Assembly: GCA_025201375.1 (NCBI GenBank)
Contig: JAIWZP010000057.1
Span: 117,340-181,339 of the forward strand
Direction: 5' to 3'
DNA: 64,000 nt
Source: Gongronella butleri
Taxonomy: Eukaryota > Mucoromycota > Mucoromycetes > Mucorales > Cunninghamellaceae
The notes beneath the pieces are model-generated. The model was not told the DNA's origin and did no database searches. It saw nothing but the letters and a program-made list of their open reading frames with translations. The position numbers and the translations under genes are program-made. Below are positions 1 through 64,000 of this stretch, piece by piece (position 1 is the stretch's first letter; the number at the start of each line of letters is the position of its first letter).

Positions 1-6035
<6,035 letters not shown>

Positions 6036-6328
6036 GCTGCATGGATTTCATAGTGCACTATTATGATTATCTGACCCCTTATTTTTTCTATCCGTCAACA
6101 CAATCAAATAAAAAAAAGAGACTTGGAAATCCCATTTAGATCTTTTTTGAGGAAAAGACGACGCGTCGGAGTCTGGGGGACGCGTTCAACATAATGCAAC
6201 TCCGATTCCGGACGCGTTTGGCGCGCGATGTGGACCACCCGGTCGTCGATTGCCATGAAATTATATCACCACCTGTAGAAAGGTGGCTCAATGTAGCAGT
6301 ACGTATCATACCGTATGATACTGTATGA

Positions 6329-6331
<3 letters not shown>

Positions 6332-6394
<63 letters not shown>
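6332..6394. repeat. Poly(A) run of 63 bases
   Basis: An uninterrupted run of about 63 adenines, the longest homopolymer in the window. It begins directly after a TATGATCT sequence and ends at GATGG. It could be the tail of a retroposed transcript or simple slippage; no recognisable retroposed gene precedes it on the + strand. Confidence 0.9.
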
Positions 6395-6396
<2 letters not shown>

Positions 6397-7054
6397 TGGA
6401 CAAGGACGAATAAATCATGCAAGACAATTTCGGCTCTTTGTATTTTATCTTTGACCTATGTGTCTTTTGCAAGAATTATCATATCCAGTGCAAAACCAAA
6501 ACCAGTGCAATGTCTGGGACGCGTCGCCATCCACTACACTGCCGCTTGCAGCAAAGCGCTGCGATGCTGCCATGAATCACGTTCTACGGATACTGTAAGT
6601 ATGATATATGATATGCATAATAAGATATGAATACTGTAAAGCAAATATGATATGATACAGTATTGCCCAGTCGAGCTTCCAAAGTGTCAGCGGCGGTCCG
6701 GCGGAAGCTTGATGGGCAATTCCCAAAAAAAAAAAAAGGAAAGAGAGCGCGGCCAAGGGAGTGGGGCACGCGCGAGACAAACGAGACAAGGAAATGCATT
6801 TATGGGCGGCAGCCAGAAAAGGGCAGAGAGACAAGGCAAGGGCGGATGATCATGGTGGCGTGAGGAGCGAGTGGGATGAGGAAGCCAGCGATGCACGCAA
6901 AAAAAAAAAAGGAAAAAAGGTCAAAAAGGCGTGGCACATGTCGGGAACGCGGGGCGGCGGATCCTGACAGTTGTAGAGCTGCCATTTTGCTGCTTACAGC
7001 GAGACCCTGCGAGGCATTCTTGAATCGTACAGTATCATTGGAATTCAAACCATG

Positions 7055-7720
7055 TTTTTCAAACTTTGCCGGTCTGCTGTGCCTCCAGAATTTTTTTTAC
7101 AGCCTACGTGCCCGCCGATGAAAATCGTCGTACTGCGGCACGAACTACAGCCCAGTGCTCGCGACGGCTTCGTCCGATTTTTTTGAGCCTGCAAATTCCA
7201 AACCCCTGCGACTAGGCGGTTGTCGAGCAAATCGCGATCAAAATTTTGCTGAAAAAGTGGATCTTCTCCGCGACTTTCGGCCACCATCCGTCGGCGAAAC
7301 TAGTCTCATTCGATAGAGCTTCTATAGGCAATTTCGACACGTAAAAAGCACTGCTGGTTGTTTCTCCAGTTGTCGAGAAAATTGAGCTTGAAAATTAAAC
7401 CAATGTTCGATGGAGTTTTGCACGCCCGCGTGCAAAGTTCGTCCATCGAGCGAACAAGCAAACAATCTGAATGTAATGAACGTCCGAGTGCATCTCTTTC
7501 GATCGGAGCCATTTTCACCGCGATTCACAACTTTTTTTTTGAGAGACTGTGCTAAATTTGTGAAAATGTCAAGATTTGGATTCATCTGCAAAACAACGAG
7601 CCAATCGAGGAATCGACCCCTGTTTTTTAACATCTTGCTGAAAAGAGACGTGCCGAAATACCTACATAGCTTATGTATGCAGAGTTTTCGGAGCAATCCA
7701 TCTATGATACGACGGCCAAG
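7055..7720 (+). repeat. Dispersed repeat family A, copy 1
   Basis: Starts around the shared string TGTGCCTCCAGAA (7078) and continues through CGTCCGATTTTTTTGAGCCT and a second block near 7365-7470 (AAATTAAACCAATGTTCGATGG, GCGAACAAGCAAACAATCTG). Both blocks recur, diverged, at 26.6-27.9 kb; the first recurs at 63.5 kb. The end near 7720 is approximate. No reading frame longer than about 125 codons and no transposase motif was seen. Confidence 0.75.
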
Positions 7721-8483
7721 TCAACCTGTCTGAATGATTTTTATCATACTATCATAGTGCATGGTTCGCTGAAATACAGGCGCAATAATCGCGCAAAATT
7801 CGCATGTGCACGGGAAAGCTGGCGGTGATCCAAGCGCGATTTGATCGTGAAATAATTTTCTATTACAGTATTGTGCTGTACGTAACAACTTATGATATGA
7901 TACTGTAGGCTCATTTTTACAGTATCATTAAATTTTGGATGAGAAGCTTTTTTCACGTTGGAACCATTCACAAAGATGGAGTGCAGTGTTGAAACTTGGA
8001 CCACTGGAAAGAGCGCATTTTGTTCTGTATAAACATGCCTGTGATCAATGAAAAATATGAGATGTTTCGAGCGACATATGATATGATATAATGTTGTTGC
8101 TTTTGGTCGCGTGTCGTGGATACGATGGCGCGCATCAATGTTCTCTGTCGATACCTGTTTTGCTTTCTTGGTGTGATGGGATAGCTACAAGTGCCGTGGG
8201 GGGCTGCTCGACAATGGCAACACCTGGGGTTACGTAAAGCGCGTCTTTTTTTTTTTAATTTATTACGCGCCTTTCAAGTATGGGCATTCCCTGTGCAATG
8301 TGATGTGGGCTAAGGGCGATTTTTGGCAAGAAAAAAAAACCAGCGCGGCGTTGATTGGCCAACTCCGTGGTGTGCATTTGTTGCTGGTTTGGGCAGTTTC
8401 TTTTTCTTTTTCTTTTTCTTTTTCTTTTTGTTCACGCCCATTTCGCGCCCATTGCCTGATCCCGTTTGCTCTGTCTCAGCGCC

Positions 8484-10202
8484 ATGGACGACTTTGATAT
8501 CACCAGCTTTAGGAGTAGTATTTATGCAGGACGCGGCCAAACGACGCAGGCGTCGCACATTGCCTCGCTTAAACGTAAGTTTTGCATGTCATTAGGGGGA
8601 ATGGATGGCACCTGTTGTGCAAAGACTGATGCTGGCTGTGTCTTTTCTTCTTCTTCTTTATTTCATGGCACAGGCAAGGTGCTGAGCCTTGATAGCGACT
8701 CGGAATCGGAGGACGAAGCCGCGAAAAGTGCGGCACCACCCAGCAGCAAGAAAAAGATAGCCAATGTGGGCAGCGGCAGCGACACTTCCAGCGACTACGA
8801 TGACGACGACACGACGGGCATTGCGGCCAATGCCAAGGGCAAAGCGCGTGCTGCCACCGATTCAACATCACCAGAATCAAAAAAAGACATAAAGGCCACT
8901 GCTTTGAGCTCTCAATTGCCCACATCAAGGTCGCCCGCGACACTTGAATCGCCCAATTCATTATTGGATCTGACGGACTCGCCGTCATCACCAGCGCCAG
9001 CCGTCTCACCGTCTACATCAGCACCAAAAAGGTAAAAATCGTGGCGACAAAACAGAAGAAATGAGGAATTGATCTCCTAGTTTTGTTCCTTGATCCATTT
9101 GCGCGCGCTTAGACCGACAACGACGATCGATTTGGATGGTCCTCGATACGGTGCGCGTCGCCTGGAACCACCACCACGGCCAGCGCCCTCGTTTTTGGAC
9201 TCTTTGGGTGACATTGACCCTGATTTGATGGAGATGAGCACAGCATCGCCGTCAGGCAGCCCTGGCAGTAGCAGCAGCGTGGCCATTGGTGGCGACGGGG
9301 CATCTCCAGCCACGGAGGCCGCGGTCATCCACCTGAAACTCAGGTACGTGCATCCGTTCCCGATGGACGACCCTGGAGCGCAAGCGATCTTGGAACAATT
9401 GTCAAAGCCTCTCAAGGTGAAGCTGCGGGAGGTAAAAATGCATACGCGACGACGATGCGACGCGACGCGACGCGACGTGACGCGCCAGCATGGCTCATCA
9501 TGCACCCCCTTTCTTTTTTTGTCGTTTGTTGCTAGTCGGATTCCTTTGATGGCATGTTGAAGATCTTTAGCATGAAGAAGAGGCTACGCAGGGAAGAGCT
9601 TATCCTGGTGTACAATAAACTACCTGTCGTCGTGCACGCGACGCCAAAGAGTTTACGCATGGTGGCTGGCCGCGAGAACCAAATGGGTAAGAATCTTGGT
9701 TGTTTCACAAACTAGTCTCACGCAATTTTTTTTTTAGAGGTGTATTTGGAAGACGAGTTCTACAAGATGAGGGAACAAGAGCGACAGAGGCGGCTCGAGC
9801 GGCTCGAATTGCTCCGACAGGCATCCATGGACGACGAAGCGCCCCTGGAGGTGCCCGCCGTCGTCGAGGCGCCCGCGGAACAAACCGCTGAGGAACATTT
9901 GCACATCAAGCTGCGCAGCAAAGACAACAAGGATATTGGTTTACGCGTCAAACCTGTAAGTGGGCTGATGAAAAAAGAGACGGAAAACACGGCTCATCTT
10001 TTTTTTTTTTTTTTTTTAAAAAAAAATATAGACAACGACGGTGCTCTCGATGATCAAGCAATATTTACGCATTGTGCAGATGGATGAAAGCCAAGCCGGC
10101 AACGTGCGTTTGAAATTCGAGGGCGAGCAGCTGGATCCCAACATGACGGTGGAAGAAACGGACCTGGAGGACACAGACATGGTGTCCGTGCATCTTTCCT
10201 AG
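8484..10202 (+). CDS. RAD60/ESC2/NIP45-like protein with two SUMO-like domains
   Basis: Probable genome-stability protein of the Rad60-Esc2-NIP45 family, which uses C-terminal SUMO-like domains (SLDs) to contact SUMO-pathway enzymes. Six exons: 8484-8574, 8674-9031, 9113-9431, 9536-9686, 9738-9955, 10032-10202; 435 residues. The N-terminal half is acidic and Ser/Asp-rich, with a SUMO-interaction-like stretch LLDLTDSP at about residue 135. SLD1 spans about residues 205-310 (HLKLRYVHPFP through NQMEVYLED). After a charged Arg/Glu-rich helix (EQERQRRLERLELLRQ), SLD2 forms the C terminus (HIKLRSKDNKDIGLRV ... VRLKFEGEQLDPNMTVEE ... DMVSVHLS). There is no C-terminal Gly-Gly, so it is not a conjugated SUMO. 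The start is the first ATG after a pyrimidine-rich leader. The family call is good; the exact orthologue is not certain. Confidence 0.8.
9440..9486. repeat. GCGAC microsatellite inside an intron
   Basis: Tandem GCGAC units (positions about 9455-9485) lie in the fourth-exon-upstream intron of the RAD60-like gene. The same motif recurs in a RICTOR intron at 60553-60598 and in the fold-back element at 25440-25453. Confidence 0.8.
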
Positions 10203-11469
10203 TCATTTCTCAAATCTTTTAATAACATCTCGTTGTGCATTTCTCTCTTTTATTATTCCTCAACTTGGCGGCCACGCCATTTCTCCTCCGCGCTTAAATA
10301 CCTCTTTACGATAAAAAAAAAAAATCAGACAGACCCTCCCTCCGTCGCGTGCAGAACCACTTTTAAAAAAGGGGGACTAATGCCAATTAGGATGCCAATG
10401 ATGGCGGTGGCACAATGATGATTTCATCGCGCCATGGATCGTTCGCCATTCGCTGGCCGCGCGCGCCGATGACCAATTTTTTAAATTCAGGATCATGTGT
10501 GGTTCTCCATGGACCCGCCCATCGCGAGTCTTTTTTTTTTTTTTTTTTTTTCTTCCCCGCATCACATGCATCCCGAGCAAGGCGTTACCCAACAGCAATT
10601 GGTGCCCAATCTGAAGGGTCATTGGGGCCTAGATGAGCCACACGCGATCTAATTTTTTTTTTTGTTGGCAACGCACCAACCCGTCATTCGTTCCGTTTTA
10701 TTTCTCGTTTGTCTCGGCCTTCCCGTTGTGTGGGGGATCCGCGCTTCCCCGTGGTTGCATTTGGGTGCTGCCGGGAGAAAAAAGTAGTCAGCCTCTTTCC
10801 TAACCAAGGAGACCGCTGACAAACGATTTGCCGCTGAGCGTGAATTGGGCTGGGCAACGCCTTTTTTTGAGACTGACAAAGAATTTCGGCCGTTCACGGA
10901 AGACCGCCCAACGATTCCCCCCCTTTTGTCCACTCAGGGACCGGACCCTTCCAGCCCCCCCGCCGCGCCTTGTCCCCCCACTTTTTTTCACTCACTCGCG
11001 GCTTGCATCTTTCATCTTGACTAAAGTGACACCCGATTAGGCTTGTTTGATAATCTGTGTGGTTATGACCCGCTCGACGGCAAAACCAAACAGCGTCATC
11101 TTGCATGTCAATCCGTCCAAAAATTTGCAAAAAGATGAAAAATGGGCAATGGTCACGAACGGGATGGACCAGACAAGGGATCAATGGGATCATGAAGAGG
11201 ATGGAAAGAGCCATGGATCAAAGCGTACACGCTTAAATCATCATGCGAAAAGGAGAGGAGGGGGGGGAGGAGCGATTTTTTTTTACAAATCTCCACGGAA
11301 CCCAAATGAAGCATCCTAAAAAGGTGGGACAAGTGGGATGGCCTCGTTTTTTTTTTTCTACACTCATTGTTTCCTCATTTGACATCATCCTCTTCTTCTT
11401 CCATTGATTGTTTATTTTTTTTTTTTTTTGCATGACCACGCCTTCGTTTAAGTCTCCCCTCTCTATAAG
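10203..11469. other. Intergenic, no gene seen
   Basis: Spacer between two + strand genes. It contains several T or A runs (about 10531-10550, 11350, 11410-11428) and a G-rich stretch at 11250-11270. The last 120 bases before 11470 are CT-rich, as expected of a leader. Reading frames here are short and lack any family signature. Confidence 0.5.
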
Positions 11470-11982
11470 ATGACCAATTCTATGCTATTACAAGAGTTCA
11501 TTGACGCGCCGGCCAATGCGGAGGACGTGCTTGCCAGCCTGTCGGCTGAGCAATTGATGCGCATTGAGCAAGCGGTGTGCAATGCACGCAAAAAACGCAA
11601 GTTGGAGAACGCCATGCCGCTGACGCCGCCGTCACCACCTGCTGAAGCAAAGGAGGTGTCTTCACCGTCCATTTCATCGCCACCACCATCGTCATCATCA
11701 TCATCATCATCAACACCATCTTCGCCAATTGTCACTGCGGATCGCATCAAGCTCGAACATGAGGAATCCGAGCAGCCATTGGCGGCGGCCATGCCAACGC
11801 TGCCGATGCTTCCAGCTGCCACGGCGTCGGCACCGATACCGTGTGCAATTACACACACGGCAGCGACCAATGTGGTCACAGCCTTGCTCAGTAGCCTGAA
11901 TCAGAGCAATTCTGCATCCATGACGGCAGCCATTGCGACGTATCTTGCGACGGCCATGTCCACGGCCGTGGCAAACACGCTC

Positions 11983-12014
<32 letters not shown>

Positions 12015-12379
12015 GCATCATCTCTTGCACCAACATGGAAAGGCTGGAGCATCTGCGGGCCCACGACCCAAATTGCCGTCCGAGGCCGTCGCCGTCGTCA
12101 AGGATGGCGTGGAGTGGGTGTCGTTTGTCTACTCGCACAACCGCGTCATCAAAAAGTACACGATTCGCACCGACATTGATGGCGTGGTTCTCAACGACAT
12201 TGAAAACGCCTTCAAAATCGACAATTGTGTAAGTTTTTGCATGGAAACCATTCAGGGGGTGCTCTAAATAAGAGGTTGTTGGCGTTTTTTTTTTTCGCCA
12301 TTGTGGACGCGACCTTAGGGAGAGTGACCTCCAAGGAGAGCGAGAGCGAGAGAATACGAGAGAAACAGGGGAACACTCA

Positions 12380-12414
<35 letters not shown>

Positions 12415-13825
12415 TGATGATAGGTGTACCCACGGGCCAATCTCGCGCGCGACGAGTACAAGGGCAATCGATGGAATTACGAGACCGAGTGCAATGTGCT
12501 TGGATGGAAGCTTGCATGGATGAACAAGGAGGAAATTGGAGGCAAGCGCGGTCTGATCCAGCGTGCTGTCGATTGTTATCGCAATTTGTACCCAAGCATG
12601 CGATCACGACGCGTGGCGCGCCAGACAAAATTGCTCAATGGCACGCTGCGCAAGCGTAAGCACCGCGAAGGCGACGACGATGGTGCTCAGCAGCAACAGC
12701 AAGCAATGGATCCGTTGGTCAAGCTGGTTTCGTCGCTTTCAAAGTTCGATCCGCATCATAACAACAACAAACAGAGCGGCAGCAGCCCCTTTCCGACAAC
12801 ATCAACAATGCCACCCCCGACGTCGCTCGACACAGCCATTGGCGCTGCCAATCAGCCAAAGACCATGGCCTTGGATGATCCCGCCACTGGCCAGCGATAC
12901 CGCATCAAAATCCATGTTGCCAGCGTGTCCCTCGATGATATCCCCCTGGACTTTTGTGTCGCCAACACCCCCTATCAACGGCACGCACGCAACAACACCC
13001 CTGACAACGCCTCAAACGACCAAAACACAGAAGAAACAATAGATACCTCCAGGCATATCATTGAGGACACCATCTGCAATGAATTGGCTTGGAAATTGGT
13101 AAGCATCAAAGAAAAAAAAAACGCGAAAAATAGGGCATTGGGTTCGTCATGTGATCATGACGCGTGTCCCATGTGTCACACCCAAGAAAATGGGCTGACT
13201 TTTTTTTTTTTAATTTTTTTAAATTCAGGCATGGTTGAATCCCAAAGTGCTTGCCGGCAACAAGGCGTTGTTGCAGCACGCCGTGGATCTGTTCCGCAAG
13301 AAATTCATGCCATCGTTGGCGCCTCCATTGGCTTCGCCGGCCACGATGACGCTGATGTGTGATTCTGCTGCGGCGGCAGGTGGCATGGTGCCGCGCGCTC
13401 CTTCGCCAGCCATGTCGTGCATGAGCGGCACGACGGCATCCTTTGATTTCACGGATTGCCTGTCCTTGTCGGAAGATGCACTCATGGATACGCCATCGGC
13501 CATAGCTGCTTCGTCGTTATCGTCGTCGCAGCCACCCAGCATGCTGTCGCCAGGGTCCATGGACGACTGGTGCAGCAGTAGCACCACACAGAGCATCATT
13601 ACAAGCCCGTCCGCCACATCCGATCTTTATCACCAAGCAGCAACCATGAACGACATGCTCGACGTGCTTGCGCTGCCATCCACCATACTTGGCGTGAGCA
13701 ATGACGACGACACCACATTAGCAGCATCCACACTGCCATCCAGCGCATTGCAGCAACAGGATCTTCTCGTCAAAATGGAAAATATGGAAGGACTCGATGA
13801 TCTGCTCCTTGAATCCTTTTTTTAG
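11470..13825 (+). CDS. Probable transcription regulator with duplicated conserved fungal domain (DUF8032-like)
   Basis: Three exons: 11470-12228, 12424-13098, 13229-13825; 676 residues. A conserved globular module spans about residues 210-300 (VEWVSFVYSHNRVIKKYTIR ... NRWNYETECNVLGWKLAWMN ... GLIQRAVDCYRNLYPSMRSR). A diverged second copy runs from about residue 395 (YRIKIHVASVSLDDIPLDF) to 500 (ICNELAWKLAWLNPKVLAGN ... HAVDLFRKKFMPSL). Each copy has its own intron after a comparable position. The rest is low-complexity Ser/Pro/Ala/Gln sequence with a polyQ-His tract at about 12006-12035 and acidic segments, typical of transcription factors. The module resembles a fungal domain of unknown function that I recall as DUF8032; that label is from memory. 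DNA binding is inferred only. Confidence 0.65.
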
Positions 13826-14024
13826 ATGCCCTTTCCTTCCTCGATTCGATTTTCTTTCTCGTTCTTTCTCTCACCCTTCGTCTTTTGTATTATATGCTTT
13901 ATAGCCCTCCTCTCCCCGCACGCGTCTTTTTCTTTTATGCCCACACGCAACATCAACCTCCTTTCACCCTTTATTCACCTCTTATGCATACTTTTTGTAT
14001 TACACCCCCCTTGACTTTTTTTTA

Positions 14025-14030
14025 AATAAA
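14025..14030 (+). terminator. Poly(A) signal AATAAA
   Basis: A consensus AATAAA hexamer about 200 bases after the stop codon at 13825, following a pyrimidine-rich 3' region. Confidence 0.5.
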
Positions 14031-14679
14031 TCTGTACAGCCATGCCAATCATTAAACTTGCCAATTGATGCATATTCATTGTTTTTTTATATTTAAATTA
14101 CCCATTGTTGGACAAAGATCCATCCAAGAACCACTAGAGTGGACTTTGAAGAAGCCTGGAGATTCTATGCTTACAGCCTCATTGTAAAAAGACGACAATA
14201 AAAATTAGCGCAATCATGCAGTTGAAGCGTGATGTCCAAAAAGACGCCACATTTGGCATATCACGATCATTGTCGATTCTCTCTCAAGTCCTTTTTGTAC
14301 ACCCTGCTGCAGCGCGTCGTCAGTCTCGCATTCACCAAGTTTTTGAGCCCTCAATGCAATATTTAAAAATCTTGAACAACAAAAGATAACAAAAGAAATT
14401 CATCCTTTGCATTTATGCCATTCCCTTTGCCGCTATCGATCCATTCAAAGCCTGGTAAAAATGCATCCATTGCATTGCATATTCTTACCAAATTTCAGTG
14501 TGATTCAATCGACAGAACAAAAGTTTGACTTGAAATGTTGATTTTTTTTTTCAACCATTGCGCGTCAAAGTTGACATCAATGATGCTTTCGGCTATTGTA
14601 GCCAACTATAAGTGGTTTTGAAGCAATTCGAATTGTGTGAATTGTTAAAGCAACTAAAATACAGAAAAACATGTCAAGT

Positions 14680-15512
14680 CGCGAGTTGCTCGACAAAGGA
14701 CGTGCATTTAAAGCCCGAAACGCGTCCCAACATGAAGGGGCAGGCTGGAAACTCATAGTGAGTCGCGTTTCGGGCCCGATTAAACATCATTCGGACACGC
14801 TACGCGCAAATAAAAAATTGACCGAAATGAGCTCCAAAACCAAAATCGAAAAATCAGGTCTCCAGAATCCCGTCAAACATGTACACATGACAAACTCAAA
14901 GGCGAAACGGCGAAAAATGACAAAAAAGAGAGGAGTCCATCTCCTTATTGTCGAGCAATGAGTGATTTTAGATTAAATTTCATTGTCGATTTTCGCCACA
15001 AAAACGCGTCGCTAGAGTCTTGGCGACGCGTCCACCAGCAAAACGCACTCCTGCTGCATGGATTTGATAAGAACAAGTAGTGGATAGCACGGTTTTTGAC
15101 GCGGGATACAGTATCACGCGTCCAAGTCTCCCCGCAAACAGACTAGTCACCTAAATTCAGCTTGGAGCTCGCTTTTTCTAGTGATCATTGATGTCCACGT
15201 ACGTGTCAGACTCTGCTCTTTCTGATGGTCTTTGTTTTGCAGCTCTTGGGCCAATTTTCGTCGACTTTTCTTTGAGGCGAAAAAACGAGGCATATTGCAT
15301 TTTACGCGAAAGCCGGTTAATGGATCTACCTTTTTTATTGCATTTCTGTCCTTTACGAACGTGTGTTGACCATGTGCTCGAACGGCGAAGGGATCTGAGG
15401 ACCTAAAGTTGACCGTTTTCGACTCCTCGACCGCATCCCTGGTAAAATCCGTGGTTTTCGAACATGGTGATTGCAAGCCATCTAGTGGTTGCGATGCCGC
15501 AAGAGTGGGCTC
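14680..15512 (-). repeat. Dispersed repeat family B, copy 1
   Basis: Read on the minus strand from 15512 it matches the copies at 37.4 kb and 55.3 kb: CACTAGATGGC near its start, AAGTCGACGAAAATTG in the middle, CAATGAAATTTAATCTAAAATC and GGAGATGGACTCC further on, and TTCATGTTGGGACGCGTTT near its end. Divergence is substantial but alignable over at least 800 bases. Limits are approximate. Confidence 0.8.
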
Positions 15513-16929
15513 ATTTGAACGAGAAAACAGAAACGCGTCTAGGTCGTTGTGTATTATGACATGTTTGTTCGTCAGTTCAGTGTCAAATAATTAAAAAACC
15601 ATAAAAATTCGCCAATTGTGATTTCCTTTGGCAACCGCTTTTATTTGTTCGCCGTTTTTATTGCACGATATGCGACTTTGGCGCCAAATGGTTATGTATC
15701 ATACAGAATGATTAGTGTACCTGACGCCTGTTGGGCCAGGCATAGACTGAAAAAATGCCTCAAAAGGGTCCAAGCGCGTAAAGTCGAGATTGCTGGCGCT
15801 GCCAGATTCAATCTTTACCAAAAGTTGGACTACTGTAGTTGTCCTTCAAGAGCACCGTGGCCCGGAGCTAATTGGGGCCTATTTGATTTTCGCGGCTCTT
15901 GGCTCGTTGAGTGTAGGATACCCTGGGTCATCTTTGCATTTTGTGTGCAAACTAGCGCTTCAGGCGTTCCCAATGCCCGGAAAAGGGCAACCCACCTCAA
16001 CTGCTCGCCGTTAACAAAAAAAGGCCAAAGCACAGCGGCATGGGTTCATGCCTATGAAACCTGAAGATTTCATCTCGAAGGGCTTGCACTGCAAGTATTA
16101 GATTTTTTATGCACGCGCACGCTCTCAATTGAGCTTCCACCCAGTCACGAGCTCAAATATCCATTCGGTGCTTCTCATTTCATTCATGGAGTTGACATTT
16201 TGTATGTATGCCCCAGCCAAGTGGACAGCAAAATCAAAAAAGACGCAAATGCCAATAAACAAGCCTCCACTGCCAATCCTCGTTCCCGCTCAACTTCATA
16301 ACACGTGCACAAATAACAAGATGATGTTGCAATTGATATTTTTATTGAATGCAAAATAGTATTACCAAGTTGGAAACCTGTAAGCAACAAAAAAGAGATG
16401 GTTAGTCACCATGAGGATGCAATTGCTTGCACGCTCTCTCTCTTTTTCTTCATGGCTCGAGGCAAAAGATCAGTTGAAAATTGGCAATCAAAGTTTTGTC
16501 TCCATTAAAAATTGCAGAACAGGTCTGTTTGTTGTATCATCACATCAAGCACCCAAGCCATTGAAGCAAAAAGAGAGCATTTCCCCCCTTTTCCAAATCA
16601 AATACATACCAAGAGGACCAGCCAAAAAAGTAGAAAGCAACCGACAAGAAAGAAAAGAAACATAAAAAACGCATTTGCGCGAGCTTTTTATAGTGGCACG
16701 AGAAAAAAAAATTTTTTTTTTTTTGTTCCAATGCCCGCTTTTCTGCCCCGATGCCCGAGTCACCCCATGGCGCCCATTTTGATCAGCCACACACAATGCG
16801 ACCTTGGAAACAACTTGTCACGGTTTCAATTCTATTGATTTATTTCTGGGATGGGGGGGGGGATAATTCGATAATTTCATGAAAAAGACGACGAAAAAAA
16901 TTTTGATAATAAAGAGGGGGGCACCATGG

Positions 16930-17838
16930 TTATCCTCCGATGGCATACTGGGTGAGTTGCGTCTCGAGTTGATGGATGCGCGCCTGGTAGGCGACCTCGC
17001 GGTCAAGCAGAGACGATTTCTCGGTTTCCAGGCAAGCGAGGCGCGTGAGCAGCTGTTTGTGCATGGTTTCGAGGTCCATGACGCGCGACGACAGGGTCTC
17101 CATTTTTTCGAGCTTGCGCTGGCGCGAGCGACGCGCGGCATCCGTGTTGCGCTTGCGTTTCAAAGCGAGGTCGGGATCGGACGCGTTGGCCATGGGCGAA
17201 GCCGACGACGATGCGTCACTCGCGGTGCCTGTCGATGCGCTGGTGGTCGTGGGCGTGGTTGCAACGGCGCGCTTCTTTGCAGGACGCTTGAGACTGAAGG
17301 TCGGTGTCGATGCACTGGCGACGTGGCTTGCCACGGGCTTCGCGGCCGACGGAGGGCCCAATTTGCGCTTTTTTGACGTATTCGAGGAAGATGCCGACGA
17401 CGAATTGGCGCGTGCAGGCGCCGGATCGAGTGTCAGGATTATTTCCAGCGGCGGGGACGGCGATGTGGACGCCGCTTTGGGCGACAATGACGCGGTCGAC
17501 GCGTCGGATGTGGTGTATGGAGGCGAGGACACGGCGGGTGGCGCGATGGACGACGCTGGCGGCGACGACATGACGAATTGTGGCGGCGACGCGGGTGCCA
17601 ATGACTGGAACAGATCAAGAATGGGCTCGTCGGGCGTTGGCAGCAGAGGAAAGTAGTCCAAGGGCGACGCGGACTTGAAATCTTCTTGTCCGAGCACGTC
17701 CGTGGGCGGTGTTATCATGGCATTGAGCGAGTCGACATTGAGCCATTCGTCCAGCGCAGGCATCCACGCGTCATTGTCAGGTTTGAGCGCCGCGTCCAGG
17801 ACGGCCGCGGGGCTGGAGGGAAAATAGGAGCTAGTCAT
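16930..17838 (-). CDS. GCN4/Cpc1-type bZIP transcription factor
   Basis: Single-exon gene of 302 residues. The C-terminal bZIP has a basic region LKRKRNTDAARRSRQRKLEK, nearly the Gcn4 signature, followed by a leucine zipper (VMDLETMHKQLLTRLACLET...). The central region carries an acidic/hydrophobic segment (LDYFPLLPTPDEPILDLF) that resembles Gcn4/CpcA activation motifs. The family activates amino-acid biosynthesis genes under starvation. I chose the ATG at 17838 (MTSSYFPSSP); the frame is open further upstream but has no further ATG before the leader's uORFs. The leader holds several small uORFs, as in GCN4/cpc-1 genes. It is divergent from the HSF-type gene, sharing a 1.27-kb upstream region. 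It could belong to another Gcn4-like subfamily. Confidence 0.85.
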   Translation of the reverse strand: MTSSYFPSSPAAVLDAALKPDNDAWMPALDEWLNVDSLNAMITPPTDVLGQEDFKSASPLDYFPLLPTPDEPILDLFQSLAPASPPQFVMSSPPASSIAPPAVSSPPYTTSDASTASLSPKAASTSPSPPLEIILTLDPAPARANSSSASSSNTSKKRKLGPPSAAKPVASHVASASTPTFSLKRPAKKRAVATTPTTTSASTGTASDASSSASPMANASDPDLALKRKRNTDAARRSRQRKLEKMETLSSRVMDLETMHKQLLTRLACLETEKSSLLDREVAYQARIHQLETQLTQYAIGG

Positions 17839-17962
17839 TTTGTGCAAAAGATATAAAAAATAAAAAGAACACAGGGGGATGGGGATAGAATAGATCAAAA
17901 GGGGGAGGGGAGCAAAAACACGAGATTTTTCACAGATTGGAAGCAAATTTGGTGTATAGGAT

Positions 17963-18043
17963 TCAGCAAGGTATTTCTAGTTTTCTTGACTTTGATGTCT
18001 TTCGGGTGAGCTTGAGAGCGCGGGGACCATGGTAGGAAGCCAT
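17963..18043 (-). promoter_or_regulatory. Candidate uORF of 26 codons in bZIP leader
   Basis: On the minus strand, an ATG at 18043 opens MASYHGPRALKLTRKTSKSR... and stops at 17963, 124 bases before the main ATG. No other ATG lies between its stop and the main start. An overlapping 17-codon frame (MVPALSSSPERHQSQEN) runs 18030-17977. Whether the transcript begins far enough upstream is not shown. Confidence 0.5.
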
Positions 18044-18132
18044 TGTTAATTGTTGTTGTTGTTGTTTAAATTTAAAAATCTTGTTCAAAATATATGTTGT
18101 CTGTTGTTGGTCCGTATGTTGATACGTTGGGT

Positions 18133-18153
18133 TTAAAGGGTGAAGGCGAACAT
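18133..18153 (-). promoter_or_regulatory. Candidate short uORF (MFAFTL) in bZIP leader
   Basis: A six-codon frame with stop, about 315 bases upstream of the main ATG. A very short first uORF followed by a longer one is the arrangement known from GCN4 and cpc-1 translational control. Confidence 0.45.
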
Positions 18154-19105
18154 GGTAATAAAAGAGCAATTGGACGTGGACAGAGGGGTTTCAGGAATAT
18201 AAAAAGGGCTTGACAAGTGAAAGAGGGCAAAAGTGAGAGAAGAGTCTGATTTTTCAAAAAAAGAAAAATAGAGACTCTGGGCAAACAATGGATGAAAAAA
18301 AAGGGCACTTGAAGAAATGAATGCCACAAAAGCAATCAAATAGAACAGACAAAGAGAGGAGAACGAGGAAGAAGAAAGGAAAAAAAAAAACAAAAAAAAA
18401 ACAAGCCATTGGGGCTTTTTTGATGACTCTTTCGTAACAAGGTTTGATGTTGCACAAGGCGTGGCCCAATCAGAAGCAGTCCCTGAAACCTTCAAGACTT
18501 TCCACACGGCACATCGTTTTGACGAGGAATAAATCGCGCTCCCTGTGCACTTTCCATGGCGATGCCATGGTCGATCTCCTTTTGATCACCATCTCTTTTG
18601 CAAGAAAAAAAAAATGGCGAGATGTGGGTAAACGGGAAAGACGCGCGCGATATGCAAGGCAACGTTGGGATGGACGTCGATTGCGATTGCCTTTTCTGTG
18701 CGTATGCCGGTGTTGTTTTTTTGCTGCATCCTCGTGTTTCAAGGAGAGTCCCCATTGATGATGATGGATGATGTCGTTCTTTTGTTTGCCATCTTTTGAA
18801 CCATGAATAATAATGCCTTCTTTTGGTAAAATGTAGTGGCGACAGATGTGCTCGTTTGCCATCCATTGTGGTGATAGATGTAAAAATGAGGGGAAAAGGG
18901 GCCATCGGGGCGGCCATTGGCCTGGCTCTTGGGCTGAGGAGTGGCGCTCTCCAACGAGGCCAAGAGCGGCAAGGAATTTGAAGGGCGCTATTTTTTTTTC
19001 ACTTTTCTTTCCTTCTCTTTTCAACGTTCCTTTCTCTTTTTTTTGTCTTTTTTTTTTTTGTCTTTTTTTTATTTTCTTTTTCTCTCCTTTTTTCATCCCG
19101 TTCTC

Positions 19106-19303
19106 ATGTTCAGTGACCACACGCCGTCGCCTATGGCGTCTCCTCTTGCGTCGCCCATAGGTTCATATCAAGCGTCAGGCGACTGGGACCAGCTACAGAG
19201 CCAATTTAACCAGCATATGAACCTGCAGCCGCTTCCCGCCAACCTGTCGCCTTTGCCGCCCGCTCAGCAGCAACAGCAGCACCACCACCACCAGCAGATA
19301 CAG

Positions 19304-19342
<39 letters not shown>

Positions 19343-20940
19343 TTACACCACCAACAGCAGCAACAGCAGCAACAACAGGCGCAACAACAGGCTCAGCAAG
19401 CTCAAGCGCAGCCGCAGCGGTCGCCGTCGCCTAGTCAGCAAAGCTCGGATACCCCTGGCAATAGCAAGACGGCCAACAACACGTTTGTGCACAAGCTTCA
19501 TACGTGAGTTTCGGCCTGCTTGGCGGCAAATGCGTGGAATTGACCCTTTTTTTATTTTATTTTTTTTACTTTGTTTCGATAGCATGGTGGGCGACATTCA
19601 ATATCAACACTTGATAGCATGGACATATGCAGGCTCGTCCTTTATCGTGTGCAACATCACCGAGTTTTCTAGAGACGTGTTGCCCAAACACTTCAAGCAC
19701 AACAACTTTTCTAGCTTTGTCCGCCAGCTCAACATGTAAAAAAAAAAAAAAAAAAAAAAAAAGAGCCGAACAAAAAAGATAAAATAGGGTTGGTGTCTCA
19801 TGAAGCGCATTGCACGGTCCCTTTTTTTTTTTATTTTTAGGTACGGTTTCCACAAGGTCAACAAGTCGCCGCGCGGGCATCGCACGCTTGCGGAGAATCA
19901 GATCTGGGAGTTCTCGCACACCAAGTTTATACGCGGCCGTCCCGATTTACTAGACGAGATTAAGCGCAAAGCATTGGAATCGGATCTGTCGCGACGAGAC
20001 CTGAATGGATCAGATATCAATTCGCAAGTCACCATGATGCAAATGGCCCAATCCGAAATGCGACAGCAATTGGTGCAGCTGCAGTCCAATGTGGCAAGAC
20101 TCGCCAAGGATTACGAAGAGTCGCGCAAGCAGCAGGCTTTGCAGATGGAAATGACGCGAAATCTACTCCAATTTATGTCGCAGCATATGGGTGTTCCTCG
20201 TAAGAATTGAGAAGAAAGAAAAAAAAAAAAAAAGGAAAAGAAAAAAGAAACGACAAAATAGAAAATTGGGCCAAGCCGAGAAGCTCCATTTGGCTTTTCC
20301 CCTTTTTTTCCTGCCCTTTTTCACCCCCTTTTCCCCTTTTTTTGAAATTGCACGTGGTCTAGTGCCACCGTCGCTTTCTGTAGATACCAATGATACCACC
20401 AAGGCACGCAGCAGCATGGAACAGCCACCTCCCATCTTTGTCACGTCGCACGACACGTCGCCAAAGGCCGAGCCCTTTTACGCGTCGTCATCGTCGTCCA
20501 ACCAGTATCAGGGCTACCATTCGCCGGCGTCGCCATCGTCGCCACAGATCTCGGCCGTCAATGCGACGCAGCAGCACCATCACCACCACGTCCATCATCA
20601 TCATTCACAGCAGCAACAGCATCAAAGCCATGCACAGCAAGGCCAATTGTCACTGACCGTCCAAACGAGCAATTTGCAACATATTTCGCCCTCCTCGCCC
20701 TCCTCGCCCGTCCACGGCCCATTGTCGCCCGCCTCATACCAGACGGCTGTCAACACCCCATTGCCGCCCAGTCCCAGCCCAAGCAACTTTTTCTCCGAGG
20801 ATGATCCCGCACTGTATTCTCATCCACACTCTCCAACACACTTTGCCCTTGATCAATCTTTGCCGCCCGATATGAATCAACTTGCCGTCAAGGACGCTGC
20901 AAATGCATCCGCCATGTATCCATCCTCCATGCCCTTTTAA
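19106..20940 (+). CDS. HSF-type transcription factor
   Basis: Heat-shock-factor-type DNA-binding protein. Four exons: 19106-19503, 19583-19735, 19841-20199, 20363-20940; 495 residues. The N terminus has a long Gln/His tract (about residues 52-105). The HSF DNA-binding domain covers about residues 125-235: FVHKLHTMVGDIQYQHLIAW, FIVCNITEFSRDVLPKHFKH, NNFSSFVRQLNMYGFHKVNK, with an intron splitting the conserved NM-YGF. A heptad-rich coiled coil follows (about 250-305, MMQMAQSEMRQQLVQLQSNV), then a Ser/Pro/His-rich C-terminal half. No response-regulator receiver domain is present, so it is not a Skn7-type protein; it could be an Hsf1 or an Sfl1-like paralogue. The ATG at 19106 follows a CT-rich leader. 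Confidence 0.88.
19265..19400 (+). repeat. CAG/CAA polyglutamine tract in HSF-type gene
   Basis: Mixed CAG and CAA codons encode a Gln tract broken by His and Leu. The mixed codons suggest a selected amino-acid tract more than pure triplet slippage. Confidence 0.9.
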
Positions 20941-21282
20941 TATTAAAGAAACCTAAAAAAATGTGTATATTTTACCGCCCAAAACAAGAAATGGCAACTT
21001 TTTTTGTATATTTCTTTTCTCCCCCCAGCAAGCGGGTTCCCCACCATCATCTGAGTTGAGGCATCCGCTTGCCCGGAGCTCAATTCCAAATCATTTTTAT
21101 TAGGCAATGGCGGACGAGAATTGGCTCTTTCCTTCTTCAACCTTTTTTTTTTCTTTTTTTTTTTTTTTTTTTCTGCATCGTCGAGCGACTTGATACCAGA
21201 GAAATCGATTTCTCATCCGTCATCCGCCCCCCTTCCTTTTGTAAATAATCATTGCGCAGCTCGCTCGGCATAGACATTCTTG
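20941..21282. other. Intergenic, no gene seen
   Basis: Short spacer with T runs around 21145-21172. Nothing else recognised. Confidence 0.5.
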
Positions 21283-22095
21283 ATGGCGGATTTACTATCC
21301 AATGTGATCTTTTCTGGCTTTTTGTTGATCTTGGCCGGCATCACACTGGCTTTGCAAGCAGGTACAGCAGCGATGCCAGGGGAGCAATGGACGCATGTGG
21401 AGTGTAGCAAATTGGCAACTTGGCGCACTGACCTTTTTCTTTTTATTATTTTTTTGCAATTTCCAGGCTGCAATGCGATGCTAACTCGGTATGGCGGGCG
21501 CTCCTTTTCAGCAGTCGTCTCCTTTTTTGTGGGTACATTGGTTTGCTTAATCTTTTTTGGCATTGATGTGGGTGTATTGGGCACGCCGATGCCGGATCTT
21601 GCCACTGTGCGTGCTGGTAAGCGCAACAATGACACCTGTGAGCCCAGCTAGGATTCTCAATGCTGCTTTTTTTTTTATATATTTATTTTAGCACCTGGCT
21701 ATGTTTGGCTTGGTAAGCAAATTCATGGAATGCGGCGAGTTGTAACAGGGGGGGTGCAGGCCATTGATCCTTCTACTAAATGGAATTTTAGGCGGTGTCA
21801 TGGGCTTCATCTACGTTTCGAGTAATATTTACGCGGTGCCGCGTCTCGGTGCAGGCACAACGCTGAGCATTTTTGTGTGTGCACAGGTAAAAAAAAAAAA
21901 AAAAAAGTCAATTGGAGGTGGAGATCACGAAAAAATAACCAATGCGCTCTTATTTTTTTGTGATTTTAGGTGATCATGGCATGTTTGATTGACAATTTCG
22001 GTCTCGTTGGTGATCCACAGCGCACCTATACGACGTGGCGTATCTTGGCATCCATAGGCCTCGTCTTTTTTGTGTTTGTCATTGCGCGTTTCTGA
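21283..22095 (+). CDS. Small DMT-superfamily membrane protein (DUF606/YdcZ type)
   Basis: Five exons: 21283-21361, 21467-21616, 21692-21712, 21792-21886, 21970-22095; 156 residues, including a 21-base micro-exon that codes the conserved PGYVWLGG. About five hydrophobic segments are visible (FSGFLLILAGITLALQAGCN, VVSFFVGTLVCLIFF, GGVMGFIYVSSNIYAV, LSIFVCAQVIMACLIDNFG, ILASIGLVFFVFVIARF). The pattern GCNA near the N terminus, PGYVWLGG, a conserved N in SSNIYAVPRLGAG and DNFGL matches the bacterial and fungal DUF606 half-transporters, which act as dimers. The substrate is unknown. It lies 284 bases upstream of the i-AAA protease gene on the same strand. Confidence 0.78.
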
Positions 22096-22379
22096 TCTGA
22101 TCTTCAGAAAATGAATAAAAAAGGGCAATCGGCTATTCGATTGGCCGGCATCTTCCAAAGGGGCCAGGATCCAAAAGGCGGGGGGAAAGGAGTTCGTCAG
22201 CCTTGTTTTTTCATTGTTTTTTTCTACACTCGTCCCTCTTTTTTTTCGCTTCTTGCACGCTCACTCTCTCTTTTTCTTTCTTTTTTTTCTCTCACGACTG
22301 CACCTTCCCCCCCCCCCGTTGACTTTTTTCTTCTACCCTCCTCCTCTCTCCTCACCTAGTTCACCATTTGAGCTGTGCA

Positions 22380-24800
22380 ATGTCCCACCATGCCTATAGA
22401 CGATTGTCACAAAAGGTGTGTATTTTGCCTTTTTCTCGACATCTACTCATATGTTTTCTTGACTTTTTTTTTTTATACAGTGGTCCCTATTAACACCGGT
22501 GTTGCGCACATCGTCCCCGGCCGGTGCCGCCATGTCGCCTTTTGCCGGTCATCTGCACGCCATCATACCCCACCACCGCCCAACAGCGGCACAAACTCGC
22601 GCTTTTTCGTCAACACCGACACCGTCGTCGGGATTCCCCTTTCGCCTCGTCAATCATCGCCGCCTCGCTAAACTAGAGCAGGATGCATCCAATTTCGCGC
22701 AAGATGCCGGAAAACAGGCGCTTCTTTACAAGGTAAGATGCGCAAATCGCGTCATTTTACGGCAAAACGCGATGACGTTGACGAGCAATTGGGTCATTTT
22801 TTTCATTTTTAATAGGAATGGATGCGTGCCAAGAATCCTCAGGCGGTGGTGAATCGATTTGAGCGTGGCAACTTTGCAGCCAATGACGAGTGTTGGCAGC
22901 ATTACATTGCGGCGCTCGCGCAGACCGGCAAAAGCGACGCGATCTTGCCACGACTCATGCAGAAACTCGAGCAGCAGAGCGAACTTTTGTCCGAGACCAC
23001 CGTCAAGGCCGGCGGTGGGGCCGAGGTGCAAAAGACGATCCCCAAGGAGGTCCTCCAGCAGATCATTGCCACGCGTGGCTCTGGTAGCCGCACTCTCACT
23101 GCCGAGGGCGGCATGATTGCATCGGGCTCAGGCAACAAGGGCAATCCCATCTACGTCGTCGTCGAAGAGGGCCGCAAATTCATGGTGTGGAAGGTGCTGC
23201 GGTGGATCGGCGTTACGGTGACGTATGCATTTTGCATTTTGACCATTTTATCACTGGCCCTTGAGAATTCTGGCTTGCTTAAGACGAGCACGGGCCAGAT
23301 GGAGTACGAGCCGATCAACCAGCAATCCGTCAAGTTTGACGACGTACAAGGTGTAGATGAGGCCAAGCAAGAACTCGAGGAAATCGTCCAATTCCTCAGG
23401 AACCCGCAAAAGTTCACCGAGCTCGGTGGCAAGTTACCCAAAGGCGTCCTGTTGACTGGACCCCCCGGCACAGGCAAGACCATGTTGGCGCGTGCTGTTG
23501 CCGGAGAGGCCAATGTGCCGTTCTTTTTCATGTCTGGCAGCGAATTTGACGAAATGTACGTCGGCGTCGGCGCAAGACGCGTCCGCGAGCTTTTTGGTAA
23601 GACGAAAAAAAATCACAAGACACAACGGAGCGCCTCTTGACATCTCGTCCTTTTTTTTGCTCGATTTTTTTCTTCTTTTAAGCTGCTGCGCGCGCAAAGG
23701 CCCCAAGTATTGTTTTCATTGATGAAATTGATGCCATTGGCTCAAAGCGCAATCCCAAAGACCAATCTTATATGAAGCAGACGCTGAACCAGCTGCTTGT
23801 TGATTTGGACGGCTTTTCGCAGACAGAGGGCGTGATTTTCATTGCAGCGACCAACTTTCCGGAGCTGCTGGACAAGGCCTTGGTGCGACCCGGCCGCTTT
23901 GACCGTCACGTCAACGTGCCGTTGCCCGACGTCCGTGGACGCATGCAGATCCTCAAGCATCATATGAAGAACATCATGTTTGCGGCGGATGTCGACGTCA
24001 GCGTCGTTGCGCGCGGCACGCCCGGTTTCAGTGGCGCCGATATTGCCAACCTCGTGAACCAGGCCGCCATCCAGGCGAGTCGCGAGTCCAGCCGCGAGGT
24101 CACGGCCAAGCATCTCGAGTTTGCAAAGGACAAGATCATCATGGGCGCAGAGCGCAAGAGCGCCATCATCACCGAGGAAAACAAGACACTCACCGCCTAC
24201 CACGAGGGCGGACACACGCTGGTTGCCTACTACACCGAGGGCGCCATGCCGCTGCACAAGGCCACCATCGTCCCAAGAGGTGCCGCGCTCGGCATGACAG
24301 TCCAGCTGCCCGAAATGGACAAGGTAAAATAGAAAAGAAATCGCGTCGCGTTGCGGAGAGACTGATTTTTCTTGCTTTTTTTTTTGCAATAGGACTCGTT
24401 TTCGAAAAAAGAGTACACGGCGCAGATTGACGTGTGCATGGGCGGGCGTGTGGCCGAGGAGCTTATTTATGGCACGGAGAACGTGACCAGTGGTGCGCAC
24501 AGCGACATTGTCAAGGCCACGGAAATTGCCAAGCGAATGGTACGGAATTACGGCATGAGCGACAAGGTGGGGCCCGTGAATCATGACGACGATGACATGC
24601 AGCTGCTAAGCACGGAGACAAAGCTGCTGATCGAACATGAAATCAAGCACCTCGTTCAAAGCGCCGAGGACCGCGCAAAGAATATCCTCATCACGCACCG
24701 AGAAGAGCTCGACCGACTTGCTCAGGGTCTCATCGAGTATGAGACCCTCACGCGTGAAGAAATCATAGATGTCATGGCCGGCAAGCCCATCTCCAGGTAG
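22380..24800 (+). CDS. YME1: Mitochondrial i-AAA protease (Yme1 family)
   Basis: ATP-dependent zinc metalloprotease of the mitochondrial inner membrane. Five exons: 22380-22415, 22481-22732, 22816-23596, 23683-24323, 24393-24800; 705 residues. The first 90 residues are rich in Arg, Ser and Ala with almost no acid, fitting a mitochondrial presequence. One membrane segment lies near residues 230-255 ([20 protein letters not shown]). The AAA module has Walker A GPPGTGKT at about 311-318, Walker B IVFIDEID near 366 and the second region of homology ([10 protein letters not shown]). The protease site is HEGGH at about 530-534, with the third zinc ligand expected in the [13 protein letters not shown] region. 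A single transmembrane segment favours the i-AAA (Yme1) over the m-AAA type. An AATAAA hexamer is at 24946. Confidence 0.94.
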
Positions 24801-24945
24801 TTTAGCCCCAATCTTCCTTCTCATTTTCTTTTTACTCGACGCGTCTCTTTGTCGCTTGCCTTTCATTTTGGTTCTGTTTCATATCCTTCCTCCCCTCTCT
24901 GTCGTAATTATGCCCCCTTCCTGACGTTGGTCCCTGTAAAATACA

Positions 24946-24951
24946 AATAAA
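24946..24951 (+). terminator. Poly(A) signal AATAAA
   Basis: Consensus hexamer about 146 bases past the protease stop codon. Confidence 0.5.
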
Positions 24952-25218
24952 ATCGTTCCTTTTTTTTGTCGTCTTGTCACAAATTATTGCATGATGCTGT
25001 GTGCTGCTATGATGCTGTATGCTATTTCATCACTCTCTCCTGGCCACGTGGCCACCACTGATGATGTGATGATGCTGCGGACGCCGCGACGAGCAACGAC
25101 GCAAAGAAACGAATCATATCTTCACTACTGTATGATATGTAGTAGTATCATACGGTCAAGCAGCACGATTTTCATGATATCATGCATACTACGCACTGTT
25201 GTACGTACAGTACATGTA

Positions 25219-26236
25219 CAGTGCCCTACCAAAAAAAACTTCACCCCCTGGCTATTTTTTAGCAATGCTGAAGTCAAGTTAATCGCTTTAATCTCTTCTG
25301 TATTGATCAGAAATGACCCCAATGACATGAAATTTTGTAGGAACAATGGTTTAAAAGTATAAAAACGAGTCTAAAATTATGAAGTAGCTATATCAAGCGG
25401 ATTTTGAAATAGACCAAAAAAGGGGTACCTGACGCGTCACGCGACGCGACGCGTACTCATGCGTATACTGTACAATGGTCTGTGGGGATGAATTGACATT
25501 ATAAACACCATCTCCAAATTTTTCTGCAATGAATGTGATAGTATCCGATTGTATTCTGTAAACCAATTTCATGGTACATGAATCACATCAGAACTGTGAC
25601 CGATATTGTAAATCCGCACTGTGACGCGTCACGCGTCAGACGCGTCTGGAATAGCGATTTTCATCTCTGGAACGTAATTTTAACCATTTTGTTGGATTGA
25701 AACCACTGTGATTATTTAATTTGAAGAGCTAGAATAGCCTGTTATCGGTTGGTTGTGATTTTATTAAAAACTTAGATCATGTTAGGGAAATCTCAGCTTA
25801 TGACTCGTCTGACGCATCACAGTGCGGATTTACAATATCGGTCACAGTTCTGATGTGATTCATGTACCATGAAATTGGTTTACAGAATACAATCGGATAC
25901 TATCACATACATTCATTGCAGAAAAATTTGGAGATGGTGTTTATAATGTCAATTCATCCCCACAGACCATTGTACAGTATACGCATGAGTACGCGTCGCG
26001 TCGCGTGACGCGTCAGGTACCCCTTTTTTGGTCTATTTCAAAATCCGCTTGATATAGCTACTTCATAATTTTAGACTCGTTTTTATACTTTTAAAAAACC
26101 ATTGTTCCTACAAAATTTCATGTCATTGGGGTCATTTCTGATCAATACAGAAGAGATTAAAGCGATTAACTTGACTTCAGCATTGCTAAAAAATATAAAA
26201 TAGCCAGGGGGTGAAGTTTTTTTTGGTAGGGCACTG
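25219..26236. mobile_element. Fold-back Tc1/mariner-like MITE with TA target duplication
   Basis: A 1,018-bp element whose two ends are long inverted copies: left arm about 25219-25643, right arm about 25805-26236, joined by a 160-bp loop. Termini are CAGTGCCCTACCAAAAAA on both ends, flanked on each side by TA (25217-25218 and 26237-26238), the target duplication typical of Tc1/mariner. The arms differ only by a few small indels (for example 9 bp in the TATTTT region, 3-4 bp in an A run, 4 bp in GAATGTATGTG, one GTGACGCGT unit) and scattered bases. No transposase reading frame is present, so it is non-autonomous. The near identity of the arms suggests recent origin or gene conversion. Confidence 0.9.
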
Positions 26237-26619
26237 TACTGTACAGTACTGTATCATATGATATGATTGATACAGTATACCGGTATATTTGGATTTCACA
26301 ACATCACTAATAATACAGTACGATTCTATGAATTCACAAAAAAATGTTTGATCCGCGCGATTTTTTTACGTAATTTTTATCATACTGTACCGTACAGTAC
26401 ACAGTACAGTACAACAGTACCTACAGTAATACAGTAATGGACAGAATCCGATGCAGCATGCTGTTACGTATCATACTGTATTTCGGTGCATATCATACAA
26501 CTGTTGCACTTTACTGTACAACAGCGCGCTATCATACAACATACAGTAAGATACGCCGCAGCACTAAAATGCACACGTTTGCCTTTGGAAAACGACAATA
26601 ATTTAATAATAATAATGCG

Positions 26620-27940
26620 TCTGTTTTCCGGACTTTGGCCACCTGTTGTGCCTCCAGAAAATTTTTTACAGCCTACCTGCTGCCCGCCGATGAAAATCGT
26701 GTAACGGCACGAGCTACAGTCCAGAGCTCGCGACGTGTCCGCCCGATTTTTTTTGAGCCTGCAAATTCCAAACCCCTTCAATTTGCCCTCTTTTTCATTT
26801 ATATTGCCATGTGCTTGGCCGATTCCACTCGAAAACAGTCGCATCGGTTTCAACGCAAAATTTGCAACAAAAAAGCTTAAACCCGCGCCCAAAGCGCTAC
26901 GACCATGGCCACTTTGAAAAATTCAGGGGTCACACATTTTAACTGCCAAATTTGAGAAATTTCGAACTCCGAATGATCAATGCATCCCAAACAGGTATCT
27001 CCGACAATTTGCTATTGGCAGACAAAATGGCAGATCGCCCCAACGTAAGACAAAAAAGCCCAAAGAGTGACGCATGAACGGCGATCGACAGAGAAAATTG
27101 CCTACTCTGGTCAAGATTTTTTTTTACAAAAATTTAAGGTTTGACACTTCCAAATCAAGGTGCGTAAATTGCATAGATTTTATTTTTTATTTTGCACACT
27201 TTTTTTATGCACTGATGATGAGCGCACTGATGAGCGGCGGGCTGCAGCAGGCAGGCAGCCTGGTGAAGAAATGTAGCGTGCGTAGGCCGATACTGTACAG
27301 TACGTACTGTACAGTACTGTACAGTACTGTACAAATACAGTAGTTAAACCCAAGCTGGTTGGCGCGCTGCAAGTCATTCCATTAGATGCCTAGCTCTCCT
27401 TTTTGTTAGTACTGTAAATCTGGAATAAAAATCCGGGGTCGACTTGATCGTTGTGGAGCACAACATCGCGATTAAAGATTTTTTTGTTGAAAATGTGGAA
27501 CATGATTTTCTGTTTTGTTCTGCTTTTCTCTGCCAGTTTTTTGATCATCCATTGCCACCATTGGTGAAACTGGTGGTCTCATTATTAGAAAGAACATCTT
27601 CATTCATCAATAGTTCAATACTGTATGATAGCTGCATTTGAATGACACGTTATGATATCATATCATAAAAGAAGAACCGCAGGTTCGTCCTACCCATTGT
27701 CGTCGAGATATCATAGAAAATCGAGTTTGAACTTTGAAAATTAATCCAATGTTTGATCGGCTCTTGCAAGCGTACCGTACAAAGTTCGTCGACCATCATC
27801 GGGCGAACAAACAATCTGAAAATGACCCCCAATGCCCAATCATCGTGTGCCTCGTTCAAGCGATGCCACCAGTAGTTTCACCGCGATATACGAAATATTT
27901 CATGAGCATGGGTTGAATTTGTGAAATAACAGCATTTTTG
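26620..27940 (+). repeat. Dispersed repeat family A, copy 2
   Basis: Three shared blocks. First, 26630-26780 (TTGTGCCTCCAGAA..., GCAAATTCCAAACCCC) matches 7070-7195. Second, 26845-27025 (AGCGCTACGACCA, TTGAAAAATTCAGGGGTCAC, CCGAATGATCAATGCATCCC) matches 63815-63995. Third, 27720-27825 matches 7375-7475. Simple TACTGTACAG repeats interrupt it at 27290-27345. No coding potential recognised. Confidence 0.75.
27290..27345. repeat. TACTGTACAG palindromic microsatellite
   Basis: Tandem TACTGTACAG-like units; each unit is self-complementary, so the tract can form hairpins on either strand. Confidence 0.85.
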
Positions 27941-28262
27941 CTTGGTCCAACTACTGTACAATACAGTATAGAACTTGTAGTATTGTATCATCATATCATA
28001 CTGTAAGAGATGCAGCATGCCATCCCATACAGTATGATACTGTAGCGGTTGATGGGAAGATGGGTTGGTTGATGGCAAATATGATAAAATGTTATTGTAA
28101 ATTTGGACTTTTTTTTATGTAATTCTTTGCATCATTAATATCAGCAAGGCAAATTTGACTACTGTATCATATCATAATTTGTGCGCCGCTTTTACGCAAA
28201 AGGAAATGACGCGCGACGCGATTTAATTATGATTTGATGATGTTCGTCGTTTATTTATAAAT

Positions 28263-28837
28263 TTAATTGGGGCAGCTGTCCTCAGGGGGCGAGTTGGGGT
28301 TGACGAGCAGATTGAAGGCAACAGTCTTGAGCGTGCAGGTCTTCTTGGAGGTGGTTGAGGCGGTGACCTGGAAATAGTATTTGCCAGCAGTGACGTCGTC
28401 ACCCGTGAGAAGGACAAAGTTACCGGTGGTCAGCTTTTTGCCATCGACATTCTTGATTTCCGTGTACACCGACTTGTTCGTCTTGGCATTCACTAGTTCC
28501 ACCTTGGTGATCTTGTTCACCTTGCTGGCACCAAGGTCCCAGTCAACGGAGTAGCACTAAAGGAGAAATAAAAAAAATATGCGTCAATGGGTTGTGAACA
28601 CCTTTTTATCGACACATGCGTATCCGTTTCAAAGGCGATTCTCCTTGTCCTTACCTGACCATAGGTCCATTCAAGGCCGCTCTTGGTCGGCGATGTGATG
28701 CGGAAGCCGAGGCAATCGGCAGGCTCCGCGGGCGCAGCCATGGCCGTCAGGGCGGCGCCGTCTTGCGCGAACCACGAAGGCACAGCCATCCGCACGAACA
28801 AAGCAGACAACAATTGGAAGGCAATGGATTTGATCAT
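28263..28837 (-). CDS. Small secreted Kre9/Knh1-like cell-surface protein
   Basis: Two exons on the minus strand, 28655-28837 and 28263-28556; 158 residues. The N terminus (MIKSIAFQLLSALFVRMAVP) looks like a signal peptide. The mature part starts near CLGFRITSPTKSGLEWTYGQ and continues as one small beta-rich domain with three or four cysteines (CYSVDWD, KKTCTLKT, EDSCPN). The pattern of ITSPT, W-x(2)-GQ, V-x-W-D and a final GKYYFQVTAS strand resembles the Kre9/Knh1 N-terminal domain found in fungal wall proteins. There is no C-terminal GPI signal or Ser/Thr-rich stalk, so it may be freely secreted. Family assignment is by pattern only. Confidence 0.65.
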
Positions 28838-29717
28838 CTTGGAAAATATAGACTTGAGAATTGAGAGTGGATTGGAATAAAAAAAAAAACGAAAACCAGG
28901 TGTAAAAGACGTCTTTTATATCTTTTGCTTTTTTTTTTTTTACGACCAGCAAGGGAAGGAGGGTGTCTAAATATAACCACACGCGTCGATTTACTCTGGC
29001 GGTTCATATTTTAAGTGATCCGGTCTAGTGAGGCACAAAAAAAAAAAAAAAAGGTGCGAACTCGCCGGCAATTGTTTCTCAGGAGTCAGAAATGCAAGAC
29101 AGGGTCTGTTGTGTGAGTCGTGTCACTAATTTTTTTTATTCTTTTCTATCTTTTTGCCTTTTTCGTTTGAGCAGAGCGGCGGTTTGCAAGCGGAAGCAGG
29201 CTATTTTTAATACCTTGATGGGCCCTTGGTTGAGATCCTTGTTTTTGCGAAAAAGGAACCTCGGAGCGTAGCCTGTGAACCCTGAATTAGCACCCTATGG
29301 AGCCATTGTGACCCTGGCCAATGCATGTTCCAAGAAAAGAAAAAGGGCGCGAAAGATTCAAGCGAAAAATGGCTACAAAAAAAAAGAGCCGCCGCTTGTT
29401 TTGGGCATCAGCGATGCTAAATTTGGGCGATGGATCAATGCATTTGCATAGCTGCCTTGCCCCGTTTTCCCCACACCCACACGCACGCCCAATGATGTCT
29501 CAGCACAGCCCCATGACGCACATTCGTTGCTGCGTACATTCATGTTGAACGCACATGCGTTGTCGTTTCACCGTGTTCCTCCGCCTCCAAAAAAGTGGTC
29601 AATGAAACTATTGGACGTTCAGGGACCAGCCATTGAGCACAATGCGTCGAAAAAAAAGAGAGGGGCTATTTTTATTATTCATTTTTGCATAGGACAAATG
29701 TTACAGATTTTTTTTTT
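28838..29717. other. Intergenic, no gene seen
   Basis: Promoter side of the secreted-protein gene and 3' side of the bZIP gene. Contains A/T runs at 28931-28941 and 29038-29052; no credible frame. Confidence 0.5.
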
Positions 29718-31768
29718 TCAGGAAGAGGAAGGAAGCGATCCATTGGACGCATGATCCGGGTGCTGCTGCTGCAAGTGTGACCTGGATGGTGCATGTTGCG
29801 CGGCTGGTGGTGGCTGTGGGTGTTGCGCGGGCGTGGGAGGTGCATTTGGCGCGTGAGCATGGTATTGGTGATGGTGCTGATGGTATGGAGGAGGAGGTGG
29901 AGGAGGATGCTGACTAGGATGCGAGTGCTGCTTTTGTGTCGGGTGTGTGGTTGGCGAGGTGTAGATGGGCGAGGACTGGACGTCCATCTCTTGCATTTGC
30001 TGTGCGACGCACCATTCCTTGAGGTGGTTGGCGAATTCCTCGGAAATGTGGCAGTCGTCGTACGCATGCTCAAAGAGGCGGTGCGACACAAACCAAAACT
30101 TGTCCGTCACGCTCTGGTCAAAGACCCAGTTCCTCATGTTGCGGATGTCGCCGCCGACAAACATCGATTGGCTTGTCAATTGTTGGAACAGGTCGTCCAG
30201 ATCGTAATACTTTTGAAAGATGATCATACGGTCACGAATGGAACCCGCAGGCACATAGTCAATCCGGATGTCGTGCGGAATCACTCGCTGCAAAGCGGCT
30301 AAAAGCGCAAAAAAAAAAAAAAAAAGTGTCAGGGGTCACCGTGCTGCTTTTTTAAATGATTTCTCTCCCTTTTCTACCTGATTTTTTTTCTCCATTTCCA
30401 TTTCACTCTCTCACTCTTTTTTTCATTCGCCTTACTTGGTGTGAGGGCGTACTGGATTTTCGCGCCAATGATGCTGCCCAGTTTCAATTGCAATCGTAGG
30501 ATATGTGCGGCCTGCAATGGTGGCATGTGAGCGAGGTCCTCGGCGCGTTTCAGGGTGGGCGGTTCGCAAATGGTTCCCTTGACCGGCAAGCGAGGCGCAT
30601 TTGTGGATGGTGAGGTGGAAGCATTGGGTGGCACGATGGTGGCGGCACCTGGGGCTCCTGGAGTGGCCGCAGAAGGAGGAATGGCGGCACCGGGAGGTTG
30701 CTGTGAGGGCGGGGCCGGCGGTGTGTCACTCAATGGCGAGGGTATGGCATCGTCTGGGATTTTTTCGGCGCACAAGGGGGTTGTGGTGAGTGTAGGGGGC
30801 ATGGACGAGGTGGGAGACGCGTAGGCAGTGGCATTTGATGTGGCTGTGGTGGTGGTGGAAGTGGAGAGCGGGATAAAGCCCATTGGTTCGGGTTTGATGT
30901 GATTCAATCGCGGAGAAGTTGGGTAAGCAGCCGAGGATGGTGAATTGGACGCTTTGGACTTTTGTCGAGGCATTGGCGGAGGTACTTTGAGGGGGAATGT
31001 CTGTCGTACATCCTGGCTGCTTGTGTTGAGAGAGACAAGTTCGCTGAAAAGGTAATCCTGGATGGATTTGTTGCGATTGCATGGAGGGATGTTGCGTGGA
31101 GGCAAAGGAATGGTCGTGTCGTCGTTGATTGGGCGTCCTGTTTTGGCGTGGAATTGCTGTCTTCGTTCGCGTGCATGATATGAGCGTCGGACGAGTGGAC
31201 ACGAGGGTGCTGAGGCAGGTGCAGTGTCTGCGAGGGCTATTGCGCCCTGGATATTCATGATGCTGTTGCCCTGTTCGTCCATGAGCAATTGCAAAATCGG
31301 GGGAAGCGCGGATGCTTCCTCCTGGCCGAGCGAATCAATGGGCAAGGGAATCATGCTCGGATGTGGCAATGGATGAATGCGTGTGTCGATCCACGCCTGC
31401 GGCACGGTGCCGTTCTTGGCAATGCTGTCCAGCATCATGTGAAGAATCCACCCACGCAGGTAATTAGCTTCATACTCGGCAACAGAAAGCTTTTGCTTCA
31501 AATCGTTCAATTCTTCTGTATATTGCTGCCAGAGCTTCTCACGCTCCATGCGCCGCTGCTGCTCGCGCTCGCGGAAATTGCGCTGCGCGACACGATTCTG
31601 CGCGCGTCGTTCTTGCTGTGTCGGCGGGTTCGGCTTGCGACCAGGCCGCTTGCGCTTCCTCACACGCTCACCGTTCTCATTCTCAACACCAACGTCGCAC
31701 GCTTCGTCAAAATACTGGAAACAGTATCGTGGTCGCTTTGTCGCGTCTTCTTGCGCTGGTTGTTGCAT
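29718..31768 (-). CDS. AP-1-like bZIP with DUF3425-like C-terminal region
   Basis: Two exons, 30436-31768 and 29718-30298; 637 residues. The N-terminal bZIP has PGRKPNPPTQQERRAQNRVA followed by QRNFREREQQRRMER, the fungal AP-1/Yap basic region (RxxQNRxAQRxFRxR), and a short zipper (LWQQYTEELNDLKQKLSVAE). The middle is Pro/Ser/Thr-rich. From about residue 405 a conserved helical region (LAHMPPLQAAHILRLQLKLG ... VIPHDIRIDYVPAGSIRDRM ... RNWVFDQSVTDKFWFVSHRL) resembles the DUF3425 module often paired with fungal bZIPs. The tail is His/Pro-rich. The chosen ATG at 31768 starts MQQPAQEDATKRPRYC; the frame extends upstream through a hydrophobic, T-rich leader that I regard as untranslated. Cys residues of a Yap1 c-CRD are not seen. 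Confidence 0.82.
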
Positions 31769-34700
31769 AGCCACAAGATAAAAAAAAAAAGAGTAAAAAA
31801 AAAACAACAACAAGAAACGAAAAAGGAGACTGTGAAAAATAAAGGGCAAAAAGAGAAGAAAATATAAAAAGCGGGGTCCCCTTTTTTGTTTTTTCTTGTT
31901 TTATTTCGCTCGGCCCTGATGAGGTAAGGTGAGACTTTCCGCGTATCCCCACATTTGTGAAAATGAGAGCCCGACAATGGCGCTTTCACCAATCGTCGCC
32001 TTCTATTCTCATCGATTTCGGATGACCACGAAATTTAACCTAAAAGAAGCAAGATCTATCCGCATGGCATTAAAGATAGCCAGAGAGACGCGCTCTTTTC
32101 TTTTTCTTTCTTTTTTTTATTTTTTTATTTGGGTGACGCGTGTGATCGAGCGCGCCCTGGCTTAACGATAAGCGCCCTTCTTTTCCAGACACCCTGCCGA
32201 TAGATCGCGCTCCTTAGTCATCGATTACCCCTTTCAGGGCTGTTACCAATGATCGTAACCCAATCTCAGCCTTCCGTGCAGCCAAAAGGAACTTCATATG
32301 GGAAGACATGCCGGTGCGAATTTTTAAAATTGCACACAGCCGTGTAACGTCAGATTAGACTTCTCATTTGCGAGCAAAAAGTGAGATTTTCCCGATGACT
32401 TTTTTTTTTGTTTTTTTTTTTTTTTTTGCTTTTTGGAATCCAGTGCGCCGATCAGCAATATCCCGTCATAAACAACTTTTGTGTGTGCTTAAAAGTGGGC
32501 GTCATTTGCGCCCGTCCAAAGTTGCTGAGAGTGTGCATTGATGCATCAATTGCTTCCCCTTCCTTCCAACCTTGCTTGGTTGTCCTGATTCGCTTGATTG
32601 GACTCTTTGTGTGTGGAATTTTTTTGGCAATTTGATCTCTTGTCCTCCCTCTCTTGAGGATGAGAAATTAAAACCCATTGCCCAGGACACGCGTCATGGT
32701 CAATGTGGTACAAATGAAATGGGCGTCAAAAGGGAGATCGTGGCCAAATTTAGACGCCATTTTTTTTTTTTTTTGCCAGTGGTGGAATACGTGCGAGCGC
32801 CATTCTCCCTAAATTTTTTTCTCTCGTTGACAAAGATCCAAAGACAGGGATTAATGAACGGAGAAGATATGTCCTTGCGTCGCTAACCTTGAAATGACAT
32901 CATGTGCCTTTTTTCTCAAGCAAATATGCCAAAAAGGGATGAAAAAAAGAAATAAAAAGTAAAACGGATCATGATGTTTCAATTGTGCGTGAGAGATGGA
33001 GAGGGCTAAGTGAGAGAGAGATGCAAGTGCCCAATCTCGCTGTTTGTCTCTTTGCCAAGACAATGAGAAGCAATTGAGCAAAAGTGCGCCCTTTGCCCTG
33101 GAAACATGAACCTGTTTTCTATCCTGTAGAGAATCACCCCCTGACCGAGCATCGGGCTCGGCTGTCAAAAGATCATAGAGCGCAATTCAACAACTGAGAA
33201 TTGACGTGAGCACGCGCTTTTTTCTTTTTTTTTTTAAAAAATTGTCCTAGAGCGCCTCCTCGTCATCGTTCCCCTTGAACCTTGTTAGGGTTTGTCAATG
33301 AGCTCCTACCAACACGGAGACCACAGTGGGACAAGGAGAACGCACATCGATTGCATCGATTGCAGGCGCCATGCAGCATTTGGGCAAAATGTGCTGCACA
33401 CTTACCTACCCATGGCTTTTGTCGCGTCACACTTTGCTTGCATAATCGTTTCATACTTGTTGGCGCGCGGCCGCGCGCCTCCCTATTTTTTTTTTGTTTC
33501 TTTTTTTTTTTCGCACGAAAACAGAAAAACAGACATTCAATATGTGTTTGCGGACAGCAATGGCTCATGGAAGACATGACAATAAAAAAAAAAAGACAAT
33601 AAAAAAATAGGGGTCCAAGGGTTTGGCAGGGGGAGAATTGAACACAGCAAAGATCATGCAAATCCGGGCGCATTGCTTGGAAAGGGAACGCAAAACAGCG
33701 CGCCTAAAATTTTATTCGCAAAAGTGACAATAAAAGGGGGGCACGGACACTGTCATACGCATTGAAGCATGCTTCTCATCATCATCCATGCGAAAGTCAC
33801 CTGCTTGGCTTCCCCCCCCCCACCTGTCATCTCATTACCATAAAGATGCAATTCGAAGCAATTCGAAGAAAAAAAGAGTTCTAACGAGCCCTGACCTGTG
33901 TAAATCAGAGTGACGGAGATGCAAAAAAAAAAAAAAAAACCAAGAGGTCGTCGTTCGTCGTCCAATCTAGCCCAAAAATGATGGCAAATACAGGTATAAT
34001 ATGGTTACACAAGCGGCAATTGCATTGGCTTCGACAACGCGTGAATCCAAGAATGCATGGACGTGTCGCAACCCATCGTTCTTCTCCCCCCTTTTTTCCC
34101 TCCCCCTCACCGCTCTCCTGGAACGGATGGTGTAAAAGATAATGCAATTGACAAAATGAGATTGACAAACGAGCATAAAGGAGCGTATGCCATCAATTGT
34201 GGCTCATTCGATCACCAAGCGCATGGATTTTTTTTAAAATAAAACAAGAGCGAGTCCTAAAGCGGGAAAGCGCGCACTGCTCCTTAATTTTGAGGGACAC
34301 GAAACCATCAAAAAAAGGCTTCTTGTGTACCCATTTCCTAATGTTCAAAGCATCCCCGTGAGAGAGTACAAAAGAAAACATGAGCGTGATCAACCAACAA
34401 TTCGATCGATCAAACATTGACTAGAAAAAGCGGGAAATGTTACTTAAAAGTCAGTTTTGGGCGCGGCGTGCATCAGATGATGGCTCGCTGGCCTACTTTT
34501 TTTTTTTTTTTCATTTTTTTTTCTCAGGTTGTCTCATCCCTTTTAGAGCCGCCCTTTTTTACTTCCCTGTCCCTTTTTCTCCTGGGGGGTCATTGCTCTT
34601 CTCTTTTTCTCTCATTCTTTTTTTCGCACTCTTTGGGACACATTATATATTTCTGCACGAGCACTTTGCGCAATTCTGCTTTTTTTTTTCTTCTTTTTCT

Positions 34701-34928
34701 CCCTCCTTTCCTTCCCATCAACCACCTTTTCCACCCTGTTGACGCGAGGCGTTGCCGTCATCATTCCTCCCTTGTTTCCATCCATCAGCCATCGCCGCCA
34801 TTTGTTTTGTTGTCTTGTCCGTTGATAACATTTTTTCATCCCCCCCCTGTTTGCGTGTCTTGGTGGGCCATTGACGCGGTTTCTCCCCAAAGCAAGGATT
34901 TTCTCGATTGACCTGTGTTCTCTTCTGC
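31769..34928. other. 3.2-kb gene-free region
   Basis: Largest gene-free stretch without a recognised repeat. It contains T/A runs, a G+C-richer patch around 32140-32300 and a C run near 33812. All reading frames are short and none shows family features. No tRNA-like B box was noticed. The last 400 bases are CT-rich leader or promoter of the F-box gene. Confidence 0.5.
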
Positions 34929-35849
34929 ATGTCCCCGTCGCGGCTTCCTGATGAGCTGCTGTTGCACATTGTGAGCATGGCGGACCAAGGCACCAAACTG
35001 GTTTGCACGCGACTGTGCCGGTCATTGGCCAAGACGGCGACACGGCATCTATGGAAACACCCGTACCTGACGCATCCTGGACAAGTGACGCGACTTTTCA
35101 CCTCGGCCACCGCGCCATCATCAGACAATTCACCGCAAATGGTGGCGCGTTCAATGTCTTTGGCGTCTTCGTCCGTGTCATCCTTGTGCTCACTCTTCCC
35201 GGAAGAGACACGGCGCCCATACGAGTGGATCACGCACTTGACCATCAGTTTTGACCAATTTGAGCCCATCCCGTTTGACGACATTCTCGTGATTTTGACG
35301 GATTGCTGTGTGAATCTGGTTTCACTCCATATGCACAACACGTACGCGCTGTTTGCGCCCACACTGACACAATGCCACTGGCACGCATGCGTGTTTGTGC
35401 TGCCGCCGGGCCTGGATGCCCCCAATTGGTTCGAATTATACCTGGCGCGCCACCAAACGGCCGGTTTGCCGCTGACACACCTGACTATCTTGGACGCGGT
35501 GTTTGACGAGCGTAATGGGTCGCTGCTCGTCGACACCCACTTGCAGACGCTCGCGACGTGCTGTGCGCGACTCGAGCATCTCGTGTGTAATGGCTTTTTC
35601 ACAGACATGGGCATCATTCCGCTTGCCGCTCGTTCACCGCGTCTCCAATCCATTGCCTTATACTTGCCAAATAACATCAGCCAGTCAAATACCATTAGTC
35701 ATGCATCCATCGATCAACTGGCACACTCCTGTCCGCGCCTCGTCCAAGTTGTCTGCCGCGGACAGTCACGCATTAATTCAGATCACGCCTTCCGCACGCT
35801 ACATGCCACATGCCCGCACTTTATCTATGGTGATTTTTCTATAGACTAA
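34929..35849 (+). CDS. F-box-like / leucine-rich protein
   Basis: Single exon, 306 residues. The N terminus MSPSRLPDELLLHIVSMADQ followed by TKLVCTRLCRSLAKTATRHL has the F-box layout (LPxELLxxI ... VCxxxxxLA ... LWKHPYL). The remainder has repeated hydrophobic patterns (LTHLTILDAVF, LQTLATCCARLEHLVCNGFF, IDQLAHSCPRLVQVVC) like irregular leucine-rich repeats, the usual substrate-recognition part of SCF ubiquitin-ligase adaptors. The target cannot be predicted. The ATG lies after a very CT-rich leader. Lack of introns is unusual among its neighbours. Confidence 0.7.
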   Translation: MSPSRLPDELLLHIVSMADQGTKLVCTRLCRSLAKTATRHLWKHPYLTHPGQVTRLFTSATAPSSDNSPQMVARSMSLASSSVSSLCSLFPEETRRPYEWITHLTISFDQFEPIPFDDILVILTDCCVNLVSLHMHNTYALFAPTLTQCHWHACVFVLPPGLDAPNWFELYLARHQTAGLPLTHLTILDAVFDERNGSLLVDTHLQTLATCCARLEHLVCNGFFTDMGIIPLAARSPRLQSIALYLPNNISQSNTISHASIDQLAHSCPRLVQVVCRGQSRINSDHAFRTLHATCPHFIYGDFSID

Positions 35850-36084
35850 TTTCACGCTATGAAAAAAAATAAAAAAAAAAAGAATTCATGATGAAAATGA
35901 AGCAAAAAAAAAAAAAAAAAAAAGGTGAAAAAAGGGTCCAACATCCCTGCTTTTTCAAAAAAGGGAATTGGCAAACTGCTCAATTCTAATGCAATTCGTC
36001 TCCTTTTGGATTGCTTGTTGTTCCGTCGTCTCTCATTTCTCTTCGTCTCGTTTTTTTTTTTTTCTCTTTTTTACCCTTTGCACT

Positions 36085-37152
36085 ATGCCTCCTAAGCGCA
36101 AATCCCGAGCCACCAAGCGTACCGAGCCTGTTGAGGAATCTATTGTCGACGAACAAGTGGAAGAGTCGCCCCAGGACATCCAGGAAGACCAGGAAACACA
36201 GCCCAGCAACAAACGACGACGATCGTCCAAAGAAGACGACAATGAGTCGCAGGCTGAGCCCACGGCCACCAGCAGCAAGATGGAGGAGCGCATGGCAAAG
36301 CTTCAGCAGCTCAAGCGACGAAGGGTAAGCAAAACAGGCAATTGACGTCCATTGGCGCTCATTTTTGTTTGATTTCAATAGGCCACGGAGGTCGAGCAAG
36401 GCAATCGACGAGACCGCAACCTCGAATTCCAACGCAGCAAGGAAAATCCACGACTGGAGGCCAAGATGGAGCGCAAGCGCGATGAGGCGCTGCGATTGAA
36501 GGAAAAACAGGTAAGAAAAACGCAAAAAACGACGAAAATGGTGGCCATTTTGACCCTTTTTTTGAATTTTCAGGACGCAGAGGATGCCGGTGAGGACTTT
36601 GAACGCAAGCAATTCTGGAAGTATTCTGCCGAGTCTGTTGCGAATTGGGAGGCCAAGATGGCCAAGAAGAAGGGCATGGCCAACGAGGGCTTTACGGATC
36701 ATACCCAGGCGGCACACAAAAAGTACACCAAGCTGGTGGCCGGCTTAAAGCCCGACATGAACTCGTACAACGAGAAGAAGCTCGAGGCCATGGAGCGCGC
36801 CATCCGCAACGGCGAAGACCCCGAAGACCTGCGCGCCATGGCAAACGACCTCACTTACGCCTCGGCATCCGACCGACCCTCGGAGGAAGCCATTGACCGC
36901 CTTGTCAAGGATGTGTCTGAACAGTAAGTTTGTCTCTTTTGCACCAATGATTACCATTGAATGCTCATCCCTTTCTTTTTTTCTAGGATTGGCAAGCGCG
37001 AAACTCGCTCGCGTGAACGCAAAAACGTGCGTTACGACGACATTTCGTGGATCAACGAGAAAAATCGCGTGTTCAACCAAAAGATCTCTCGCTTTTACGA
37101 CAAGTACACAAAAGAGATCCGCGACAGCTTGGAGCGCGGCACTGCGTTGTGA
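36085..37152 (+). CDS. SYF2: Pre-mRNA-splicing factor Syf2
   Basis: Component of the NineTeen/Prp19-associated spliceosomal complex. Four exons: 36085-36324, 36382-36510, 36574-36923, 36987-37152; 294 residues. The N-terminal third is charged and low in complexity; the conserved Syf2 core runs from about residue 70: [75 protein letters not shown], and the C-terminal [40 protein letters not shown]. Length is close to the family norm. It begins 235 bases after the F-box gene on the same strand. Poly(A) hexamer AATAAA is at 37203. Confidence 0.93.
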
Positions 37153-37202
37153 TCCGCCTCTCTTTGTACAATTTTATGCATCTCTTTTTAGCCCCCATGG
37201 AA

Positions 37203-37208
37203 AATAAA
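37203..37208 (+). terminator. Poly(A) signal AATAAA
   Basis: Consensus hexamer about 50 bases after the SYF2 stop codon. Confidence 0.5.
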
Positions 37209-37424
37209 CATACCGCGTTGTCAGTGAAAAGGATGGATCCATGTCAAGCAGGGATTGCAAGCAGGGTTGTTTGTTTCAATGGCGTGCTTTTTTTTTTTTT
37301 TTTTTTTTTGTAAAAAATGCGATTGGAGCTCTTTTTATTATGTATTTTGGTCGTTTGTCGACGGATTCATAAGCTGCAGGGGAATCGGCCCTTGGGTACA
37401 ACCATTGCATGCCCTTCGTTCCAG

Positions 37425-38270
37425 CGTGCCTACTCTTGAAGCGCTGCAGCCACTAGATGGCACGCAATGGCGATTTTATCTCGGATTTTCCAAGGGGAAG
37501 AGGCGAGGACAGGAAAAAGAGGAAATTTAGGTCCACAGATCGCCATGCCATCCATATATATGGTAGATGGCCATCATTTACTGACAATAAATCAATAAAA
37601 ACCTGGGGTGCCTCGCCTGGTTTCCGCATAAATTGCAAATTGCATCTTTTTTTCACCTCAAGGTCAAGTCGACGAAAATTGATCACAGAATTGCGAAACA
37701 CAGACCACCAGAAAGAGCGCGGTCTGCTGCGCATGTGAATATCAATGATCACTGCAAAAAGCTAGTTCCGGGCAGAATTTATGCTAGCAAATATTTTGCG
37801 GGTCAACTTGGACGCGTGAAAACCCGCTTCAGATATCGCGTTACACGTGTCTGTTCCCTATCAAATCCATGCCTCTTAGCCATCTCTTGATGACAGATGT
37901 GTCGGCTCGGCTCTATGGACGCGTTTTCCCCGTGCAATTCACGGTTGAAATTAAATCTAAAATTGAGAATTGCTCACCAACGATCAAGGCAACCTCATTC
38001 TTTTTTGGCTATTCTCGAGGTTTCTCATCCGTGGTTTCTGTTGGGAGAGTTTGGCGCAATTCTGAAGACCTGAATTTTTAATTTCTGAATGGGCGGCTCG
38101 ACACGCCGAAAAGCTGACTTTGGTGTTGCGCGCCAAATGTCTTTGAGGCTGCTGTACCTCGGGCCCCGCTAGTAATTCTAGCGCAATAGTTCACGTTGGA
38201 GCGTGTTTTTGGGACTCTGCATGTCCTGGACAAATATCATATTTGCTGTTGAAATCAAGAAAAATGGACC
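37425..38270 (+). repeat. Dispersed repeat family B, copy 2
   Basis: Matches copy 3 at 55305-56145 almost end to end and copy 1 on the other strand. Shared landmarks include CACTAGATGGC, AGGTCAAGTCGACGAAAATT, AGTTCCGGGCAGAATTT, GGTCAACTTGGACGCGTGAA, AATTCTGAAGACCTGA and the end block with GGACAAATATCATATTTGCT. Flanks are not obviously duplicated. Confidence 0.85.
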
Positions 38271-39222
38271 ATCTGCTGAATTTCTCGCAAGAATCTCATC
38301 CTGGTACTCCCAAAGTCGACCTATACGATACTGGAGACACGAAGTCGATAACATCAACGTTTTTTGGTGATCAGTTATGTACATCCTTGATAATTCGTCA
38401 CAATGATAAACACTTGAGCTTTTTTTTTTTTTGGCAGGCAGCTCGCTTAAATTGCAAAAATACCATATTGGATAGCTATGCTCTTAAATCTCTCTTGCCT
38501 GGCTCAAGTGTTTGAGATCACTCATGACTTGATTGAATGTGCCTCTGTCCAGTGAATGGCCAAACGAGCAATGTATTATTTTTTTTCCAAGGCTTTTCTT
38601 CGTCAATCTATCCAAATAACCCCATCTTGAACCGGATATAATGGCAGCCATCGGAGTCAATTGATTGGCAAGTTTTCGCGTCAATTGACTAGAAGTTGCC
38701 ATTCTTGAGATATGCGAAAAGCGTAAAAGCTAGATTCAATATATTTGTTGTTTGCTTTCTCCCGATGAAACTTGTCTATTGAGCCGCTCAATTTAAACCA
38801 GACGATGACGGACGGCGTCTGGCTCAGATTTTACGTTGCTAGGATTCGTTGTAACGCCAGGAACCGCAAATTAGTTGCATTTTGGCATTTTCATGCACTG
38901 CTCGGTCATAATTAAATCAATATGTATGAAACGCATGATATACCACATCCTTTAATCATCTTGTAGTTGCTTGTTGCGTGTAAATCTGTAAACGCTGATC
39001 TATTATGTGGATCTTGAAATTAAATCGTCATTAATACCTCTTTTTCGACATTTTTGATACAACGGAGCAATTGGACCTTGATGGGCGGGGGCAATATAAA
39101 TCAATCGAATCAAGAGCAATTTCCACTGTTTGAAAATGGGGGAAGGTGTTGATTTTTATTAGAAATACACGCGAAGAAAAGGAATGTCAAGGGGTGCGAG
39201 GAAGAAACAATAGCCTGATGCT

Positions 39223-40602
39223 CTAGTCGGCTGTCTTTTTCGGGAGGGGTTCCTTGCAGCGGCGGATGACAAACGGGGGCTCAGTGCCCTTGCCACGGAA
39301 TTCAGCGGTGGTCTGTTTTTGAGGCTTGCAATTGCACATGTGGTGAAAGTCTGGCAATCGTTCAATTGCAGGCATGCCGCCCTGCAGCAGCGCAACACGC
39401 ACGAAGCCCTGCGACACCAATTGACCGGCAAACTAGCGTGTGGAGAAGGGAAGAGGGAGTGAGCAAGCGCGTTTGGGGCTTCAATGGCATTTTTTTTTTT
39501 TTTTTTTACCTCTGCGCCCTCTTTTTCATCGTCGGCAATGACGACGTGATACTTTCGATGCATCTTTTTAAAGATGGATGCATAATTTTTGAGGTGCTGA
39601 GGCTGTACGTTCATTGCGCCTGGCAGATGGCCGCGAACAAAGACGTGTTCATTGCGGATATCGAGTGCGAGGCATACGGGTAGGATGCGGCACAGGTCGT
39701 AAGCGAGCATGCGTGGTGCCTTTTCGTTTTTGCGCATGTGCGGGTCCAGTGGCCTGTCGTAGACGTGTGTTGGCACCTGGTCTTGCGACATGTGGGTGAC
39801 GCGCGCGCAGATGCTGGGCGGTGTCACTTTGCACATGGCCAGGGCACTCGCGACACACTTGTCCATGTCGACCTTGGGCACATTGTCCGAGATTTGCACA
39901 ATGCAGTCGTTGAATTCGCACGAAATCAGCGTTTCGCGGATCTGGCGCAGGATCCCCACGCCCACAAACAGCGGAAATGACGTGGGACCCACCAATATCC
40001 GGTCCCACAAGTGATAAATCTTGTCCAGAGGGAACACGTCTGTTAGAAAAAAAATGAGCAGAAAAATCGATAAAGTGAGTTGCCAACGCATGAAATTGGC
40101 CCAATGCTGATATACTTACGGGTAAACAGAGTGAGGAACCATGGAATGGCGTACAGGTCGGGGAGAAAGCCGATGGTTTCGAGATGTGTGGCCAATTGCG
40201 GGTCGTGGTAGCTGATGAGGTGGCGGAAGATGGTGAGGTATTCGTTGAGAACGGACGCATTGTCGGATAAAAAGAGATTTTTGAGGAACCTTGGGACAAA
40301 GTGCTGCAAACACGCAAATGCCATGGCTTCGTTGTTGAATTGCAGCGTCAAAAACGGCGCGCACAGCGAGTCCAAGCCCTGCCAGTACACTAAATCCGGA
40401 TTGGCCGCCACCCACGCTTTCAGCAGCCGCCGCAGCTTATCGTGGCCCGCCGACGACGCGAGCAGCTGGTGATACTGATGGCATCGTGGCACATCTATTA
40501 CAAGAAAAGGGGAGGGGAGAAAAATGAAAAAAATCAGTCTGCTGTGCCACCTGATGTGGTCCTTTTTTTTTTTTTTAGCTCATTTTTCGTATTTTTTTTC
40601 TC

Positions 40603-40646
<44 letters not shown>

Positions 40647-42816
40647 CTCGCCTCTCTTCTTTTATGTAACATTACCAACGTCAATCTGGCGATTTGAGCC
40701 GAAATCGTGGCATTTGTCGATGCGATCGAATTGGGCTTGTACATCGCCGTGGACACCGAGGATGGCTGCCCAAATTTTGCCACGAAGGACGGGCGGGATG
40801 TCTGTTTTTGCATGGTGGATGATTTCGTGGCGTGAAGCGGGGTATTGGCGCAGCAGGGCATTGAAAAGGAGATGGCGATGGTATTGGTAGTGGATATCTT
40901 GTTCGCGCAGATAGAGAGGCAGTGTGTGTGTTGTTGCTGTGGCAGGGGCCGCCGGCGACGTGGCGGTCGTGTGTGAAAGGCTTGCACCTTGCGAGAGGGA
41001 AGAATGCGAGTCGGATCGCGAAAAGGAAAATGTGCGTCGTTTGCCATTATTGGCGCCATTGGCATGGCTGTGGCCATTGGTTGTTGTCATTGGCGTGGCA
41101 GGTGCCGACGCGTCTGTAGGGGACGCCACTGTATCTCCCGAGGACGAGGGTGGCGGCGTTGGGTAGATCAATTGAGTGTCGAGTGCGTCCAATTTGGTTT
41201 TTGTGTCGTTTTCGTCAGTTTCGTCGTTTAAAAAGTTGATGTCGTCCTCGTCAATGACCGTGAAATAATTTGCGTCCCATGCGAATGCGCGGTCAGACTC
41301 GTTTTCGTCGTCGTGGCGGCCCAATCGCTGATGGAGCTCCTTGAAACTGATGGGGTAGACCGTGTCATCATACAATTTGGCCATGTCGCGCTTGAGTGCG
41401 CCCAATTCGTCGTGCAACCCGCATACGCGCGGCAATTGCTCAATCACGGGCGTCGCCGTCAGTGCGCTTCGCTTGGCCGCGTCCAATGCCACGTCTCCGC
41501 CAGCAAGCTTCCACAAATGATAAATCTGCGCCAGCGACAGCTTGCTGAGCTTATTATCCACGTCAGAACTGTCGAACGCATCGTCCAAGGGTCCATCCGA
41601 CGCGAGCACGGGACCACGCGTCCATAAATCGTCATTCGTCTTCATTTTCGCAAAAAAAGGCATGGAAAGCAGCTCGTGCGCGCTTGGCCGCTTGGCGGGA
41701 TCGATTTGCAAGCATGCGTGGATCACATCGCGTAGGTGCACGTTGGTATCTTGATTGGTTTGCAAAAATGCGAGCACCTTGTCGTTGATATCCAGCGTGG
41801 TCGTGTCTTTGAGGTGCCACCAAGCGTTTTCGTCGTTTTTGTCGTTTTTGTCGTTATTTTCGGCATTGGCGTCACTCAGATTGGCAAGCGAGTCGTAAAT
41901 CAGGCCCAGGTCCGACGTTGTCCAAAACGAATGTCGCACATGCTGCTCCACAAGCAAAATCCCCAACGCCCAAACGTCTTCTTTGGTCGTGCGCTCGCCA
42001 TACAGCACCGATTCTGGTGACAGATAGCAGGGATGCCCAATGGGAAAATCAACATCCTCGCCGCCACCCGTCATATAATGCAGCCCATATCCCGCAAGTT
42101 TGACGCGCGACTAATGGGCAGAAAAGAAAAAAATGAGCCATGTTTTTCTTTTTTTTCAGCTTTATAACTTACATTTGTATCTAAAAGCACACGAGATGGT
42201 GACAGACAGCCGTGCAGAATGTTGTGATCATGGAGGTAGGCTAGTGCGAGCAGCAATTCCTGCGCCAGCTTTTGAAGCGCCCTAAAAAATAAAAAAAAAA
42301 GCGCGATCAGCCTTTTGCCCGCCCCACGTTCGCTTACTTACGCTGCATCGCCCAGCGTGGCATTCTCAGCGTCCGGCTGCTGGAGCGATTGTTCAAAATG
42401 CTCTGCAACCACAAAGACACGGTCTAAGAGGCCAAAAAACGAAAAAAGAAGAAATATGGACCGTGAGCGCGGTTTTGCTTCTCGTGTTTCCTTTCTTGCC
42501 TTTGTCGCGGTGAATATCGACTTGCGTGCACAGGTGCGGATGGCGAAGCGCCTACAAAAATAACAAGAAAACGAAGAAAAGGCATAAAGCAAAGAAACGT
42601 GAGCGAGTATGGCCGCGTTGACAATAGAAAAAAAGGGGGTTGTACCTTGAGGAACTGGAAGCGACCCATGATTTGCGAAGGCGCGGACAGCGCAAGATGG
42701 CCGGATTCCGCGAGTCGCTCGGTGGAAGCGGACGAGGCGACAAAGTATGTGTATGCCAATGCCGGTACAGGGTGGCCAATGGCCTTGATATCGATATCGT
42801 TGGCAAATAATGCCAT
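39223..42816 (-). CDS. TBCK: TBCK-like protein: pseudokinase, TBC Rab-GAP, rhodanese
   Basis: Eight exons on the minus strand: 42646-42816, 42500-42551, 42342-42423, 42173-42281, 40676-42110, 40120-40494, 39510-40039, 39223-39432; 987 residues. The N-terminal kinase-like domain ([42 protein letters not shown]) lacks the catalytic HRD Asp and a DFG motif, as in animal TBCK. The TBC domain (about 540-760) keeps the catalytic pair: Arg in [13 protein letters not shown] and Gln in [14 protein letters not shown]. It ends [16 protein letters not shown]. The rhodanese-like part ([20 protein letters not shown] ... [15 protein letters not shown]) lacks the active-site Cys. Intron 2 has a GC donor (42499-42498). 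TBCK is linked to TORC1 and endolysosomal or FERRY-complex functions in animals; the role here is inferred. Confidence 0.92.
42423..42500 (-). other. GC-AG intron in TBCK
   Basis: Exon 2 ends at 42500 (…GACAAAG) and is followed by GCAAGA; exon 3 starts at 42423 after CTCTTAG. Only this junction gives the conserved [13 protein letters not shown]; no GT donor in the interval keeps the frame. AG|GCAAG is the normal context for rare GC donors. The intron itself is 42424-42499. Confidence 0.8.
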
Positions 42817-42974
42817 AGGAAGACACAAACGGGGAAAGGAAAGGAAAAGAACAGGGGAAGCGAAAAAGAGAAAAACGAGAAAAAAAAAAGAAAAAAAAAA
42901 AAGGGTCCGTCTCGCCCCTTTTTCATCGAATTTGAGCAAACAAGCCCTTTTTGAGCGCTTCTTTTTTTATTGAA

Positions 42975-44795
42975 CTATCCTATTTTTACACGGCGGCGCG
43001 AGCGGATGGACTCGAATTCCGGATCAGTGTCTGTGTCGTCGTCGCTATTGTCCTGGGACGTAAAAAATGTGTTTTGGGCATTTTCGATGATTTTTGAGGT
43101 GCGTCCATCGGGTTTGAACCCGTGGAACAGGAGGGTGGATGTGGTGTCTTCGTGGCGCGTGTGTTTCAGCGGCAGAGTGTGATATTGTTGCGACCATTGA
43201 GCGACGGGTGTGCCCTTGATAGCGGCGAGATTGGTGCACAATGGTGCTGTTGTTGCTCGGACCCATTGCGACGCTTCCGACGCGTTGATGCCGAGCAGGG
43301 TGAGCATCTGTTGTGGTGCTGCGGAGGTCTGATGACGGTTTTGATCTGGTGGAAGGCGATAACGGATGCGCCAGGGCAATGGTGAGGGAAAACATTGCTC
43401 AATGGCACGGCGCAAGAAATGTTCGAGCGTGGTGGCAATGCTACAGGTGAGTGCGAGGGCGCGCGCACGATAAAGCGGGATCCACGTGCCTCGAAGAGTA
43501 CTGGCCTTGCGTTTGATCCGGAATTGGTGCACTTCCAGGCTAAGAATCATATTGCGCTCCGAATGGCCCGTAATGCCGCCAGCAAGCAGCAATGGCGTCG
43601 CATTGACAAAATCCATGTCCAGCCGCCGTAACAGCCTGAATTCTTTGCCTTCGTCCGTCTTGACAAGAGCAACACACACAGGCACATCCTCCAGCGTCGT
43701 TAGGTACATGGGCGTCCGCGTGCTCACAATGGGATAAATCACCATCGACGACGACGCACACAAACCTGCTGGAAGCAATTCTTGCGACGCCGATTTGCTC
43801 ACCAATGCCTCCTCCTCCTCGCCCACTACCTTGCTTTCGGGCAACGCAATCGTCTTTTCATTCTCGCCATCATTTGTCACATCGCTGCGCACGGATTTCA
43901 CAGGACGCACAATGGGCGCGTTGGTCAAATCGTCTTTCATCGGCTGCGGCTTGCTAACAAGGACGGGCAAAGGTGTTGCTGGCGCCACAATGGTGTCTGA
44001 ACAAGAGGATGGTAAAGAAATTAAAAAAAAAAAAGAAAAAAGAGGCAATATAAAATTACCCTGAGAACTAGGGTCATCTTCGTGGGCATCTTCATGATCG
44101 GCGTCGCCCATGTCATCTACCATGGTAGTTTGAGACGAGGGCTCTGAAAAAAATAAAAAAATAAAATGGGGGCATTGGGTCAATTTTTCGCTTTCAAAAG
44201 TGAATAATTCCTTTTTTTTCGCACCATCGGGCGTGGAGCATGGGGGCAGGAGGTCGTCAATGGTGACAGGGACGTCCGGGGTATAATAATGCGGGAAATA
44301 GTGGTCGATGGAGAGCTGTGTGGGTGAGTAGAGCGATGGATCGGGCTGTTTTTGCATGCCGTGCTCGTCAAAGAGCCATGCGGGCATCTCGCGCACAGAG
44401 GATGGCGTCGTCAGCATCGATGACGGACTGTCGGTCGATTGTGAGCTGCTGCAGGGCGCAAATAGGGGCGAATCCAGCAGCGAGCCCTGACAATTGCCTG
44501 CATCATCATCGCTTTCAGACTCGACCGCTTCTTCGTCGTCCTTTGCTGCTTCCTCTGCCTTTTCTGCTGCTACTGCCGCGTCGTCGACCTCGTTCGCCTG
44601 CGATTTGTCCGGTGGTGGCGACAATGCCCGCTTTGTGCGGCGCGTCGACCTCGTTTGCTGGGGTTTGTCGACAATTGTCGGCGGTTGCTGTCGGCGCCGC
44701 TTGCGAGAAAGGCAAGCCGCACCAGCCCTGCCCGTTTGCACGGATGAGCGTCGACGCAAAGTCATGGTGCTGGGGGCAACGCTGGAGGTTGACAT
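42975..44795 (-). CDS. KilA-N/APSES-like DNA-binding protein
   Basis: Three exons: 44225-44795, 44060-44143, 42975-43996; 558 residues. The first 190 residues are basic (SRKRRRQQPP) then very acidic and Ser-rich. In the second half a domain at about residues 300-410 resembles the fungal APSES/KilA-N fold: VPVCVALVKTDEGKEFRLLR, FVNATPLLLAGGITGHSERN, MILSLEVHQF, LRGTWIPLYRARALALTCSI. These are the VNAT..LL.AGG and GTWIPL.RA..LA landmarks shared by Xbp1, Bqt4 and MBF/SBF proteins. No ankyrin repeats follow, so it is not a canonical Mbp1/Swi4. The start is ATG 44795; a second in-frame ATG is at 44765. Both introns have lengths divisible by three and no stop, so unspliced RNA stays open. It lies 3' of AOS1 on the same strand. 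Confidence 0.68.
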   Translation of the reverse strand: MSTSSVAPSTMTLRRRSSVQTGRAGAACLSRKRRRQQPPTIVDKPQQTRSTRRTKRALSPPPDKSQANEVDDAAVAAEKAEEAAKDDEEAVESESDDDAGNCQGSLLDSPLFAPCSSSQSTDSPSSMLTTPSSVREMPAWLFDEHGMQKQPDPSLYSPTQLSIDHYFPHYYTPDVPVTIDDLLPPCSTPDGAKKKELFTFESEKLTQCPHFIFLFFSEPSSQTTMVDDMGDADHEDAHEDDPSSQGNFILPLFSFFFLISLPSSCSDTIVAPATPLPVLVSKPQPMKDDLTNAPIVRPVKSVRSDVTNDGENEKTIALPESKVVGEEEEALVSKSASQELLPAGLCASSSMVIYPIVSTRTPMYLTTLEDVPVCVALVKTDEGKEFRLLRRLDMDFVNATPLLLAGGITGHSERNMILSLEVHQFRIKRKASTLRGTWIPLYRARALALTCSIATTLEHFLRRAIEQCFPSPLPWRIRYRLPPDQNRHQTSAAPQQMLTLLGINASEASQWVRATTAPLCTNLAAIKGTPVAQWSQQYHTLPLKHTRHEDTTSTLLFHGFKPDGRTSKIIENAQNTFFTSQDNSDDDTDTDPEFESIRSRRRVKIG

Positions 44796-45432
44796 GGTGC
44801 AAATAAAAAAATAAGGGAAAAAAAGACGTGTGGAAAACGAAATAAAAAAAAATTGGACAGGGAAAAGAGAGGCAAGAGAATTGAGGGAAAAAAAAGGAGA
44901 TAGCGAAAAAAAAAAAGGGAGAAAGGGCGATTTCTGAGAATGGAGACCAGCCAAAAAAGGGCACACCGTGAGGCGAAGCCCGCACGACACGCTGCGCGTC
45001 CTTTTTCTTTTCTTGTTACACAAACTTTGACGCGCTCTCCGACGAATCCATTCCACCAATCCGACACACATGTTTCTTGAGCTTTTTCGCCAGACTATAC
45101 CCTTCAATGCCAATGAATGCCTCGTCTTCTCATTTTTTTTGTTTGTTTTTTTTTCAATGAATATCATTTTATCAATCTCTCCATGGTCACTCCTCATGAT
45201 CTCCGTCCTGTACGACAGTGTCCCCATCCCAATCCATATCGTTCACTTAGCCCGATGCACGCTGTCCACACATGTGTGTGACACAAGTCAAAAAAGGCCA
45301 GAAAAACCTATCCTATCGCCTTGAGCGTCGCTCATTGTTTCCAACTCTCTTTTTTTTATTCTACAGCTCATGAACAAGCCCAGTGCCTATCAAAAAGAAG
45401 AAGAAAAGGATTAAAAGGAAGCTCAATTCTCT
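44796..45432. other. Intergenic between APSES-like gene and AOS1
   Basis: About 640 bases; upstream region of the APSES-like gene, A-rich next to its ATG (pyrimidine-rich on the coding strand). No gene seen. Confidence 0.5.
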
Positions 45433-46988
45433 TCATTCCTCTCCAATGGACTGCGTTTTACCATCGTAGCCATTGTAAAAGAACCAATTTTGGATGGGCA
45501 ATTCCTTGGCAGAAAGCACCTTGATGATCTCTTGCGCCATCACACCACCCACAATCGCTGCAAGGGGCACAAGCTCCGTTTGGTATAGTGACAGGCCCCT
45601 GCACAATGGAACAAAAAAAAAAAAAAAAGCGCACACGTGTCGCGCCGAGTGGCGCAGCGCGGTCAGCTTCGAATTTCTCCCCTGCAAAGCTATTTTGAAC
45701 CACTTTCTTACTTTAGAATTTCGTCGTTGAGCACAGACGCGTCATTTACGCCCAGCGCTTGCAGCCATATATCCTTTTCTTTGATCAAGTCGTCCACTTG
45801 CGCGTCCGTTGGGAGCTGATTCGTCTTTAATTGATAACGGAATAAGACTGGCGATGAAAAAAAATGACTGATGTGAGTATGACGCCCCCCTCCCTTTGCC
45901 CAATATGTACTCTGAATTAAAAATGCCATGGGGGAGACGTTTTTCTTCAGCTTCTTGGTAGAAAGAGACGACCAATTCTTCTCAAGCGACACAGACAGAG
46001 GCTCATACAGCGCCTCGTGCGTCGAGCGCGTCACCACGACTTCTTCCGACTTGTTGCCAGCCGCCTGCTTCTTTTCCCTGAAAAAAAATCGCGTCATGTC
46101 AGTATTTTTAGGTGACACCCGCGACCCACAAACACACACACACAAACACACACACAAAAGGGGCGAGGGATGCTCTCCACTTACTCAATGTACGTGTGCT
46201 TGACGAGATCGCAAAAGATGTAGCCTGTCCACCCAAACGTGTCTGCCGCATAAAAAGGCTTGCCAAGCGCATGCCGGATTGCATTGACACGCGTCTAATC
46301 AATTTATAGAGTACCGTCAGTGCCTACTAGACACGACATTGCGTTCCAAATCGCCTTACCAACAGCTGCACGTCCGAGTGGAACACGCACACAATGTCAA
46401 ACGGCTCGAAATAGTCGTCAGGCTTGGCGTGGATGTCCTCCGAGTCCACCACCACCGTCACGCGCGGATTCAATACGCGCAAGGCAGGTGCCACCGATTC
46501 AGCTTTCTGCTCACGCACAAAAAAAAAAAAAGAAAAAAACGCGTCAATCGCAGTAGTTACGCGTAATTTCGGTCTCTTTACGTTTTTTCCCACGTGCTCG
46601 TCCTGCAAAAAGAATTGCGAGTCGACCGCCTGCTTGGTGACTGTCGCGTCGTCGAGCAGCGTGATGCTATTGATGCCGGCCAGCACGAGATTCTTGGCAA
46701 CTTCGCTTGCGACAGCGCGCAAACCCGCCACGAGGATATTGGCGCGGCCGATCCTAACAAAGAAAAACCATACGGATATGTCAGCCACCCACTGGGCGTC
46801 TCTTTACGTGCGGACACTTACGATTGCTGTGCTTCCAGGCCCCACAAACGGATCTGACGGTCGTAAATAGCAGCCTCGTCTATAAAGAATAAAAAAAAAC
46901 AACACCCAAAACACGTGTCAGACATCCTTCTCTTTGCCTTTTGCAACTTTTGTGCTTCTGTACCTTGCGAGATATCCTTGTTAGTCAT
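45433..46988 (-). CDS. AOS1: SUMO-activating enzyme E1 subunit AOS1/SAE1
   Basis: Smaller, adenylation half of the heterodimeric SUMO E1; partner Uba2 carries the catalytic cysteine and is not in this window. Eight exons: 46964-46988, 46822-46879, 46582-46753, 46360-46506, 46185-46294, 45911-46077, 45712-45847, 45433-45598; 326 residues, close to the usual 340. Landmarks: YDRQIRLWGLEAQQSIGRAN with the conserved Arg residues, ILVAGLRAVASEVAKNLVLA, ITLLDDATVTKQAVDSQFFL, RHALGKPFYAADTFGWTGYI, and the C-terminal LAAIVGGVMAQEIIKVLSAK followed by NWFFYNGYDG. As expected for AOS1 there is no catalytic-cysteine domain. The intron-dense structure starts with a 25-base first exon. Together with the RAD60-like gene, it gives the window two SUMO-related genes about 35 kb apart. 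Confidence 0.92.
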
Positions 46989-49970
46989 AGTATTCGAGAA
47001 AAATAAAAAAAAAATAAAAAATAAAAAGGGGGAAAAAGAGGGACGCGAACCCCGCGCGGACATGGGGATCCTACTTAAAATGGATGCGTCGCGTTCACGC
47101 GCCTACTTTTTTTTTTCTGTCTCATCCACGCGTTTTAGCTTATGAAAGTGTCGTTTTTTAAATAATTTGCTTTTTACGCGTGTGTTTTCTAGACATCTCT
47201 TTCACAAGTAAACCCACTGAACCGAGCACGCTGTCTAGTGGAATGTTGATGCTCGCAACAGACCCCTTGCAATTGGTACTATGCTCTGCAAATGCAATTT
47301 ACACGTAAAAAACCCTTTTCTGATGCTTGGATGCCACACAAACTTTGACGATTGGAAGCGCTTGGATTGGGATCAGTTGCGGGGTGAATTTCACAGCACA
47401 TTGGCCTATTTCTATGATATTCATACGCCGTACTGTAATTCGACCAAGAAGGTGCTAAAATGTAAAAATATGATATCGAGATTTTGGAATCATCTGCGCA
47501 ACCACTCAACTGACCTCTGCTTTTCAACGCCATATTGAAAAAAGACGCGACGAAATAGTCTAAAGCAAAGTGTTCTAGAAGCGATCCAACCATGGTTTGT
47601 CGAGTTTAAGACTAGATTTGTAAAAAAAAAAAAAAAAAAAACTGTATTTTTTGGGATTTCACTACAACCGGCTGATTGACCTCCAGATTTCAAAGATTTT
47701 TGGAAACGAGACGCGCCGAAATATTCAAGTGGTAAGCTTTGGTGGCGATCAATGTATGATTTCTGATGGTCAATAATAGACTTGGTGAAAATTCATGAAA
47801 ACCGTGCATATCTCGACAACAGGCTGATCATCGCCCAAGGGCTTTTAATTTTTTTATGAAGAGAACCCATCAAATATTCAAGCGGTAGCTTTTGGCGGCG
47901 ATCCAGGCATGACTCATTGGGAAAACGCGTAAAATATTGTTTTGACTCTGGGTTTTCATCAGCAAACACCAATTTCGATATTTCTCAAGACTAAGTGATC
48001 CGTTTTGCGAAAAAAAAAAAACCTGGAATCAGTGAAGTCGAGAGTCGAATATCCACTGGTACAAATTTGGAGCCATAGGATCAGGCTCATCTGGAGAAAT
48101 GCTATCATAAATTTTGATTTGATGCGACAACACCACGCCCCAAAACCTCGCGACAAATGCATCTTGATTCCTGTTAGGCTTTTCAGTTCCCGTTTTTCGT
48201 GTTCAGACGTGTTTTGGCGCGCTGCAGTACCTACGTTACTGGCAAATGAATATATCGATCATTTAAATTTTTATTGAGCTTTTTCGCGAGATTCTTGCTA
48301 CAATAATGATCTCAAATTTGAACGTGTTGTTGTGCATCCAGTGATGGTGATGACTGGCAATTTATTTTTTTGGCATTGTGTTTAATGAATATTCAACGCA
48401 CAAACTGCTGTACATGTCAAATCGAGCCGCCAACAACATAGTTTTTCTCAGCACGAGACTAGTTGGTTCACATGCAAGGTCTATAAATATTGAGAACTTT
48501 TGTTCCCGAGCACTCGCTATGGGAACACTCTGCCTTGTCAAATGGGCATACAGCTGCCTTTTCATTTTTTTTTTTTTTTTTGCCTTGCTAGTCTTTCCAT
48601 TTTTGCTGTTTTCCTGTGCTTTCTTCTACACAAATTAGCGCGACATAAAGCATTGATCAATTTAAGAACACGATCTCGATTTCGTGGCATGAATATTACC
48701 CGATGTCAGCATGAACATGCTCTGAAAACAGCAAAAAGAAAGAGCCTAGTTATGATTGCATGAACGAGATGTGCTTACACGCTATGACGCGCTGCCACAG
48801 TCTTGTTTTTTATATGTATATGGCGATGGTACATGTTATTAAATGTCTGTGAGCGTTGGACCAATAGAATGGTAATGGTGAGATGCACACTTTTTGTTTT
48901 ATCCGTCAATGGGCCGAGTCGATGCCGTGTGTGCCAATTTAATAAAATATGAGCGGAGATATGCGTGTCCCGGAATTGACACCGAGAAGATGCATGGCGT
49001 TTGTGTCCAACAGACGTTCCAGATTGATGGGGGAAGGGCCGAGGGGAATTGAATTTCCGCCTCAAATAACATCCCCCCGTGCCAAGACAAGGAAGTGGAC
49101 AGTGTCAATTGAGGCCAACGAACAAAGGGGAACCCTGACCGTGCTTAGGTCAACGTGCATTGACCAGATTTCGCCTTTTTGGTCTTTGTCTCCAGGAACC
49201 TCCTTAACGCGTCTAGGCATCATCGCGCCGATTTTGAATCTTTTCTTTTCTTTTTATTCGACATGGTGACGGATGGGGAGTGATAAAAAGCATGATAGAT
49301 GATAATCATAATATTTAGTGTAGAGCGCATTTTACATTCTCTATGCGCAATTTCTATGAGTTGTCTTTATAGATTTTTTTTATCCATGTGTGTCAAACAT
49401 CGGCATAAAGATGCTCTTTGGTATATTAATATTGAGTTCAATGGATCTCAGAGTGCAAAAAAAAAAAAAAAAAAAAAAATGCGCCTTAGTGGGGTGCATC
49501 GTTCAACAATTCACTTTGCATGAGCCAATGCCTCGCTCAGACATCATTTCACCTGCTAATTTTTTTTTTTTTGTTGCCGTTCTCGGATTGAAGATCGGGT
49601 TACCAAACAAAGGGTCGCTGCCTCTCTCCTGCTTTATCTTTTTTAAAATGCATTGACTAAATCGCGGTTCACCAATCAAGGACATGCCGGCAACCACTCT
49701 TTAACAGGGAAGATACTAGAAAAAAACGCCAGACAGAAAAAAAAAAAAGGCCATTTGAGTTTGATTTTTATCCTTTTGCACAATGAGAGCGCGTTGCATG
49801 AAAAACAAAAAAATCGACATAAAAGCAATTCTTGCCTTGTTGATTCTTCCTTCTCTTTTCCCCCTTCTTTTTGAAATTTCTTCAGTTGAGCCTAGCCTTT
49901 TATCTACGCACAGCCAACTCATACTCCTCTCTTGTTTTATTTTTACCGACTTTTGTACATATAAAACATC
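46989..49970. other. Gene-free spacer with degenerate repeats
   Basis: No supported gene. It has a degenerate array with a period near 158 bp around 47545-47930, an AT-rich tract, and A/T runs at 48567-48580 and 49457-49479. The last 200 bases form the CT-rich leader of the MFS gene. Confidence 0.5.
47545..47930. repeat. Degenerate repeat array, period about 158 bp
   Basis: The string CGAAATATTCAAGTGGTAAGCTTTGGTGGCGATC (abbreviated landmark: AAATATTCAAG...GGCGATC) occurs at 47711, and related versions occur at 47552 (AAATAGTCTAAAGCAAAG) and 47872 (AAATATTCAAGCGGTAGC), spaced 158-160 bases. A similar piece occurs once in repeat A copy 1 at 7656 (CGAAATACCTACATAGC). Confidence 0.55.
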
Positions 49971-52209
49971 ATGAATCGCGAAACAACGACACGGGATTAT
50001 CCACCCAGCATAAGCAGCGATCTTTCATCTGGTGCGGGCTCGAGCCACACGTTTCATGAAATCAGCATTGAGGATGCAAAGCTAGAAATAGACGGGTCAG
50101 CCGGCACGCCTGCCAAAACGTCCATGATGGCATGGATAGCTCTTTTTTTTCTGGTCTTTTTGCGCACGTCGGTGTCCATTTTCAACAATACCTTTAGCCC
50201 AATACCAGCCGTCACCGCGGATTACTTACACGTCGATCTCACCGCCATCAATTGGCTGTTCAATTCGCAAGGCATCGTGTACATTGTCGTCAGCTTCGGC
50301 ACATCGTGGATGTTTGAGCGCCTTGGTGTCAAGGCATCGGTAAGTGCGCGTAAAAAAAGAGCATGCAGGGCAAGAAATCAAGGTCCGCTCACTGTTATTT
50401 TCCCTTTTTTTGCAGCTGATCTTGGCTGGCGGCACCATCACACTAGGCTGCTGGATCCGCTGGATTGCCGTGCGCATCCAGCCGCCATCTTTTGCCTTGC
50501 TTATGGTGGGGCAAGTGATTGCAGGCATCAGCAGTCCCATCACTCTGAATATCATGACAAAGGTATACAAAAAAAAGGGAGTTTGGCTAGTCTCGATAGC
50601 CATTTGAGTCTCGTTTCCGTCCTCACACGCTGTTTCAGTTCGCCTCCGTGTGGTTCACAGAAGACAGGCGAGCAACGGCCGGCATGTTTGTTGGTAAGAA
50701 TTTGCAAATTTCCCACAAACGGCATTGCCGTCGATATATCGTAGCTCTCACAGCGCCTTTTTTTCTTTTTCTGTTCATTTAGCCGCGAATTATGGTGGCA
50801 TCATTGCAATGTTCTTAATGCCTGCCGTAGCCACTGGCGCGGATCGCATCGAGTTCACTGTACGGGACGGGACGCAAAATGAGCCATTGTGACATGAATT
50901 GATTCCCTTGTTTTCATGATTTTAGATCATCATGGTGGCTGTGATTGCATCTGTCGCGTCCCTCCCACATCTTTTCCTTCCTTCGCGGCCCAAGCAGTCG
51001 CCCGCGCCTTTTTTGGGCGATGACCATCAGCAACAGCAGCAGCAGCAGATGAGTCTATGGAAGGCAACCCTGACGTTGATGAAAAATGTGCATTTTTGGG
51101 TGTTGTGCGGGATTCACAGCATCAATGTGGGTCTTTCCATCTCATGGGGCGGCCTGTTCAACCAGGCCATCACGCCTTACGGCTATACCAATGCAGATGC
51201 CGGCAACATGGTGGCGGTGGGTCTTGTGGCAGGCACATTAGGCTGCTGTAAGATCTTTTTATATGGCCAAAACACGGAATGCGATCGAAAAAGAGGAGCG
51301 AATTGAGCACATACGAAGGGTGCATCGGAGGCGACAGAGACCGAGATGTGCATGAATGCTGACTGTGCCTCCTTTTTTCGCCTTTTTTTTTATATACAGT
51401 GATTGCTGGGCCAATTTTGGATACTACCAAGAAACATATCCTCTTTTTAAAATTAATGACGCCTTTAATGTGTAGCACCTATGTGGCCATGGTCTTTATT
51501 AGTAAGTCTGTGAAATGGAGATTGTGGACGCGAATTTGGTGCGCAATTGACGCGAAAACGACGCGCCTTTTCCTTTTCTCTCAGTCCGCAAAGAAGCGTT
51601 TGCTGCCATCATGTACGTCAATGGCCTGAATCAATTTTTTCTCTCCTTTATGGTTCCAGTGGTGATTGAGCTGGGCGTCGAAGGTATGATAGATGAGAAT
51701 TGGAAGCGTTGGAAGGGTGGGAACCCGATCAATGCAGGGTGCAACCTGTCAGTTTCTGTTTGACTCATTTTTTTTTTTTTTTTTGGATTTTGATCTTAGC
51801 GACGTATCCTATACCCGAGTCGATTAGCACCTCGATTCTCTGGCAATTGGCTCAGGCTGTCGGGTTTGTGCTTGTGCTTGTTATGGACAATTTCCGCGAT
51901 CCAAAGGGGACGCCAGCCAACAACATGCATCGCGGCCTGATCTTCCAAGCGGCGATGTCCGGCGCATGTGTGCTTCTCGCATTTGTGTACATGGGCCCCA
52001 TGCTACGCAGCAAGGCGTATCAAGAGCAATTGCAGCAGCGCGATGCACTTTTGACGCCGCCCACATCAAAGACGCTTTACACGCCAACCTCACAGGACGA
52101 CGATGCCATCCTTTGGAACAAGACACTTTTGCCCACACAGCCCCAGCACCATCGCATGAATAGTACCGAAACCATCTCAGTTGCCATTGCAAATGAACCA
52201 AAAGAATAA
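49971..52209 (+). CDS. Major-facilitator transporter, FLVCR-like
   Basis: Eight exons: 49971-50339, 50416-50562, 50639-50693, 50783-50859, 50926-51247, 51400-51501, 51585-51683, 51800-52209; 526 residues. About twelve hydrophobic segments separated by a central cytoplasmic loop with a short polyQ (DDHQQQQQQQMSLWKATL). The FLVCR/DIRC2-like features are the early SPIPAVTADYLHVDLTAINW LFNSQGIVY, GQVIAGISSPITLNIMTKFA then SVWFTEDRRATAGMFVAANY (the W-F-x-x-x-x-R-x-T-A motif), and ATYPIPESISTSILWQLAQA in the eleventh-helix region. Animal FLVCR proteins move choline, ethanolamine or haem; the fungal substrate is not predictable. The N-terminal 45 residues are hydrophilic. It converges with the cystathionine beta-lyase gene (252 bases between stops). 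Confidence 0.8.
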
Positions 52210-52461
52210 AAAAAAAAGAACGACATGATGCAATTGCTCTGATTTTTTTTTTTTTTTAGTTTGACAGATACATAAAAAAAGCTATACACAAGAAAAGGAG
52301 AGAAGGATCTTTCGGCAGACACGGGCAAGAGATATCATTGCTAATTAGAAGGAATGGGGGGGGGGAGTGCTGATGTCTACATTTTTTTTTTGTTTCACGA
52401 TCAAGAATCCAAGATGTCGTGAGGGTGAAAAAAGAAGGGGGATCGAGAAGTTTTGCATGGA

Positions 52462-53583
52462 TTAGGTAGAAGACGCGGCAGGCTTTTCTTCGACGACGCC
52501 GGCCGAGATGAGAGCCTGTTCGAGGTCATCGATGAGGTCGTCTACGTGCTCAATTCCGACGCATAGCCGAATGACATCTTCGGGCAAAGCGCGCTCGGCG
52601 CGTACACTAGCGGGGATGGAGGCATGGCTCATGCGGCAGGGCATGCTAATGAGCGAATTGACACAACCAAAGGACACGGAGATGCTCCACAGCTTGGCGG
52701 CCTCGACAATGCGCTCCGAAATGCCAATGTCGCCTGTCTCAAAGCTGAGGACGGCACCAGGGCCCGTGGTGATGCGCTTGTGCAGTTCGTATTGCGGGTG
52801 TTTCTTGGATCCCGGGTAGTGCACTTTGAGCCCGTGGTGCTCCAAATATTGGCAAATGCGAATGGCACTTGCTTGCTGCTTGTCCATACGCACCGCCATC
52901 GTCTTAATACCCCGCAGCAACAGCCACGAATCAAAGGGACCAAGACCACAGCCCGTCGCATTGATCACATAGTACAATTGCTAGAGGAGAAAATTAAAAA
53001 AAAATTGAAAAAAGGGAGGGAAAAAAACAGAACATGAGCGTCTTTTTCTCTCTTTTTTTTTTTTTTTTTCTTCGTCCATTGACTTACATCCGCCAGATCC
53101 TCACGCTTGGTGCCCAACACACCAGCCATGAGATCGTGGTGGCCAGAGAGGTACTTTGTGCCCGAGTGGTACTCGATATCGACACCCATTTCGAGGGGGC
53201 GCATGAGGTAAGGGGACATCATGGTGTTGTCGACAACGACGAGGGCATTGGGGCACTTTTCCTTGACGTGGCGTGTGATGGCGGGGATATCGGCGATCTT
53301 GATGAGCGGGTTGGTCGGCGTCTCGAGAATCACCAGGCGCGTCTTGACCGGGTCCAGGTACGTAAGGATCGAATCGGCGCGCGTCGTGTCAATGTGATGC
53401 GTCTTGATGTTTTGCGACTTTTGCAAAAATTCAAGAAGGCGGTTGGTGCCGCCGTACAGATCATCGCCAACAATGATCTCTTCGCCACTGCGTACCAGGC
53501 GCGCAATCACATCCAATGCACTCATGCCGCTGGTCACGGCAAGCGCACGCTTGGCGCCCATCACCTTGGCAAGGTGGTTCTCT

Positions 53584-53620
<37 letters not shown>

Positions 53621-53889
53621 ATGAGCTGGCCATTTTTTTAATTTTTGGCCTCTATCGACCCATTGAGCGACATTGGACGTCGCCAGAGGCCCATTTGCTG
53701 CTTACCAAGCTGCGTGCGTGTGGGGTTGCCACTGCGAGAGTAGTCATATTGGCCACCGGCCGATGCACTCGTCTGCTTAAAAGTGGCCGACTGATAAATA
53801 GGCACGGACGCCGCATGGTGAGGGTCGTCTGGGTTCTCGACCGTGACAACTTGTGTGGCAAAACGATACTGCTTTCCTTCAGAAGACAT
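52462..53889 (-). CDS. Cystathionine beta-lyase (PLP-dependent)
   Basis: Cys/Met-metabolism PLP enzyme, probably converting cystathionine to homocysteine, pyruvate and ammonia. Three exons: 53706-53889, 53088-53581, 52462-52980; 398 residues. Landmarks: YDYSRSGNPTRTQLENHLAK, ALAVTSGMSAL, VGDDLYGGTNRLLEF, LVILETPTNPLIKIADI, VVVDNTMMSPYLMRPLEMGV, and the PLP lysine in HSGTKYLSGHHDLMAG (about Lys204). The KYLSGHHDLMAG form and the GCGLGPFDSWLLLRGIKTM segment favour beta-lyase (Str3-like) over gamma-lyase or gamma-synthase, but substrate choice within this family is hard to fix by eye. The second intron is pyrimidine-rich; the first holds a T run of over 30 bases on the coding strand. Confidence 0.88.
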
Positions 53890-54850
53890 AGTAAAGGGAG
53901 CAAAGGAGATAAGAGGGAAGAATAAAAGAAAAGAACAAGGGAAAAAAAAAAAAAAAAAAAAAAAGACAAGAGGGACGACCCAGCTTTTTCTGCTTTTAAT
54001 TTTGCCGTGCTCTCATTGGCGTCAAGATGACTACCACGCAATTGCAGCCCCGCCACCAGTCCACGGGCCAATCAGAGCAGCAGCGGATGAGTTCATCCCA
54101 ACATCATTGACCCATCACCGATTGCCTCGGTTGCGTGCCCCACAATCTTCCCATCTATAAAAAAAATTCAGGCTGCATGCAGATCTGTTGATGGCGTGTC
54201 GTACGTGCGCAGCCGCAAAAGCCTCAAAAAGAGCAGAATAAAATGTCATCAAAATCAGAAAAGCATCCATTTCACTTTTTTTTTTTGAAAAAGACTCGGC
54301 AACTTGCTGCTTTCTGCAAAACTGGGCAGCGTTGGTTTGCAAAGTGGTGCAGAGCATTCTGTTTGTTTGTGCAAAGGGAGTGTCATCGTGGCCCCTGAGC
54401 GCGCGGTCTCGCGTGAAATGCCGAATTTCCGGGGATAAACACAACTCGACACGTTTGGATCACCCTTGAAACTTAAAGAAGGACACGCCATCAATGGATA
54501 TGTCACGTACGTGCGCTATGCATCGAAGTTGTATTGCGTGGAGGCTCATGCGAACACGTTTAAAATCGCTTATTAAAAAGTTTACCCCTTTCGACGCGTG
54601 TTAAAATCGCGAAAAGCGCGTTTCTTTGCGATCACCAGCCACTGCATATACGCATGGTCGACATGCACAAGAATCATAAATTTCAGGCCGCGCAGGCGTG
54701 CGAGTCATCGAATCATGTATCATGGGCTTCAAAAATGGAAAGGTTTTTGTGCTATTTGCCCTCTTCTGTCCATGAACACTTAACAACATCATAATAATAA
54801 TGTAGAAGGTTGCGCTGCCTATTTACTTTCTGAGCTTCGAAACGATTCAC

Positions 54851-54881
<31 letters not shown>

Positions 54882-56365
54882 ATAGGAAAACTCTAAACGT
54901 AGAAAACAAGAATTACAGTAAAAATGTTTGCTTTGACATGCTGTCGGACGGCGATTGCTTAATTATGTTAGGGCGTTCAGCATCTTTGTGAGACTAATAG
55001 TCTAAATTTCACAGAGATCAAATCATTGTAACCTCCAGAAATCTTAAATTGGTGTGTATGGGATGTTTGATGCTTCACCAGTTGCGACTGGAGCTGGTAG
55101 GCATGACTCTTCCCTTTTATGATTTGATCTTTTACGTTCAGAGTTGCGTGCTGGCGCGATAAAAATGAAGATTGATCAGTTGGCTGTAGATAATTCGAGA
55201 TTTGGGTTATTTTGTTGTTTATTGCTCGATTGTCGACAAATATGCATTGTAAAGGGATATTAACACTTTGAAACGACAACCTCGCGCCTTCTTGTTTAAA
55301 CAAGCCCGCCATTGTGACACTGCAAGCACTTGATGGCGCGCAATGATGATTTTCAAAAATGGCGGATTTTCCTAGGGGTATAGTCGAGGATTGGAAAAGT
55401 GAGACATTTACTTCCTCTAATCGCCACGCCGTTCAATTACATGGTAAACACCTTGTCATAATCAACAGAAATGCAATAAAAAAGGGGTGTCCATTGGCTG
55501 ACTTTCGCGTAAAATGCAAATTGCCTCTTTTTTTCACGTCAAGGTCAAGTCGACGAAAATTGACCACAAATCTGCGAACCAAACACCATCAGAAAGAGCT
55601 CAATCTGCTGCACACGTAGGAATCAATGATCGCTGCAAAAAGCGAGTTCCGGGCAGAATTTGTGCGACCAGCTTTTTGCAGGTCAACTTAGACGCGTGAA
55701 AAACCGCGTCAAACACCGTGATATCCACTCGTTTCTCTCATCAAATCTATGCATCAGGGATGTGTCTTGATGGTGAACGCGTCGACAAAGCTTTAGCGAC
55801 GTATCTTTGTGGAGAAAATCGACAATGAAATTTATTCTAAAATCGTTCATTGCTCAACAACGAGGAGATGGACCGTGCTCTTTTTTGGCATTTTATGCCG
55901 TTTCTCCGTTTGGCTTCTCATGTATGCAAATCTGGCGGAATTCTGAAGACCTGATTTTTCAATTCTTGGTTTGGGTGCTCGACACGACAAAAATTTGTTT
56001 TGCGTGGGACGCGCCAAAAGGCTTTGGGACAGCTGCCCCGATGAGTCCTATTCGGTTATGTCAGCCCAAATATAGTTCACGTTGGGATGCGTTTTGGAGC
56101 GCGGCAAGCCCCTGGACAGCCATTTGCTATTGAAACGGGTAAAAATGGCTGTTTTTCTTATTTATCCCCAGGAATCTTGTCTGAGTGATCTCAAATTCGA
56201 CTCAGATGACGTTGGACACAAGGGCCAGATGCCCACTTTTATAAATGGCGCTCAATGACATGACGCGTCCCATTTTTTTCTCTCTCTCTGACATCCTCTT
56301 ATGAAATTCGCCAAATTTCCATTTATACAAGGTGATCTGGATGAAGCAAGCGAGACTAGGAGGGG
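53890..56365. other. Repeat-bearing spacer
   Basis: Upstream of the lyase gene and downstream of RICTOR. Contains an A run at 54851-54879, AT-rich sequence, and repeat family B copy 3. No gene seen. Confidence 0.55.
55305..56145 (+). repeat. Dispersed repeat family B, copy 3
   Basis: Closest to copy 2 at 37425-38270; same order of landmarks (ACTTGATGGCGCGCAATG, AGGTCAAGTCGACGAAAATT, AGTTCCGGGCAGAATTT, GGTCAACTTAGACGCGTGAA, AATTCTGAAGACCTGA, TTCACGTTGGGATGCGTTTT). It lies in the same orientation as copy 2 and opposite to copy 1. Confidence 0.85.
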
Positions 56366-59300
56366 TCAATGGGCGAGTGAGTCCAGACTGTCGAGTGCGT
56401 CGGGGGTAAAACGGACGTCAAACGCCTCCAGGATATACTTGCGCACTAACGATCTAAAGTGATAGCTGCCAAGCAGCTGGCACACGGCGTAAAAGAGCCT
56501 CACGCTGCGGAATGCATCGCCATGTTGCTGTCGGAGCCTGTAAAAAAAAGAAAGAATAAGGACGTGGTGTTTGCCAAAATGCCTTGTTTTTGGTCTCTTT
56601 ACTTTGCCAGGTTCTTGGATGCCTCATTGGCGAGGATGTGATTGCTCATGTCGCCAATGTTTCTTAGGATGGCGGCGCTGATCGGGTCGTCCGTGATGTC
56701 CTTTGGCAGCTGTGGCGGGTCTGACAGCGTCGGCGTGTACTCCCACTTGCCAATCTATAGACAAGCAAAAAATAAATAAATAAATAAAATGAGCCATTCG
56801 CAAACAACGCTATGATGCGCGACACGTACCGAGAGCACATCGTGGAAGCTGAGGGGCACGCACAAGCCCTCGGGCTCGCCGTCGGTATCGAGAACACCTT
56901 CCCAGCCGAGCTCGCCAAGCAGCTCGACTCCTTGCTGGGTCTTGGCAATCAGGCCCAGCACGTAATAGCACGTGCTACAACGCGTAATAAATAGAAAAAC
57001 GCGTGAGTGACGCGTGTCGTCTGGTGAATTCATTGGATTTACCCTTTTAGTGACAAGATCTCGCAGTGTTCGGCCATATGGACAATGTCCTTGACAATGT
57101 CTTCTTCCTCGAGGAACGGCAGACCGTTGCGCGTGGATCCGATGTTGCCGACGGCCCAAAGGACGGCCTTGAGTTGCTGGACAATGAGCGGATCGTACGC
57201 CTTGTCCCAATTGTCACGGATGTATTGCGTGAACAAGTGGAAATGGCCTTTTTCGCGCAACAGTGCGCATCCTTCGTCCGTCTTGGTCAGCTCGCCGTAG
57301 AAATGTGGTGGCGAAAGCCCGTCACCCGGTTGTCTAAAATGAAAAAAAAAAACAAGATGAGCAACGAAAAAAAAGAAAAAAGAAAAAAAAAACGTACAAT
57401 TGCTCGAAATCGAGCTCAGCATCGATGCGCTCCTCAAAGGGATTGACTTTTTTGCAAGGGGAATTGGCCAAGGCTCTCGCCAGCGAGAGTTCCAGCTGAA
57501 TGACATAGTGCTGATTGCGGAACTATAAGAAGAGAATAAAGAACGCTTAAAATCGTGCGTCCATTGAGAATGATGCTTTTTTTTTTTTTTTTTTACCTCA
57601 AACCACTCATCCATCTCCTTTTCCACGTAATCTAAATTGTTGAGATATCTAAAGCCGGTAGAAGTCGACAAAAACCTAACAAGACGCGAAAAAAAGAGGA
57701 TTAGACGCGACAATTGATTCAAAAAAATATTTTTTTTTTACCTGAGCAGCAGTGGATTGCCAACTTCTCCGAGGTGGCCGAGGCTGGGTCTGCACTTGAC
57801 GAGGAGCTCCAAGAGATCACGGCGGTCACAGGCCTCATCGAGGAGCTGGACGGCCATTTGCGCAACCTCTGGGTGGGTATCGTAGAGCTGTGTGACGAGA
57901 AGGCGGATGATCCAGTCGGTTTGAGTGTGTTCGTCTGCGCGGCGCATGATGTGGCCGACGAGGCGCGTGGCAAAGAGGCGGATGGGGTTGTAACCGGAAG
58001 TCATGATTTTCGACAGGATGACGCGCGGATGGCCGTCCATGGAATAGTCCATGCTTGTGATCATGGCGATCTTGAGGTCGTCCCTGTTCCGTAGTTCCGA
58101 CACCTGATACAGCGCGCTGAACAAGTGGCATTTCTCCATGGCACGCACGCCGTCCTTTTGCTTGGTCAAAATCCCCAAAAGCGTGAAATACCCGCTTGTC
58201 AGCGTGTTGACCATGCGTTCTTTTGAGAAGATGGGATCGGCCACCTGCAATGACACGTCACGGTTCTTAAGCGGGTCCAATTCGTTGAGAGCCGCGGTCA
58301 TGTCGCCCAGTAGCTTGTTTTCCTCCAAATAGCGAACACCGTCGGCATTGCTCAACAAGGTGGAAAGAAGCGTACATCCCGTCTTGACGTACCGGATCAC
58401 ATTGGCGCGAGTCGCGTGAATATCCGAGAATTGGTGCTTAAACGGCCTGTAAAACCCGAGGAGACGTTTGATAAACTTTTTGCCGCGCATGGCCTCGTCC
58501 AGCCTTTTTGGATTGAGCAGTGGGCCCTGAAGTAATTCTGTGATGTTGTCCCAGCTCCACTTGGTATAATCCTTGGTGTTGAGCACCTGTGTGTCTAACA
58601 GCAATTGGCGGAAATGCGTGTCGTCGATGGCATACCCCATTTTAAGTTTGACCTCGTGCACTTTTTCTTGGTTGGAGATCAGCATCGACCCAATTCGACG
58701 CGACGATGGAAGCGCAGAGGCGCCTGCCGTGGCCGCAACGGCCGCAGCGGCAGCAGCAGCGGCCATGGCCGAAGAGGACGATAAACCGAGTCTTTTGCGT
58801 GTGGCGGCTGCATAGCGTGAGCGAGCGCGTGTGAGGCGGTCAATGTGGGCAAGCGCCGCGGTCGCGTTGTGTCTGACCCACTCGTCATCAAAGTTGGACG
58901 CGAGGGCAAAGAGCTTGGGGAGCGATTGGACTTGGATGGCCATGAGCATTGGCAAAAGTCGCGTCGACAATTGCAAAATCTCGCCAATCAGCAGTGTGGC
59001 TTTCCGTGCAAGATACACGTCGTCGCTCTTGACAAGATCAATGAGCGCAGAAAGAATATCGGCCTCGATAAAGATAATAAGCACGACGCAAAGGTGTTGA
59101 TCCAGCATGTTGAGCCGCTCGCGGTTGTTGGCCGATGTGGTTGCCGCCCCGCCACCACCGTGTGCCGTCAGCCACAGTCGCCGCTGGACATCATCGTCGC
59201 GCATCATCATCATCGTCGCATTCCCATTGCCCGATTGGGATGCAGCCGCCGCCGCTGCCGCCGCAGCAGCAGTGGAGGAGGAGGACGCGCCAGCCGTGGT

Positions 59301-61552
59301 CGCATTGCTACTGCCACCTGCTGCGCCACCACCGCGTCCGTCAGGCGCGAGTCCCGGCATCGCTGCTGACAAGTAATCCTCATCGACCATCATCATCATG
59401 CCATGGATCCCGTGCACCTGGTTCTGCTTGGGTTCCGGCGGGTACATCGTGGTCGTGTGCTGCCACCCATTCAAGTAATTGTCGTAATCCTTGGGCAATT
59501 GCACTCGGAAAATGTCCACAAACATGTCTAGCACCATTTTCTGGGACGCGAGGGAAAGTCGAAAAAAAATAAGAAATGAAATTTAGCTTTCTCCCTTTTT
59601 TTTTCTCTCTTTTTTTTTCTTTTACCTTTGTCTCGAGTTCGGGTGTGCGCAGGGCAAGAACGACGGATCGGGCGGCGCGCATATTGTTTGCACACATGTA
59701 CAAGATGCCAGCCCATGTTTTTAGCAAAAACGAGACAACTTTGACGCTGTTTTTGAGTCTTTCTTCGAAATTGGCGCCTTTGCTCGACTCGGTAAACGGT
59801 GCAATCAGAGTCTCGAGCTCGACACCCGGCCTCAGGAAAGCGCGGCGTTCGGGCGTGTCCAAAATGTACACGAGCGCGTAACACAACACCTCGGTCATGT
59901 TCAAATGTCCGTCCAAGAGCGCCTGCATGATCACACGCAGACCGCCCGCACGCACTGTCAATGCAATGTCCAGGACAGCTGAAAACAAGAAAAATAATAC
60001 AAGGAAAAAAAATGAAAAAATTGAAAAAGGCAAATTAGACCTGAAGTTTGCTCCCGTCCCTCTCCCCCCCCTTTTGTGCGTGTGCATTATTACCAAGCTC
60101 AGACAGGATTTCAAGACACACATTGCGGAGGCGGCAGTCTGTTTGCTCTGCAATGGCCGTGATGGCACGCACAATGGCTTGGGGAAGAAATTTGACGCCG
60201 CCAGAGTGCAAAAACGCGCAAATCAGCTTGAGCGCTTGCTCTCGTTCCGGTTCATGGAAATCCGAGTCTCGTGCCATTGCCCTATAATTTTTTTTTAAAA
60301 AAAAACAAGGGCGGATGAGATTGACGCATTGCGGCGTGTCGATCAGCAGAGGAGCGCGTACCTGACAATAAATATATCCATACGCAGCTGCATCATCCAT
60401 TCCACGTCGGCCGGGGTATCCACAAGGTGCCGTAGTGCGCGTAGACCGAGGACGCGCACCTCGCGATTGGGACTTGCAATGCATTGTCGGAGGCTGGCAC
60501 CCAAAAAAAAAAAAAAAAAAGAAAAGAAAACAAGAAAATGAGGAAAACGAAAGCGACGCGACGCGACGCGTTTTTGGTCGACAAAAGCGACGCGACTTAC
60601 CAGGTAATCAGCTTCTTTTTGAGATAATAGACGTCAATGTCGGCTGTGTTCTTCAATATCCGCACGAGGACCTCGAGCGAGTCCATCTTTGCTTCTTTGA
60701 GCGAGGGCTGGGCGGCATTGTCGTGAGCGGATGCCTTGGAGGGCGACATGGCCTTCCATTCGTCCACTGAGAGCTGGTCGGCAATATTGCGCAACCGCTC
60801 CTCCAGCGGCAGCGCATCTTTTAAAGAAAAATAAAAATAAAAAAAAGGGCGACAAAAAGTTGAGCATGGCAATTGGGATCATGTGCGAGTTGTTCGGGGC
60901 TTACCGTCATCTGGAAAGGTGGTATTGTGCTGTTGCTTTTGTCTGTTTTTTGGTGAGCTGTTTGACCTTGGTTTGCCGGTCGTCTGCTGTTGTTGTGGGG
61001 GCTTTAGCTTGGCGGATGCTGGAAATCCGTGGTGAAGAGGATACTTGTGCTTGCGCAGGAGCTCCAGCACCCCTGAGTCGTTGTTGCCTTGGCGAACAAA
61101 AGAAAAAAAGGGTTAAGAGAAGAGGCTCCTTTTTTCATTTTAATGCTCCTTTTACCCGCTGCTAGCCTTAGCTCATCAATGCGCTTGACGAGGGATAGAA
61201 TGGTGGCACTGTAGCTGTCGAGTTGCGTTTCCAGGTCCTTTGTGCGCTTCTTGTCCTTGAGGTACGCCTCCAGCATATTCTCAACGCCCAGCTTCATCTT
61301 CCTCTCGCGATCCAGCAGCGTCAGCCACTCTTCCAGCTAAAATTGAAGTGTCAGCACCCTTGTCGACCTGTTTTTCACGCGTTTTACCTTGGCCAGATCC
61401 GGCTTGGCGGGCATGGGGGGTGGAGGAGGTGGTGGAGGTGGAGGTGGAGGCGGAGGTGGGGCAGCGGGAATGGAGGCGTCCATCAAAAAGGGTGGGTCGG
61501 ACGCGTGTGAGCTGCTGGGTATGGTCGACGTGTTGGAGTGTGCAAGCGACAT
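56366..61552 (-). CDS. TORC2 subunit RICTOR (Ste20/Avo3/pianissimo family)
   Basis: Scaffold subunit that defines TOR complex 2. Fourteen exons: 61388-61552, 61156-61336, 60905-61087, 60601-60817, 60362-60493, 60094-60281, 59626-59978, 57742-59540, 57597-57675, 57398-57522, 57043-57333, 56830-56974, 56603-56754, 56366-56537; 1,393 residues. N terminus: a polyproline run of 14 then a coiled coil (LEEWLTLLDRERKMKLGVEN). Helical-repeat RICTOR N-terminal region: REVRVLGLRALRHLVDTPAD, DFHEPEREQALKLICAFLHS, LNMTEVLCYALVYILDTPER. The diagnostic block is DDTHFRQLLLDTQVLNTKDY TKWSWDNITELLQGPLLNPK in exon 8, followed by FLSTSTGFRYLNNLDYVEKE, GLSPPHFYGELTKTDEGCAL and WAVGNIGSTRNGLPFLEEED. A Ser/Ala/Gly/Met-rich low-complexity insert lies in exon 8 (59190-59400). 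It is a fungal-length protein, shorter than animal RICTOR. Confidence 0.94.
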
Positions 61553-62637
61553 GCCGTCTGTAGATTGCCTCAAGGAATACAGGGGGGAAATGCACAAATG
61601 GCAAACAACTAGAGAAGAACAGGTAAAAAAAAAAAAAAAAAAAAAAAAGAAAAAGAAAAAGGTGGAGAAACGCAAGGGAAAAAAGAAAAGAGACCGCCCT
61701 TTTTAGGTAACACAAGGGACACACCCCCTTTTGTGCCCCGCCATGCTGATGCGTGCTGCAGAATCAATCGCTTAAAGTTTAGGCGGGTCATTGATCCAAG
61801 ATGGGTTTGCGACAAAAGAACGCGCCGTGTAGCGACGCGATAGCTTCAAACTTCAACATCTTGTTGAAGCTATAGATCCCCAGCACTACCAATCCCTCCC
61901 CCTTAAAAAAAAAAAAGACCGCCAAGAACGCATCAATGGTCTTCAAAGATGCGTCTTTTGCTGGATGATCAAAATTCTCCACTTTACAATGCAATTGAAC
62001 CGAATAAAATTAAAAACTTCGTCATATTATACACCAACACGCGTCAAAGAACCGTCATCGCACAAAATAAATGATCAGTAAATTGGGCAACCAGAAAGCT
62101 TTTGACTAGCTCCTGTGTTCCTAAATGAGGCGAAAGAATAAAACTGCGGAAGGTCGCAACCCGTGATGCACCCAGCCTTTTGAAATATATTACACAAATA
62201 CGTGCGAAAAATATATCATACATGAACCTAGAGCTTTATGGGGAGTATCCTTCACAGCATTCAGCAAAGAATTTCAGAGTAGGTAATCAATGGCCAAAAC
62301 GCCAAATCCCGTAAAAACGCACATTTTGTCGCCCATGGGCCCTGGACGCGGATTGATCCAACAGTACTTGCTACACCTCCTCTCAAATTTGGTGGGGGAA
62401 ATTACTGCAAACATGAAGCGCGTTGTTTGAAAATCAATCAATCAACCAGTATATGTGCGAGGAAATGCACAAAAAAGCGCGATTTTCATCCGTTGTTATG
62501 ATATTGATTTTTGCACGCAAATATGATACGGTATAATAGTGTCCATGTTTTTCAATCTCAGTGGAAAAAAAACTAAGAGCTATTATTTCAATGCCTGAAA
62601 ATCGCGCTAAACTGCATAAAAGCGTACAACACATACC
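61553..62637. other. RICTOR upstream region and AT-rich spacer
   Basis: The T-rich leader on the minus strand lies at 61553-61680 (A run at 61625-61648 on the + strand). From 61780 to 62637 the sequence is AT-rich and gene-free. Confidence 0.5.
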
Positions 62638-63047
62638 TACATTGGCGTCAAGGTCTCTTCAAGCGGGAGCATAAGCGGCTCGTTATCGTCGTTGTTGTCG
62701 CTGGACTTCATGTCTGCCCCGCCGCCAACAGAAAGGCCTGTGTCCTTGTCCATGTCCTTGTCAGCAGCATCGTCGTCATTGGCATCCTTAGCAGACGATG
62801 ACGAGGCCGGTTCAGGGATAGCGGGTGCCTGGCGACGAGCACGCCGCTTCCGAGCAGCCGACTACTTGCGAGACTTGCGAAAGCGGCGGCGGCCAGGGAC
62901 AGCAAGACCATCTTCCTCATCCTCGCTGCTGGAACCGTCGCTAATTGTCGTCACGTAACTGTGGTTTGCAGTCGTGTACTTGTGAAGCCGCCCGTCCTCT
63001 CTGAGAGCAATGGACGTAATACGGCGGGAATTACGGGCTCTAGGCAT
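62638..63047 (-). pseudogene. Small acidic/basic reading frame split by one in-frame TAG
   Basis: From ATG 63047 a frame reads MPRARNSRRITSIALREDGR ... SSSEDEEDGLAVPGRRRFRK SRK and stops at TAG (62862-62864). The same frame continues open after the stop for a further 75 codons with similar composition (SAARKRRARRQAPAIPEPAS, DANDDDAADKDMDKDTG, LPLEETLTPM) and ends at TAG near 62638, just before a GTATGT donor-like sequence. No intron of normal size removes the first TAG in frame. It may be a recently broken gene, a 61-residue protein with a 3' UTR of biased composition, or part of an unseen spliced gene. No family recognised. Confidence 0.4.
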
Positions 63048-63529
63048 ATAGCAAAAAAAAAAAAAAAAAAACTAACAGCGGTGAAAGAAGTGGGGGGAAA
63101 AACAAATATGATAAAAAAGATATGAAGGAAGAGAAAGAGGAAGAGGAAGAAAAAAAGGGACCCGCATTTTGTACCTTTTTTTTGGGAAGCATTTGTACGA
63201 CACCTTCCAAAAAGGGGACGTTTCAGAGCCCTTTTTTGCCTTTCTTTTCCTCTCATTTTTGCTTCCACTATTGTCGTGATTTCTCTGCACTGAGAAGTTC
63301 GAGCGACTTCAAATTTTGACACACCAATGTTCACACTTGCTTTCATGTCTTGTGTAAATTTCAGATATGTAGCACACAAAACACGCGCATGTCACAGCAA
63401 AACGTAAAAATATCTTTTTTTTCGATTTCTCCCCCACCATGAAATGCTTTTTTTACAGTACTTTCTTTACTTCTTCTCGTGATCTACTGTAATCATCAAT
63501 ACAGTTGTACCGTAATACTGTAAGAGCCT
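63048..63529. other. Spacer, no gene seen
   Basis: Includes an A run at 63053-63070 next to the small reading frame and a purine-rich tract at 63120-63160. No feature supported. Confidence 0.4.
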
Positions 63530-64000
63530 GTTTTTCAGACTTTGCCGCCTTGCTGTGCCTCCAGAATTTTTTTGCAGCCTGCTCGTCCGCCAATGAAATC
63601 TGCGTCAGACGGTGTAAACTACTGCTGTACTTGTACCGGTATATTATTAACACTAGATATTAACTACGTACAATAATAATTAACTAGTGTTCGAGACGAA
63701 CCCGCCCAATTTTTTTCGACTTGAAAATGCCAACAAAAACCTCCTATTTGTACTATTTTGCATTCATCTGTCCATCTGCATGGTCGACCCCGCTCAAAAA
63801 TAGTAGCATCGCATTCAGCGCAATTTTTGTAACAAAAAGGCTTAAACCCCCAAAGCGCTACGACCACTTTTGAAAAATTCAGGGGTCACTCAGGGGTCGC
63901 ACATTTCAATCTCAGAAAATGCCAAATTCGGGAAATTTTGAACTCCGAATGATCAATGCATCCCAAACAGGAAACTTCGACAATTTGTTAATGACAGACG
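63530..64000 (+). repeat. Dispersed repeat family A, copy 3 (runs off the window)
   Basis: Matches copy 1 and copy 2 at TGCTGTGCCTCCAGAATTTTTTTGCAGCCTGC (63553; landmark TGTGCCTCCAGAA) and copy 2 again from 63815 to the end (AAAGCGCTACGACCA, TTGAAAAATTCAGGGGTCAC, GAATGATCAATGCATCCCAA). An insertion with TACCGGTATATTATTAACAC lies between the two blocks. The repeat continues beyond the right edge. Confidence 0.75.

Follow-up and report, generated by a model that had tools for sequence, protein, structure and literature searches.

Concerted arm evolution and apparent stacked excision footprints in a large Tc1-type fold-back family of Gongronella butleri

MITEs are usually short, below about 800 bp, and in the palindromes of mammalian Y chromosomes arm-to-arm gene conversion keeps the arms nearly identical. 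The non-autonomous elements Tetris (PMC4079207) and Tm1 (PMC3169594) are described, in the portions of the papers available, as having a middle segment flanked by very long inverted repeats, and the Tm1 repeats average 93.15% identity within an element. The available portions of two further papers report that Sleeping Beauty nicks three nucleotides inside, giving three-nucleotide overhangs and footprints identical to them (PMC7827188), and that a Stowaway element in Australopyrum is inserted at TA beside an older footprint (PMC1925063). Among the titles and abstract openings listed for openly licensed papers on stacked footprints, on the homogenisation of fold-back arms and on Tc1 elements of Mucorales, none describes stacked footprint chains, or such chains as a preferred target.

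The locus considered here lies on contig C64 of a genome of 33.0 Mb in 110 contigs, within the 64-kb stretch of DNA that was analysed (the window). Taken singly, its element is nothing out of the ordinary, being a large fold-back of the Tc1 type, and fold-backs, footprints and arm conversion are each already known. The family as a whole shows arms that evolve in concert with intermediates still present, and an apparent genome-wide system of scars.

The window element, its family and transposase partners

The element measures 1018 bp (25219-26236 of the window) and is organised as follows.

25217..25218, no strand: left TA target-site duplication, read from the sequence
25219..25236, + strand: left terminus CAGTGCCCTACCAAAAAA, with 37 exact copies in the genome and 0 in the backwards control
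25219..25631, + strand: left arm, 413 nt, from the arm alignment
25632..25809, no strand: loop, 178 nt, alignable and consistently oriented across 44 copies
25810..26236, - strand: right arm, 427 nt, from the arm alignment
26219..26236, - strand: right terminus, identical to the left one (CAGTGCCCTACCAAAAAA reverse-complemented), read from the sequence
26237..26238, no strand: right TA target-site duplication, read from the sequence

The identical 18-nt ends with TA on either side, and arms of about 425 bp that differ by a few small indels, had been described in the earlier note and are borne out, whereas the loop is longer than the 160 bp estimated there. In a global alignment the arms show 0 substitutions over 416 aligned positions, and in a local one 1 mismatch and 3 gaps in 427 columns; the only differences within the outer 390 nt are indels of 7, 3 and 4 nt. 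A block of 187 nt is 100% complementary which, together with the further copies in the genome, excludes chance as the origin of the palindrome. The element strand is predicted to fold into a single long hairpin (-522.6 kcal/mol, DNA parameters). No reading frame stays open for more than 64 codons, so the element encodes no transposase. Its tandem repeats are very short ones only, and Rfam and tRNA searches of the 64-kb window returned no match. The open reading frames of the window include, by eye, RPB1 with heptad repeats, and one for a Rictor-like protein; among the relatives of the latter that carry an organism name, the best comes from Phycomyces (69% over 77%).

A genome-wide search for further copies, proposed earlier, proved productive: with the element as query, 153 matching pieces were found at E<=0.001, separately matching arms being counted too, and next to the 37 exact CAGTGCCCTACCAAAAAA ends there are 131 exact CAGTGCCCGGACAAAAAAA ends (backwards control 0). 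One of the end searches required TA and the other did not, and the ends from the latter at delimited elements also have TA. Altogether 48 fold-backs were delimited, 44 initially and 4 later, with TA on both sides in 44/44 of the former and in all of the latter; one end of the non-delimited L048 reads AA instead. Two pairs of copies at different places are identical, L043_246 and L056 over 1004 bp and L021_3852 and L045 over 1005 bp. The copies are non-coding (open frames were checked in the window copy), uniform in length and share ends with an autonomous element, as MITEs do, and differ from MITEs in size, the 48 spanning 995-1050 bp with a median of 1006. End types within the family include CCCTACC, CCCGGAC, GGTGGCC and CCCTCC, among others, yet the first 12 nt are the same at both ends in 43 of the 48 copies, against 0.143 for two ends drawn at random from the pool. 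The window element belongs to a large family of non-autonomous fold-backs of the Tc1 type.

The counts cover elements with clear ends. Outside them stand L030, both of L048 and one of L024 near 4440-5320, whose ends are not clear, L023, which is split by a nested transposon, and the copies that were not delimited (C55, C85, C67:500905, C23:135805, C75, C30, C39:258984, C70, C2:209355, others, and most copies with CCCGGAC ends). L053-L056 enter the end-sharing, the target and insertion, and the length and end counts, and the arm-divergence analysis comprises 44 elements.

Transposase genes are found between ends of the CCCGGAC type, the more numerous of the two end types counted. Among the first 100 matches listed, at least eight pairs of such ends stand 1333-1334 bp apart, each enclosing a stop-free transposase match, and the partner copies of L033 and L053 are letter-identical over 1334 bp. 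The encoded protein has 341 aa, the domains DDE_3 and HTH_Tnp_Tc3_2 and a D-D-34-E triad, and its only solved relative at E<=0.001 is Sleeping Beauty SB100X (5cr4; E 2.9e-29). The fold-back L054 matches the 1334-bp partner over 28 nt at 100% with one end and over 41 nt at 95% with the other, and at L053 a fold-back and a partner have a single TA in common. Tc1-type membership, with a DD34E transposase in an element with matching ends, thus holds for the CCCGGAC-end subfamily, and the Tc1/mariner assignment made in the earlier note is upheld by these transposons and by the TA flanks of the 48 copies. The transposase source with the same ends that had been sought there exists for the CCCGGAC ends, whereas for the CCCTACC ends of the window element the sole partner found is a transposon with a broken frame (L024:6442-7790) and CAGTACCCTACC (CCCTACC) ends. 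In the genome search the next best match is 56% identical, and the window arms resemble about 160-180 bp at one end of this transposon with 65-67% identity. It is only a candidate partner for the CCCTACC subfamily, whose present-day mobility is putative.

Several further arrangements were also observed. Clustered at L024:3341-7790 are two fold-backs that could be delimited, another that is unclear, and the CCCTACC-end transposon with the broken frame, which has one TA in common with the adjoining fold-back. The fold-back at L023:3727-6351 is split by a 1.6-kb transposon of the Tc1 type nested within it, whose ends are CCGTGGCTCTC and whose open reading frame encodes 339 aa (DD34E); at nine other places there are open frames of equal length (346 codons), of the same DDE_3 class as in this insert. 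Another type of large fold-back, with arms of ~1001 nt that are 98% complementary, a 548-nt middle and ends unlike CAGT, is present at L029:6688-9223.

Concerted evolution of the arms

The arms were compared among 44 elements over 385 nt. The loops of these elements, with a median identity of 0.77, orient consistently in 946/946 pairs, which implies descent from one palindrome and hence that the palindrome is old. Without copying between arms, two elements are expected to resemble each other more in their left arms than a single element resembles itself between left and right, and the opposite was found in 921/946 element pairs: the median arm divergence is 0.016 within elements vs 0.193 between them, and the left-left and left-right distances between elements are alike (mean difference 0.0004). 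Ongoing arm-to-arm copying, one of the two explanations offered earlier for the similarity of the arms, is therefore supported, whereas the other, recent formation, is not. In a tree of the 385-nt arms both arms of an element are sisters in 27/44 cases (15/44 in the first tree, built from 430-nt arms that may extend into the loop), and in 13 of the 17 non-sister elements the arms join within clades of 3-10 arms from close relatives. In the other four, L026_4486, L027, L028_4427 and L029_5019, the arms are 8.7-10% apart and do not join below clades of 23-26 arms. Copying is therefore not universal, and homogenisation does not follow at once in every element.

Sequences of foreign origin are present in single arms. 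A 118-nt patch in the left arm of L021 (232-350) is 99% identical to L040 and occurs also in L045, in one arm only, and positions 235-300 of the left arm of L032 are 98.5% identical to L018, which belongs to the subfamily of the window element; a similar one-arm patch is carried by L031. The left end of L039 (0-100) is 100% identical to L050 and of the CCCTACC type, and its right end is CCCGGAC. For the patches and ends of L021, L045, L031, L032 and L039 we infer the direction of transfer.

Short words of the form TACWGTA provide further markers. They stand at mirrored places of both arms in 5 arm pairs from 4 elements, always with equal W, and 3 of the 5 places are private (in the window element, L044 and L047), being absent from all other aligned elements. 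One mirrored place is common to L024_5407 and L047, with W differing between them. L044 has the word in both arms, and the near-identical L042 has plain TA in both; four further words occur in one arm only of the 385-nt arms. The pair in the window element is as follows.

25466..25472, + strand: left-arm TACTGTA, a private footprint word, with plain TA there in 40/43 other aligned copies
25973..25979, - strand: mirror-position copy of the TACTGTA word in the right arm, from the arm alignment

Taken together, comparison of the copies indicates that the arms evolve in concert, with intermediates caught. The idea of hairpin mismatch repair was addressed through a bias of arm differences towards larger indels, and the indel shares within and between elements were without clear difference. 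As a separate observation, private 6-nt insertions have produced TACCGGTA words in L039:301-1310 and L024:3341-4360, possibly a longer type of footprint, and the one in L039 sits at the place of the private footprint of the window element.

Similar arms without any copying would also result if each subfamily had arisen anew as a perfect palindrome and spread fast, the arms being alike through youth. Some copies are indeed identical and clearly young, but the consistent alignment and orientation of the loops in all 946 pairs points to one palindromic ancestor, the between-element divergence of 0.193 is far above the 0.016 within elements, and the one-arm patches and the words private to both arms need exchange after the elements had split. 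This origin is very improbable, and private footprints present in both arms already contradict it. Still less credit can be given to an artefact of assembly or polishing in which one arm was overwritten with the consensus of its partner, as ambiguous mapping in inverted repeats could do in principle, since many copies retain arm differences of 2-10%, four arms retain one-arm footprint words, and end types vary between elements yet match within them. A different cause would be selection, if transcription of the palindrome gave a long hairpin RNA for a silencing pathway and the arm match were maintained on that account. RNA interference is known in Mucorales and counts in favour, as does the predicted fold into one long stem; however, the extreme ends match too, which binding by the transposase alone would explain, and selection alone does not place an identical private footprint word in the two arms, which makes this possibility unlikely, if less so than the preceding two.

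Pentamer chains and target sites

The flanks of the window element contain words and chains of the same kind, and neither these nor the mirrored words of the arms figure in the earlier note.

25206..25212, no strand: left-flank heptamer TACAGTA, interpreted as a TA-CAG-TA footprint, from heptamer enrichment in the window
26237..26263, no strand: right-flank chain TACTG-TACAG-TACTG-TATCA-TATGA-TA, interpreted as stacked footprints, from the sequence
27291..27331, no strand: two neighbouring TACTG/TACAG chains, from the sequence

The word immediately left of the window copy is TACATGTA and not TACWGTA. Within the window TACWGTA occurs 48 times, compared to a mean of 1.4 and a maximum of 4 in 20 Markov runs, and 0/48 fall inside ten ORF intervals hand-picked as likely coding (12.3 expected). 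Genome-wide, adjacent chain units have the same W in 733 cases and a different one in 880 (backwards controls 9, 2 and 1), and in 262 kb (the window and L017-L036) the figures are 52 and 51; the excess of alternation over identity is small, and the order of W is not exactly random. In mixed chains 134 CTG, 113 CAG, 12 and 11 CCG/CGG, and 49 and 48 TCA/TGA units were counted, the minor CCG/CGG units fitting fold-backs with CCG ends. Inside the fold-backs, the alignment of 44 elements contains 26 private insertions of 5 nt, of which 11 create a TA-CWG/CCG-TA heptamer, where both arms of one element may each count, against a mean of 0.22 and a maximum of 3 in 500 runs with permuted letters. Heptamers of this kind are the expected leftover of three-nucleotide staggered excision of CAG-ended elements, and the private TA-CWG-TA insertions at TA sites of the fold-backs agree with a Tc1/mariner footprint of 2-4 bp between two TAs. 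The TACAG/TACTG chains of the genome thus look like piled-up excision footprints.

A second class of words, TATCATA/TATGATA, was noted 42 times in the window and in none of the ORF intervals checked, chained with TACWG units at 26252-26263, 27651-27667 and 28160-28176, for example, an arrangement that might have been produced by a different transposon ending in TCA or TGA. Inverted-end searches around L009-L016 and L035 gave no TA-flanked pair for such a transposon. Adjacent units of this class are the same in 12 cases and different in 5, and several four-unit runs are uniform, so that slippage is possible for the TCA/TGA class.

TACWGTA directly adjoins 47/48 fold-backs, on both sides in 30, compared to 69/1951 other TAs of the window, counted without those between 25100 and 26400. 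A single TA is common to a fold-back and a neighbouring element at L017, L024, L029, L043, L052 and L053. Among young, identical or nearly identical copies the word is found on both sides of L021_3852, L055 and L056 and on one side of L043_246, L045 and L053. The TACWG chain may be a preferred target of the fold-backs, a view towards which these flanks lean. Neighbours that repeatedly jump in and out beside a resident copy would be the alternative, and it is only somewhat less favoured given these young copies.

The chains could instead be an ordinary microsatellite or a host motif that is merely favoured as target. Runs of identical units at C18:321731-321777 and C19:365482-365508 fit slippage, and the target preference is real whatever the origin of the chains. 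Against this, W is near random and slightly alternating, the reverse of what slippage produces, the 11 private insertions inside the fold-backs are new TA-NNN-TA heptamers, and the minority CCG/CGG units match CCG-ended elements, all of which leaves this account with a small chance of being correct.

Proposed mechanism and relation to known systems

The explanation that we favour as a whole, with a probability of about 0.8, is a Tc1-type (DD34E) non-autonomous fold-back whose stacked footprints are reused as targets and whose arms are copied onto each other. The sequences show transposase genes with ends of the same kind elsewhere in the genome, TA on both sides of the delimited copies, and some identical copies at different places. 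The transposase would cut the palindromes three nucleotides inside each end and reinsert them at a TA, and the break would be joined as TA-CWG-TA, the CAG and CTG overhangs mismatching at the middle base only. Repeated events at the same spots could produce (TACWG)n chains, which the family would then reuse as targets. Within a copy, the sequence of one arm would be repeatedly copied onto the other, and candidate routes are repair of a snapped-back hairpin, arm-to-arm gene conversion and fold-back synthesis refilling an excision gap. Foreign patches and new end types would enter one arm first and then spread to the other, so the two ends would stay matched.

A broader proposition, to which we give slightly less than even odds, is that the chains are self-made and improving landing sites as well as a tally of jumps, and that the palindrome acts as a two-copy memory which allows ends and transposase to be switched. 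Each excision would then add one TACWG unit, the enlarged chain would be a better target, and (TACWG)n tracts would keep a running tally of jumps. A jump or hairpin repair would rewrite one arm from the other, and new ends tried in one arm and later fixed in both would let the family switch transposases; an end swap in one arm followed by its spread would explain how a gene-less element changes its transposase. Should the chains be preferred targets, the choice of a site and the formation of scars would each strengthen the other. Stacked transposon scars also suggest a second source of microsatellite-like DNA besides polymerase slippage, and the dozens of copies with private markers offer a natural system for following the homogenisation of palindrome arms.

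The family resembles Sleeping Beauty and other Tc1-type DD34E elements in its DD34E transposase with an HTH and in its TA target, and differs from them in that a palindrome of 1 kb without genes is a common mobile form and that what are presumed to be scars form stacked chains throughout the genome. With Tetris (PMC4079207) and Tm1 (PMC3169594), as these are described in the portions available, it has in common the non-autonomous state and the very long inverted repeats flanking a middle segment. Those elements have 8-10-bp duplications, sub-repeats in the arms and a link to Mutator, whereas here the duplication is TA, the ends are of the Tc1 type and sub-repeats are very short only; the 8-10-bp duplication that marks classical Foldback (FB/Mutator) elements is likewise absent from the family, and their tandem arm sub-repeats are absent from the window copy. 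Stowaway MITEs, in the corresponding portions of the paper (PMC1925063), are also Tc1/mariner-type, non-autonomous and found at TA, yet they are short and leave varied footprints at one locus, whereas chains of fixed pentamers occur genome-wide here. 

Finally, the Y-chromosome palindromes are large, gene-bearing and chromosomal, whereas the palindromes described here form a mobile 1-kb family.
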